A DNA stretch of 48,668 nucleotides from Senegalia massiliensis. Its GTDB lineage: Bacteria > Bacillota > Clostridia > Tissierellales > SIT17. The notes beneath the pieces were generated by a model, which did not search any database, was not told the DNA's origin, and saw nothing but the letters and a program-made list of their open reading frames with translations. The stretch covers positions 1 to 48,668 of the forward strand of contig NZ_QXXA01000018.1 in assembly GCF_009911265.1 (NCBI RefSeq), in the 5' to 3' direction. A program made the position numbers and the translations under genes. Below are positions 1 through 48,668 of this stretch, in pieces; the stretch's first letter is position 1, and each line of letters starts with the position of its first letter.

Positions 1-72
1 ACAGAAGTTAAGCCCTTCAGCGCTGATGGTACTTAGGTGGTAACGCCTTGGGAGAGTAGGACGTTGCTGGTT
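1..72 (+). rRNA. rrf: 5S ribosomal RNA, 3' part (5' end outside window)
   Basis: The first ~70 bases match the 3' two thirds of a Firmicutes 5S rRNA: the AGAAGTTAAGC segment, the TGGTACT loop-E region and the closing GGGAGAGTAGGACGTTGC stretch before the T-run. The 5' end lies upstream of the window, so an rRNA operon ends here. The exact 3' end is uncertain by a few bases. Confidence 0.93.
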
Positions 73-104
73 TTTTTGTTGTGTTTATTTAGTAAATATA
101 ATAT

Positions 105-144
105 AATCAGAGTTATAAGTGTTATTATAACTCTGATTTTTTTA
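105..144 (+). terminator. Rho-independent terminator after 5S rRNA
   Basis: A 14-bp perfect inverted repeat (105-118 with 125-138, 6-nt loop) is followed by a run of T. It closes the rRNA operon and insulates the thioredoxin-like gene that starts 28 bases further on. Confidence 0.85.
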
Positions 145-171
145 GAGTAAACTTAATATTAGGAGGTAAAT

Positions 172-651
172 ATGAATACGATTGAGACTTTTAATAAAGG
201 ATTATCTTTTGATGAATTTTTAAATAGTTCAGAACCAAAATATAAAGATGCTACATTAGATTTTTATAATAATATAGAATTAGGACAAGATTTAACTTCA
301 CAAATTAAGAATATAGACAAAGAAATAAATATATTAGTTTGTGCTGAACTTTGGTGTCCCGATTGTATAGTAAATGTTCCAGCTGTACAAATATTTAATA
401 AATTAAATGAAAGTATAAAGATATCTATTATAGAAAAAGATGGATATGAAGATGAATTTTCTAAAATACCTACTTTTATAATTTATGATAATAAGTTTAA
501 TGAATTAGGAAGGTTTATAGAAAGGCCAAAAGTTATAAAAAAGATAGAAAATGAAGGAACACAACCCGAAATTATTGTGGCAAAAAAGCAATATAGAAAA
601 GGAAAGTATATCTTAGATACGGTACAAGATATATTAGATATAATAAAATAA
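172..651 (+). CDS. Thioredoxin-family protein (Thioredoxin_9-like)
   Basis: This 159-residue protein has no signal peptide, so it is cytosolic. It carries a redox-active CxxC as W61-C62-P63-D64-C65, followed by a predicted thioredoxin-fold pattern with a likely cis-Pro in the segment KIPTFIIYD near residue 100. The WCPDC motif and the long helical N-terminus resemble the small thioredoxin-like proteins of Firmicutes (Pfam Thioredoxin_9) rather than canonical TrxA (WCGPC). The role is probably thiol-disulfide exchange; the partner is unknown. An AGGAGG at 161-166 fixes the ATG. It lies 28 bp ahead of the glycosidase-like gene and may share its transcript. Family is fairly sure, substrate is not. 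Confidence 0.8.
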   Translation: MNTIETFNKGLSFDEFLNSSEPKYKDATLDFYNNIELGQDLTSQIKNIDKEINILVCAELWCPDCIVNVPAVQIFNKLNESIKISIIEKDGYEDEFSKIPTFIIYDNKFNELGRFIERPKVIKKIENEGTQPEIIVAKKQYRKGKYILDTVQDILDIIK

Positions 652-679
652 TATTAAATATAGTATAAAGGAGAATAAT

Positions 680-1876
680 ATGAATAACATAAGAAAAAAA
701 GTAGTAACAAGTGGTTTAATTTTAGGCTTATCATTTTCAGCTTTTACTTTCTCATTTATGCCAAATAAAGTTATTGCAGATGAAAACAAATTTACTAATA
801 TAAATGAAGATGGGTACATATCTCAGCCATCTACAGATTGGGGTTTATATAAGCAAGATAAAAAAGTAAAAGGTATATTTGTAACAGGACATTCATATGG
901 ACATCCAACTAAATATAATGAATTATTAGACTTAGCTAATAGAACTGAGATAAATTCAATGGTTATTGATGTAAAAGATGATGGAGGAATGCTTTCATAT
1001 AAATCTGATGTACCTCTTGCAATAGAAGCTGGAGCTAATGAAGTTGTTATAATGAATGATAGGGATTTTTTTAGTAAACGAATGAAAGAAATTATTGATA
1101 ATGACATATATCCAATAGCAAGAATAGTTACTTTTAAAGATAAAGTTATTGGATCTGCTAGACCTGATTTAGCTATAAAGAATAAATCAGGAGGAGTTTG
1201 GAGAGATAACAAAGGTAATGCATGGTTAGATCCGTATAATAAAGATTCGTGGGAATATCCAATTCAATTAGCAGAAGAAGCAGCACTTATGGGATTTAAA
1301 GAAATACAATTTGACTATGTAAGATTTCCTACTGATGGAGATAGAGGAAATATAGATTATGGACAAGCAGGAAAAGATAAATCTAAAGCGGATGCTATAA
1401 AAGAATTTTTAGATTATGCAAGAGAGAGACTTCATGATAAGGGCGTAGTTGTATCAGCAGATGTTTTTGGAGATATAATAGCAGTTAAAGGAGATTCTAC
1501 AATAGGTCAACAGCTAGAGTTACTAGGTGCAAATACTGATATTCTAAGTCCCATGGTTTATCCATCACATTATGGATTAGGGTTCTATGGTGTAGATTAT
1601 CCTGATACTAAACCTTATGAAATAGTAAATAAAGCTATGGATCAAGCTGTAGAAAGATTAGACACTATACCTAAAGAAGAAAGAGCTAAAATAAGACCAT
1701 GGTTACAAGATTTTTCTGCCCCTTGGCTTAAAAGTGCATATGGTTCTAATTATATAACATATGGTCCTGAACAAGTTAGAGCTCAGATAAAGGCTACTTA
1801 TGATTCAGGTCTTGAAGAATGGATACTATGGAATGCTGCAAATAGATATACAGAAGGTGCTTTAGAAAAAGAATAA
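680..1876 (+). CDS. Secreted putative glycoside hydrolase (DUF4015 / GH-like TIM barrel)
   Basis: This 398-residue protein has an N-terminal signal peptide: a basic start, a hydrophobic core at about residues 11-27 and a likely cut after VIA near residue 33. The remainder looks like the putative glycosyl hydrolase family DUF4015, with the strand motif VIDVKDDGG at 95-103, an acidic-aromatic strand end FDYVRFP at 211-217, and a C-terminal barrel closing at EEWILWNA. It is probably exported to the wall or medium and acts on a polysaccharide, but no substrate can be deduced. The AAAGGAG ribosome binding site precedes the ATG by 7 bases. Possible co-transcription with the thioredoxin-like gene is inference from the short spacing. 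Confidence 0.8.
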   Translation: MNNIRKKVVTSGLILGLSFSAFTFSFMPNKVIADENKFTNINEDGYISQPSTDWGLYKQDKKVKGIFVTGHSYGHPTKYNELLDLANRTEINSMVIDVKDDGGMLSYKSDVPLAIEAGANEVVIMNDRDFFSKRMKEIIDNDIYPIARIVTFKDKVIGSARPDLAIKNKSGGVWRDNKGNAWLDPYNKDSWEYPIQLAEEAALMGFKEIQFDYVRFPTDGDRGNIDYGQAGKDKSKADAIKEFLDYARERLHDKGVVVSADVFGDIIAVKGDSTIGQQLELLGANTDILSPMVYPSHYGLGFYGVDYPDTKPYEIVNKAMDQAVERLDTIPKEERAKIRPWLQDFSAPWLKSAYGSNYITYGPEQVRAQIKATYDSGLEEWILWNAANRYTEGALEKE

Positions 1877-1954
1877 GTTAATTTAATTAATAAGTATTGC
1901 TATTAATATAAAGTCATGATAAAATACTATATGTAGTAATAAAAATAAAAATAT

Positions 1955-2000
1955 ACACAAAATATTGTGTATATTTTGTTTTTGCCCATATATATAGGGT
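1955..2000 (+). promoter_or_regulatory. Tandem NrdR-box-like operators upstream of nrdJ
   Basis: The palindrome ACACAAAATATTGTGT (1955-1970) matches the published NrdR-box consensus aCACwAtATaTwGtGt at 15 of 16 positions. A second, weaker site CCCATATATATAGGGT (1985-2000) matches at 12 of 16. Their centres are 30 bp apart, about three helical turns, which is the phased arrangement known for NrdR, the repressor of ribonucleotide reductase genes. The sites sit 35-80 bp before the nrdJ start. The first is also the core of a 13-bp AT-rich hairpin (1948-1977) that could terminate the upstream gene; both uses are possible. Confidence 0.7.
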
Positions 2001-2034
2001 AAAATATATTATATTAAGATTTAGGAGGTTTGTC

Positions 2035-3171
2035 ATGATTAGTGTAATGAAAAGAGATAAATCTTTGGTACCTTTTAATGCAAATAAAATTAAAAGAGCT
2101 ATAGAAAATGCTATGGCAGAAACAAAAAAAGGTATAGATGAAGATTTAAGTAAAACAATTACTGATAGTATTGAAGAAAAAATACTTCAAAGAGATATGA
2201 ATGTATTTGTAGAAGATATACAAGATATGGTAGAGCATGAACTGATGGATAGCCCTAGAAAAGATGTAGCAAAAAGGTACATAATATATAGATTTGAAAA
2301 GGGTAAAAGAAGATCATCAAAGAAAAAAGAGGTACGTTTACTCACAGATGATTTTATAAGTGAATATAAACATAAACCATCGCCTATGAAACAATTAGGA
2401 GAATTTATATATTATAGAACATATTCTAGATGGATTCCAGAAGAAAGTAGACGTGAGTATTGGTGGGAAACTGTAAGACGTGCTGTAGAATATAATTGTA
2501 GCCTTGTACCTACTACAAGAGAAGAGGCAGAAAAATTATATGATAATATATATAATTTAAGACAATTTTTATCTGGTAGAACATTCTGGGTAGGTAATAC
2601 TCCAGTTGCAAAACATTACCCTATGGCTAATTATAATTGTTCATTCCAAGTAATAGAGGACTTTGAATCATTTAGAGATTTATTTTATCTTCTAATGGTA
2701 GGTTCTGGAGTAGGAGTAAGAGTGTTAAGAGATGACGTAAAGCTTTTACCAAAAGTAAGATCAAATTATGAACTTATAAATGAAGATTATACACCAATTC
2801 CTAAACATGAGAGAGAAGATAGCACAAGTCTTGAATTTTTCCACAATGATACTGCAAAAATTATTGTAGGAGATAGTAAAGAAGGATGGGTTCAATCTTT
2901 AGATTATTACTTTAAACTTATTTCAAGTAATGAATATAGAAATATAACTACAATAATAGTAAACTATGATAATGTAAGACCACAAGGAGAAAAACTTAAA
3001 ACATTTGGTGGTACTGCTAGTGGACATCAAAGTCTTAAAAATATGTTCTCTAAAATAGATAAAGTTATAAACAAATTAGGAATTATATTTGGAGAGAAAA
3101 AGATAAAACTTAGACCAATTGATTGCTTAGATATAGCTAATATAATTGGAGAAAATGTAGTTGTTGGTGGT
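2035..3171 (+). CDS. nrdJ: Class II (adenosylcobalamin-dependent) ribonucleotide reductase, exon 1
   Basis: Exon 1 encodes residues 1-379 of a 783-residue class II ribonucleotide reductase, which reduces ribonucleotides using adenosylcobalamin as radical source. Residues 1-95 form an ATP-cone allosteric domain (start MISVMKRDKSLVPFNANKIK). The barrel follows, with the first redox cysteine at C202 (NYNCSFQ). The segment DIANIIGENVVVGG at the end is normally followed directly by VRRTAEI, which is exactly how exon 2 starts. Unspliced, the frame runs only 7 codons into the intron and stops at 3195. The last exon base is T3171, as group I splicing requires. AGGAGG at 2023-2028 sets the ATG. Neighbours are the NrdR-like boxes upstream and dut downstream. 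Confidence 0.93.
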
Positions 3172-4216
3172 AAACTTTCATATGCTTCCAACTAAAAAAA
3201 CTCTTTTAATTCATGGGAACTCCTTTTTAAAAGGACAATCATGAGCCAAGCCTATAAATTACTTCATCTCTATCACAAATCGGAGGTGAAAATGTGCCAG
3301 AAAAGAAATTTTATGTATATGAATGGTTTATAATTGATACATTTGAGATTTTTTATGTTGGAAAAGGTACAGAATTAAGAAGGTTTGAATTACACAATCG
3401 TAGTAAATACTTCATGAATATTTATAACAAATATAATTGTGCTGTTCGTCTTTATAAACAAAAGTTAACTAATGAAGAAGCTTGTAAAGAAGAAATAGAA
3501 AGAATAGCTGATTTAAAAGCTATAGGTCAAGCAAAGTGTAATTTTACTAATGGAGGTACAGGATTTGCCGAAGGTTTTTTAAATCCTACAGCACAAAATC
3601 CTCACTATGGGGATAAAAATGGTATGAGAACACAAAATATAGATTTTTCTGGTGAAAACAATCCTTTCTATGGTAAGAGACATAATGAAGAAACAAAAGA
3701 AAGAATTTCTAAGAATAGAAGGGGAAAAGGCGCTAGATTTGGAAAAGATAATCCTATGTATAAAAATGGAATTCTTATTGAAGGTGAAAAGAATGGGATG
3801 TTTGGCAAAAAAGGATTTAATCATCCAAATTCTAAAATGTATGAAATTACATATTCACCTGACAAAAAAGAAATTTTAACATACAAAGAATGTGAAAAAA
3901 AGTTTGGAATAGCTTTTTCAAGAATCTATATGAATGGTGGAATACTTAATTATAAAAAGAAAACGCCAAATTCAGTTTATGAAGGTTTAGAAATAAAGCG
4001 ATTGAAGTAAATTATAGGAAGGTGCAACGACCATCGAAAGCATAGCTAAAAAGCTAATAAGCGAGTAGAGTAGGGCCAAGTGGTGGGTGAGAATCCCTTA
4101 AATCGAAACGGAGAGGGCAAAATTATTTTGTCAAGATATGGTCTGAACTATATGGTAACATATAGCAGTAGTTAATTCTACGGGGTATGTATAACGAACA
4201 TACTTGAACATAATTG
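3172..4216 (+). ncRNA. Group I self-splicing intron in nrdJ (1045 nt) carrying a homing-endonuclease ORF
   Basis: The boundaries follow from the protein (GG|VRRTAE) and from group I rules: 5' exon ends in T3171, intron ends in G4216. Core pairings can be read directly. P1 is 5' exon 3163-3171 with guide sequence 3184-3192 (GCTTCCAAC), giving the expected terminal U-G wobble and one U-U mismatch. P4 is 3210-3215 with 3240-3245. P5 is 3221-3227 with 3229-3235. P7 is 4029-4034 (GACCAT) with 4138-4143 (ATGGTC). A P9-type hairpin with a GTAA loop lies at 4148-4165. The Q-like box ATGAGCCAAGCC (3241-3252) and the S-like box AAGATATGGTCT (4133-4144) are typical. The endonuclease ORF lies between the Q and R elements, in the P6 region, as in the T4 td intron. 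Splicing restores one continuous 783-codon frame. The subgroup (IA-like) is inference. Confidence 0.9.
3294..4010 (+). CDS. Intron-encoded GIY-YIG homing endonuclease with NUMOD3 repeats
   Basis: This 238-residue protein has an N-terminal GIY-YIG nuclease fold: the GIY half is YVYEWF (7-12), the YIG half is FYVGKG (20-25), the following conserved arginines are R29-R30, and an acidic stretch EEACKEEIERI lies near residue 70. Next come short NUMOD3-type DNA-binding motifs (NPFYGKRHNEETKERISKN, then NPMYK and NGMFGKK), like I-TevI-type enzymes. It is expected to cut intron-less nrdJ alleles and so spread the intron. The start is GTG at 3294, fixed by GGAGGTG at 3282-3288; the ATG two bases earlier is in another frame. 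The ORF appears intact, so the intron may still be mobile. Confidence 0.9.
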   Translation: MPEKKFYVYEWFIIDTFEIFYVGKGTELRRFELHNRSKYFMNIYNKYNCAVRLYKQKLTNEEACKEEIERIADLKAIGQAKCNFTNGGTGFAEGFLNPTAQNPHYGDKNGMRTQNIDFSGENNPFYGKRHNEETKERISKNRRGKGARFGKDNPMYKNGILIEGEKNGMFGKKGFNHPNSKMYEITYSPDKKEILTYKECEKKFGIAFSRIYMNGGILNYKKKTPNSVYEGLEIKRLK

Positions 4217-5431
4217 GTTAGAAGAACAGCAGAAATAGTATTAGTAGATCCAGAAGATAAAGAAGCAATAGATGCAAAAACAAATCTATATAAACAAATT
4301 GATGGTCAATGGATAGTTGATAAAGATATAATCCATAGACAAATGAGTAATAACTCAATATACTATAAGGAAAAACCAAGTCGTGAACGATTACATTGGC
4401 AATTAGAAAAAATGAGATATTCAGGAGAACCAGGTTGGGTAAATGAAGTAGCTGGTGCAAAGAGAAGACCAAATATGAATGGAGTTAATCCATGTGGAGA
4501 AATATTACTTGACTCTAGAGGATTATGTAATCTAACTACTATTAATGTATATTCATTTGTAGATAAAAATGGAAATCTTGATATAGAAGGATTAAAAGAA
4601 GCTCAAAGGTTATCTGCAAGAGCAGGTTATAGAATGACTTGTGTAGAATTAGAACTTCCAAAATGGGATAGAGTTCAACAAAGAGATAAGCTTATAGGTT
4701 GCTCCTTAACTGGATGGCAAGATATGGTTAATGCTACAAATATGGATAGTGATGAACAAGCAAGAATATTAAGGGAACTTAAAGATGCAGCTAAAGAAGC
4801 TTCAACAGAATATGCTGAAGATATAGGTGAAAATGTTCCATTACTTGTTACAACAGTAAAACCTGAAGGTACACTTAGTCAATTACCAACTGTTTCAAGT
4901 GGTGTACATTACTCACACTCTCCGTATTATATAAGACGTGTAAGAATAAATGCAGATGATCCACTTGTTAAGGTATGTGAAGAATTAGAATATCCAATAC
5001 ATCCAGAAGTAGGTCAAGATTATGATACATGTACTACTAAAGTTATAGAATTTCCTGTTAAATCTCCTGAAGGAAAAACTAAGTATGACGTATCTGCAAT
5101 AGAACAACTAGAAAATTATAAACTATTTATGGAGAATTATGTAGAACATAACTGTTCAATAACTGTTCATGTAAGAGATTATGAATGGGATGAAGTTGAA
5201 GAGTGGGTATGGAATAATTGGGATGATGTAGTAGCTTTATCCTTCTTATCATTAGATGATAATTTCTATGAATTACTTCCATATGAAGCAATTGAAGAAG
5301 AAGAATATAATAGAAGAATGTCAGAAATGAAACCATTTGTTCCATCATTATTAAGCAAATATGAAAAAGAACAAACTGAATTTGATATTGGAGATGAAAG
5401 TTGTGATACTGGAGTATGTCCAATAAGGTAA
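4217..5431 (+). CDS. nrdJ: Class II ribonucleotide reductase, exon 2
   Basis: Exon 2 encodes residues 380-783 and begins VRRTAEIVLVDPEDKEAID. It holds the catalytic core motif NPCGEI, with the thiyl-radical cysteine at C472 and the general-base glutamate at E474, and the C-terminal redox pair C775 and C780 in DESCDTGVCPIR, which is regenerated by thioredoxin-type reductants. Every diagnostic residue of adenosylcobalamin-dependent ribonucleoside-triphosphate reductase is therefore present across the two exons. An independent start here is unlikely: the only in-frame upstream initiator is a TTG at 4214 inside the intron end with no ribosome binding site. The stop is 13 bp before the dut start, suggesting co-transcription. 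Confidence 0.93.
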   Translation, partial: VRRTAEIVLVDPEDKEAIDAKTNLYKQIDGQWIVDKDIIHRQMSNNSIYYKEKPSRERLHWQLEKMRYSGEPGWVNEVAGAKRRPNMNGVNPCGEILLDSRGLCNLTTINVYSFVDKNGNLDIEGLKEAQRLSARAGYRMTCVELELPKWDRVQQRDKLIGCSLTGWQDMVNATNMDSDEQARILRELKDAAKEASTEYAEDIGENVPLLVTTVKPEGTLSQLPTVSSGVHYSHSPYYIRRVRINADDPLVKVCEELEYPIHPEVGQDYDTCTTKVIEFPVKSPEGKTKYDVSAIEQLENYKLFMENYVEHNCSITVHVRDYEWDEVEEWVWNNWDDVVALSFLSLDDNFYELLPYEAIEEEEYNRRMSEMKPFVPSLLSKYEKEQTEFDIGDESCDTGVCPIR

Positions 5432-5444
5432 TGGAGGAATACAA

Positions 5445-5903
5445 TTGAAGGTAAGAGGATTTGAATTAGTAGATGATGAATTTAGAGTTCATAAAGAAAA
5501 AGAAATAAATATTCCCTTAAGGGCTAGTACTGGTTCTGCAGGATATGATATATATACTCCTGAAAAATTTATTATTAAGCCTCAAGAGACCAAAATAATA
5601 TGGACAGATATAAAGGCTTATATGTTAGACAATGAAGTGTTACAAGTGTATATAAGAAGTTCTATAGGTATTAAAAAAGGACTTGTATTAGCAAATGGCA
5701 CTGGAATAATAGATAAAGACTATTATTCCAATCCATCTAATGATGGAAATATAGGAGTTGCTATTACTAATATTTCTAAAAAAACAGTAGAAATAAATCA
5801 AAATGAAAGAATAGCTCAAGGATTATTCATAAATTATCTTTTAACAGATAATGACAACACAAAAAACAAAAGAATTGGTGGAATAGGAAGTACTGGAAAA
5901 TAA
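5445..5903 (+). CDS. dut: dUTP diphosphatase (dUTPase family)
   Basis: The enzyme hydrolyses dUTP to dUMP and PPi, keeping uracil out of DNA and feeding dTMP synthesis. All five trimeric-dUTPase motifs are visible in 152 residues: ASTGSAGYDIY (motif 1), RSSIGIKKGL (2), GTGIIDKDYYSNPSNDGNIG (3, with a small insertion compared with the usual GVIDxDYxGE), ERIAQGLF (4) and the glycine-rich C-terminal GGIGSTGK (5). The start is TTG at 5445 behind GGAGG (5433-5437). It is 13 bp downstream of nrdJ, a logical nucleotide-metabolism pair probably sharing its NrdR-type control. The short motif-3 insertion might affect substrate preference, but the overall call is solid. Confidence 0.88.
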   Translation: MKVRGFELVDDEFRVHKEKEINIPLRASTGSAGYDIYTPEKFIIKPQETKIIWTDIKAYMLDNEVLQVYIRSSIGIKKGLVLANGTGIIDKDYYSNPSNDGNIGVAITNISKKTVEINQNERIAQGLFINYLLTDNDNTKNKRIGGIGSTGK

Positions 5904-5943
5904 AAAATGGTCAATTTAACTTTGGTTAAATTGACCATTTTTT
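5902..5943. terminator. Bidirectional terminator between dut and rpmA
   Basis: A 19-bp perfect inverted repeat (5902-5920 with 5925-5943, loop TTTG) has A-run and T-run ends on both strands. It sits exactly between the convergent dut (+) and rpmA (-) genes, so it can end transcription from either side. Confidence 0.9.
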
Positions 5944-5944
5944 A

Positions 5945-6229
5945 TTAAATAACTTCTGGATAGACACTTACTTTTTTCTTTTTTTTACCTAATCTTTCAA
6001 ACTTAACTATACCATCTGATATTGCAAATAAAGTATCATCTTTTGCCCTTTTTACATTTACACCTGGATGAATCTTAGTGCCTCTTTGTCTTACTAATAT
6101 ATTTCCACTTAGCACAAACTGTCCATCTGCTCTTTTAGTGCCAAGTCTTTTAGATTCACTATCACGTCCATTTTTTGAACTACCACCAGCTTTTTTATGT
6201 GCAAAAAGTTGTAAATTCATTTGTAACAT
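5945..6229 (-). CDS. rpmA: 50S ribosomal protein bL27
   Basis: This 94-residue protein has the classic bL27 sequence [21 protein letters not shown] followed by [15 protein letters not shown]. It carries the Firmicutes N-terminal extension [10 protein letters not shown], which in Staphylococcus aureus is removed by the cysteine protease Prp to expose the mature N-terminus at the peptidyl-transferase centre. GGAGGT, six bases before the ATG at 6229, favours the longer MLQMNLQLF start; M4 is an alternative. Unusually it stands alone: the partners rplU and prp, normally directly upstream, are not here. It is convergent with dut and divergent from the symporter. It could be the only copy, relocated, or a second copy. 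Confidence 0.95.
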
Positions 6230-6383
6230 TAGAATACCTCCAATCTAATATAATATCTATATATTCGATAACATTTACTAAATGAAAATAATTATCACTA
6301 ATATATATTATACATTTTTTTTTCCTATAAGTCAAAATATAATATAATCACTTAAGAGTTATCAATAAATTTAGAAAAATGAA

Positions 6384-6412
6384 TTGACAAAGCCTAAAAA
6401 ATTCATTATAAT
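6384..6412 (+). promoter_or_regulatory. SigA-type promoter for the symporter gene
   Basis: TTGACA (6384-6389) and TATAAT (6407-6412) are separated by exactly 17 bp, a consensus housekeeping promoter. Transcription would begin near 6419, which rules out the upstream ATG at 6417 as translation start. Confidence 0.85.
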
Positions 6413-6458
6413 ATAAATGTTACTAATAATTAATATTTATAATGAAAGGGGATTTTGT

Positions 6459-7787
6459 ATGGAAAAAAAGGGGTTAGGGTTAACAACAAAGATTTTATTA
6501 GGTTTGTTTTTAGGTCTTTTAACTGGATTAATTCTTTACTTTTTTGTGCCAAAAGGAATGATAAGAGATACCATAATAGTTGATGGACTTTTATATTTTA
6601 TTGGTCAAGTATTTTTAAGAGCAATAAAAATGCTAGTGGTACCACTTGTATTTATTTCAATAGTAAATGGGGCATCAAGTATTGGAGATATTAAAAAGCT
6701 TGGTAGAATTGGAGGAAGAACAGTACTTTTTTATATAACTACTACAGCTATAGCTATATCACTTGCATTATTTGTAGCATCAATTGTAAATCCAGGTATT
6801 ACAGACGGTGGACTTGATTTATCAAGAGTAGTAACACAAGAAGTAGAAATAAATGAATCAGTACCAATAGTAGATGTATTTTTAGATATGGTACCTACAA
6901 ATCCAGTATCTTCAATGGTAAATACTAATATGCTTCAGATCATAGTATTTGCACTTTTAATTGGTATTGGACTTTCGGCTCTTGGAGAGAAGGCAAAGAA
7001 TGTATCACAACTATTTTCCGAGTTAAATGAACTTATGATGAAAATGGTATCTTTCATAATGCTACTTGCTCCTATAGGAGTTTTTGGTCTTATAGCTAAG
7101 ACATTTGCAAATGAGGGGCTTACTGCTATAGTTCCACTTGCTAAATACTTTGGTACTGTAGTTGGAGTTCTTTTATTACATGCAGTATTAACTTATGGAG
7201 GAATATTAAAATTATTTACAGGACTTAGTCCTGTGAGATTTTTCAAAAATTTCTTCCCAGCAATATCAGTAGCATTTTCTACTGCTACTAGTAGTGGTAG
7301 CTTACCTGTAACATTAGATGTTTCCGAAGAAAATTTAGGAGTATCAAAAAATATATCTTCGTTTACATTACCACTGGGTGCAACAATAAATATGGATGGA
7401 ACTGCTATAATGCAAGGAGTTGCTACTATATTTATAGCTCAAGTATATGATATAGATTTAACTTTTGCTCAAATACTAACTGTAATATTTACAGCTACTT
7501 TAGCATCAATTGGTACAGCTGGAGTTCCTGGGGTAGGTCTTATAATGCTTTCTATGGTTCTTCAATCAGTTAATATACCTGTGGAAGGAATAGGGCTAAT
7601 AATGGGAATAGATAGACTACTGGATATGACTAGAACTGCAGTAAATATAACTGGTGATGCAGTATGTACACTTATAGTATCAAAAAAAGAAGGAGAATTT
7701 GATGAAACTATATTCCATGGTGAAAATAGTTATGATGGAAATAAAGTTACATCACAACCAAGTATAGCTAATGAACCAGCAAATTAA
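6459..7787 (+). CDS. Dicarboxylate/amino acid:cation symporter (DAACS / SLC1 family)
   Basis: This integral membrane carrier of about 442 residues moves glutamate, aspartate or C4-dicarboxylates with Na+ or H+. It has several hydrophobic segments plus the family signatures: the serine-rich re-entrant loop STATSSGSLPVT, the cation/substrate loop NMDGTA, and GIDRLLDMTRTAVNITGDA in the last helix, where the MTR...N..GD residues bind substrate and cation. I place the start at 6459 (MEKKGLGLTTK), behind AAAGGGGA, because the promoter's transcription start falls on the earlier in-frame ATG. The single consensus promoter and downstream terminator make it monocistronic. Substrate cannot be fixed from sequence. 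Confidence 0.9.
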   Translation: MEKKGLGLTTKILLGLFLGLLTGLILYFFVPKGMIRDTIIVDGLLYFIGQVFLRAIKMLVVPLVFISIVNGASSIGDIKKLGRIGGRTVLFYITTTAIAISLALFVASIVNPGITDGGLDLSRVVTQEVEINESVPIVDVFLDMVPTNPVSSMVNTNMLQIIVFALLIGIGLSALGEKAKNVSQLFSELNELMMKMVSFIMLLAPIGVFGLIAKTFANEGLTAIVPLAKYFGTVVGVLLLHAVLTYGGILKLFTGLSPVRFFKNFFPAISVAFSTATSSGSLPVTLDVSEENLGVSKNISSFTLPLGATINMDGTAIMQGVATIFIAQVYDIDLTFAQILTVIFTATLASIGTAGVPGVGLIMLSMVLQSVNIPVEGIGLIMGIDRLLDMTRTAVNITGDAVCTLIVSKKEGEFDETIFHGENSYDGNKVTSQPSIANEPAN

Positions 7788-7811
7788 AAAATACCCCTAG
7801 GGGTATTTTTT
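7786..7811. terminator. Bidirectional terminator between symporter and hisC
   Basis: The symmetric hairpin AAAAATACCCCTAGGGGTAT plus TTTT (7786-7810) lies between the convergent symporter (+) and hisC (-) genes and has A/T runs on both sides. Confidence 0.85.
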
Positions 7812-8889
7812 AATTTGATAAAACTTCTTTAAGTAAAGTTATAAATTTTTTATTTTGTTCTTCTGTTCCTATAGTAACTCTTATCCATGTTCCTGTTATA
7901 GGTCTTATTATCAAGCCTCTTTTTTGAAGCTCTATAAATATTTCCTCTGAATCTATATTAACATTAACAAATATATGGTTAGTTTCAGAAGGTGCATATT
8001 CTAAGTTTAATTTATCGAATTCATTATATAGGTACTCTTTACCTTCTTTATTTATTCGATAGCAACTTTCTACGAATTCATTATCTTTTAAAGCTTCAAC
8101 TGCTGCAATCTGTGCAAGTGAATTTACATTGAAAGGTCCTCTAATTTTGTTTATATTTTCAATTATTTCTTCGCTTGCCATAGTATAACCTACTCTTAAA
8201 GCAGCAAGGCCATACATTTTAGAAAACGTTCTCATTATGATTAGATTAGAATATTTTTTTAAAAGTTTTAAATTATCCTTTGGATAATCATCTCTTGTTA
8301 CATATTCTCTATAAGCTTCATCATAAACTACTATTATATTTTCAGGAACTTTTTCTAAAAAATTCAATAATTCTTTTTCACTAAACATAGTACCTGTAGG
8401 GTTATTTGGATTACAGATCCAAATTAATTTTGTATTTTTTGTAATGGCATTTATCATACCATTTAAATCATAAGTCCAATTTTTAAGTGGAACTATTTTA
8501 GGAATGCCACCCATCATAATGGCTGTAGAGATATATCTTGGGAAAGTTATATCTGCCATTATAACTTCATCACCTTTATTTATAAATGTTTTTGATATCA
8601 TATCTACCATTTCATCAGACCCACTACTTGGAAGTATCTGTTCCGGTTTTAAATCTAATTTTTTAGCAAGTTCATCTTTTAATATAGTTGTATTTCCATC
8701 CGGATAAATTGCTAAATTATCAATAGATTTGATTAGTTTTTCTTTTACTTTTTCTGAAGTACCCATGGGATTTTCATTAGATGCAAGCTTTATAACTTCC
8801 TTTAATCCATATTCTTTTTTTACATCTTCTATAGGCTTCCCTGGCCTATAAGCTTTTAAATCTTTAATTTCATCTCTAAATTTTATCAT
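7810..8889 (-). CDS. hisC: Histidinol-phosphate aminotransferase (class I/II PLP aminotransferase)
   Basis: This 359-residue PLP enzyme of fold type I has the typical HisC landmarks: SNENPMGT near residue 38, NPNNPTGT at 160-167, the PLP-ring aspartate D190 in VVYDEAY, and the Schiff-base lysine K224 in TFSKMYGLAALRVGY. HisC converts imidazole-acetol phosphate and glutamate to histidinol phosphate, and many HisC enzymes also transaminate aromatic amino acids. No other histidine genes are nearby, so the aromatic role is a serious alternative. A G-rich ribosome binding site (8896-8901 on the minus strand) precedes the ATG. It appears monocistronic. Confidence 0.88.
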   Translation of the reverse strand: MIKFRDEIKDLKAYRPGKPIEDVKKEYGLKEVIKLASNENPMGTSEKVKEKLIKSIDNLAIYPDGNTTILKDELAKKLDLKPEQILPSSGSDEMVDMISKTFINKGDEVIMADITFPRYISTAIMMGGIPKIVPLKNWTYDLNGMINAITKNTKLIWICNPNNPTGTMFSEKELLNFLEKVPENIIVVYDEAYREYVTRDDYPKDNLKLLKKYSNLIIMRTFSKMYGLAALRVGYTMASEEIIENINKIRGPFNVNSLAQIAAVEALKDNEFVESCYRINKEGKEYLYNEFDKLNLEYAPSETNHIFVNVNIDSEEIFIELQKRGLIIRPITGTWIRVTIGTEEQNKKFITLLKEVLSN

Positions 8890-9126
8890 TTAATAGCCCC
8901 CCTAGTTGTTAATAGAAATACAATTTTAATTTAATTATATCACACTAGCTAGAAAAGATTTGTTAAAATATTTTTAAAATTCTAACGAAGGGGTATATAT
9001 CCTATGATTTAACCTTAAAAGTTCTATATAAATTTTAAATTTAATAATATAAAGAAGGAGATTTCAAATCTATGTAGAATATTATAAATAGTCAGAATAA
9101 TAAACTCTAGTTGAGGGGGAAAGTGT

Positions 9127-11202
9127 ATGTATAATTATAATGCTGATAAGATTAGAAACATAGCTTTTTTAGGACACCATAGTAGTGGTAAGACAACTTT
9201 AGTTGAATCAATGTTAATGACTACAGGAGCAATTAAGAGAAAAGGTAGAGTAGAAGATAGAAATACAATATCAGACTTTGATAAAGAAGAAAAATCAAGA
9301 GAAGTTTCTATTTACACTTCTGTTATACCATTAGAATGGAAGAATCATAAATATAATGTATTGGATACTCCAGGTTATTTTGATTTTGTAGGTGAAGTTC
9401 ATTCAGCTCTTAGAGTATCAAAAGGAGCGGTAATTGTATTAGATGCTAGTTCAGGAATAGAGGTAGGTTGTGAAAAAGCTTGGAAACTCACTAGAAAAAG
9501 AAGTACTCCAACTATTTTATATATAAATAAAATGGATAAAGAAAATATTAACTATGATAAATTAATAAATCAATTAAGAGAAAAATTTGGTAAAGCAGTT
9601 ATACCATTTCATATTCCAATAGGAAAGGAAAATGAATTTAAAGGTTTTGTTAATATAGTTGATATGAAAGCAAGAATTTATAATAAAGATAAAAAAGTAT
9701 GTGAAGATGCAGAAATTTGGCCAGAAAAAGAAGTTAAAATGGGAGATTATAGAGAAATGCTCATTGAATCAGTAGCCGAAAGTGATGATGAATTACTAGA
9801 GAAATATTTTGAAGGAGAAGAATTTACAGAGGAAGAAATACACATTGGTTTACGTAAAGGAGTTATTGAAGGTAAACTTATACCAGTTCTTATAGGTTCT
9901 GCTACATTAAATGTGGGTACAGAAACACTTTTAAATATGATGTGGGATTATCTACCTTCTCCAACTGATTTAGAAAAACCAAGTGGAATAAATCCAAATA
10001 ATAATAAAGAAGAAGAAAGAAATATAAAAGATGAAGAACCATTTTCAGCGACAGTATTTAAAACTATTGCAGATCCATATTTAGGAAAGATTTCACTATT
10101 TCAAGTAAGAAGTGGAATATTGAAAAAAGATGATGAAGTATATAATTCAAACACTGAAGAAATAGAAAAAATAGGAAATATATTTATGTTAAGAGGTAAA
10201 GAGCAAATAGAAGTAAATGAAGTTCATGCTGGAGATATTGGAGCAGTTTCAAAATTAAACAATACACATACTGGTGATACAATATGTAATAAAGATAATC
10301 CTATTATTTATGAAAATATACACTTTCCAAAACCAACATTGTTTATGGCTGCTAGACCAGTAAATAAAAATGATGAAGAAAAGATAGGTCAAGCTCTTCA
10401 AAAATTATTAGAAGAAGATAAGACCTTTAGTGTAGAAAGAAATAATGAAACTAAAGAACTTTTAATTGGAGGACAAGGAAATACACAATTAGAAGTAATT
10501 AAAAATAAATTAAAAAATGATTTTGGAGTTACTATTGAATTATCAGATCCTAAAATTGCATATAGAGAAACTATAAAAGGAATTTCAAATGTTCAAGGTA
10601 AGCATAAAAAACAATCTGGTGGAGCAGGACAATATGGTGATGTTATAATAAAATTTGAACCCTCAACAGAAGAATTTATATTTGAAGAAGAGATATTCGG
10701 TGGGGCAGTACCAAGACAATATATACCAGCTGTAGAAAAAGGGCTTAAAGAATCAGTTTTAAAAGGGCCACTTGCAGGATATCCTGTAGTTAATATAAAG
10801 TCAACATTATTAGATGGTTCATATCATCCTGTAGATTCAAATGAAATGGCTTTTAAAATAGCTGCATCATTGGCATTTAAAAAAGGAATAGAAAAGGCAG
10901 GTCCAGTACTTTTAGAACCTATTATGAGAGTAGAAATAATCATACCAGATGAGTATATGGGTGATATAATGGGGGACATGAATAAAAGACGTGGAAGAAT
11001 ATTAGGTATGGAGCCTAGAGAAGATGGTACTCAATTAGTAATAGCAGAAGCTCCCGCTGCTGAAATGTTTAAATATACTATAGATTTAAAATCCATGACT
11101 CAAGCTCGAGGAACATTTTTAATGGAATTTTCAAGATATGAAGAAGTTCCATCAAATATAAGTGAAAAAATAGTTGAAGAATATAAAAGTAAAGAAGCAT
11201 AA
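9127..11202 (+). CDS. Elongation factor G-like translational GTPase (EF-G2 type)
   Basis: This 691-residue translational GTPase has the EF-G domain order. The G domain shows G1 GHHSSGKT (16-23), G3 DTPG (80-83), G4 NKMD (134-137) and a G5-like GSA; domains II to V follow, with the C-terminal part RVEIIIPDEYMGDIMGDMNKRRGRILGM. It differs from canonical FusA in the switch I segment (REVSI in place of RGITI) and lacks rpsL-rpsG-tuf neighbours. It is therefore probably the paralogue often called EF-G2, whose role in ribosome function is poorly defined. An AT-rich 237-bp leader and AGTTGAGGGGG precede the ATG; its own terminator follows. Confidence 0.88.
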   Translation: MYNYNADKIRNIAFLGHHSSGKTTLVESMLMTTGAIKRKGRVEDRNTISDFDKEEKSREVSIYTSVIPLEWKNHKYNVLDTPGYFDFVGEVHSALRVSKGAVIVLDASSGIEVGCEKAWKLTRKRSTPTILYINKMDKENINYDKLINQLREKFGKAVIPFHIPIGKENEFKGFVNIVDMKARIYNKDKKVCEDAEIWPEKEVKMGDYREMLIESVAESDDELLEKYFEGEEFTEEEIHIGLRKGVIEGKLIPVLIGSATLNVGTETLLNMMWDYLPSPTDLEKPSGINPNNNKEEERNIKDEEPFSATVFKTIADPYLGKISLFQVRSGILKKDDEVYNSNTEEIEKIGNIFMLRGKEQIEVNEVHAGDIGAVSKLNNTHTGDTICNKDNPIIYENIHFPKPTLFMAARPVNKNDEEKIGQALQKLLEEDKTFSVERNNETKELLIGGQGNTQLEVIKNKLKNDFGVTIELSDPKIAYRETIKGISNVQGKHKKQSGGAGQYGDVIIKFEPSTEEFIFEEEIFGGAVPRQYIPAVEKGLKESVLKGPLAGYPVVNIKSTLLDGSYHPVDSNEMAFKIAASLAFKKGIEKAGPVLLEPIMRVEIIIPDEYMGDIMGDMNKRRGRILGMEPREDGTQLVIAEAPAAEMFKYTIDLKSMTQARGTFLMEFSRYEEVPSNISEKIVEEYKSKEA

Positions 11203-11230
11203 TAAAGCTCGCCAATTGGCGAGCTTTATT
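11201..11230 (+). terminator. Terminator after the EF-G-like gene
   Basis: A 30-bp perfect palindrome AATAAAGCTCGCCAATTGGC... (11201-11230) begins at the stop codon. Its 3' arm ends TTTATTAT, so the T-tract is short but the GC-rich stem is strong. A second, weaker repeat (11249-11258 with 11270-11279) follows. Confidence 0.75.
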
Positions 11231-11344
11231 ATGTGTTTCAGATATGGGATTTAGAGTAGGTAAAATAAATACTCTAAATTATATGAATTATATAATCAAA
11301 ATTTTTGACCATAAATAAATTAAATTTAAACTTAAAATTCCAAT

Positions 11345-11359
11345 TGACAAACATTATCA
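11345..11359 (+). promoter_or_regulatory. Fur-box-like site upstream of the methyltransferase gene
   Basis: TGACAAACATTATCA matches the 7-1-7 Fur consensus TGATAATnATTATCA at 12 of 14 defined positions. It overlaps a TTGACA (11344-11349), so a bound Fur-type repressor would cover the -35 element. This suggests iron-responsive control; it is inference from similarity. Confidence 0.5.
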
Positions 11360-11411
11360 ATTAGAATAGACTAAATATATGCTAGGCATACAATAAGGAG
11401 GGATTTGTTTA

Positions 11412-12371
11412 ATGACATATTTAGATCTTTATATACAAATTGATAAATACTTGGAATCTAAACTTTTCTTCCAAGTTGTAGAAATGAAAATTTTTGATTA
11501 TTTTCATCATTCTACAACAAAAGAAAAAGTTGCACAAGAAATGAAAATATCTATAAAGAGATTAGAACCTTTATTAAGAGTTCTAATAAAATTAGGATGG
11601 GTAGAAAAGGATAATGAAAAATTAATTAACAATGAAAAGGTTGATAAATTTTTGTATAGTAAAAGTTCATACTATATAGGTGAAATACTTATTATAAAAA
11701 AAGAGTTATTAGATTTTGAACATATAGGTAATCTATTAAATGGAGAAGAATCAAAATCTAAAAGAATTTATGATTTTGATAGGATGTTAGATGTAGGTGC
11801 AAAGGAAATAGAGTATTTTAGAGTAGATACATTGATAAAAGAGGCAGCACAACTTTTTGAAAGTGAGTCTGTTAAATCTATTTTAGATTTAGGAGGTGGC
11901 TCTGGTTTATTTGCTCTAGAGTTGGCATTGTTGTATCCAGAAGCTCAGGTTAGATTATTTGATAGAAGGTCTGTTTTAGATAGGGCTAAATCATATATAA
12001 AAAAGAGAGTTCCTTTAGATAGATTAGATTATCAAGAAGGAGACTTTATAAGTGATGATTTTGGTAAAGATTATGATTTAATTATTGCATCAGGTATTAT
12101 AGATTTTGCCTATAATGATGTGAAAGCTTTCTTGAGAAAACTAAAGGATGGAATTGCATCCAATGGATATATTTTCTTATACTCAGCTTCTCTTTTAAAG
12201 GATGATGCATTAATAAATAGAGAACTTAGATGGCTATCAGGTAGACTTCGTTCTAATCTTGTTACTGTATCAAAGGAAGAAATTGAACATGGATTAGAAG
12301 ATGCAGGACTTGAAGTAGTTAAAAAAACAGAGGATTTGCTTTATCCTATTTGGATTTTGAGGAGGATTTAA
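11412..12371 (+). CDS. Class I SAM-dependent methyltransferase with N-terminal winged-helix (O-methyltransferase type)
   Basis: This 319-residue protein resembles acetylserotonin/hydroxyneurosporene-type O-methyltransferases. Residues 1-100 form a dimerisation/winged-helix region, followed by a Rossmann methyltransferase domain with motif I DLGGGSG (159-165), an acidic ribose-binding end LFDRR near 180, and EGDF...YDLIIASG. It should methylate a small molecule using SAM; the substrate is unknown. AGGAGG precedes the ATG. The stop overlaps the start of the following MarR gene by one base (taATG), so the two are translationally coupled. With a Fur-like site in front and an AraC/ABC pair behind, it may modify or sense an iron-related metabolite; that is inference. 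Confidence 0.85.
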   Translation: MTYLDLYIQIDKYLESKLFFQVVEMKIFDYFHHSTTKEKVAQEMKISIKRLEPLLRVLIKLGWVEKDNEKLINNEKVDKFLYSKSSYYIGEILIIKKELLDFEHIGNLLNGEESKSKRIYDFDRMLDVGAKEIEYFRVDTLIKEAAQLFESESVKSILDLGGGSGLFALELALLYPEAQVRLFDRRSVLDRAKSYIKKRVPLDRLDYQEGDFISDDFGKDYDLIIASGIIDFAYNDVKAFLRKLKDGIASNGYIFLYSASLLKDDALINRELRWLSGRLRSNLVTVSKEEIEHGLEDAGLEVVKKTEDLLYPIWILRRI

Positions 12372-12823
12372 TGAATGAAACGAAAGTGAAATTGGTAAAT
12401 TCATTTATTGCCATGATTGAAAAAGTAGCCAATGGAAATATTAATATTTTAGATTTTGGCTCTGAGGATATGACCTTTTACCGAGGTGAAATTCACATAT
12501 TAAAGAAAATTGGAGATGAGTTAGGAGTTTATAGTTCTGAAATAGCAAGAGATATGGGAGTTACAAGGGCTGTAATTCATAAGACTGTAAAAAAGCTAGA
12601 AAACAGAGGTTTGGTTTATAAGTTGGAAGATGATTTAAATAAGAGAAGAAAAAAATTATATTTGACTGAAAAAGGGAAATATGTGTATAAGCTGCATGAA
12701 GAGTATCATGAAGAACATGACAAGGCTTTTTTTGACTTTATTCATTCTCTTAATCGTGAAGAAAATCAATTAATAATGGAATTTTTAAAAAGAAGCAACG
12801 AATTAATGGATAAATATTTTTAG
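12371..12823 (+). CDS. MarR-family transcriptional regulator
   Basis: This winged-helix repressor of 150 residues has the MarR-type helix-turn-helix VYSSEIARDMGVTRAVIHKTVKKLENRGLV followed by the wing KLEDDLNKRRKKLYLTEKG and a C-terminal dimerisation helix (described by its key elements: EIARDMGVTR and VKKLENRGLV). The start is ATG at 12371 because AGGAGGA (12360-12366) lies at good spacing; an upstream in-frame TTG at 12350 would be inside the methyltransferase gene without its own site. It is co-transcribed with the methyltransferase and probably controls it or the neighbouring AraC/ABC genes in response to a small ligand. Confidence 0.85.
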   Translation: MNETKVKLVNSFIAMIEKVANGNINILDFGSEDMTFYRGEIHILKKIGDELGVYSSEIARDMGVTRAVIHKTVKKLENRGLVYKLEDDLNKRRKKLYLTEKGKYVYKLHEEYHEEHDKAFFDFIHSLNREENQLIMEFLKRSNELMDKYF

Positions 12824-12889
12824 AGGGGATAATGAAAAAAATAGATGAAATTATATATTACAGGTTTAGCATGATAAAAATATAATTAG

Positions 12890-12904
12890 TGATAACAATT
12901 GTAA
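12890..12904 (+). promoter_or_regulatory. Weak Fur-box-like site upstream of the AraC-type regulator
   Basis: TGATAACAATTGTAA matches TGATAATnATTATCA at 11 of 14 positions. It lies about 40 bp before the AraC-type start. Weak alone; noted because the leader regions on both sides of this cluster carry similar sites. Confidence 0.3.
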
Positions 12905-12942
12905 ATTAGCATATTAAGTATATAAATAAAATAGGAGTTAAA

Positions 12943-13941
12943 ATGGAAGAATATAGAAATATAAATGAAATATATTTTGATTTAATGGAAAATAACTTTT
13001 TAAATAAAACTGTAACAAAACCCACATCTGTTGAATACAAGGTAAAGGATTATTTAGGTTGTGGAGTTATAAATAGAATTATACTAAATAAGGGTCTAGA
13101 ATTTTGTGTATGTAAAAACCATACTTTTAGTAGAAAACTTCTAAATTCCCAATTAAATGAAAAGCAATTTGTAGAAATTACTTATTGTATAGATGGAGAA
13201 GCAACTGTTAACTTAGATATTCATAAAGATTTTATTAAATTTAAAAAAGGCGATTTAATATTTTATAGGAATCACAATTTATCTCAATCAGAATGTTTTA
13301 ATATAGAGTTGAAAAACTATACAGGTATTACAGTAGGTATAGATGATAATATGCTTAAGAAATTTTTCTTTTCTGAATGTGAGGAAACTATGCTAAAACA
13401 GTGGGAAAAATCTTTGAATGTCATATTTGGAGAATGTACTCACTTAAAAGTAAAAGCTCCTCCAGTGATAGAATGGGATATGAAAGAGCTGCTTAATTAT
13501 AATTTTAAAGATGTTACAAGTTTTCTTTTGTGTCAAAGTAAACTTATAGAAGTTATATCTAAAAGCATAAACTATGGAATAAGTAAAAGAACAGATATAA
13601 CTCTGACAAAGCTAGACAAAGAATATATATGCAAAGCTAAAGATATATTGACTAGAAATATAGAGTATCCACCTAGTATAGAAGCGTTGTCTGAAATGTG
13701 CAATACAAATTCTTACAAGCTAAAGAAAGGATTTAAAGAATTATTTAATAAGACACCATATGGTTATTTAAGAGAAGTTAGAATGTACAAAGGTAAGTAC
13801 TTATTAGAAAATACAGATATGAATATATCAGAAATAGCTAGTTGTGTAGGATATACTAATCCTAGTAAATTTTCAGAAGCATTTAAAATTAAATTTAATA
13901 TAACTCCCAGTGAGTATAGACAAGTTCATAAAAACATTTAA
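12943..13941 (+). CDS. AraC-family transcriptional regulator (YbtA/PchR-like)
   Basis: This 332-residue regulator has an N-terminal cupin-like ligand domain and a C-terminal AraC double helix-turn-helix at about residues 225-330 (ILTRNIEYPPSIEALSEMCN, then YLLENTDMNISEIASCVGY and FSEAFKIKFNITPSEYR). The layout and position directly before a pair of siderophore-type ABC subunits resemble YbtA/PchR regulators, which activate iron-transport genes when they bind a ferric siderophore. AGGAG (12932-12936) precedes the ATG. It follows the MarR gene by 119 bp, so it probably has its own promoter, with a weak Fur-like site in it. Confidence 0.85.
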   Translation: MEEYRNINEIYFDLMENNFLNKTVTKPTSVEYKVKDYLGCGVINRIILNKGLEFCVCKNHTFSRKLLNSQLNEKQFVEITYCIDGEATVNLDIHKDFIKFKKGDLIFYRNHNLSQSECFNIELKNYTGITVGIDDNMLKKFFFSECEETMLKQWEKSLNVIFGECTHLKVKAPPVIEWDMKELLNYNFKDVTSFLLCQSKLIEVISKSINYGISKRTDITLTKLDKEYICKAKDILTRNIEYPPSIEALSEMCNTNSYKLKKGFKELFNKTPYGYLREVRMYKGKYLLENTDMNISEIASCVGYTNPSKFSEAFKIKFNITPSEYRQVHKNI

Positions 13942-14010
13942 GTCCATAAATTATATTTAAATATTATTTATGGCTTTTTATTTTGGAGTATAAAAAATAC
14001 TTAGTGGAGT

Positions 14011-14025
14011 TGAGAATCATTTTCA
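14011..14025 (+). promoter_or_regulatory. Fur-box-like site upstream of the ABC transporter pair
   Basis: TGAGAATCATTTTCA is a near-palindrome matching TGATAATnATTATCA at 12 of 14 defined positions. It lies 38 bp before the first ABC gene. It is one of the two best Fur-like sites in the window and supports iron-repressed expression of the transporter. Confidence 0.55.
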
Positions 14026-14062
14026 ATAAATGTAAAATACGAGATAGAAGGGAGTGGAAAAA

Positions 14063-15814
14063 GTGAAAAAAGAGTCAAATTTAAGTTATTTACTATATTT
14101 AGCTGGAGGTGAAAAAGTAAAACTACTTTTATCAGTTATTTTAAGTGTTATAAGTTCGATATTAGCATTCGCACCTTTTATTATTATTTACAAAATGATA
14201 ATGATATTATTTGAAGGTAATGTGGTTTATAAAGAGGTAGTTAATTTAGCAATATTAGCAACAATTATTATATTATTAAGGATAGTATTTTTTGTTGCAT
14301 CAGGTGCATTTTCTCATGTGGCTGCATTTAATATTTTATACAATATAAGAATGAAAATAATAAAACACATGGGAAATTTAAATCTAGGTTTTTTTACAAA
14401 TAAGACTTCTGGTGAATTGAAAAAAATCATAAATGAAGATATAGAAAAAATGGAAAACTTCTTAGCTCATCATATACCGGACATATCTGCAGCAGTAGTA
14501 GCACCACTTATTATGTTTATTTATCTTTTTTATCTAAACTATAAAATGGCATTAGTTTTATTGATCCCTATAGTTATAGGAATGGTAGCTCAAAGAATGA
14601 TGTTTAAAGGTTTTCAAAAGAGAATGGCTCATTATTTTAATCTGCTTGAAAATATGAACTCAAGTATAGTTCAGTTTATTCAAGGAATATCTATAATGAA
14701 AGCTTTTAATGTATCTTCGTTATCTTTTGAGAGGTATAGGAAATCCATAGAGGAATATGCTGATTATTGGAAAGAGATAACGAATACTAATTCACAATCA
14801 TATTCAATATTTTTAGTTATTATGGATTCAGGCTTGTTATTTACAATACCTTTAGGAGGTTACTTCTATGTTAATAGTGACATAGATTTAGGAACTTATC
14901 TATTGTTTATAGTTATAAGTATGGGATTTTTTAATTCCTTCAAAACATTACTAGAATTAGGGTCAAATTTTTCCATGATATTTGAAGGCGTAAAAAAAGT
15001 CAAAGACATTTTAGATATGCCTAAACAAAAATCAGGAACATATTTACTCGATAAAAATAAGAGTTATGATATAGAAATAAAAAATGTTACATTTAAATAT
15101 GAAGATAAAGATGTATTAAAAAATATAAATACTAAGCTTGAAAAAGGAACTATCAATGCGTTTGTAGGTGCATCTGGAGCAGGAAAAACTACATTAGCAC
15201 AGCTAATAGGAAGATTTTGGGATGTAAACAATGGAGATATATTAATAGACAATAAAAATATAAAAGATATATCTATGGAAAACTTAATGGAATCTGTAGC
15301 TTTTGTATTTCAAGATATATTTATGTTAAATGACACTATATACGAAAATATTAAAATGGGGAATGAAACTGTAACAAAAGAAGAAGTAGTAAAGGCAGCC
15401 AAGAAGGCTCAAATACATGATTTTATAATAACATTGCCTAATGGATATGAAACTAAAATAGGAGAAGATGGTATAAAACTTAGCGGTGGAGAAAAACAAA
15501 GAGTATCTATAGCAAGGGCAATATTAAAAGATGCTCCTATTATAATATTTGATGAAGCTACATCTTTTTCGGATATAGAAAATGAAAGAAAAATACAAAT
15601 AGCTCTTGAAAATATGCTAAAAGGAAAAACAACTATAATGATAGCTCATAGACTTCACACTATAAAAAATGTAGATAAGATAGTCGTGTTTGATAAAGGA
15701 GAGATAAAAGAAGAAGGTAACCACAATAAATTATTAAGTAAAAATAGACTATATAAAGACATGTGGGAAACTTATATAGAAAGTGAAAAACTAGTAATAA
15801 AAGGAGGTGCTTAG
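14063..15814 (+). CDS. ABC transporter subunit, fused TMD-NBD (siderophore-import type, first of pair)
   Basis: About 583 residues: six membrane helices in the first 300 residues, then an ATPase with Walker A GASGAGKTT (about residue 368), signature LSGGEKQR (about 472) and Walker B IIIFDEATSFSD. The half-transporter would pair with the next gene product as a heterodimer. The arrangement AraC regulator plus two exporter-fold ABC subunits resembles YbtPQ and IrtAB, which import ferric siderophores despite their exporter fold; a drug or peptide exporter is the alternative. I choose GTG 14063 over GTG 14054: AAGGGAG (14048-14054) lies 8 bases before 14063 but overlaps the earlier codon. The D-loop position reads FSD where LD is usual. 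Confidence 0.85.
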   Translation: MKKESNLSYLLYLAGGEKVKLLLSVILSVISSILAFAPFIIIYKMIMILFEGNVVYKEVVNLAILATIIILLRIVFFVASGAFSHVAAFNILYNIRMKIIKHMGNLNLGFFTNKTSGELKKIINEDIEKMENFLAHHIPDISAAVVAPLIMFIYLFYLNYKMALVLLIPIVIGMVAQRMMFKGFQKRMAHYFNLLENMNSSIVQFIQGISIMKAFNVSSLSFERYRKSIEEYADYWKEITNTNSQSYSIFLVIMDSGLLFTIPLGGYFYVNSDIDLGTYLLFIVISMGFFNSFKTLLELGSNFSMIFEGVKKVKDILDMPKQKSGTYLLDKNKSYDIEIKNVTFKYEDKDVLKNINTKLEKGTINAFVGASGAGKTTLAQLIGRFWDVNNGDILIDNKNIKDISMENLMESVAFVFQDIFMLNDTIYENIKMGNETVTKEEVVKAAKKAQIHDFIITLPNGYETKIGEDGIKLSGGEKQRVSIARAILKDAPIIIFDEATSFSDIENERKIQIALENMLKGKTTIMIAHRLHTIKNVDKIVVFDKGEIKEEGNHNKLLSKNRLYKDMWETYIESEKLVIKGGA

Positions 15815-15815
15815 G

Positions 15816-17540
15816 ATGATAAGTATGATAAAAAGCGTAATAGGAGAAGATGCTAAAAAGTTACGACTACCAATTTTACTTATGTTTTTAGATAGTGTAG
15901 GTTTTATGGTTTTTATAGGCGTTTTATACAATGTACTTATGGATATAAACAATAATTCATTTAGCATGGATAAAGTTAAAATGTATACTGTTATTCTTAT
16001 AATAGCCTTCGTATTTAGATGCATAATGGTAAGTGTAGGTTATAAGTTAAATCATCTTAGAGGGTCTGATATTATAAAAGATATGAGAGTAAGCTTAGGA
16101 GATCATATAAGAAGTCTAAACTTAGGTTATTTTAATAAAAATAGTATAGGAAATTTAATGAGCATACTAACTTCTGATGTAACTGAATTTGAAAGAATTT
16201 TAACACATAGTTTAGGGGAAATTATAAAGGCAGTTGTGCTAATACCGTATATAACTGTAATATCATTTTTTATAGATACTAAAATTGCTCTAGCTCAACT
16301 TATAACTATAGTAATAGGTATACCTATTTTAAAAATAAGTGGTAATATGGCACAAAAGTTTGGGCTAAGAAAAAGAGCTGTATTAAGCGATGTAATATCT
16401 AGAATAATTGAGTACATAAATGGTGTAAAAGTATTTAAAGCACATAACCAAACGGGAGATAAATTTAAAAGGTTAGAAAGCTCCTTTAAAAATTTTAAGA
16501 AAGAGAGCATAATGATTGAACTTTCTGTAGCACCATTTGTATTGGCGTTTCAAATATTATCTGACTTTATACTTCCTGTAGTGCTATTAGTAGGAACATA
16601 TACGCTTTTAGGAGGAAGTATAAATGAAAAAACCCTTATAACATTTTTAATTATAAGTCTTTCTTTAACAAATATATTAAAATCACTATCATTGCAGTAT
16701 CCACAGTATAAAACATTAAAACTTTCAGCAAAAAAGATAAATGATGCTTATGCTAAAAAGCCTTTACAATACAGTACAGACAATGTAAATTTTAAAAATT
16801 TTGATATAGAGTTTAAAAATGTTTCATTTGCATATGAGAAAGATAAACAAATACTTAAAGGTATAAATTTTAAAGCTAAGGAAGGAACAACTACAGCATT
16901 AGTAGGCCCTTCTGGCTCTGGTAAAACTACTATAACTAGTCTTATAGCTAGATTTTGGGACAATGATAGTGGAGAAATACAAATAGGAGGAAATAATATA
17001 ACTAAAGTAAATCCAGATTATTTACTTAAACAGATGAGTGTAGTATTCCAAGATGTATATCTTTTAAACGACACTGTATTAAATAATATTAAGTTAGGCA
17101 AACCAGATGCTAAGTATGAAGAAGTAGTAAGAGCAGCAAAGCTTGCTAATTGTCATGATTTTATAGAAGATTTTAAAGATAAATATGATACCATGATAGG
17201 AGAAGGGGGTTCTACTTTATCAGGAGGAGAAAAACAAAGAATATCAATAGCAAGAGCAATATTAAAAGACTCGCCAATTATACTTTTAGACGAAGCCACA
17301 GCATCTCTTGATGCAGATAATGAAATAGAAATACAAAGATCTCTTCAAAAATTAACAGAAGGTAAAACAGTAATAGTTATAGCACATAAGCTAAATACTA
17401 TAGTAAATGCGGATCAAATAATAGTGCTTAATAATGGTGAAATTGAAGAAATAGGAAATCATGAAAAGTTAGTTAAAAATAAAAAGCGTTACTATAACAT
17501 GTATAAAGAACAAGAAAAAGCTAAAGGGTGGGCTGTATAA
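15816..17540 (+). CDS. ABC transporter subunit, fused TMD-NBD (second of pair)
   Basis: 574 residues with N-terminal membrane helices (about 15-300) and an ATPase domain with Walker A GPSGSGKTT (about 363), signature LSGGEKQR (about 467) and Walker B IILLDEATASLD. It starts one base after the stop of its partner, with AAGGAGGTG (15801-15808) inside the partner's last codons; ATG 15816 is preferred over the GTG that overlaps that site. The tight coupling indicates a heterodimer. With the Fur-like operator and the AraC gene upstream, iron-siderophore uptake is the leading guess. Confidence 0.87.
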   Translation: MISMIKSVIGEDAKKLRLPILLMFLDSVGFMVFIGVLYNVLMDINNNSFSMDKVKMYTVILIIAFVFRCIMVSVGYKLNHLRGSDIIKDMRVSLGDHIRSLNLGYFNKNSIGNLMSILTSDVTEFERILTHSLGEIIKAVVLIPYITVISFFIDTKIALAQLITIVIGIPILKISGNMAQKFGLRKRAVLSDVISRIIEYINGVKVFKAHNQTGDKFKRLESSFKNFKKESIMIELSVAPFVLAFQILSDFILPVVLLVGTYTLLGGSINEKTLITFLIISLSLTNILKSLSLQYPQYKTLKLSAKKINDAYAKKPLQYSTDNVNFKNFDIEFKNVSFAYEKDKQILKGINFKAKEGTTTALVGPSGSGKTTITSLIARFWDNDSGEIQIGGNNITKVNPDYLLKQMSVVFQDVYLLNDTVLNNIKLGKPDAKYEEVVRAAKLANCHDFIEDFKDKYDTMIGEGGSTLSGGEKQRISIARAILKDSPIILLDEATASLDADNEIEIQRSLQKLTEGKTVIVIAHKLNTIVNADQIIVLNNGEIEEIGNHEKLVKNKKRYYNMYKEQEKAKGWAV

Positions 17541-17735
17541 TCAATCTTATTTCTACATTAGTATCAGCTGAAGGAATAAATGAATTATTTAAATTACAAG
17601 AACAAATGCTATATTTATAAGAGATATAAAATCTAAAGTATTATTTGAACAGATTTGTGTAGTTTTTTAAGATAATTATCTATTTGGATAGATTATTTTA
17701 GTAGCAAAAATCCTACGCAAGCTAAGAAGTGGAAT
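17537..17735 (+). pseudogene. Decayed remnant of an ABC-transporter ATPase domain
   Basis: There is no usable ORF here, but one frame reads NAIFIRDIKSKVLFEQ then ICVVF-stop-DNYLFG. This resembles the Q-loop region of ABC exporters (compare QMSVVFQDVYLL in the gene just upstream), with a stop codon exactly where the conserved glutamine belongs. A short run in another frame just after 17540 (ISTLVSAEGINELFKLQEQ) also looks like former coding sequence. It is probably what is left of a third ABC gene or of a duplicated end of the pair. Confidence 0.45.
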
Positions 17736-18102
17736 ATACAAAATTAATATAGTTAACATATATTAAAACTTTACATGTAAGGAGAAGAAAGTAAACTAAT
17801 TTTCTTCTCCTTTTTTATGTATGGAATGCATGGGCATAGGATACAGTAGTATTGATGTGAATATGACTTTGCATAAATTTGTTAATATTTTAATATACAG
17901 TCTTAGTTAGATATGTTAACTAAATTGAAACTATCAAAGGTTGATTAATTAATCATGGTTTATTAATTTATTTTCACTGTATTAAAAGTTTAGATGGTCT
18001 TAATATAGTAGAAAACATAAGAAAAATTGAGAAAATCATATATATTATAAAGTAATTTGGGTATAATTTATTTTAAACTGAGATTAAATTTAATTATTAG
18101 AC
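17736..18102. other. AT-rich intergenic stretch before ctsR
   Basis: I see no convincing gene. It holds one terminator hairpin (17779-17816) and a TTGATTAATTAATCA palindrome near 17941. A 29-codon ATG frame at 17821 has no ribosome binding site. Confidence 0.5.
17779..17816 (+). terminator. Terminator downstream of the ABC cluster
   Basis: The 12-bp stem AAGGAGAAGAAA / TTTCTTCTCCTT (17779-17790 with 17801-17812) is followed by four more T. It probably ends the ABC operon, implying that the decayed segment before it was once transcribed with the pair. Confidence 0.85.
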
Positions 18103-18156
18103 TTGAATAATAAATAAGATATTATATAATGAAAATAAAGGTCAAACAAGGTCAAA
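18103..18156 (+). promoter_or_regulatory. ctsR promoter with CtsR operator
   Basis: TTGAAT (18103-18108), 16 bp, TATAAT (18125-18130), then the heptad direct repeat GGTCAAA-CAA-GGTCAAA (18140-18156), a perfect match to the known CtsR operator. The operator covers the transcription start, so CtsR would autorepress the operon until heat or protein stress. Confidence 0.95.
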
Positions 18157-18187
18157 GTAAAATTAAAGTGAATTTGGTGGGATAACT

Positions 18188-18652
18188 ATGGCAAGAATTA
18201 GTGATATTATAGAGAAATTTATAGTTTCAATGATGACAGATACTGAAAAAGATATTTTAGAAATTCAAAGAAATGAATTAGCAGAACATTTTAAATGTGC
18301 TCCATCTCAGATAAATTATGTTTTAGCTACTAGATTTACTCCAGAGAAAGGATATTATATTGAGAGTAAAAGAGGTGGTGGCGGGTATATAAAAATAATA
18401 AGGGTTAATATCAAAGAAGAAAAAGACATTAGAAAGTTATTAATAAATAGCATAGGTAATAGTATTACAACTCAAAAATCATATAATATTATAGATAATC
18501 TTAATGAAAAAGAGTTTATAACAAATAGAGAGTCCTTAATTATGAAAAATGCTATAAGTAATAGTTCACTATCTTTAGTAGGGGAATATAAAAATGAATT
18601 AAGAGCAAAAATATTTAAGTATATGCTAATTTCATTGTTAAGTGAGGAGTGA
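18188..18652 (+). CDS. ctsR: Transcriptional repressor of class III stress genes CtsR
   Basis: 154 residues, the normal CtsR length. The N-terminal winged-helix includes the glycine-rich wing KRGGGGYIKI (about residues 60-69), which contacts the operator and acts as the heat sensor in Bacillus-type CtsR. It represses the clp stress genes at the GGTCAAA repeat found 32-48 bp upstream of its own start. First gene of the ctsR-mcsA-mcsB-clpC operon; the mcsA start follows by 4 bp. GGTGGGATAACT-type spacing gives a moderate ribosome binding site. Confidence 0.95.
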   Translation: MARISDIIEKFIVSMMTDTEKDILEIQRNELAEHFKCAPSQINYVLATRFTPEKGYYIESKRGGGGYIKIIRVNIKEEKDIRKLLINSIGNSITTQKSYNIIDNLNEKEFITNRESLIMKNAISNSSLSLVGEYKNELRAKIFKYMLISLLSEE

Positions 18653-18656
18653 AAAA

Positions 18657-19154
18657 ATGATTTGTGATAGATGCGGAAAAAATCAAGCAACAGTTCATTA
18701 CAAAGAAATAATAAATGGAAATAAGAAAGAAATGCATTTATGTGATGAATGTGCTCATAATAAACAAATATCTTCACCATTTTCAATTAATCAGTTACTT
18801 GCAGGATTAATTGATAGTGGATTTGATAAAAGTGTTGGATTCGATTATATGGAGCCTAAAAAGTGTGAAAATTGTGGGATGACTTATAATAGATTTAAAC
18901 AAACAGGAAAATTAGGATGTAGTAAATGTTATGAAACATTTAATGAAAATCTAAATCCTTTATTTAAAAGAATCCATGGTCATGATACTCATAGAGGTAA
19001 AATACCAAATAGAGCAGGTAAAAGTATAAAATTAAGAAATGATATAAAAAAATTAACTAAAGAATTAAATAAGGCTATAGAAAATGAGGAGTTTGAAAAA
19101 GCTGCAGAATTGAGAGATGAAATAAGGGATCTTAGAGAGGATATAAAAGAGTAA
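18657..19154 (+). CDS. mcsA: McsA, zinc-finger activator of the McsB arginine kinase
   Basis: 165 residues. Two CxxC pairs (C3/C6 with C29/C32) and another set (C70/C73 with C88/C91) form the zinc-binding domains. A UVR motif at about 125-163 (ELNKAIENEEFEKAAELRDE) mediates Clp/McsB contacts. McsA activates McsB and helps release CtsR. The ATG at 18657 (MICDRCGK) is preferred over the upstream in-frame start at 18642 because GTGAGGAG (18640-18648) is its ribosome binding site and the family starts right at the first CxxC. Sits 4 bp after ctsR and 12 bp before mcsB. Confidence 0.93.
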   Translation: MICDRCGKNQATVHYKEIINGNKKEMHLCDECAHNKQISSPFSINQLLAGLIDSGFDKSVGFDYMEPKKCENCGMTYNRFKQTGKLGCSKCYETFNENLNPLFKRIHGHDTHRGKIPNRAGKSIKLRNDIKKLTKELNKAIENEEFEKAAELRDEIRDLREDIKE

Positions 19155-19166
19155 GAGGTGATTTAA

Positions 19167-20201
19167 ATGAAATGGTTAGATTGTGATAGTTGCGATCAAG
19201 ATATAGTTGTAAGTAGTAGAATAAGACTTGCAAGAAATATAGAAAATATAAAATTTCCTCAAAAGATAAATAAAGATGATTCTGAGAGTGTAAAAGAACA
19301 AATAAAAAAAGCTGTAACAGAAAATGATGAAATAGGTAAAAATTATAGATATTATGATATGAAAAATTTAAATATAGTTGAAAGTAGAAAATATGTAGAA
19401 GATCATTTGATATCTCCTGGATTACTTGAACATAATAAAATTGGTGGTTTTTTACTGAGTGAAGATGAAAAATCCACAATTATGATAAATGAAGAAGATC
19501 ATATAAGAATGCAAGTTTTGTATCCAGGATTTGAATTAGAAAAATGTTTTGATGAATCTAATAGAATTGATGATATTTTAGAAGGTAAAATTAAATATGC
19601 ATTTGATGAAAAGATAGGTTATTTAACTTCATGTCCTACTAATATAGGTACTGGCATGAGGGCATCAGTGATGTTACATCTACCTTCACTTGTTATAACA
19701 AATCAAATCAATGGAATAATTCAAGCAGTAAATCAAATCGGTCTTACTGTGAGAGGTGTATATGGAGAAGGAAGTAATGCGATGGGTAATTTATTTCAAA
19801 TATCTAATCAGACTACAATAGGTGAGTCCGAAGACGATATAATTCAAAAATTAAAGAATATAGTAAATCAACTTGTTAAAAATGAACGAAATGCTAGAAG
19901 TACTATCTATACTAATAATAAAATAAGAATGGAAGATAAAGTATGTAGATCACTTGGTACATTAAAAAATGCAAGAATATTATCTACTGATGAAGCAATG
20001 AGTCTATTATCGGATGTAAAATTAGGTATAGAAATGAGCATAATAGATAATATTGATAGAGTAATAATAAATAAGCTTATGATAGAAATACAGCCTGCAC
20101 ATATTTTAAATAGTGCAGATAAAGATTTAGATGCAAATGACAGAGATATATTAAGAGCAAAAATTGTAAGAGAATCATTAGAAGAGGAGGTAATTAAATA
20201 A
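19167..20201 (+). CDS. mcsB: Protein arginine kinase McsB
   Basis: 344 residues of the guanido-kinase fold that phosphorylates arginines on misfolded proteins, marking them for ClpCP. Nucleotide-binding arginines lie in SSRIRLARN (16-24), and the catalytic-cysteine loop is [13 protein letters not shown] (from about residue 156), both diagnostic. The C-terminal helical domain is present, so it is full length. AGAGGTG precedes the ATG. The stop overlaps the clpC start by one base, giving translational coupling with the protease ATPase it feeds. Confidence 0.95.
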
Positions 20202-22651
20202 TGGCAATGTTTGGAAGATTTTCAGAAAGAGCACAAAAGGCAATTATATTGTCACAAGAAGAAGCAAAATCATTAAATCATAATTATGTAGGAACAGAAC
20301 ATTTATTACTGGGAGTATCAAAAGAAGGAGAAGGAATTGCAGCACAAGTATTAAATAAATTAGGAGCAACTACTGATAAAATAAAGGTAGAAATAGAAAA
20401 GAGACTTGGAAAAGGAAAAGAAGCTACAGAAGTCTTGGGCTTTACCCCTAGAACTAAAAAGGTATTTGAGTTAAGTTTTATGGAAGCAAGAAATATTGGT
20501 CATAATTATGTAGGTACTGAACATATATTACTTGGACTTATAAAAGAAGGAGAAGGTGTAGCTCCTAATCTATTAAAAGCTATGGGTATTGATTTAAATA
20601 TGCTAAGAAATGAAATTATAAAGATGCTTGGTAATACAAACTCTAGTAGTGGATCTTCTGGAATGAATACCTCAGGAGGTAATAGAAGTAATACAAAAAC
20701 ACCTACATTAGATAAATACGGAAGAGATTTAACTGAGTATGCCAATGAGGGTAAATTAGATCCAGTTATAGGAAGACAAAAAGAAATTGAGAGAGTAGTT
20801 CAAGTGTTAAGCAGGAGAACAAAAAATAATCCTGTGTTAATAGGTGAACCAGGAGTAGGAAAAACAGCAGTTGCAGAAGGCCTTGCACAAGAAATAAATG
20901 AAGGCAAAATTCCAGAAATATTAAAAGATAAAAGAGTAGTTACTTTAGATTTAGCTTCAATGGTAGCTGGAGCAAAATATAGAGGTGAATTTGAAGATAG
21001 ACTTAAAAAAATAATGGAAGAGATAAGAAATGCAGGAGATATAATACTTTTCATTGATGAAATGCATACCATAATAGGTGCAGGTGCAGCAGAAGGTGCA
21101 ATTGATGCATCTAATATATTAAAGCCAGCACTTGCAAGAGGTGAACTTCAAGCAATAGGCGCTACAACTTTAGATGAATATAAAAAACATATAGAAAAAG
21201 ATGCTGCACTTGAGAGAAGGTTCCAACCAATACAGGTAGAAGCTCCTTCAATAAAAGATACAGTTAAAATACTTGAAGGATTGAGAGATAGATATGAAGC
21301 ACATCATAGGGTGAAAATTACAGATGAAGCCTTAAAAGCTGCAGCAGAATTATCTGAAAGATATATTACTGATAGACATCTTCCAGATAAAGCTATAGAT
21401 TTAATTGATGAAGCAGCTTCACGTGTAAGAATTCAGACAATAACAGCACCTCCAGAACTTAAAGATATTGAATCAAGATTAGAAGAATTATCACAAGAAA
21501 AAGAAGAAGCAGTAAATACTCAAAACTATGAAAAAGCAGCACAATTACGTGATGAAGAAAAGAAACTAAAAGAAAAGTTAGAACAGGAAAGAAATGAATG
21601 GCAAAAAGATAAGAGATCAAAGGCTAATGAAGTTGGATATGAGGAAATAGCTCACATTGTATCTTCATGGACTGGAGTTCCTGTAAAGAAAATGACAGTT
21701 GAAGAATCAGAAAGATTACTAAATTTAGAAGGATTACTTCATGAAAGGGTAATAGGTCAAGATCAAGCTGTAAAAGCAGTTGCAAGTGCTGTAAGAAGAG
21801 CAAGAGTAGGGCTTAAAGATCCAGATAAACCTATAGGTTCATTTATATTTTTAGGACCAACAGGAGTAGGTAAAACTGAGTTATCTAGAGCACTTGCAGA
21901 GGCACTATTTGGAGAACAAGATGCGATGATTAGAATTGATATGTCAGAATACATGGAAAAACATTCTGTATCACGTCTTGTAGGTTCACCACCAGGATAT
22001 GTAGGTTATGATGAAGGTGGCCAATTAACTGAAAAAGTAAGAAGAAAACCATATTCAGTAATATTATTTGATGAAATTGAAAAAGCACATCCAGATGTAT
22101 TTAATATACTTCTTCAATTATTAGATGATGGTAGGCTTACTGATTCAAAAGGAAGAACAGTAGACTTTAAAAATACAGTTGTTATTATGACATCAAATGT
22201 AGGGGCATCTACTATTAAAAAACAAAAGACACTTGGATTTACAGCACCACAAGATGAAGAAAAAGCAGAATATGAAAAAATGCGTGATAATGTTATGGAT
22301 GAATTAAGAAGAAGTTTTAGACCAGAGTTCTTAAATAGAATAGATGAAGTAATAGTATTCCACTCATTAAATCAAACTCATATAAATGAGATAGTAGAGC
22401 TTATGGTAAGAGACTTAGAAAAACGACTTAAGAAATTAGATATAGACATCAAACTAACAGATAATGCAAAAGAATATATAGGTAAAGAAGGATTTGATCC
22501 TCAATTTGGTGCAAGACCACTTGAAAGAACTATAAGAAAGAAAATAGAAGATAAACTTTCAGAAGAGATACTAAAAGGTGATTTAGAAAAAAGTGATAAC
22601 ATCCTAGTGGATTTAGATGAAAATGAAGAGTTAACATTTAGTAAAGAGTAA
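20201..22651 (+). CDS. clpC: ATP-dependent Clp protease ATP-binding subunit ClpC
   Basis: 816-residue Hsp100 AAA+ unfoldase. Two Clp-N repeats (1-145; [13 protein letters not shown] occurs twice in near-identical form), AAA-1 with GEPGVGKT (about 215), a UVR/M-domain (about 425-465, [19 protein letters not shown]) that binds McsB or MecA-type adaptors, AAA-2 with GPTGVGKT (about 552), and the C-terminal small domain. It unfolds arginine-phosphorylated or adaptor-bound substrates for ClpP. The ATG overlaps the mcsB stop; GAGGAGG (20184-20190) is the ribosome binding site. Last gene of the operon; terminator follows. Confidence 0.97.
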
Positions 22652-22666
22652 TTAGAAAAAATTAAG

Positions 22667-22698
22667 GGCTAGTAATATTAATATTGCTAGCCTTTTTT
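22667..22698 (+). terminator. Terminator of the ctsR-clpC operon
   Basis: A 10-bp stem (22667-22676 with 22683-22692, one G-T pair, 6-nt loop) is followed by TTTTTT. The T-rich tail TTATTTTT just after it (22697-22704) was the target of the IS1595-like insertion. Confidence 0.88.
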
Positions 22699-22783
22699 AT
22701 TTTTGGCTCTGTTAAAGTCTGTTGTTGATTAATTGGTTTATAGGAACTTATGTTCTGTAATGGGTTTAACTATATAAAAGTTG

Positions 22784-23208
22784 GTGATAAACGTGAGAGC
22801 AACTGATATTCTTAAAGCCATTCAAAAACTAAATCCATCAGAAAAGCAATGTTATAGCTGTAAAGCGTGTAAAAAGATATTTACTGACCTAACAAATACT
22901 ACTCTATATCGAACACGCCATCTTAATCAATGGATTAAATTCATCGAATGTATGATAGAAGGATACTATCTTCGTAAATCTGCTGAAAAGGTATGGATAT
23001 TTATCAATTCAAGTCTGATGATAAGGTTCGTACAAAGGGACTATACCATATCTAGAACGTTAACAATTATCTGGCTTGGTTTCAAGTGTTAGAATTCATT
23101 CAACATCAAAGGAATCCTATTACTATGAATGACTTGATGATTAAAGGAAATTTAATACAAAATATGGAGACATATGATATACTTAGGTTATCTAGATTCA
23201 CGATATAA
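22784..23208 (+). pseudogene. IS1595-family transposase, degraded
   Basis: The first part reads ILKAIQKLNPSEKQ, then a zinc ribbon CYSCKACKKIFTDLTNT and LYRTRHLNQWIKFIECM, the N-terminal pattern of IS1595-type transposases. The middle catalytic region is missing. In another frame the C-terminal part resumes as IYQFKSDDKVRTKGLYHI, then a stop where YHIQNVN is expected, then NVNNYLAWFQVLEF. At least one frameshift, one nonsense codon and large deletions separate it from a functional enzyme, so the element cannot move on its own. Confidence 0.8.
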
Positions 23209-23251
23209 ACAATACTGCTTGTTCAACTAACGGAGCAGGATTATTTAAGAA

Positions 23252-23279
23252 TTGACATTCAATACTTAAATAATGTAAT
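23252..23279 (+). promoter_or_regulatory. Promoter inside the IS element for the methyltransferase
   Basis: TTGACA (23252-23257), 16 bp, TGTAAT (23274-23279), then AGGAGGGG and an ATG at 23316. The passenger gene thus had its own expression signals. Confidence 0.6.
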
Positions 23280-23315
23280 TCTTAGTATGAAACTATACAA
23301 TTAGGAGGGGTTACA

Positions 23316-24098
23316 ATGGATACGACACAACAGAACAGTAATGCTTGGGATAAAAAGGTAGAGGAAGGCTCTAGATACACTAAATCTGTAAGTCGTGAAA
23401 TAATAGAAAAAAGTAAGTCAGGTGAATGGGAAATCACAGTTACCACAGAAAAATCAGTTCCTAGAAAATGGTTTCCAAAATCATTAGACGGGTTAAAGAT
23501 ACTTTGTTTAGCATCAGGTGGAGGGCAACAAGGCCCCGTTTTAGCTGCCACTGGAGCAGATGTAACAGTTACTGATATATCTAAAAAGCAACTAGAATAA
23601 GATGAAAAGGTAGCGAAACGTGATGGATTAACTTTGAAAACAATACAAGGAGATATGTCGGACCTTAGTGATTTCGAAGATGAATATTTTGATATTGTAG
23701 TAAACCCTGTATCTAATTTGTTTGTAAAAGATGTACAACCTGTATGGAATGAAGTTTCAAGAGTTTTAAAGAATAATGGAATTCTGATTTCTGGATTTAC
23801 AAACCCTTTATTATGGATTTTTGATGACAATCAAGAAAGAAAAGGTATTTTAGATGTTAAACATTCTATACCTTCATCTACATTGGATTATTTACCAAAG
23901 GATGAAGTTCAAGGTTACATCGATTCTAGTCAAACAATAGAATATGCACATACTTTAGAAGACCAAATCCAAGGACAGATAGACGCTGGTTTTGTTATTA
24001 CAGGTTTTTATGAGGATGATTTTGGCGGAACAAGAATCATTGATAAGCATATCAAAACTTTTATTGCTACTAGAGCAATTAAACTAAAAGTAGATTAA
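23316..24098 (+). pseudogene. Passenger SAM-dependent methyltransferase interrupted by one nonsense codon
   Basis: One frame of 261 codons encodes a class I methyltransferase: motif I ILCLASGGGQQGPVLAATGA, the acidic strand VTVTDISKKQLE, then a TAA at 23598-23600, then DEKVAKRDGL and TIQGDMSDLSDF, FDIVVNPVSNLF, and a C-terminal part with FYEDDFGGTRIID. The family normally has a glutamine where the TAA is, so a single C-to-T change (CAA to TAA) explains it. No other damage is visible, so the loss is recent, or a sequencing error, or tolerated by readthrough. AGGAGGGG precedes the ATG. Substrate unknown. Lying inside the IS element, it is acquired cargo. Confidence 0.85.
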
Positions 24099-24105
24099 GA
24101 ATTTC

Positions 24106-24139
24106 CTTGTTGCACTAACGGGTACGTTAGTTGAACAAG
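24106..24139. repeat. Hairpin repeat at the end of the passenger gene, half copy at 23217
   Basis: Bases 24106-24120 pair with 24125-24139 at 13 of 15 positions around a GGTA loop. The right arm, as reverse complement TGCTTGTTCAACTAACG, recurs exactly at 23217-23233, just before the passenger gene's promoter. The two copies therefore bracket the methyltransferase in inverted orientation. Confidence 0.7.
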
Positions 24140-24144
24140 CAAAT

Positions 24145-24192
24145 ATTATAAAAATGAAACTTCCTAATTTATGGAAGTTTCATTTTTATAAT
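24145..24192. terminator. 20-bp perfect hairpin near the right end of the IS element
   Basis: ATTATAAAAATGAAACTTCC (24145-24164) pairs perfectly with 24173-24192 across an 8-nt loop. The T-rich 3' arm would work as a terminator for the methyltransferase; the AT-rich base works in either direction. Confidence 0.7.
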
Positions 24193-24287
24193 AAATATCA
24201 ACATTAAACTTTAACAGAGTCTTATTTTTAAAAGGATTTATATACTTTTTATAGAATAATATTAGTATATAGAGTTTTAATATAGGA

Positions 24288-24467
24288 ATGAGAAAACCTA
24301 GTTTAAAGAAAATAATAGCTGCAAAAACTAGTATAAAAAGACAAATAGTACATCGTTCAGGACTTAAAATGCCTAAAGGATACGGCTGGTTAATAAATTC
24401 TAAAAAATATGCATATAATAAAACCTCATTTGATATTTTTAAAGTTCTTAAAAAGATATTTAAGTAA
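24288..24467 (+). CDS. Small basic hypothetical protein (59 aa)
   Basis: An ATG frame of 59 codons begins MRKPSLKKIIAAKTSIKRQI and contains GLKMPKGYGWL and KKYAYNKTSFDIF. It is very basic (about 17 Lys/Arg), without membrane segment or signal. The style resembles small Lys/Arg-rich conserved proteins often found near mobile elements in Firmicutes, but I cannot name a family. It lies just outside the right end of the IS element, 31 bp before dsdA. The ribosome binding site (AGGA directly before the ATG) is poor, which lowers confidence. The antisense frame of similar length is hydrophobic noise. Confidence 0.5.
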   Translation: MRKPSLKKIIAAKTSIKRQIVHRSGLKMPKGYGWLINSKKYAYNKTSFDIFKVLKKIFK

Positions 24468-24498
24468 AAATTCATAACTAAAAAGGATGTGATTATAA

Positions 24499-25743
24499 AT
24501 GGATATTATTGATAGATTAAAATCATTAAATGAAATAATTTGGTATAATCCCAATTATATAGCTTACCCGAATATGAATGATTTTTCTATTAATATAGAA
24601 GATGTAAAGAAAGCAGAGTCAAGGCTTTTGAGGTTTACACCTTATATTGAAAAAGTTTTTCCAGAGACTAAAGATGGAATTATAGAATCTCCTATAAATA
24701 GAATATATAAAATGAAAAATAAAATAGAGAATATTTTTGATACTAAAATATATGGAAATCTTCTTTTGAAAAGAGATGATCTGCTTCCTATAGCTGGTTC
24801 AATAAAGGCTCGAGGAGGAATATATGAAGTTTTAAAATATGCAGAAGAACTTTTGCTAAAACAAGGATTACTTAACATAAATGATGATTATAGAATATTA
24901 ACAGAAGAAAAGTTTAAGAATTTCTTTTCACAATATACTATACAAGTAGGAAGTACAGGCAATCTTGGACTTAGTATAGGAATTATAAGTGCTAAGATTG
25001 GATTTAAGGTGATAGTACATATGTCATATGATGCTAAGAAATGGAAAAAAGATTTGCTTAGATCTAAAGGTGTTAAAGTAGTAGAGTATGAAGATGATTA
25101 TTCTATAGCTGTTAAAGAAGGAAGATATTTATCTGATAGAGATCCTAAGAGTTATTTTATAGATGATGAAAATTCAAAAAATCTATTTTTAGGATATACA
25201 GTTGGTGGTATGAGAGTTAAAAAACAATTAGATAATATGGGAATTCTAGTAGATGAAGACAATCCTTTATTCGTATATTTACCTTGTGGAGTAGGAGGTG
25301 GTCCTGGAGGGGTTGCTTATGGACTTAAACTTGTGTATGGAGATAATGTAAAATGTTTTTTTGCAGAACCAACTCATTCTCCTGCAATGTTATTAGGGCT
25401 TGCAACAGGAAAATATGATAAAATTTCTGTCAAAGATATTGGATTAGATAATAAAACTGAAGCTGATGGATTGGCAGTTGGTAGACCGTCCCCTATTGCA
25501 AGTGAGATCATGGATAAACTTCTTACCGGAGCATTTACTATAGAAGATAAAAAGTTACATATCTTTTTAAAAGCATTATATAAATCAGAAAATATATTTT
25601 TAGAGCCTTCAGCATTAGCTGGATTTCTAGGCCCAATATTCACATCTTCTAAATATAAAGAAGAAAATATTACACATTTATGCTGGGGTACAGGAGGAAG
25701 CTTAGTTCCAAAAGAAGTGAGAGAAGAATTTTTGATGATATAA
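24499..25743 (+). CDS. dsdA: D-serine dehydratase (D-serine ammonia-lyase)
   Basis: 414-residue fold-type II PLP enzyme that converts D-serine to pyruvate and ammonia. The PLP lysine is K103 in GSIKARGG, the substrate loop is GSTGNLG (151-157), and the phosphate-binding glycine loop is [10 protein letters not shown] (from about 263); all three are typical of DsdA. C-terminal [11 protein letters not shown] completes the fold. Slightly shorter than the E. coli enzyme (442). AAAAGGATG precedes the ATG. No dsdC or dsdX neighbours, so regulation is unclear. It would detoxify or use D-serine for growth. Confidence 0.9.
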
Positions 25744-25776
25744 AGGTCCGAAGTATTAATAAATGATTGGAGCTGA

Positions 25777-26655
25777 ATGATTATGAAAAAAATTACAAAA
25801 TATTTTTTAATATTATTTTCTTTAATAATATTTATATCTTTATTTTCAGCTTGTAGTGGACAGGATGATGAAACTAATGAGTATTCTATGAATACTTTAG
25901 AAAAGGAAATTTCAGATGAAGAAGCTGATTTTAATACACCAGAAGTAGAGAGATCTGAAATAGCAGAGGGCGAAAAAATAATTTCAACTTATTTTATGAG
26001 CCTAGAAACACTTGACTTTGAAAAGACAAGATCAGAGTTAGAAAGTTTAATTGAAAAGCATAAATCTTTTATAGAAAATTCTAATGTGAATTTTAGAGGC
26101 TCTAGTTATTCTAAAAACTATAGATATGGAGACTATTCAATAAGAATTCCAGAAGAAGGTTTAGAAAAATTTAAAACTGACTTAAGTCAAATAGGAAATA
26201 TAATTGAAGAAAGCAAAAACAATCAAGATGTAACAAAACTTTATAGAGATACAGAATCTAGATTAAAGCTAGTAACTTCAAAAGAAAAAAGATTGTTGGA
26301 ACTTTTGGAAAAAGCAGAAAAAATAGAAGATATCATAGCTATTGAATCTGAACTTACTAATACTATTTATGAAAAAGAAAGATTAGAAAAAAGTCTAAAA
26401 TCTATAGATGAAAAAATTGAATATACTACTTTAAATTTACAGCTAATAGAAGTAAGAAATTTTTCCAATACTGATAATGTAGATAATTCACTTATTACTA
26501 GATTGAAAAATGCATTCACTAATTCAATATTTGCTTTTAAAATAGCATTAGAAAACTTTATAATATGGCTAGTATATGCCTTACCTTATATATTAATTTT
26601 AGGTGTTTTAGTATTACTAGGTGTAATATTTATAAAGAAAAGAAAGAAAAAATAA
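25777..26655 (+). CDS. DUF4349-type membrane-anchored lipoprotein
   Basis: 292 residues. An N-terminal signal ends in a lipobox-like FSAC with C26, so the mature protein would be lipid-anchored outside the membrane. The body has the DUF4349 look: paired strands around FMSLETLDFEKTRSELES, a long coiled coil (about 160-215, DVTKLYRDTESRLKLVTSKE), strands ending TTLNLQLIEV, then a C-terminal membrane helix (about 265-287) and a KKRKKK tail in the cytosol. Function unknown; related proteins are suspected of envelope stress or anti-sigma roles, which I cannot confirm. ATG 25777 has TTGGAG upstream; ATG 25783 is an alternative. Confidence 0.8.
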   Translation: MIMKKITKYFLILFSLIIFISLFSACSGQDDETNEYSMNTLEKEISDEEADFNTPEVERSEIAEGEKIISTYFMSLETLDFEKTRSELESLIEKHKSFIENSNVNFRGSSYSKNYRYGDYSIRIPEEGLEKFKTDLSQIGNIIEESKNNQDVTKLYRDTESRLKLVTSKEKRLLELLEKAEKIEDIIAIESELTNTIYEKERLEKSLKSIDEKIEYTTLNLQLIEVRNFSNTDNVDNSLITRLKNAFTNSIFAFKIALENFIIWLVYALPYILILGVLVLLGVIFIKKRKKK

Positions 26656-26675
26656 ATAAATGAAATCTAAGTTAA

Positions 26676-26707
26676 AGGCTATAAGATAATTATTTTATAG
26701 CCCTTTT
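26676..26707 (+). terminator. Terminator after the DUF4349 gene
   Basis: The stem GGCTATAA / TTATAGCC (26677-26684 with 26695-26702) is followed by CTTTTCT. Moderate strength. Confidence 0.65.
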
Positions 26708-26789
26708 CTGATATACTATAACTATAAAAAACTTAAGTTGAATAAAGAATTATTGTTATTAGAATTTTAAAGTTTAGGGGAGATATTAT

Positions 26790-27728
26790 ATGCTTACAGA
26801 AATAAATCAAGAAATACTGGTAATTAAAGAAAAATTAAGAGAAAATAAAAAGCTCAAATCATTGAAAAAAACAATAGAGGAAGAACTTGAAACAAAGAAA
26901 ATTCAACAAAAAGAATTAAAGAAAATATTAGAAAAAGAAAGAAAAGACTTTGAAAAACTTGAAGATTTAAGTTTAAGTTCAATATTTCTATCATTAACAG
27001 GAAAGAAAGAAGAAAAACTTGATAAAGAAAAAGAAGAATATATTATAGCAAAACTTAGATATGAAGATTGTATTAAACAGATTAATGAGTTGGAAACCCA
27101 GCTAGATGATACTAACCAATTATTGATAAACTATGAAAAAGTTGATAAAAGATATGAGGATTTAATAAAAGAAAAGGAAGAATTATTAATTAGAGAAGGT
27201 GGAAATTTAGGGAATGAATTAAAAAATAAAATTTTAAATATAGATCAACTTAAAGTAGATATGAAAGAATTAAGAGAAGCTATAAATGCTGGTAAAGATG
27301 CATTAAGTTCTTTAGATCTTGTAGAAGAAAAACTTAATAGTGCAAGGAACTGGGGTACTTGGGATATACTTGGTGGTGGTCTAATTTCTAATATGGCTAA
27401 ACATTCAGCCATAAATGAAGCAAATAATATAGCAAAAACTGCTCAATTTGACCTTAAAAAATTTAAAAAAGAATTATCAGATGTAAATGAATTTACAAGT
27501 ATTCAGGTTAATTTATCTTCTTTTGTATCTTTTGCAGATTTTTTCTTTGATGGTATATTGTCTGATTGGTTTGTGCAGTCAAAAATAAAAGATTCATTAA
27601 ACAATGTTAATGCAGCTATGAGAGAAATAGAGGTTATAATTTCAGATTTAAATCAAAATATTAATAAATTAGAAAATAACTTAAATGAATTAGAATTAGA
27701 AGTAAAAAATATTTTGAATAATATTTAA
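26790..27728 (+). CDS. Coiled-coil protein of unknown function
   Basis: 312 residues, rich in Glu and Lys, with heptad-like patterns over about residues 5-70, 85-140 and 270-310. A non-helical segment SLSSIFLSLTGKKEEKL (about 57-74) and a glycine-rich centre WGTWDILGGGLISNMAKHSA (about 188-207) interrupt the coils. No signal peptide or clear membrane helix. I do not recognise a function; proteins with the same GKKEEKLDKE and WDILGGG signatures seem to recur in Clostridia, pointing to a real conserved family. AGGGGAG (26775-26781) precedes the ATG. It is separated from DUF4349 by a terminator and followed by the amidase gene. Confidence 0.75.
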   Translation: MLTEINQEILVIKEKLRENKKLKSLKKTIEEELETKKIQQKELKKILEKERKDFEKLEDLSLSSIFLSLTGKKEEKLDKEKEEYIIAKLRYEDCIKQINELETQLDDTNQLLINYEKVDKRYEDLIKEKEELLIREGGNLGNELKNKILNIDQLKVDMKELREAINAGKDALSSLDLVEEKLNSARNWGTWDILGGGLISNMAKHSAINEANNIAKTAQFDLKKFKKELSDVNEFTSIQVNLSSFVSFADFFFDGILSDWFVQSKIKDSLNNVNAAMREIEVIISDLNQNINKLENNLNELELEVKNILNNI

Positions 27729-27767
27729 TATTACTTTACAACATATTTTTATATAAAGGAGATAAGG

Positions 27768-29252
27768 ATGAAAAAAGAAAAGTTTTGTTTAGAAGAAGCA
27801 ACTATAGACTCAATTCATACTGAATTTAAAAATGGTAGCTTGACTTGTAAAGAACTTATAAAAAAGTACATAGATAGAATTGAAAAATGTGACAAAATAG
27901 GCCCTATGATTAATTCTGTAATTATGATAAATAAAAATGCATTTAAAATAGCAGATGAATTAGATGAAAAATTTAAAAAATCAGGATTAACAGGACCTTT
28001 GCATGGAATACCTGTATTGTTAAAAGATAATATTAATTTAGAAGGTACTGAAACTACAGCAGGTTCTATTAGCTTAAAAGAAGTAAAATCTGAAAAGAAT
28101 GCTTTTATTACTAAAAAGCTAAAAGATGCAGGTGCTATAATAATAGCAAAAGTTAATTTACATGAATTTGCAATATGGGGTGAAACAGTAAGTTCCATAC
28201 TTGGACAAACTTTAAATCCTTATGATTTAACTAGAACACCTGGGGGCTCTAGTGGTGGAACTGGTGCAGCAGTAGCTATGAATTTTGGTTTAATAGGGAT
28301 AGGAACAGATACAGTAAATTCTGTAAGGTCTCCTGCTTCAGCATGTAATTTAGTAGGATTTAGACCAACTGTTGGGTTAGTAAGTAGGAGTGGAATTATA
28401 CCTTATTCATTGACTCAAGATACAGCTGGACCAATTATGCGTACTGTAGAAGATACGGCAAAGGTATTAGATGCAATTGTTGGATATGATGTTAAGGATC
28501 CAATGACAGCATGGTCTATAGGAAATATCCCTAAAACTTATACAAAGTACTTAAACACAGAAGGATTGAATGGGAAAAGAATTGGAGTATTAAAAAGTTT
28601 TTTTGGTAATGAAGAAATACATAAACAAGTAAATGACATAATATATAGTAATTTAAAAGTTATGGAAGACAATGGTGCTGAGGTAGTAAATATTTATGAG
28701 AATATAGATGCTGATAAGTTAATAGAACAAACAAGTGTACATCTTTATGAATTAAAAGAAGACTTAAATGAATATTTAAAAGAGTTGGGATCAAGATCCA
28801 AAGTTAATTCACTTAATGATATAATAAAATCTAAGAAATATCATAAGGGAATAGAAAAAAATATTAAATTTGCAGAAACTATTGATAGAAGTATGCCTGA
28901 ATATAATAAAAGAATAGTTAATAGGATTGAACTACAAAATTTAGTAATGGAACTTATGGCAAAATATAAATTAGATGCAATTTTATATCCTCATCAAAAA
29001 AGACCAGTTGTAAAAGTAGGTGAATCTCAAGTAGATAGAAATGGAGTATTAGGAGCTATAACTGGATTTCCTTCTTGCGTATTACCTGCTGGATTTACAA
29101 ATCAAACGGAAACAGCACCGATTGGTATTCCGGTAGGTATAGAATTTTTAACTAGAGAATGGAATGAATCTGTATTATTTGAAATTGCATATGGTCTTGA
29201 ACAATCAACTAAAAATAGGAAAAGTCCTGTTATAAATAAAAATATTGTTTAG
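27768..29252 (+). CDS. Amidase (amidase-signature family)
   Basis: 494 residues. The Ser-cisSer-Lys triad is present with family-typical spacing: K86 (PVLLKDN), S161 (PGGSSGGTGAAVA) and S185 (DTVNSVRSPAS); the spacings 75 and 24 equal those of the mammalian FAAH triad. It hydrolyses an amide bond; substrate unknown. The oxyanion-loop sequence is DTVNS where DTGGS is usual, worth noting but seen in a known branch, I believe. No gatB/gatC neighbours, so it is not GatA. No clear signal peptide, so cytosolic. AAAGGAG (27755-27761) precedes the ATG. Convergent with the nitroreductase gene. Confidence 0.87.
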   Translation: MKKEKFCLEEATIDSIHTEFKNGSLTCKELIKKYIDRIEKCDKIGPMINSVIMINKNAFKIADELDEKFKKSGLTGPLHGIPVLLKDNINLEGTETTAGSISLKEVKSEKNAFITKKLKDAGAIIIAKVNLHEFAIWGETVSSILGQTLNPYDLTRTPGGSSGGTGAAVAMNFGLIGIGTDTVNSVRSPASACNLVGFRPTVGLVSRSGIIPYSLTQDTAGPIMRTVEDTAKVLDAIVGYDVKDPMTAWSIGNIPKTYTKYLNTEGLNGKRIGVLKSFFGNEEIHKQVNDIIYSNLKVMEDNGAEVVNIYENIDADKLIEQTSVHLYELKEDLNEYLKELGSRSKVNSLNDIIKSKKYHKGIEKNIKFAETIDRSMPEYNKRIVNRIELQNLVMELMAKYKLDAILYPHQKRPVVKVGESQVDRNGVLGAITGFPSCVLPAGFTNQTETAPIGIPVGIEFLTREWNESVLFEIAYGLEQSTKNRKSPVINKNIV

Positions 29253-29277
29253 GAAATTTCCTAAACAACATTTTTTA
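29246..29277. terminator. Bidirectional terminator between amidase and nitroreductase
   Basis: The perfect 24-base palindrome starting TTGTTTAGGAAA (29246-29269) is followed by CATTTTTT. It overlaps the amidase stop and ends both convergent genes. Confidence 0.8.
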
Positions 29278-30033
29278 TTTATCTTCAATTCTTAAATTAA
29301 ACCCTTGATTTTTAACTACATTTAAAAGTTTACTTCTTTTTTCGTTTTCCATTTTAAGAATTTCAACTACTTGTTTACTAAATTCATCAAGAGATTTTGT
29401 TTCATTTCTTAAATCATAGTATTCCTTCATTTCTTTATCGTATTCCTTTATAGATTCTAGATAATTTTCTTGTTTTTTATACCTGTTTTCAAATACTTTA
29501 AGAGATATATCCATTCTAGGTTTTAACATAGGATATTGATCTGGATAACCAAAGCCAACTCCTACTATAGGAAATGTAAGTCTTGGAAGTTCTAATAGAT
29601 CTATGATAGCTTGAGGGTCATTTAAAATACTTCCTAGATAAACAGTACCCATATCTAATGATTCAATAGCTGTAATCATATTTTGAGCAGCTATTGCACC
29701 ATCTGTAAATCCTTGAAAAAATCTATCCATATCTTTTTTATGAGGTAAATTTTCCCCTAGTTCTTCTGATATTCTAGCATTTCTATATACATCAACTATA
29801 AATATAACTAGCTCTGGAAAATTTTTTATATAGTCTTGGTTACATATTTTACTTATCTTGTCTTTTGTTTTATCATCAGTTATACGAATTATGCTATAAG
29901 ATTGCATAGCTATACTAGAAGCAGTACGATTTGCTACTTTAAATAATGTGTTTAAAGTATTTTCATCTACTTTTTTATTTTTGAATTTCCTAATTGTACG
30001 GTGATTTAATTGACTTTCGATAGTTTTATTCAA
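29275..30033 (-). CDS. Nitroreductase-family NAD(P)H-dependent flavin oxidoreductase (NfsA-like)
   Basis: 252 residues, FMN-binding nitroreductase fold: HRTIRKFKNKKVDE at the N-terminus (phosphate contacts), SSIAMQSYSIIRI, DGAIAAQNMITAIESLDMGTVYLGS in the dimer core, and FPIVGVGFGYPDQ, the pattern of NfsA/FrxA-type enzymes with an extended C-terminus. It would reduce nitro compounds, quinones or flavins; physiological substrate unknown. The start is TTG (complement of CAA at 30031-30033) with AAAGGATGAG upstream on the minus strand. Divergent from the B12-riboswitch operon. Confidence 0.87.
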   Translation of the reverse strand: MNKTIESQLNHRTIRKFKNKKVDENTLNTLFKVANRTASSIAMQSYSIIRITDDKTKDKISKICNQDYIKNFPELVIFIVDVYRNARISEELGENLPHKKDMDRFFQGFTDGAIAAQNMITAIESLDMGTVYLGSILNDPQAIIDLLELPRLTFPIVGVGFGYPDQYPMLKPRMDISLKVFENRYKKQENYLESIKEYDKEMKEYYDLRNETKSLDEFSKQVVEILKMENEKRSKLLNVVKNQGFNLRIEDK

Positions 30034-30120
30034 TAAATCTCATCCTTTCAAATATAATAGATATCTAATATATTTTTTACCACTAATTTTAATTATCAAA
30101 CTTTATTTTTGACGACAGAA

Positions 30121-30149
30121 TTGACAACTTTAACTAATAATGATATATT
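30121..30149 (+). promoter_or_regulatory. Promoter of the cobalamin-riboswitch operon
   Basis: TTGACA (30121-30126), 17 bp, TATATT (30144-30149). Transcription would start around 30157, just before the riboswitch. Confidence 0.75.
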
Positions 30150-30164
30150 ATAAACAAATTGAAT

Positions 30165-30350
30165 ATAGCTATATTGGTACAATTTAATGTTAAATTGTTT
30201 AAAAGGGAAGTTCGGTGAAATACCGACACGGTCCCGCCACTGTAATAGATAGAATCTTATGAATACCACTATGATGAACATGGGAAGGTATAAGATTTGT
30301 TATTCTTAAGTCAGGAGACCTGCCAATAGTGTAAGCGCTGTTTATTACTC
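30165..30350 (+). ncRNA. Cobalamin (B12) riboswitch
   Basis: The conserved elements appear in order: the GGGAAGTTCGGTGAAA region with a GTTCGGTG..TACCGAC stem (30206-30229), CGGTCCCGCCACTGTAA (30229-30245), and the B12 box AAGTCAGGAGACCTGCC (30308-30324). This is an adenosylcobalamin-class aptamer. A terminator follows at 30382-30408, so B12 binding probably shuts off the CGGC-btuFCD operon by premature termination. Outer boundaries are approximate. Confidence 0.95.
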
Positions 30351-30381
30351 ACGAGGATGAGGAGGTGTTATTTGATAATAT

Positions 30382-30408
30382 CCTTTCTATGTCTAGAAAG
30401 GTTTTTTT
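30382..30408 (+). terminator. Riboswitch-controlled terminator
   Basis: Stem CCTTTCTA / TAGAAAGG (30382-30389 with 30394-30401), then seven T. It lies about 60 bases after the B12 box, as expected for the expression platform. A second hairpin with a long T-run (TCAGCA / TGCTGA, 30421-30445) follows and may reinforce it. Confidence 0.82.
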
Positions 30409-30611
30409 ATTAGTAATAAGTCAGCAAATATATGCTGATTTTTTTATGTTTAGATTACAATTACTACTATATAATACCTTATAATATTAGTAATTTAGAA
30501 TAAATTCGTTATAAGTTATAGGATTAATAGAAGATCTATATTGTCAATTATAAGTGTTTAGTAGAACTATCCTATATAGAGTAATCTATTCATATGTTAG
30601 GAGTGAATTTA

Positions 30612-30932
30612 ATGAATATAGCAATTGGAATATGTGAAAAGGTAAATGGAATTTGCACAACAATGGGATGTTTTAAAGCTTTTAATAATAAAGAAAAATA
30701 TTTTAAAAGCTATAAAAATGAAGAAATAAATCTATCATCTTTTTTTACATGTCAAATATGTTCTAGTGAGTCAAAAGATTGGGTAAATGAATTAGCAGAT
30801 AGATTTGTAAAAAATAATATATTTAAAGTACATATAGGTGTATGTATAGTAAAGTGTAAAGCAGAGAAGAAGGAAGAAATAGTAAATATATTTAAATCTA
30901 AAGGAATAAAAGTAATTGAGGGAACTCATTAA
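30612..30932 (+). CDS. CGGC-domain protein (predicted metal-binding)
   Basis: 106 residues: ICEKVNGICTTMGCFKAFNN at the start and FFTCQICSS in the middle give the cysteine pattern of the CGGC domain (C-x5-C-x4-C, then CxxC), with two later cysteines in VCIVKC. Predicted to bind a metal or cofactor; no activity is established. The ATG at 30612 is chosen over 30594 because TAGGAG (30598-30603) is placed for it and the domain starts there. It is the first gene after the B12 riboswitch and 16 bp before the substrate-binding protein gene, so it belongs to the B12 regulon, perhaps in corrinoid or cobalt handling (inference). Confidence 0.8.
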   Translation: MNIAIGICEKVNGICTTMGCFKAFNNKEKYFKSYKNEEINLSSFFTCQICSSESKDWVNELADRFVKNNIFKVHIGVCIVKCKAEKKEEIVNIFKSKGIKVIEGTH

Positions 30933-30948
30933 TAGAAAGGTGAAATAA

Positions 30949-31980
30949 ATGAAAAGAATAATTAAAAAACTAAGTATTTTTATATTGATAATTTTTTTAG
31001 TGAATTTAGTAGGATGTAGGAATGATAATAGTGATTCAAAAGAGTCAAATACTGAATCAACAGTTGTAGAAAAAAATGAATCCAATAAAAGCAATGAAAG
31101 TTCTCATTATCCTGTAACTGTTACTACTTATAATTGGGCTAAGGAGCCAGTGGAAATAACGTTTAATGAAGCTCCTCAAAGGGTAGTTGCAATATACCAA
31201 AGTGCAATAGAAACACTTTTAGCTTTAGATCAAGGAGATAAAATAGTAGCAGCTTCATATTTAGATGATCCAGTTAAAGAAGAATTTAAGGAATCATTTG
31301 ATAAAATAAAATATTATAAGCAACTTCCAACAAAAGAAGAGATATTAGCATTGGAACCTGATTTTATTACTAGTTGGTATTCTTTATTTGCAGAGAAGGT
31401 TTATGGCGATGTTTCTTTTTGGCATGAAAGAGACATCAATACTTATATCCAGCAGAATAGCGGTGTTAAATCACCTAACACTTTAGAAAATGAGTATCAA
31501 GATATAATTAATATGGGAAAAATATTTAATGTAGAAGATAAAGCTAATAAGATTGTAAAAGAAATGAAAGAACAAATTGAAAAAGCTAAAGAAAGCGTAA
31601 AGAGTAAAGAAAAAGTAAAAACAGTTATTTTAGAAGTAGGAAAAGAAGGACAATATAGAATATATGGAGAAGATAGTATAGGTGGAGATATAGCAACTCA
31701 AGTAGGAGCAGATTTAGTTGCTAAAAAAAATATAGGGATGGAAGATTTGATAAATTTAAACCCTGATGTTATTTTTACAGTATATTATGGTGATTCAATA
31801 GATAGAGAAGAAGCAGTTAATAGCATAATGGATAATCCTGCTCTTGGAAGTATTTCTGCGGTTAAAAATGATAGAGTAAACCCTATTGTATTAAGTGAAG
31901 TTTATGCAAGTGGTATTAGAACTATGGATGGAATAAATACTATAATTGAAGGGATTTATCCAGATATGAAAGGTGAATAG
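30949..31980 (+). CDS. btuF: Corrinoid ABC transporter, substrate-binding lipoprotein (BtuF-like)
   Basis: 343 residues. Lipoprotein signal with lipobox LVGC (C23), a Ser/Asn/Glu-rich linker to about 48, then a type III periplasmic-binding fold (PF01497): APQRVVAIYQSAIETLLAL, LPTKEEILALEPDFI, a long linking helix, and NLNPDVIFTVYYG. This fold binds corrinoids, siderophores or haem; the riboswitch upstream makes cobalamin the best call. GAAAGGTG precedes the ATG. The permease gene starts 3 bp after the stop. Ferric siderophore binding is the alternative. Confidence 0.85.
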   Translation: MKRIIKKLSIFILIIFLVNLVGCRNDNSDSKESNTESTVVEKNESNKSNESSHYPVTVTTYNWAKEPVEITFNEAPQRVVAIYQSAIETLLALDQGDKIVAASYLDDPVKEEFKESFDKIKYYKQLPTKEEILALEPDFITSWYSLFAEKVYGDVSFWHERDINTYIQQNSGVKSPNTLENEYQDIINMGKIFNVEDKANKIVKEMKEQIEKAKESVKSKEKVKTVILEVGKEGQYRIYGEDSIGGDIATQVGADLVAKKNIGMEDLINLNPDVIFTVYYGDSIDREEAVNSIMDNPALGSISAVKNDRVNPIVLSEVYASGIRTMDGINTIIEGIYPDMKGE

Positions 31981-31983
31981 ATA

Positions 31984-33066
31984 ATGGAAGATTCAAATAA
32001 CCTTAAGAATAAAAAATGTTTAATAGAAACACCTACTTATATAGGTGTTTCTATTATTCTAGTTTTATTTTTATTATTTTCTTTTTTTTACTCAATAACA
32101 TTTGGTTCAATAGATATTTCAGTGAAAGATATATATAGAATAATATTACATAAAATATTTAATATAGGTTCTATTGATAATTTATCAAGGGCAATTATTG
32201 ATATTGTTTGGTTAGTAAGATTACCAAGGATAATTTTAGCCATAATTGTTGGAATGGGTCTTTCGGTTTCTGGAGTTATTATGCAAGCAGTTGTAAAAAA
32301 TCCGTTAGCTGATCCATATATATTAGGAATTTCATCAGGAGCTTCACTTGGTGCTACTCTTGCTATAATGCTTGGCATTGGAACTACATTAGGTTCTAAC
32401 TATGTTGGTATAAGTGCTTTTATAATGGCTTTTATAGTTTCAATTATGGTAGTTGCTTTAGCAAATTTAGGGGGAAGACCAACTTCTACAAAACTTTTAT
32501 TAGCAGGTATGGCTATTAGTACATTATGTTCTTCATTTTCAAGTTTTATAATATATACTTCTGAAAACAGAGAGGGTATGAGAACTGTAGCTTTTTGGCT
32601 TATGGGTAGCTTTAGTGGAGCAAATTGGGATAACTTAAAAATTGCAATTCCTGTAGTAGTTATTTCTACTATATTTTTTATAACACAATATAGAACTTTA
32701 AATCTAATGTTATTAGGAGATGAAGTATCTATTACCTTAGGTACTGATTTACAAAGATATAGGCAATTTTATTTATTAATAACTTCAATTATTATAGGTT
32801 TTTTAGTGTTTAATGCAGGTATAATAGGGTTTGTAGGATTAATAGTTCCTCATATAGCAAGATTAATTTTTGGAACAGATCATAAAAAAATCCTTTTAAT
32901 GTCAGCTTTGATAGGTTCTATTCTTCTGATATGGTCAGATGTTATATCAAGATTAATAATCCAAGGTAGTGAAGTACCAGTAGGGATAATAATATCATTA
33001 ATCGGAGCTCCAAGCTTTGTATATCTTATAGTTAGTAGAACCTATGGTTTTGGAGGGAAAAATTAA
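31984..33066 (+). CDS. btuC: Corrinoid ABC transporter permease (BtuC/FecCD family)
   Basis: 360 residues with about ten membrane helices and the FecCD/BtuC signatures: RLPRIILAIIVGMGLSVSG, MQAVVKNPLADPYILGISSG, and the coupling region GIIGFVGLIVPHIARLIFG. It forms the membrane channel as a homodimer with the ATPase encoded next. A weak AGGTG within the btuF end is its ribosome binding site. The stop overlaps the ATPase start by one base (taATG), so stoichiometric expression is likely. Same riboswitch operon. Confidence 0.9.
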   Translation: MEDSNNLKNKKCLIETPTYIGVSIILVLFLLFSFFYSITFGSIDISVKDIYRIILHKIFNIGSIDNLSRAIIDIVWLVRLPRIILAIIVGMGLSVSGVIMQAVVKNPLADPYILGISSGASLGATLAIMLGIGTTLGSNYVGISAFIMAFIVSIMVVALANLGGRPTSTKLLLAGMAISTLCSSFSSFIIYTSENREGMRTVAFWLMGSFSGANWDNLKIAIPVVVISTIFFITQYRTLNLMLLGDEVSITLGTDLQRYRQFYLLITSIIIGFLVFNAGIIGFVGLIVPHIARLIFGTDHKKILLMSALIGSILLIWSDVISRLIIQGSEVPVGIIISLIGAPSFVYLIVSRTYGFGGKN

Positions 33067-33827
33067 TGAATTTAAAAACTAAAGATATAGATGTTTTGTT
33101 AGGGAATAATCAAATATTAAAATCTATAGATATAAATGTTAAAAACAAAGAATTTGTTGGAATAATAGGTCCTAATGGAAGTGGGAAAAGTACATTTTTA
33201 AAATGTATTTATAGAGTATTAAAACCTAATAGTGGTACTATATTTATACAAAATAAAAATCTAAATAACTATCATGTAAAAGAAACTGCTAAGCTTATAT
33301 CTGTAGTTTCACAATATAATGATACTCAATTTGATTTTACTGTACTTGATATGGTTTTGTTTGGAAGATCACCACATAAAAAAATTTTTGAAAAGGACAA
33401 TAGTGAAGATCTTAAAATAGCATATGAATGTTTAGAACAAGTAGGTATGACTAATTATTCAAAAAGAAATTTTTCAACTCTATCTGGAGGTGAAAAGCAA
33501 AGGGTAATACTTGCAAGAGCACTTGCCCAAAAAGCCAAATGCTTAGTATTAGATGAGCCAACTAATCATTTAGATATAAAATATCAACTGCAATTAATGG
33601 ATATAGTAAAGAAATTAAATATAACAGTGGTATCAGCTATTCATGACTTAAACATAGCTTCATTATTTTGTGATAAAATATATGCTTTAAAAGAGGGAAG
33701 GGTAATTGAATATGGAACTCCTAAAGAAGTGTTAACAAGAGAAACAATTAAAAATATTTATGACGTTGATTGTAAAATAGTTGAATCAGAAAATGGTAAA
33801 GTAAATATAATATATAATCCCTTATAA
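33066..33827 (+). CDS. btuD: Corrinoid ABC transporter ATP-binding protein (BtuD-like)
   Basis: 253 residues: Walker A GPNGSGKST (35-43), Q-loop SVVSQYN, signature LSGGEKQR (about 140-147), Walker B CLVLDEPTNHLD, and the switch histidine in VSAIHDLNIA. Typical FepC/BtuD size and sequence. Powers uptake through the preceding permease. The ATG overlaps the btuC stop. A strong terminator (33827-33862 plus T-run) ends the operon before radA. Confidence 0.9.
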   Translation: MNLKTKDIDVLLGNNQILKSIDINVKNKEFVGIIGPNGSGKSTFLKCIYRVLKPNSGTIFIQNKNLNNYHVKETAKLISVVSQYNDTQFDFTVLDMVLFGRSPHKKIFEKDNSEDLKIAYECLEQVGMTNYSKRNFSTLSGGEKQRVILARALAQKAKCLVLDEPTNHLDIKYQLQLMDIVKKLNITVVSAIHDLNIASLFCDKIYALKEGRVIEYGTPKEVLTRETIKNIYDVDCKIVESENGKVNIIYNPL

Positions 33828-33865
33828 AAACAATAACAAAACATATGTTTTGTTATTGTTTTTTT
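33827..33865 (+). terminator. Terminator of the B12 operon
   Basis: A long near-perfect palindrome centred on CATATG (AAAACAATAACAAAA / TTTTGTTATTGTTTT, 33827-33862) ends in seven T. It overlaps the btuD stop region and precedes radA. Confidence 0.88.
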
Positions 33866-33893
33866 GATATAATTGATATGTGAGGTGATAGTA

Positions 33894-35279
33894 TTGGCAA
33901 AGACAAAAACTAAATTTGTATGTGATGAATGTGGATATGAAACTGCAAAGTGGATGGGAAGATGTCCTACATGTAATGAATGGAATACATTTAAAGAGAT
34001 AATTATAGATAAAACAAATATTATAAGTTCAAATAATAAAAGACAATTGAAGAAAGCAAAGAGATTAATGGAAGTAGATTCAAAAGATAGCGATAGAATA
34101 GTTACAAGTATGAATGAGTTCAATAGAGTTTTAGGTGGTGGAATAGTAAAAGATTCTGTGATTATATTAACAGCAAAACCAGGTGCTGGTAAATCCACAT
34201 TGTTACTTGAAGTATCTGGCGATTTATCAAATAAAGGATATAAAGTACTTTATGCTTCAGGTGAAGAAAGTGAAAGTCAAATAAAAAATAGAGCAAATAG
34301 AATCTTAAAGGATAAAATGGATAATATCTGGCTTTTGTCTGATACCAGTATGGATAATGTACTTACATCTATTGAAGAAGTTGATCCTGATATAGTTATA
34401 ATGGATAGTATACAAACATTTTCACTTGAAGAACATAATTCAAAACCCGGTTCTCCAGTTCAAACTATGGAATGTGCAAATGCTGCTGTAAATGTAGCTA
34501 AAAATAAAAACAGACCAAGGGCTATTATTATGATAGGTCATATGACTAAAAACAATGAAATGGCTGGGCTTAGAACATTAGAACACTTAGTGGATACAGT
34601 TCTTTTCTTAGAAGGAGATAACGAAGAAGAACTTAGAATACTTACTCCTAAAAAGAATAGATTTGGTAGGACAGGAGAACTTGGGATATTTTCTATGGAG
34701 GAAGATGGTATGGTTCCTATAGAAAATCCGTCAGAGTATTTTATGACACGTAGAGAAGAGGATGAAGTAATTGCAGGTTCTGCTATATCTGTTATAAAAG
34801 AAGGATCAAGATCTATTATTGTAGAAATAGAATCCTTAGTATCAGCATCATTTACTCCATATCCATCTAGGATAGGGGAATGCCTAAGAAAAGACCAACT
34901 AAATACACTTATATCAATACTTGAGCAAAGAGGAGGAAGTTCTCTATATGACAAGAATGTAGTTATAAAGACTACAGGAGGACTTAAATTAACTGAAACC
35001 TCTGTTAATCTTGCTATTATAATGAGTATAGTTTCTTCCATAAAAAATAAAGGGATACCAAGTAATACTGTGTTTATTGGTGATGTAGGATTAACAGGAG
35101 AGCTTAAAAAAGTGCCTTCTATTGAGTCAAGAATAAATGAAATAGAGAGAATGGGGTTTAAAAAAGTATATGTTGCAGCCGACTCCTTAAAAGATAATAT
35201 GAAGTTTAAAAATATAAAAGTTATAAGGTTAAAGACTTTACGAGAAGTTATAAATCATATATTCTTTAAAAACAAGTAA
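33894..35279 (+). CDS. radA: DNA repair protein RadA
   Basis: 461 residues, RecA-like helicase that helps branch migration during recombinational repair. An N-terminal zinc finger (C10/C13 with C24/C27: CDECGY..WMGRCPTC), a RecA-type ATPase with Walker A AKPGAGKST (K100; most relatives have GDPGIGKST), the RadA-specific KNRFG motif (KKNRFGRTGELGIF), and a Lon-like C-terminal domain. The start is TTG 33894 (MAKTKTKF), as in other RadA, with GAGGTGA (33882-33888) in front. In many Firmicutes radA directly follows clpC; here 11 kb of accessory genes lie between them. Confidence 0.94.
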   Translation: MAKTKTKFVCDECGYETAKWMGRCPTCNEWNTFKEIIIDKTNIISSNNKRQLKKAKRLMEVDSKDSDRIVTSMNEFNRVLGGGIVKDSVIILTAKPGAGKSTLLLEVSGDLSNKGYKVLYASGEESESQIKNRANRILKDKMDNIWLLSDTSMDNVLTSIEEVDPDIVIMDSIQTFSLEEHNSKPGSPVQTMECANAAVNVAKNKNRPRAIIMIGHMTKNNEMAGLRTLEHLVDTVLFLEGDNEEELRILTPKKNRFGRTGELGIFSMEEDGMVPIENPSEYFMTRREEDEVIAGSAISVIKEGSRSIIVEIESLVSASFTPYPSRIGECLRKDQLNTLISILEQRGGSSLYDKNVVIKTTGGLKLTETSVNLAIIMSIVSSIKNKGIPSNTVFIGDVGLTGELKKVPSIESRINEIERMGFKKVYVAADSLKDNMKFKNIKVIRLKTLREVINHIFFKNK

Positions 35280-35313
35280 ATTGTAGAATTTTATCAAATA
35301 TTGTTACATTCAG

Positions 35314-35343
35314 TTGACAAACGTTTGAGTTATGTGGTAAAAT
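35314..35343 (+). promoter_or_regulatory. Promoter of the carD gene
   Basis: TTGACA (35314-35319), 18 bp, TAAAAT (35338-35343), 75 bp before the carD start. Confidence 0.7.
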
Positions 35344-35417
35344 GTTAAATTTGACAAGAAAGCTATAATATTGTATACTGTCTTTATGAGTATGTTTATA
35401 ATGTGGGAGGGTTTTAT

Positions 35418-35894
35418 ATGTTTGATATTGGAGATAAAATTGTTTACCCTATGCATGGTGCTGGAATCATAGAAGGTATAGAAGAAAAAGAAATATTAGG
35501 TGAAAAGAAAAAATATTTTATTATGAAAATGCCCATGGGAGAAATGAAGGTAATGGTTCCTATGGATAACATAGAAGATATAGGGATTAGAGAAGTTATA
35601 AGCTTAGAAGAACTAGAACAAGTTTTAGCTGTACTAGGTGATGATAAAACAAAAATGCCACAAAATTGGAATAGAAGATTTAGAGCTAATATGGATAAAA
35701 TCAAAAGTGGAGATATTTTTGAAATAGCAAGTGTAGTTAGAAATCTTTTAATTAGAGATAGAGAAAAAGGTCTTTCTACAGGAGAAAGAAAAATGTTAAA
35801 TAATGCAAAACAAATGTTAGTAAGTGAAATAGTTTTAGCAAAAGAAATAGATGAAATTCAAGCAGATGAATTAATAGAAGATATAGTAAAATAG
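35418..35894 (+). CDS. CarD-family transcriptional regulator (CdnL/TRCF-like)
   Basis: 158 residues. An N-terminal RNA-polymerase-interacting Tudor-like domain (FDIGDKIVYPMHGAGIIEGIEE, first ~60 residues described by its VYPxHGxG motif) and a C-terminal helical DNA-binding domain (WNRRFRANMDKIKSGDIFEI, LSTGERKMLNNAKQML). CarD/CdnL proteins bind the polymerase beta subunit and stabilise open promoter complexes. ATG 35418 is preceded by GGGAGGG; the upstream GTG overlaps that site. It has its own promoter and terminator. In related genomes disA usually sits between radA and this gene; it is missing here. Confidence 0.9.
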   Translation: MFDIGDKIVYPMHGAGIIEGIEEKEILGEKKKYFIMKMPMGEMKVMVPMDNIEDIGIREVISLEELEQVLAVLGDDKTKMPQNWNRRFRANMDKIKSGDIFEIASVVRNLLIRDREKGLSTGERKMLNNAKQMLVSEIVLAKEIDEIQADELIEDIVK

Positions 35895-35918
35895 CGTCTA
35901 TTTAGACGCTTTATTTTT
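35893..35918 (+). terminator. Terminator after carD
   Basis: AGCGTCTA / TAGACGCT (35893-35910) followed by TTATTTTT, starting at the stop codon. Confidence 0.75.
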
Positions 35919-36040
35919 AATTAGATATTGTTAAAAATTTGTAAAAATTATATTGGTTTTGCTTGATTTAATATAATCGTGGTAAATAAGTTATATATAT
36001 TGTTTTTTTGGACATAATTAATTTATAGGAGGTGAAATGC

Positions 36041-37150
36041 TTGGTAAATAAAGTTTTGAGAATAATTTTGACTTTAACTGGATTTCTTTTGGGATTTGGG
36101 CTTGCATTGACAGTAGAAAATTTGGGCGTTTTAGATTTCATTGAAAGAGACGTTTTTTTATTAGTAAGTTATATTGTTATTAGTGCTTTAGTTGGAATTA
36201 TAGTATTTATATTATCACCAAAAATCATAAATTTAGGTAACTCTATAGGATCTAGTGTAGAAAGTGAATTGCAAAGGATTCCAGCAACGGATATTATATT
36301 AGGTGCTGTTGGACTTATAGTAGGTTTGATAATTGCTTATTTAATATCACAACCTATATTTAATTTGGATATACCTTATATAACAGTGCCAGCAGCTGTG
36401 GTATTATATTTATTATTTGGATATCTGGGTATTAATGTTACTACAAAGAAAAGAGAAGATTTTGCAGTACTTACAAATCTATTTAAGAAATCTGCACCAA
36501 AAGAGGAAATTGTAAAAAAAGATTATCCTAAATCAAGAGTAAAACCAAAAGTGTTGGATACATCAGTGATAATAGATGGTAGAATTGCTGATATATGTGA
36601 AACGAAATTTATGGAAGGCCCCCTTGTTATACCAGAGTTTGTATTAGAAGAATTACAGCATATAGCAGACTCATCTGATTCCTTAAAAAGAAATAGAGGT
36701 AGAAGAGGACTTGATATTTTAAACAGAATACAAAAGGAAATAGACATAGAAGTTATAATTCATGATAAAGATTTTGAAGATATATCTGAAGTAGATAGTA
36801 AGTTATTAAAGTTAGGACAATTTTTAAATGGTATGGTAGTTACAAATGATTACAATTTAAATAAAGTGGCAGAATTTCATGGAGTAGAAGTATTAAACAT
36901 CAATGAACTTGCAAATGCTGTTAAACCTGTAGTATTACCTGGTGAAGAGATGATTGTTCAAGTTATAAAAGATGGTAAGGAATCAGGTCAAGGTATTGCA
37001 TATCTTGATGATGGGACTATGATAGTAGTAGATGGCGGTAGAAAGCATATTGGAGAAACATTGGATGTTATGGTTACTAGTGTACTTCAAACTGCTGCTG
37101 GTAGAATGATATTTGCGAAACCTAAATATATGATTGAACAAGCAGGATAA
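36041..37150 (+). CDS. PIN and TRAM domain membrane protein (YacL-like)
   Basis: 369 residues: four hydrophobic segments in the first ~140 residues, a PIN nuclease-like domain from about 168 ([15 protein letters not shown], then [17 protein letters not shown], and the acidic end [15 protein letters not shown]), and a C-terminal TRAM domain (about 300-360, [20 protein letters not shown]). PIN acidic residues are conserved, so RNase activity is possible; the biological role of YacL is not established. TTG 36041 is the start: ATAGGAGGTGA (36026-36036) is placed for it. Genomic position between carD and isp genes matches Bacillus yacL. Confidence 0.9.
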
Positions 37151-37180
37151 AACTCTGAATTTATTTCAGAGTTTTTTTAT
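37151..37180 (+). terminator. Terminator after the PIN-TRAM gene
   Basis: AACTCTGA / TCAGAGTT (37151-37158 with 37166-37173) followed by TTTTT. Confidence 0.82.
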
Positions 37181-37234
37181 TTGTAATCAAAAATAAATAT
37201 GACAAAAATAATATATTTTTTTATACTATATATG

Positions 37235-37263
37235 TTATACTAATGTTATTATTATGCTATAAT
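37235..37263 (+). promoter_or_regulatory. Probable pckA promoter
   Basis: TTATAC (37235-37240), 17 bp, TATAAT (37258-37263), 50 bp before the pckA start. Confidence 0.6.
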
Positions 37264-37313
37264 ATATAACACAATAATAATTTTTAAAACAAATATCCAA
37301 GGGGGTAAATATT

Positions 37314-38873
37314 TTGTATAACATTAATGGCAATATAGAAAATATTTTAGAATCTAGAAATGTAAAATTTAATTTGAGTGAGGATGAATTAATAAATATA
37401 GCAATAGAAAAGGAAAATGCTATGTTAGCTTCTAACGGAGCTTTAAGTATAAATACTGGAAAATATACAGGGAGGTCTCCTCACGATAGATTCATTGTAA
37501 AAGAAGACTTAGTTAAAAATAATATAAATTGGAACTCTCAAAATAAAGCTATTTCAAAAGAAGATTTTGATAAGCTATCAAAAACAGTTATAGATTATAT
37601 AGAAAATAAAGAATTATATGTATTTGAAGGTTTTGTAGGTTCTGATCAAAAATATAGAATGCCTCTAAGGGTTATAAATGAACTTTCAAGTCAAAATCTA
37701 TTTGCCAAGCAAATGTTTATAGAAAATATGGACAAGGATAACGATTTCAAAAATGATTTTACTGTTATAGCTGTTCCAAATTTAAAAATAGAGCCTGAAC
37801 ACTATAATTTAAATTCTGAAGCCTTTATAGTTATTAGTTTCGAAAAAAGAGTGGTTTTAATTGGTGGAACAAAATATAGTGGAGAAATAAAAAAATCTAT
37901 GTTTACTGTGATGAATTATTTATTACCATTTAAAAATGTACTTCCTATGCATTGTTCAGCAAATAGAGGACAAAATGGAGATGTTGCATTATTTTTTGGG
38001 TTGTCTGGAACAGGTAAAACAACATTGTCTGCAGATAATGATAGGAAACTAATTGGTGATGATGAACATGGCTTTACTGAAAATGGAGTATTTAATTTTG
38101 AAGGTGGTTGCTATGCAAAATGTATAGATTTATCAGAAGAAAAAGAACCTCAAATATATAACGCTATAAGAAAGGGCTCAATAATTGAGAATGTTGTGCT
38201 AGATGAAAATACAAAAGATCCAAATTACTCAGATAATAGATATACAGAAAATACTAGAGCTGCATTTCCTATAACTCATATTGAAGATGCTATACTTGAT
38301 GGAAAAGGAGAAATACCAAAAAATATTATATTTTTAACAGCAGATGCTACAGGAGTATTGCCTCCAATTTCAAAACTTACTAAGGAACAAGCAATGTACC
38401 ACTTTATGAGTGGTTACACAAGTAAACTTGCTGGAACTGAAAGAGGAATAAAGGAGCCTATGGCAACATTTTCGGCATGTTTTGGTGAACCTTTTATGCT
38501 TTTAGAGCCGCAAGTATATGCTAAACTTTTAGGAGAAAAAATTGAAAAATATAATTTAAATGTATTTTTAGTTAACACTGGATGGACTGGTGGAGAATAT
38601 GGGGTAGGGAATAGAATAAACTTAAGATATACAAGAAATATGGTTAGAGCTGCATTAAATGGTGAATTGGAAAGTGTTGATTATATTAAGGATAATATAT
38701 TTAATTTATCTATGCCGGTAAAATGTAATGGCGTGCCTGAAGAAATATTAAATCCTGTGAATACTTGGGATGATAAAGAAAGATACTATGAGAGAGCAAA
38801 TGAATTAGCATATAACTTCAAAGAGAACTTTAAGAAATTTAATATAAGTGAAAAAATTATTATAGCTTCATAA
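37314..38873 (+). CDS. pckA: Phosphoenolpyruvate carboxykinase (ATP)
   Basis: 519-residue ATP-type PEPCK interconverting oxaloacetate + ATP and PEP + CO2 + ADP. Oxaloacetate-binding region NTGKYTGRSPHDRF, P-loop GLSGTGKTTLSAD (about 229), metal-binding GDDEHGF and FEGGCYAK, and the C-terminal adenine-binding VNTGWTGG..GVGNRI are all present. In anaerobes it may run toward oxaloacetate (ATP-forming) or gluconeogenesis; sequence does not tell. The start is TTG 37314 behind AAGGGGGT (37299-37306). It is inserted between yacL and ispD with its own promoter and terminator, so it is an independent unit within the housekeeping block. Confidence 0.95.
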   Translation: MYNINGNIENILESRNVKFNLSEDELINIAIEKENAMLASNGALSINTGKYTGRSPHDRFIVKEDLVKNNINWNSQNKAISKEDFDKLSKTVIDYIENKELYVFEGFVGSDQKYRMPLRVINELSSQNLFAKQMFIENMDKDNDFKNDFTVIAVPNLKIEPEHYNLNSEAFIVISFEKRVVLIGGTKYSGEIKKSMFTVMNYLLPFKNVLPMHCSANRGQNGDVALFFGLSGTGKTTLSADNDRKLIGDDEHGFTENGVFNFEGGCYAKCIDLSEEKEPQIYNAIRKGSIIENVVLDENTKDPNYSDNRYTENTRAAFPITHIEDAILDGKGEIPKNIIFLTADATGVLPPISKLTKEQAMYHFMSGYTSKLAGTERGIKEPMATFSACFGEPFMLLEPQVYAKLLGEKIEKYNLNVFLVNTGWTGGEYGVGNRINLRYTRNMVRAALNGELESVDYIKDNIFNLSMPVKCNGVPEEILNPVNTWDDKERYYERANELAYNFKENFKKFNISEKIIIAS

Positions 38874-38877
38874 TTTT

Positions 38878-38910
38878 AAAAAAAGCTACCTTTTGAAGGT
38901 AGCTTTTTTC
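38878..38910 (+). terminator. Terminator after pckA
   Basis: AAAAAAAGCTACCTT / AAGGTAGCTTTTTT (38878-38892 with 38896-38909), perfect stem with T-run. Confidence 0.9.
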
Positions 38911-38945
38911 ATGAATTTTTCTTATAATTAACTTGAGGTGAAAAA

Positions 38946-39641
38946 ATGAGCTATAAAAGTAAAAAAATTTCAGTTATTATTGCTGCTGCAGGTATGGGAA
39001 AAAGAATGAATAGTAATATAAATAAACAATATATTTTATTAAATGACAAGCCTATACTTTTTTATACATTATATAAGTTTGAAAAAAATGAATTTGTAGA
39101 TGATATAATAATTGTAGCGAAAGAAGATGAGATAAGTTATTGTAATAAAAATATAGTAAGTAAATATGGATTTAAAAAAGTAAAAGATATAGTTGCTGGG
39201 GGAAAAGAACGTAGAGACTCAGTATATAATGGTTTAAATGCAATAGATGTTGAAAGTGATATTGTACTTATTCATGATGGAGCTAGACCATTTGTTGATA
39301 ATGAAATTATAAATTCGTCTATAAAAGAGGTTATAGTAAATAAAGCTACAGTTGTAGGTGTACCTGTAAAGGATACAATAAAGATTGTTAGTGATGATAA
39401 TATAGTTGAAAGCACACCTAATAGAAGTCATTTGTGGAAAGTTCAAACACCCCAAAGTTTTTCTTATTCAGTTATAATGGATTGTTATAATAAAGGTATA
39501 GAAAATGATTTGAATGTAACAGATGATTCTATGTTAGTAGAGCATTTTGGATATTCTGTAAAAATGATAATGGGAAGTTATAAGAATATAAAAATTACTA
39601 CTCCAGAAGATTTAGTAATGGGTAAAAATTTTTTAGAATAG
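38946..39641 (+). CDS. ispD: 2-C-methyl-D-erythritol 4-phosphate cytidylyltransferase
   Basis: 231 residues; MEP-pathway step 3, joining CTP and MEP. N-terminal nucleotide loop AAAGMGKRMNSNINKQY (13-29), VAGGKERRDSVYNGL, DGARPFV, the TVGVP-like VVGVPVKDTIK and WKVQTPQSF are family landmarks. TTGAGGTG (38931-38938) precedes the ATG. ispF starts 15 bp after its stop, forming the ispDF pair for isoprenoid precursors. Full length. Confidence 0.95.
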   Translation: MSYKSKKISVIIAAAGMGKRMNSNINKQYILLNDKPILFYTLYKFEKNEFVDDIIIVAKEDEISYCNKNIVSKYGFKKVKDIVAGGKERRDSVYNGLNAIDVESDIVLIHDGARPFVDNEIINSSIKEVIVNKATVVGVPVKDTIKIVSDDNIVESTPNRSHLWKVQTPQSFSYSVIMDCYNKGIENDLNVTDDSMLVEHFGYSVKMIMGSYKNIKITTPEDLVMGKNFLE

Positions 39642-39656
39642 ATAGGAGATGTATAA

Positions 39657-40130
39657 ATGAAAATCGGAATTGGTTATGATGTACACAAACTAGTAAGGAA
39701 TAGAGACTTAATTGTTGGGGGAGTGAAAATAGAACATGAAAAGGGACTATTAGGACATTCGGATGCAGATGTATTAACTCATGCTATAATGGACAGTATA
39801 TTAGGAGCATTATCTTTAGGAGATATTGGCAAGCAATTTCCAGATACTAGTCCAGAATTTAAGGATGCAAATAGTATAAATTTATTGAAAAAAGTTTATG
39901 AAAGTATGTATGACAAAGGTTACATAATAGGTAATATTGATGCAGTTATTGTAGCTCAAAGACCTAAAATGGCACCTTATATTATTGATATGAGAAAAGT
40001 GATATCAGATACACTGAATACTTCAATAGAAAATATAAATATAAAAGCTACTACCACAGAAGAACTTGGATTTGAAGGTAGAAAAGAAGGAATATCATCT
40101 CACTCTGTATGTTTACTTATAAAAAAATAA
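39657..40130 (+). CDS. ispF: 2-C-methyl-D-erythritol 2,4-cyclodiphosphate synthase
   Basis: 157 residues, the normal trimeric IspF length. Zinc ligands D8 and H10 (GYDVHKL) and H42 (DVLTHAIMD), the HSDADV loop (34-39), [17 protein letters not shown], and the C-terminal [14 protein letters not shown] are all present. It cyclises CDP-ME 2-phosphate with release of CMP. ATAGGAGATG precedes the ATG; co-transcribed with ispD. A promoter for the next T-box leader starts right after its stop. Confidence 0.96.
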
Positions 40131-40137
40131 AATTTTA

Positions 40138-40166
40138 TTGACAAGAAATTAATTTTTTAGTAATAT
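40138..40166 (+). promoter_or_regulatory. Promoter of the proS T-box leader
   Basis: TTGACA (40138-40143), 17 bp, TAATAT (40161-40166), directly after ispF. Confidence 0.6.
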
Positions 40167-40184
40167 ATATAATAAAATTAAATA

Positions 40185-40400
40185 ATTTAAAAGCATTGAA
40201 GGAAAATAGTAAGTATTTATGATTCAAAGAGAGAAAACTCTAGGCTGTAAAGTTTTCATTCCTCTAAATATTGAACCTGTTCCTGAGCTTAAGCAATATT
40301 TGCTTACGGTTTTATATCGTTATAGTCTAGAGTGGACTTTTTATAGTCAACTAGGGTGGTACCGCGGAATATCCGTCCCTTTTTAGGGGCGGTTTTTTAT
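40185..40400 (+). ncRNA. T-box leader of proS (proline-type)
   Basis: The T-box sequence AGGGTGGTACCGCGG (40353-40367) is followed by a terminator (CCGTCCCT / AGGGGCGG, 40373-40392, then TTTTTT), the standard antitermination layout. The AGTA motif near 40208 marks the base of stem I. Two CCT triplets (in GAACCTGTTCCTGAG, 40271-40285) are candidates for the proline specifier. Uncharged tRNA-Pro would favour read-through into proS. The specifier choice is inference. Confidence 0.92.
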
Positions 40401-40427
40401 TTTGTTTTAAAATAGGAGGGTTTAAAT

Positions 40428-42146
40428 ATGAAAATGTCAAGGTTATATATGCCAACACTTAGAGAAGTGCCAGCAGATGCTGAAATACCAAGTCATAAAT
40501 TATTATTAAGAGCAGGTATGATTAGAAAATTAGTATCAGGAGTATATTCTTATTTACCTTTAGGTTTTAGAGTAATAGAAAAAATAGAGAAAATTGTGAG
40601 AGAAGAGATGAACAAAGCAGGTTCTCAAGAGGTATTAATGTCTGCTATTCAACCTAAAGAATTATGGGAAGAATCAGGAAGATGGGCTGATTTTGGTCCA
40701 GAAATGTTTAGGCTTAAAGATAGAAATGAAAGGGAATTTTGTTTAGGACCAACACATGAAGAAATATTTACTGACCTAATAAGAAATGAATTAAAATCAT
40801 ATAAGCAATTGCCTTTAAATATTTATCAGGTACAAACTAAATATAGAGATGAAAAAAGACCACGCTTTGGTGTGATGCGCTCGAGAGAATTTATTATGAA
40901 AGATGCATATAGCTTTGATAAAGATGTAAGTGGAATGAATGAAAGTTATATGGATATGTGGAGAGCATATGAAAAGGCATTTACTAGATGTAATCTTAAC
41001 TTTAGAGTTGTAGAAGGTGACTCTGGAGCTATGGGAGATGGCGATTCTCATGAATTTACTGCGATGAGTAGTGTAGGTGAAAGTGAGATAGCTTATTGTA
41101 AAGATTGTGACTATGCAGCTACAGATGAAAAGGCAAAAGTAGTATATAGTATAGATAACAAAGAAGAAAATCTAGAAATTGAAGAAATTCATACACCAGG
41201 TATCAAAACAATAGAAAATTTAGTGGAGTTTTTTGGTATAGATGCTTCTAATTTTGTAAAAACTCTTTTAGTTCGTATATCTGATGAGGTTATAGCAGTA
41301 CTTATTCCTGGAGATAGAGAATTAAACCATACTAAACTTGTAAATCATTTTAAAGTTCCTGAACATGAATTAGAAATGTTAGATGAAGAAGGCGTAAAAA
41401 ATGTTACTGGAGCTGAAGTAGGATTTGCAGGACCTATAGACTTAAAGCAAGATATTAAAATATTAATGGATTCTAGAGTTAAAAAGATGAAAAACTTTAT
41501 AATAGGTGCAAACAAAACAGATTATCATATTAAAAATGTAAACATAGATGATATTTCAGCAGAAGAAGTTGAAGACTTGTTATTAGTTAAAGAAAATGAT
41601 GAATGTCCTAAATGTGGTAGCGGGTTGTTAATAGAGAGAGGGATAGAAGTTGGTAACATATTCCAACTTGGCACAAAGTATAGCGATGGCTTAGATGCTA
41701 CTTTTCTTGATGAGAATGGTAAATCAAGCAAGTTTTGGATGGGTTCCTATGGTATTGGTATAACGAGAACAATGGCTGCAATAATAGAACAATATCATGA
41801 TGATAAAGGAATAATATGGCCATTGTCTGTAGCTCCTTACCATGTAATAATAACAGTGGTAAATGCTAAAAAAGATGACCAAATGGAACTTGGTGAAAAA
41901 TTATATAATCAATTAATAGATAAAGGTATAGAAGTATTAATTGATGATAGAAAGGAAAGAGCTGGAGTTAAGTTTACAGATGCAGAACTTATAGGTATTC
42001 CAATAAGAATAACTGTAGGTAGAGATGCTAAAGAATCAGTTGTAGAATTTTCTGTAAGAGGAAAAGAAGATAAGATAAAAATAAATTCAAATGAAATATT
42101 TGAAAAAGTTCAAGAAGTCTTTAATGAGCAAGGACTTAAGTTGTAA
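40428..42146 (+). CDS. proS: Prolyl-tRNA synthetase
   Basis: 572 residues, bacterial-type class II ProRS with the long insertion (editing) domain between motifs 2 and 3. Motif 1 region [18 protein letters not shown], motif 2 [20 protein letters not shown], the insertion at about 230-390, a CPKCGSG zinc-like knuckle near 390, motif 3 [16 protein letters not shown], and the anticodon-binding C-terminal domain. Charges tRNA-Pro. AGGAGGG (40412-40418) precedes the ATG. Controlled by the T-box leader. Confidence 0.97.
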
Positions 42147-42230
42147 CTTGCTATTAAGGGGTATATATTATATAATAAATAACAATAATTAATGAAGTAC
42201 GGTTTAAATTTAAACTTATGGAGGTATTTT

Positions 42231-43718
42231 ATGAGTAATATTAGAGTAAGGTTTGCTCCAAGTCCTACAGGATTTGTTCACATAGGGAGTCTTAGAACGG
42301 CTCTATATAATTATTTATTTTCTAGAAACAATAATGGAAAATATATTTTAAGAATAGAAGATACAGATAGAACTAGATTTGTAGAAGGTGCTTTAGAAAA
42401 CTTAATAGATTCTATGGAATGGGCAGGAATAACACATGATGAAGGTGTATTTGTAGAAAATGGTAAAATTGTAGAAAAAGGTGAGTATGGTCCATATACC
42501 CAATCTAAAAGATTAGATATATATAAGAAATATATAGATATATTAATAGAAAAAGGGTATGCATATTATTGTTTTTGTTCAAAAGAAAGATTAGATAAAG
42601 TGCGTGAAGAACAAAAAAGAGATGGTAAAATACCAAAATATGATGGATACTGTAGAAGTTTGGATAAAAGAGAAGCAGAAATTAGAATAGCAAATGGTGA
42701 AGATTATGTAGTAAGACTTAAATTGCCTGAAAATGAAAATATAATATTTGATGATTTAGTAAGAGGAAAAGTTACTATTAATACAAGTGATATGGATGAT
42801 CAAGTTCTTATGAAGTCAGATGGATATCCAACATATCATTTTGCAGTAGTAGTGGATGATCATTTGATGAATATATCACATGTGGTTAGAGGTGAAGAAT
42901 GGCTACCATCTACGCCTAAACATGTATTTATGTTCCAAGCTTTTGGATGGAAAGCCCCAACATATGTGCATTTGCCTACAGTTTTAAATAAAGATAAGAA
43001 AAAATTATCTAAAAGACAAGGTGATGTGTCTGTATCAGATTTCAAAGAAAAAGGATATCTTCCTGAAGCATTAGTTAACTATTTGGCTTTAGTTGGCTGG
43101 AGTCCAGAATCAAATGAAGAAATATTTTCAATTAATGAACTAGAAGAAGAATTTTCATTTGATAGAGTATCAAAAACTGGTGGAGTATTTGATATAGATA
43201 AATTAAATTGGATAAATGGTCAATATATAAGAGAAGAAAGTCTAGAAAGAATAACAGATTTATCAATACCTTTCTTAAAAGAGGTAGGATATATTGATGA
43301 TAATGATGTGGAAAATAGATATGATTGGATAAAAACTCTAGTTTCTACTGTAAAAGAAGATCTTTCTTATCTTTCTGAAATAAAAGAAAAAGCAAATATA
43401 TATTTTAATTATGAAATTGATTTAGAAGATGAAAAAGTATTAGAAACATTAAAAGGAGAACAAGTTCCATTACTTTTAAATGCTTTTAGAGAAGAATTAG
43501 AGCAAATAGATGAAATAGAGGAAGAGTTTTCAAAAACAATAATCAAAAAAATTCAAAAGAAAACTAAAGTTAAAGGTAAAAATTTGTTTATGCCAATAAG
43601 AGCTATGCTTACAGGGCAACTTCATGGACCTGAAATGGTAAATATAATTTTAGTTTTAGGGAAACAAAATATACTTACTCGCATAGAATATGTAGAAAAT
43701 AATATTTTAAATAATTAA
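42231..43718 (+). CDS. gltX: Glutamyl-tRNA synthetase
   Basis: 495 residues, class I synthetase: [15 protein letters not shown] (HIGH region, 10-24), [19 protein letters not shown], and the KMSKS-type loop KLSKRQGD (about 257). C-terminal helical anticodon-binding domain complete. The start is ATG 42231 behind TGGAGGT (42219-42225), not the in-frame ATG at 42192. Whether it is discriminating or also charges tRNA-Gln cannot be decided here. It follows proS by 84 bp. Confidence 0.95.
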
Positions 43719-43734
43719 AAAGTAATGATAAGGA

Positions 43735-43948
43735 AAAGTAAATTTATACTACCTAACAGAGAATAATCCCTAGGCTGAAAGGATTAAGGGATGTATAGAT
43801 TGAAAATGCACCTTTGAACTTTTTGTTTGAAAAAAGTAAAACAAAACGTTTGTTACGTTATAACTATTAGAGATAAGCTAAATGCTTAAATTAGAGTGGA
43901 ACCACGGAAAAACCGTCTCTATACATTTGTATAGAGGCGGTTTTTTAA
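43735..43948 (+). ncRNA. T-box leader of cysE-cysS (cysteine-type)
   Basis: The T-box AGAGTGGAACCACGG (43893-43907) and the terminator CCGTCTCTATAC / GTATAGAGGCGG (43913-43940, then TTTTTT) are clear. The specifier is most likely TGC (43807-43809, context AAATGCACC), i.e. cysteine, in agreement with cysE and cysS downstream. Uncharged tRNA-Cys would thus induce both cysteine biosynthesis and charging. An ATG at 43882 in frame with cysE lies inside this leader and is not a start. Confidence 0.93.
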
Positions 43949-43980
43949 TATTAAAATTAGTGTTAGAAAGTAGGAATATT

Positions 43981-44619
43981 ATGTTTTCTAGAATAAGAGA
44001 AGATATAAATGCAATATATAAAAGAGATCCAGCAGCTAAAAATTTCATAGAAATATTATTATGTTATCCAGGATTACATGCTGTCATACTTCATAGAATA
44101 TCTCACTATTTATATAATAAAAATATATATTTATTAGCTAGGATTATATCTCAAATATCAAGATTTTTTACAGGGATAGAAATTCATCCCGGTGCTAAAA
44201 TAGGTAAGAGAGTATTTATAGATCATGGTATGGGAGTAGTAATAGGTGAAACTACTGAAATAGGTAATGATGTAGTTATATATCAAGGAGTAACTTTAGG
44301 TGGGACAGGAAAAGAGGAAGGTAAAAGACACCCAACTATTGGCAATAATGTAGTAATAAGTAGTGGAGCTAAGGTGCTAGGTCCTTTTAGGGTAAATGAT
44401 TTTGCTAAAATTGGAGCTGGTGCAGTTGTATTAAAAGAAGTACCAGAATATGCAACAATAGTAGGGATACCTGGTGAAGTAGTTCTTAGAAAGAAAGTCA
44501 CACCTATATCAGACTTAGATCTTGATCAAACAAAATTTCCTGATCCTATAGCAGATAAATTTAAGGAGATGGATAATAGAATAAAAGAATTAGAAAGAAA
44601 ATTGATAAGGGAGGAATAA
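43981..44619 (+). CDS. cysE: Serine O-acetyltransferase
   Basis: 212 residues, the short Firmicutes-type SAT. N-terminal helical part ([20 protein letters not shown]), then left-handed beta-helix hexapeptide repeats: [15 protein letters not shown], catalytic [11 protein letters not shown] (D81, H82), VTLGGTG and RHPTIGNNV. Makes O-acetylserine, the cysteine precursor. The ATG at 43981 lies after the T-box terminator with TAGGAAT in front. cysS starts 2 bp after the stop; both under the Cys T-box. No cysK is seen in the window. Confidence 0.94.
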
Positions 44620-44621
44620 AA

Positions 44622-46019
44622 ATGAAATTATATAATAGTTTAACTAGAAAAAAGGAAGAATTTGTACCTTTAAATAAGGATAAGGTGACAATATATGTAT
44701 GTGGACCTACAGTATATAATTATATCCATATAGGTAATGCAAGGCCACTTATAGTTTTTGATGCATTAAGAAGGTTTCTTAAGACAAAAGGATATAAAGT
44801 GGACTACCTTGTGAATTTTACAGATATAGATGATAAAATGATTGAAAAAGCAAATGAAGAAGGAAAAACAGTAAAAGAAATTGCAGATAAGTTTATACAA
44901 GAATATACTATAGATGCTAACAATCTTCAAATATTAGAAGGTGAAACAATCCATCCTAGAGCTACAGAAAATATAGAGGAGATAATAGAATTTATAAAAG
45001 AATTAGAGCAAAAAGGTTTTGCTTATAATGTAAATGGAGACGTATATTTTGATATCAGTAAATGGCATAATTATGGGAAATTATCAAATAAAAACATAGA
45101 GGAATTGCAGTCAGGTGCTAGAATAGGTGTAAATACAGAAAAAAGAAATCCAGTAGATTTTGCTCTTTGGAAAAGTAAAAAAGAAGGAGAACCTTTTTGG
45201 AAAAGTCCATGGGGAGAAGGAAGACCAGGATGGCATATTGAATGTTCTGTAATGGCAAGAAAGTATTTAGGAGATACTATTGATATACATGCTGGAGGGC
45301 ATGATTTAGAGTTTCCACATCATGAAAATGAAATAGCTCAATCAGAAAGTCTTACTGGAAAGCCATTTGCTAATTATTGGCTTCACAATGCAATGATAAA
45401 TGTAGAAGATATAAAAATGAGCAAGTCTAAATTAAACTTTTTTACAGTAAGAGGTATAAGTAAGGAATATGATCTGGAAATAGTAAGGTATTTTATTTTA
45501 TCTAGTCATTATAGAAGTCCAATAAATTTTAGTAGAGAAATACTAGAACAATCAAAGAATGGTCTCGATAGACTTTATAACGGAAAAAACAAATTGAAAG
45601 ATCTTCTAGATACTGCTGATAAAGACAATATAAATATTGATAATAAAGTAAAAGGAAAAATAGATGAATTTAAAGTCGAATTTGAAAAGAGTATGGAAGA
45701 TGATTTAAATACTTCTGATGCTTTATCAAAGATATTTGAACTTATCAAATATACCAATACAAATTTAAATAGTGATGTTTCTTATGGTACTTTAAAATAT
45801 AGCTATGATGTTCTAATTCAATTAAGTGATATATTAGGATTATTATATAAAGAAAATGAAATTCTAGATGAAGAGATAACTTTATTAATTGAAAAAAGAC
45901 TTGAAGCAAGAAAAAATAAAGATTATGATTTAGCAGATAAAATAAGAGATGATTTAAAAGAAAAGGGTATAATATTAGAAGATACAAAGAGAGGTACTAA
46001 ATGGAAAAGAGAAATGTAA
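44622..46019 (+). CDS. cysS: Cysteinyl-tRNA synthetase
   Basis: 465 residues, class I synthetase. Zinc ligand C27 in VCGPTVYNYIHIGNARP (with HIGN at 36-39), WHIECSVMARKYLG and HAGGHDLEFPHHENEIAQ (remaining zinc ligands), and the KMSKS loop IKMSKSKLNFF (about 265). C-terminal DALR-type helical domain. GGGAGGA lies in the cysE end. It overlaps mrnC by 19 bases, indicating coupling with the RNA-processing genes that follow. Confidence 0.97.
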   Translation: MKLYNSLTRKKEEFVPLNKDKVTIYVCGPTVYNYIHIGNARPLIVFDALRRFLKTKGYKVDYLVNFTDIDDKMIEKANEEGKTVKEIADKFIQEYTIDANNLQILEGETIHPRATENIEEIIEFIKELEQKGFAYNVNGDVYFDISKWHNYGKLSNKNIEELQSGARIGVNTEKRNPVDFALWKSKKEGEPFWKSPWGEGRPGWHIECSVMARKYLGDTIDIHAGGHDLEFPHHENEIAQSESLTGKPFANYWLHNAMINVEDIKMSKSKLNFFTVRGISKEYDLEIVRYFILSSHYRSPINFSREILEQSKNGLDRLYNGKNKLKDLLDTADKDNINIDNKVKGKIDEFKVEFEKSMEDDLNTSDALSKIFELIKYTNTNLNSDVSYGTLKYSYDVLIQLSDILGLLYKENEILDEEITLLIEKRLEARKNKDYDLADKIRDDLKEKGIILEDTKRGTKWKREM

Positions 46020-46417
46020 ATAAGGTATATGAAAAGATATGGAGTGAGAGAGATGTTAATATGCTCTCTCCTCTACAACTTGCTTATATAGGTGATGCAG
46101 TATATGAGGTGTTTATTAGAAGATTTCTATTGGAGGATAAATTACTTTCTGTAAATGAACTTCATAAAAGAGCTATAGAGTTTGTAAAAGCAAAAGCACA
46201 ATCTGACATAGTACATGAGTTAATGGATGTTTTAACAGAAGAAGAAATTAGAGTTGTTAAAAGAGGTAGAAATACTAAATCACAAAGTGTCCCTAAAAAT
46301 GCCAACATATCAGATTATAGATATGCAACAGGCTTTGAAGCATTAGTAGGATATTTATATTTATTAGATAGACAAGATAGAATAAAAGAGTTATTTAATA
46401 TGATAATAGAAAACTAA
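46001..46417 (+). CDS. mrnC: Mini-ribonuclease III (23S rRNA maturation)
   Basis: 138 residues: a lone RNase III catalytic domain without dsRNA-binding domain, as in Mini-III. LQLAYIGDAVYEVFIRRFL carries the catalytic acidic residues (D32, E36), with RGRNTKS and YRYATGFEALVGYLYL (second acidic site). In Bacillus it matures 23S rRNA ends. The ATG at 46001 lies within cysS and has AGAGGTACTAA in front; overlap of 19 bases. Same conserved order cysS-mrnC-rlmB-yacP as in Bacillus. Confidence 0.95.
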   Translation: MEKRNVNKVYEKIWSERDVNMLSPLQLAYIGDAVYEVFIRRFLLEDKLLSVNELHKRAIEFVKAKAQSDIVHELMDVLTEEEIRVVKRGRNTKSQSVPKNANISDYRYATGFEALVGYLYLLDRQDRIKELFNMIIEN

Positions 46418-46434
46418 TATGAGGAGTGAGAAAT

Positions 46435-47181
46435 ATGAATACAAATGATTATATAGAAGGAAGAAATCCAGTTATAGAAGCATTAAAATCTGGCCGAGAA
46501 ATAGAAAAAATATTTATAGAAGATGGAAATAAGACTGGATCTATAAATGAGATTAAGAAATTAGCTAAATCCCGCGGGATTATAATTCAATATGTGCATA
46601 AAAATAAACTTAATCAAATTAGTAGTACAAATTCTCATCAAGGAGTCATAGCAATTTCTTCAAGCCATACTTATAAAAATATAGAAGATGTATTTGCACT
46701 TGCTAAAAGAAGAAGTGAAGATCCTTTTATAATTATATTAGATGAAATTAAAGATCCTCATAACTTGGGTTCCATAATGAGAACAGCAGAATGTGTAGGT
46801 GCTCATGGAATAATAATTCCTAAGAGGAGGTCTGTGGGTCTTACTTCTACAGTTGCAAAAACATCGGCAGGAGCAATAGAGTATATGCCAGTAGTAAAGG
46901 TATCTAATATAGCTAATACAATAGATGTATTAAAAGAAGAAGGTGTTTGGATATATGGAGCAGATATGGCTGGAAGTGCTGATTATTATAACACGAATTT
47001 GACAGGACCTATTGGAATAGTTATAGGTAGTGAAGGTAATGGAATTGGGAGGTTAGTAAAAGAAAAATGTGATGAGTTAGTAAAAATACCTATAAAAGGA
47101 AAAGTCTCATCTTTAAATGCCTCTGTTGCAGCTTCTATTATAATGTATGATGTAAATAGGCAAAGAGGATTGAAAAAATGA
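46435..47181 (+). CDS. rlmB: 23S rRNA (guanosine-2'-O)-methyltransferase RlmB (TrmH/SpoU family)
   Basis: 248 residues: N-terminal substrate-binding domain (IEGRNPVIEALKSGREIE) and a SPOUT trefoil-knot domain with motif 1 DPHNLGSIMRTAE, motif 2 GIVIGSEGNGIGRLV and motif 3 IPIKGKVSSLNASVAASI. Methylates 23S rRNA or tRNA at a 2'-OH; RlmB is the usual assignment at this locus. ATG 46435 with GAGGAG (46421-46426) is preferred to GTG 46426, which overlaps that site. Starts 18 bp after mrnC and ends 1 bp before yacP. Confidence 0.92.
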   Translation: MNTNDYIEGRNPVIEALKSGREIEKIFIEDGNKTGSINEIKKLAKSRGIIIQYVHKNKLNQISSTNSHQGVIAISSSHTYKNIEDVFALAKRRSEDPFIIILDEIKDPHNLGSIMRTAECVGAHGIIIPKRRSVGLTSTVAKTSAGAIEYMPVVKVSNIANTIDVLKEEGVWIYGADMAGSADYYNTNLTGPIGIVIGSEGNGIGRLVKEKCDELVKIPIKGKVSSLNASVAASIIMYDVNRQRGLKK

Positions 47182-47182
47182 G

Positions 47183-47707
47183 ATGGCTAAAAATAAAAAA
47201 GAGTATCTTTTTATAGATGCATATAACATAATAAATAGTTGGGCTAAACTTAAAGAATTAAGTCGCTTAAGTTTAGATACTGCAAGAAATGAACTTATAG
47301 AAATAATGTCAGAATACCAATCTTTTACAGGTATTAATGTAATAATAGTATTTGATGCTCATTTAGTAAAGGGAAGTAATACTAAAGAAGAAGATGTATA
47401 TGGTCTTTCTGTTGTCTATACAAAGGAACATGAAACGGCAGATAGATATATAGAAAGAAAATTAGATCAAATGGGAAGAAATAAAATTGTTAGGGTTGCA
47501 ACTTCTGACTGGACAGAACAACAAGTAGTGTTAGGTAGAGGTGGGACAAGGATATCTGCCAGAGAATTAGAAATTGAAGTAAATAGGGTAAAGATTTCTA
47601 TAAAAAAGCAAAAGGAAAAAGAAGTTAAATATAAAAAGGATTCATTGGGTGAAAGGTTGAATAAAGAAATTTTAGAAAAATTCGAAAAAATACGAAGAAA
47701 AAGCTAA
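47183..47707 (+). CDS. NYN-domain endoribonuclease YacP (Rae1-like)
   Basis: 174 residues with NYN/PIN-like fold: YLFIDAYNIINSW (first acidic residue D11), NVIIVFDAHLVKG, TADRYIERKLDQ, VATSDWTEQQVVLGRGG. In Bacillus subtilis the orthologue Rae1 is a ribosome-associated endoribonuclease that cuts mRNA in the A site. Basic C-terminal tail (KKQKEKEVKYKK). The ATG is 1 bp after the rlmB stop; GAGGATTG (47166-47173) serves as ribosome binding site. Last gene of the cysE operon before the sigH promoter. Confidence 0.9.
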   Translation: MAKNKKEYLFIDAYNIINSWAKLKELSRLSLDTARNELIEIMSEYQSFTGINVIIVFDAHLVKGSNTKEEDVYGLSVVYTKEHETADRYIERKLDQMGRNKIVRVATSDWTEQQVVLGRGGTRISARELEIEVNRVKISIKKQKEKEVKYKKDSLGERLNKEILEKFEKIRRKS

Positions 47708-47712
47708 AATGC

Positions 47713-47742
47713 TTGACTGGCAAACTGTAACTAATATATAAT
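47713..47742 (+). promoter_or_regulatory. sigH promoter
   Basis: TTGACT (47713-47718), 18 bp, TATAAT (47737-47742), 47 bp before the sigH start. Confidence 0.72.
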
Positions 47743-47788
47743 AACCATATAAGTTTGATATTTCAGGGAATATCTGGAGGAGATATTA

Positions 47789-48436
47789 GTGGAATCCATG
47801 GCACAAAAGAAAATCAACAAATTATACACTGATATTTACCCATTAATGGGTGATGAGGAAATAGTTAAAAAAGCAAAAAAGGGGGATAATATAGCTTTAG
47901 AATATCTCATTAAAAAGTATAAATACTTTGTGCGGGCTAAAGCTAGAAGTTATTTTTTGATAGGAGCAGACAAAGAAGATATAATACAAGAAGGTATGAT
48001 AGGATTGTATAAAGCTGTTAGAGATTATGATGCAGCTAAACTAGCTTCTTTTAGAGCGTTTGCTGAACTTTGTATTACAAGACAGATTATAACAGCAATT
48101 AAAACAGCGACCAGACAAAAGCATATGCCTTTAAATTCATATGTATCTTTGAACAAACCTTTATATGATGAGGAGTCAGATAGAACATTAATGGATATGA
48201 TTTCAGGGGCAAAAGTTACAGATCCTGAAGAACTTATGATATCTAAAGAGGAACTATCTAGAATAGAAGAGAAAATAGGACAAACACTTAGTGGGTTAGA
48301 ACTTGAAGTATTACTATCTTATTTGCAAGGTAAAAGTTATCAAGAGATAGCAATTAATTTAGAAAGACATGTAAAGTCTATTGACAATGCTCTACAAAGA
48401 GTAAAAAGGAAATTAGAAAAAGATTTACCTATTTAA
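47789..48436 (+). CDS. sigH: RNA polymerase sigma factor SigH (sporulation/transition state)
   Basis: 215 residues, sigma-70 family. Region 2 covers the RARSYFLIGADKEDIIQEGM and AKLASFRAFAELCITRQIIT segments, and region 4 the LSGLELEVLLSYLQGKSYQE segment and the following helix, matching sigma-H of Bacillus/Clostridium. Directs early sporulation and transition-state genes. The start is GTG 47789 with GGAGGAG (47776-47782); ATG 47798 is an alternative. Its place before tRNA and tuf is the conserved Firmicutes order. Suggests a spore-former or descendant. Confidence 0.93.
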   Translation: MESMAQKKINKLYTDIYPLMGDEEIVKKAKKGDNIALEYLIKKYKYFVRAKARSYFLIGADKEDIIQEGMIGLYKAVRDYDAAKLASFRAFAELCITRQIITAIKTATRQKHMPLNSYVSLNKPLYDEESDRTLMDMISGAKVTDPEELMISKEELSRIEEKIGQTLSGLELEVLLSYLQGKSYQEIAINLERHVKSIDNALQRVKRKLEKDLPI

Positions 48437-48440
48437 TCTA

Positions 48441-48469
48441 TTGACATTCAAAATTTAACATAGTACAAT
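48441..48469 (+). promoter_or_regulatory. Promoter for tRNA-Thr and tuf
   Basis: TTGACA (48441-48446), 17 bp, TACAAT (48464-48469), 20 bp before the tRNA. With no terminator between the tRNA and tuf, both are probably co-transcribed. Confidence 0.82.
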
Positions 48470-48489
48470 TATTTACAGTAGTTTTAAAT

Positions 48490-48565
48490 GCCCATGTAGC
48501 TCAGTAGGTAGAGTACTTGCATGGTAAGCAAGAGGTCACCGGTTCAATCCCGGTCGTGGGCTCCA
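48490..48565 (+). tRNA. tRNA-Thr (anticodon GGT)
   Basis: A 76-nt cloverleaf: acceptor GCCCATG / CGTGGGC, D arm TAGCTCAGTAGGTAGA, anticodon stem CTTGC / GCAAG with loop ATGGTAA (anticodon GGT, reading ACC/ACU), T arm ACCGG-TTCAATC-CCGGT and encoded TCCA end. One G-T pair in the acceptor stem. Confidence 0.96.
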
Positions 48566-48606
48566 TTTTTTTGATACGTTATTATAAAAATTGAGGAGGA
48601 TTAATA

Positions 48607-48668
48607 ATGGGAAAAGCAAAATATGAAAGAACTAAACCACATGTTAACGTTGGAACAATAGGACACGT
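48607..48668 (+). CDS. tuf: Elongation factor Tu, N-terminal start (truncated by window end)
   Basis: The first 20 codons read MGKAKYERTKPHVNVGTIGH, the invariant start of EF-Tu up to the beginning of its P-loop (GHVDHGKT). GAGGAGG (48592-48598) precedes the ATG. EF-Tu delivers aminoacyl-tRNA to the ribosome. The rest is outside the window. In many Clostridia tuf here leads into rpmG-secE-nusG. Confidence 0.96.
   Translation, partial: MGKAKYERTKPHVNVGTIGH

Follow-up and report, generated by a model that had tools for sequence, protein, structure and literature searches.

The chromosomal nrdJ gene of Senegalia massiliensis is interrupted by a group I intron that, in our judgement, is probably a mobile element of phage type. 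The window – the whole stretch of 48,668 nucleotides that was analysed – contains the gene at 2035-5431, and every feature described here lies on its + strand. Within the genus there are near-identical intron-free and intron-bearing alleles with differing splice-site bases, and viral contigs hold homologues at the same site: a natural experiment on intron homing. Because such alleles and homologues exist, both phage–bacteria transfer and the choice between co-conversion and later selection of the splice-site U are directly testable.

The host gene

Positions 2035-5431 are one nrdJ gene, encoding a B12-dependent ribonucleoside-triphosphate reductase in two exons. Exon 1 (2035-3171), which ends in GGTGGT, carries the ATP cone, the RNR alpha domain and the insertion domain (Pfam matches ATP-cone, RNR_Alpha and RNR-II_ins_dom in the profile search); exon 2 (4217-5431) opens with VRRTAE and contains NPCGEI, GLCNLT and the C-terminal CDTGVC. 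Profile alignment to TIGR02505 makes the two exactly adjacent, exon 1 covering positions 7-276 and exon 2 positions 277-724; scanned separately they score 160 and 195.9 bits, against a cut-off of 340.05. The solved RTPR 1l1l is the closest solved sequence for both exons (E 3.8e-25 and 1.1e-26), the alignment of exon 1 stopping at its residue 315 (query residue 378/379) and that of exon 2 starting at 317.

Neither exon frame contains a stop. The first reading frame (2035-3195) runs through VVVGG, continues as KLSYASN and stops after these seven codons; reading is taken up again at 4217 with VRRTAE. Exact removal of the intron gives an uninterrupted exon reading in the alignments both to TIGR02505 and to an intact congeneric nrdJ (L005), with which the joined exons share 97.3% identity over 2352 nt, with no gap. 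The preliminary description had placed a group I intron of 1045 nt between VVVGG and VRRTAE and had proposed comparison with the intron-less nrdJ of relatives: its boundaries are upheld to the base. In annotation nrdJ appears as two fragments, which should be read as one NrdJ. The genome also encodes an intact class III NrdD, which weakens the earlier statement that nrdJ is essential for DNA synthesis; a profile search of the genome found no class I RNR above cut-off.

The intron RNA

The intron (3172-4216; 1045 nt) is exactly absent in L005, can be folded into the helices set out below, and has homologues at the same site in three viral contigs (L035, L036 and L049). P1 pairs exon positions 3163-3171 with 3184-3192 and places a U.G pair at the 5′ splice site; its one U-U mismatch is common to all four introns, as is G as the last intron base. 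Adjoining the 3′ side of P1 is an in-frame stop codon (3193-3195), seven codons into the intron.

The catalytic core – P3, P4, P6, P7 and P8 – follows the canonical order, and R and S elements are present. P3 is formed by 3201-3206 and 4110-4115; P4 (3210-3215/3240-3245) surrounds P5 (3221-3227/3229-3235), the two spanning 3210-3245; P6 is formed by 3251-3257 and 4012-4018, with the endonuclease reading frame in the loop between them (L6). The 5′ strand of P7 (4029-4034; R element) pairs with 4138-4143, which the S element AAGATATGGTCTGAAC (4133-4148) contains, and P8 is a hairpin at 4116-4132. Free folding of 4040-4115 reveals an additional stem region (4035-4109) that separates the 5′ strand of P7 from the 3′ strand of P3, which we take to be at the position of P7.1/P7.2 and from which we assume an IA-like subgroup. 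P9, with its GTAA loop, lies at 4148-4165, and 4168-4203 hold P9.1 (4168-4171/4178-4181) and P9.2 (4185-4190/4198-4203). Each of P1, P3, P4, P5, P6, P7, P8, P9, P9.1 and P9.2 was checked base by base, and the features first read from the letters – the U-G pair of P1, P4, P5, P7, the GTAA-capped P9 and the terminal G – were all confirmed. P10 pairing is, by eye, short.

Compensatory differences from the viral introns, counted by eye, affect one exon-intron pair of P1 (L036), three pairs of P4 (L036 and L049), one pair of P7 (all three) and one or more pairs of P9 (all three). A mismatch replaces the sixth P7 pair in the viral introns, and in L036 P3 and P5 pair imperfectly and no P8 is assigned. 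By eye, the interval from P7 to P3 is shorter in the viral introns than in the window intron, and their in-frame stops come after 17-20 codons as opposed to seven.

The search with the Rfam group I model, likewise proposed at the outset, stayed below the cut-off of 50: RF00028 gives two partial matches in the window, of 20.4 bits (model 60-140 at 3211-3297) and 23.1 bits (3968-4165), the endonuclease reading frame splitting the core between them. Among the viral homologues L035 and L036 are likewise below cut-off, and L049 gives no match at E ≤ 0.1. RF00028 also matches a third place in the genome, L003, with 14.2 bits; by eye this resembles a terminator plus coding sequence, and it was taken as chance. 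The 3′ core of the intron is similar, as a sequence match only, to phage DNA (E 2e-13 among the matches listed); this match and the viral introns at the same site speak against a chance resemblance.

The intron-encoded protein

The predicted homing endonuclease gene (3294-4010; GTG start, 238 aa) sits in L6, in keeping with its earlier placement between Q and R, and its putative product combines a GIY-YIG-type domain, NUMOD3 and an I-TevI-like DNA-binding stretch. The structure model is of moderate quality (mean pLDDT 66.5, pTM 0.37). Compared by VIA-align it resembles the I-TevI catalytic domain 1mk0 (Z 9.5, rmsd 2.4, 82 aligned), 1ln0 (Z 9.0) and the UvrC domain (Z 7.7); Foldseek returned no PDB match to it at E ≤ 0.001. 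The DNA-binding domain of I-TevI (1i3j) matches with E 1.1e-4, and NUMOD3 occurs in all three family members scanned, for none of which the Pfam GIY-YIG model was reported at E ≤ 1; TIGR01453 scores 20.3, far under its cut-off of 56.05. According to PMC2988022 the catalytic residues of the GIY-YIG family include Arg, Glu and Asn, with which we equate, through alignment by eye, Arg29 and Glu67 – invariant in 15/15 aligned relatives – and Asn83, which is present. The VIA-align comparison supports a GIY-YIG fold, the type named in the preliminary description, and the Arg and Glu of the family are conserved.

The gene is single-copy in its genome. No match outside that genome was found at E ≤ 1e-10 in a sample of 398 genomes of the phylum, and across 249 genomes of the order intron DNA occurred in the same genome only, plus a 46-base piece in one other (G569). 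Relatives of the endonuclease elsewhere comprise four phage records (27-33% identity) and four partial matches in genome contigs (31-46%). Upstream of the gene a weak candidate hairpin (3263-3290; MFE -9.2 kcal/mol, equalled by 21 of 200 shuffles) would bury the Shine-Dalgarno sequence; a similar one is seen in L035 (5/200 shuffles as good), and none in L036 or L049. An operator of I-TevI style, that is, a copy of the homing site, was sought in 139 bases that run from the upstream region into the reading frame: the best candidate agreed at 9/20 bases, a score matched by 1980 of 2000 shuffles.

Same-site introns and intron-free relatives

The introns of the three viral contigs lie at the identical nrdJ position and have a homologous core and endonuclease; the nrdJ of L036 additionally carries an intein. 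These three were the same-site carriers among the best 80 of at least 461, which is not a frequency, because the query alignment included the three split genes and the best 80 were kept. Between the window and L035 the endonucleases are 66.4% identical and the exon 2 sequences 52.7%; the corresponding values for endonuclease and host enzyme are 55% and 50% for L036, and 47% and 50% for L049. Transfer after divergence is therefore indicated for L035 only, since the endonucleases of L036 and L049 are about as similar as the host enzymes.

In the order, all 43 testable relatives lack the intron (their genes read through), which leaves the window as the single carrier among 44 testable genes. Within the genus it is one carrier of four and, because the three congeners G001, G002 and G003 are intron-free, the gain looks recent. 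Exon 1 ends in GGTGGT in the window and in the three viral carriers; the congeners have GGAGGA (G001), GGCGGA (G002) and GGTGGA (G003), and from -45 to +104 around the site the window differs from G001 at -1 and -4 only. GGTGGT would supply the U required for splicing, and the pattern is one to be expected from co-conversion as well as from selection at a later time. Selection after insertion could account for the U at -1, because some farther intron-free relatives end in T too (7/28 distinct intron-free genes of the order, 4/9 of the phylum).

Known systems

In the td intron of phage T4, as in the window intron, the reading frame is located in the P6 loop. The predicted GIY-YIG catalytic fold (the match to 1mk0) and the I-TevI-like DNA-binding stretch are further features shared with td/I-TevI. 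The differences are that the gene interrupted here encodes a class II RNR and lies on the chromosome of a bacterium, and that the I-TevI operator has no detected counterpart, while the hairpin over the ribosome-binding site is weakly supported.

Nostoc punctiforme has an RIR (RNR) gene for a B12-dependent enzyme. Like nrdJ of the window, this gene is a bacterial RNR gene with a group I intron (Meng et al. 2007, as cited in PMC1995217 and PMC12702839); the title of Meng et al., as given in those two sources, associates that intron with an IS element. PMC3653736 describes group I introns, some of them accompanied by endonuclease genes, in nrdE of Staphylococcus phage Twort and in nrdE/nrdF of Bacillus phage SPbeta; these are class I genes, and the Twort endonuclease is of HNH type, whereas the window gene is class II. 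The open-licence literature yielded no class II RNR intron of comparable kind outside cyanobacteria. The earlier characterization as uncommon is right for the order (1/44 testable genes), but for RNR genes at large group I introns are a well-known kind; the window intron appears to be a new example.

Proposed splicing and movement, and alternative explanations

We propose that the transcribed intron would fold and that, with the help of an external guanosine, the U.G pair of P1 would be the place of the first cut, behind U3171; U3171 would then be joined to G4217, yielding an uninterrupted NrdJ of 783 residues. The L6-encoded endonuclease would cut intron-free nrdJ near VVVGG|VRRTAE, and repair from an intron-bearing copy would insert the intron along with part of the adjoining exons. 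Comparison suggests that introns of this family have been exchanged by nrdJ genes of phages and bacteria; the intron gain may have brought GGT as the last codon of exon 1, or that change may have come after it.

As judged from sequence, the intron is probably mobile. Were it real yet immobile – an inactive endonuclease, vertical inheritance or loss, no homing – the single endonuclease copy and the moderate fold model would be in accord, and we regard this as unlikely: the reading frame is intact across 238 codons, Arg29 and Glu67 are invariant among the aligned relatives with Asn83 present, the distribution is patchy (one of four in the genus, 1/44 in the order, three viral contigs), and the L035 endonuclease is more similar than its exon 2.

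A bolder scenario, to which we attach little credence, builds on the mobile intron: a recent homing event, from phage to chromosome or the reverse, brought the splice-site U into an A-ending recipient, since when NrdJ output would hinge on splicing and translation, NrdD would be exempt, and the balance of the two reductases would be shifted. Very doubtful, if compatible with a mobile intron, is the further idea that the cell regulates NrdJ through its splicing, for instance by a coupling to translation. The in-frame stop falls directly past P1, closer than in the viral introns; a ribosome stopped at 3193-3195 would cover P1; and such stops are discussed in PMC3984707 as aids to splicing. Absence of the intron from 43/43 testable relatives in the order nonetheless argues that there is no conserved regulatory role.

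It is highly improbable that nrdJ is broken or made as two polypeptides, split by an endonuclease cassette with no splicing in the manner of Aeh1 nrdA, whose separate pieces still assemble into an enzyme: PMC3653736 records working split RNR genes that lack a self-splicing intron, an in-frame TTG at 4214 is available to exon 2, and loss of NrdJ could be tolerated because the genome has NrdD, but the reading frame is surrounded by a ribozyme core that is complete and shows compensatory differences from relatives, the insertion is base-exact against L005, and the stop-free exons join into a near-identical copy of an intact congener. By eye no Shine-Dalgarno sequence precedes exon 2, and the start codon there is unconserved, the codon before exon 2 in the four introns being TTG, TTG, ATG and ACG.

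The nrdJ gene and its insert

A single nrdJ gene in the window is divided into exon 1 (2035-3171) and exon 2 (4217-5431), both on the forward strand, by an insert of 1045 nt (3172-4216, forward). The preliminary description had the reading frame resume 1045 bases after its interruption, and so it does: exon 1 covers positions 7-276 of TIGR02505 (adenosylcobalamin-dependent ribonucleoside-triphosphate reductase) and exon 2 positions 277-724, with no gap between them; exon 1 matches the solved reductase 1l1l as far as residue 315, exon 2 from residue 317 on. It had also called for comparison with intron-less relatives; against the uninterrupted gene in G001 (locus L005), the nearest genome of the genus, the joined exons show 63 mismatches and no gaps in 2352 aligned nt. 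Flanking DNA aligns as well, from 535 to 5716, as far as that locus reaches on either side. The neighbours of nrdJ are a dUTPase-like gene and a GltP/DctA-like transporter, both below curated cut-offs, and hisC and EF-G, which exceed theirs; these surroundings make the locus look chromosomal and not prophage-borne.

We are close to certain that the insert is a group I intron. In P1, the last bases of exon 1 (3163-3171) pair with 3184-3192 (forward), and a U.G pair falls on the splice site. Helices P3, P4, P5, P6, P7, P8, P9, P9.1 and P9.2 can follow in canonical order within 3172-4216, and the final base (4216) is G. The helices first proposed (P1 with its U-G pair, P4, P5, P7 and P9) can thus each be formed. 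A stop codon in frame with exon 1 (3193-3195) stands immediately 3′ of P1. In the suggested search with the Rfam group I model (RF00028), two separate stretches match, at 20.4 and 23.1 bits, both under the cut-off of 50. The 3′ core resembles 182 phage records (E ≤ 1e-4; lowest E among the matches listed, 2e-13), a likeness of DNA only.

The P6 loop contains the endonuclease ORF (3294-4010, forward), whose GTG start is preceded by GGAGG. It had been described as a GIY-YIG endonuclease, and its N-terminal part is predicted to adopt that nuclease fold: in the predicted model this part matches the I-TevI catalytic domain (Z 9.5, rmsd 2.4, 82 aligned), tied at the top of the structural match list with a 5hmC restriction enzyme (9u75, Z 9.5), and the UvrC domain gives Z 7.7. 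The middle of the model is poorly predicted, and Foldseek alone returned no match to the model at E ≤ 0.001. NUMOD3 matches residues 119-139, and a profile of three such endonucleases finds 1i3j, the DNA-binding domain of I-TevI, with E 1.1e-4.

Introns at the same site in viral contigs

Searches with the endonuclease (L035, L036) and with an endonuclease alignment (L049) led to three viral contigs whose nrdJ is split at the window's position, between GG and VRRTAE, by introns of 1003, 966 and 920 nt, respectively, each with a related endonuclease. Among 92 endonuclease neighbourhoods (L035-L126, some contigs entering twice and L042 being the window's own genome), nrdJ adjoins the endonuclease in eight: L035/L047, L036/L048, L049, the own genome, L083 and L085; the locus DNA examined for the other 84 had nothing matching nrdJ at E ≤ 1e-3. 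An uninterrupted, distant nrdJ (28% identical) directly follows a related endonuclease ORF in L083 (382-2900) and in L085, possibly a case of intronless homing beside the same target gene. Among the best 80 of 461 viral nrdJ loci, a set biased by the inclusion of the three split genes in the query, 77 continue open across the site and these three are split there. The 77 include L162, L169 and L173, which have long open frames despite a misassigned exon start in the automated reading, and L167, which lies close to the end of its contig; more than half of the 77 are distant, with identities of about 28-34%.

The helices of the four introns were compared by eye, as a count of paired changes. P4 is TTCATG/CATGAG in the window and L035 and ATCGGT/ACCGAG in L036 and L049, three pairs being altered on both sides; in P7 of all three viral introns one pair is altered on both sides and the sixth is a mismatch. 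The exon-intron spanning T-A pair of P1 is C-G in L036, P9 is altered in every viral intron, and a U-U mismatch in P1 is common to all four. The picture is not uniform: in L036 the strands named for P3 and P5 form imperfect helices, and no P8 is assigned there.

The dUTPase-like gene lies 3′ of nrdJ in the window (5445-5903), in three congeners and in L049 (2880-3404, 46% identical), and nrdJ-dut may be a module common to phages and bacteria. By eye, dUTPase-like ORFs also lie downstream of nrdJ in L035 (5574-6356) and L036 (5368-5895); neither matches the window's protein at 1e-5. At 1501-2919 of L036 the viral nrdJ carries an intein besides its intron (Pfam Intein_splicing 40.9 bits, cut-off 35.8; intein_Cterm 20.7, cut-off 15.6); the C of CSYVT is the first residue after the intein.

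Distribution and probable mobility

An intron of this sort had seemed uncommon, and within the order it is: this nrdJ occurs in 45 of 249 genomes of the order and, leaving out the window's own, 43 of the other 44 run open through the site (G609 for only 32 codons, to a contig end; G602 ends before it). In the phylum sample nrdJ is present in 10 of 398 genomes (E ≤ 1e-40), the other nine open through the site, and the endonuclease in one (E ≤ 1e-10). Searched with the intron DNA, the 249 genomes gave only the window's own and one further piece of 46 bases.

RNR genes usually evolve more slowly than endonuclease genes. Since the window and L035 are nonetheless more alike in the endonuclease (66.4%) than in exon 2 (52.7%), this pair suggests that transfer took place after their host genes diverged; window-L036 (55.1% and 50.1%), window-L049 (47.2% and 49.5%) and L035-L036 (58.4% and 62.9%) do not by themselves suggest it. 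Exon 1 closes with the codons GGTGGT in the window and all three viral genes, whereas intron-free congeners have GGAGGA (G001), GGCGGA (G002) and GGTGGA (G003) there; with A at -1 the U.G pair cannot form. Between -45 and +104, window and G001 differ at -1 and -4 only, a pattern to be expected from short-tract co-conversion or from selection for the splice site once the intron was in place. The splice-site base alone is no proof, because T ends the exon in intron-free genes too, 7 of 28 distinct ones in the order (34 rows minus six repeats) and 4 of 9 in the phylum, with GGTGGT itself in L028 and three of the nine (L131, L132, L136/L137).

We consider it probable that this is a mobile group I intron in nrdJ, with splicing and homing both inferred. 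We go no higher because a real but immobile intron, which we think unlikely, would exclude that explanation, and because the T-ending phylum genes weaken the splice-site argument. RNRdb is described as holding more than 100 curated group I introns (PMC2795772). Outside cyanobacteria, the open-licence literature searched yielded no report of a class II RNR with a group I intron of this kind. While the kind of element is already known, the mobile intron proposed here appears to be a new example, with comparative evidence for mobility.

Second reductase and other observations

nrdJ had been taken as essential, a view that is weakened by an NrdD scoring above its cut-off (573.3 bits, in a frame of 705 aa), so that the genome has two reductases. 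No class I RNR or NrdJ_Z exceeds its cut-off in this draft (53 contigs, 99% complete). Regulation of NrdJ by splicing is a guess. The riboswitch search of the window found no cobalamin riboswitch before this B12-dependent gene; one lies at 30158-30341, upstream of an F420-0/BtuC-type ABC transporter (30949 onward; best families below cut-offs). T-box leaders lie at 40187-40383, before proline--tRNA ligase (40428), and at 43716-43923, overlapping the listed cysE start (43882).

The tmRNA gene of the same genome (L001, 1190-1806), in whose locus ARAGORN found no tmRNA, probably contains a second group I intron, of 275 nt, in the T-arm (C1 141330-141604, by eye; after GGTTCGAT and before TCCCACCGCCTCCACCA; RF00028 31.9 bits, below cut-off). 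A tmRNA intron is described from Clostridium botulinum (PMC1995217). DNA of the present one matches 16 of the 249 order genomes, its own included (G001 at 99%), as DNA matches only, gene context aside.
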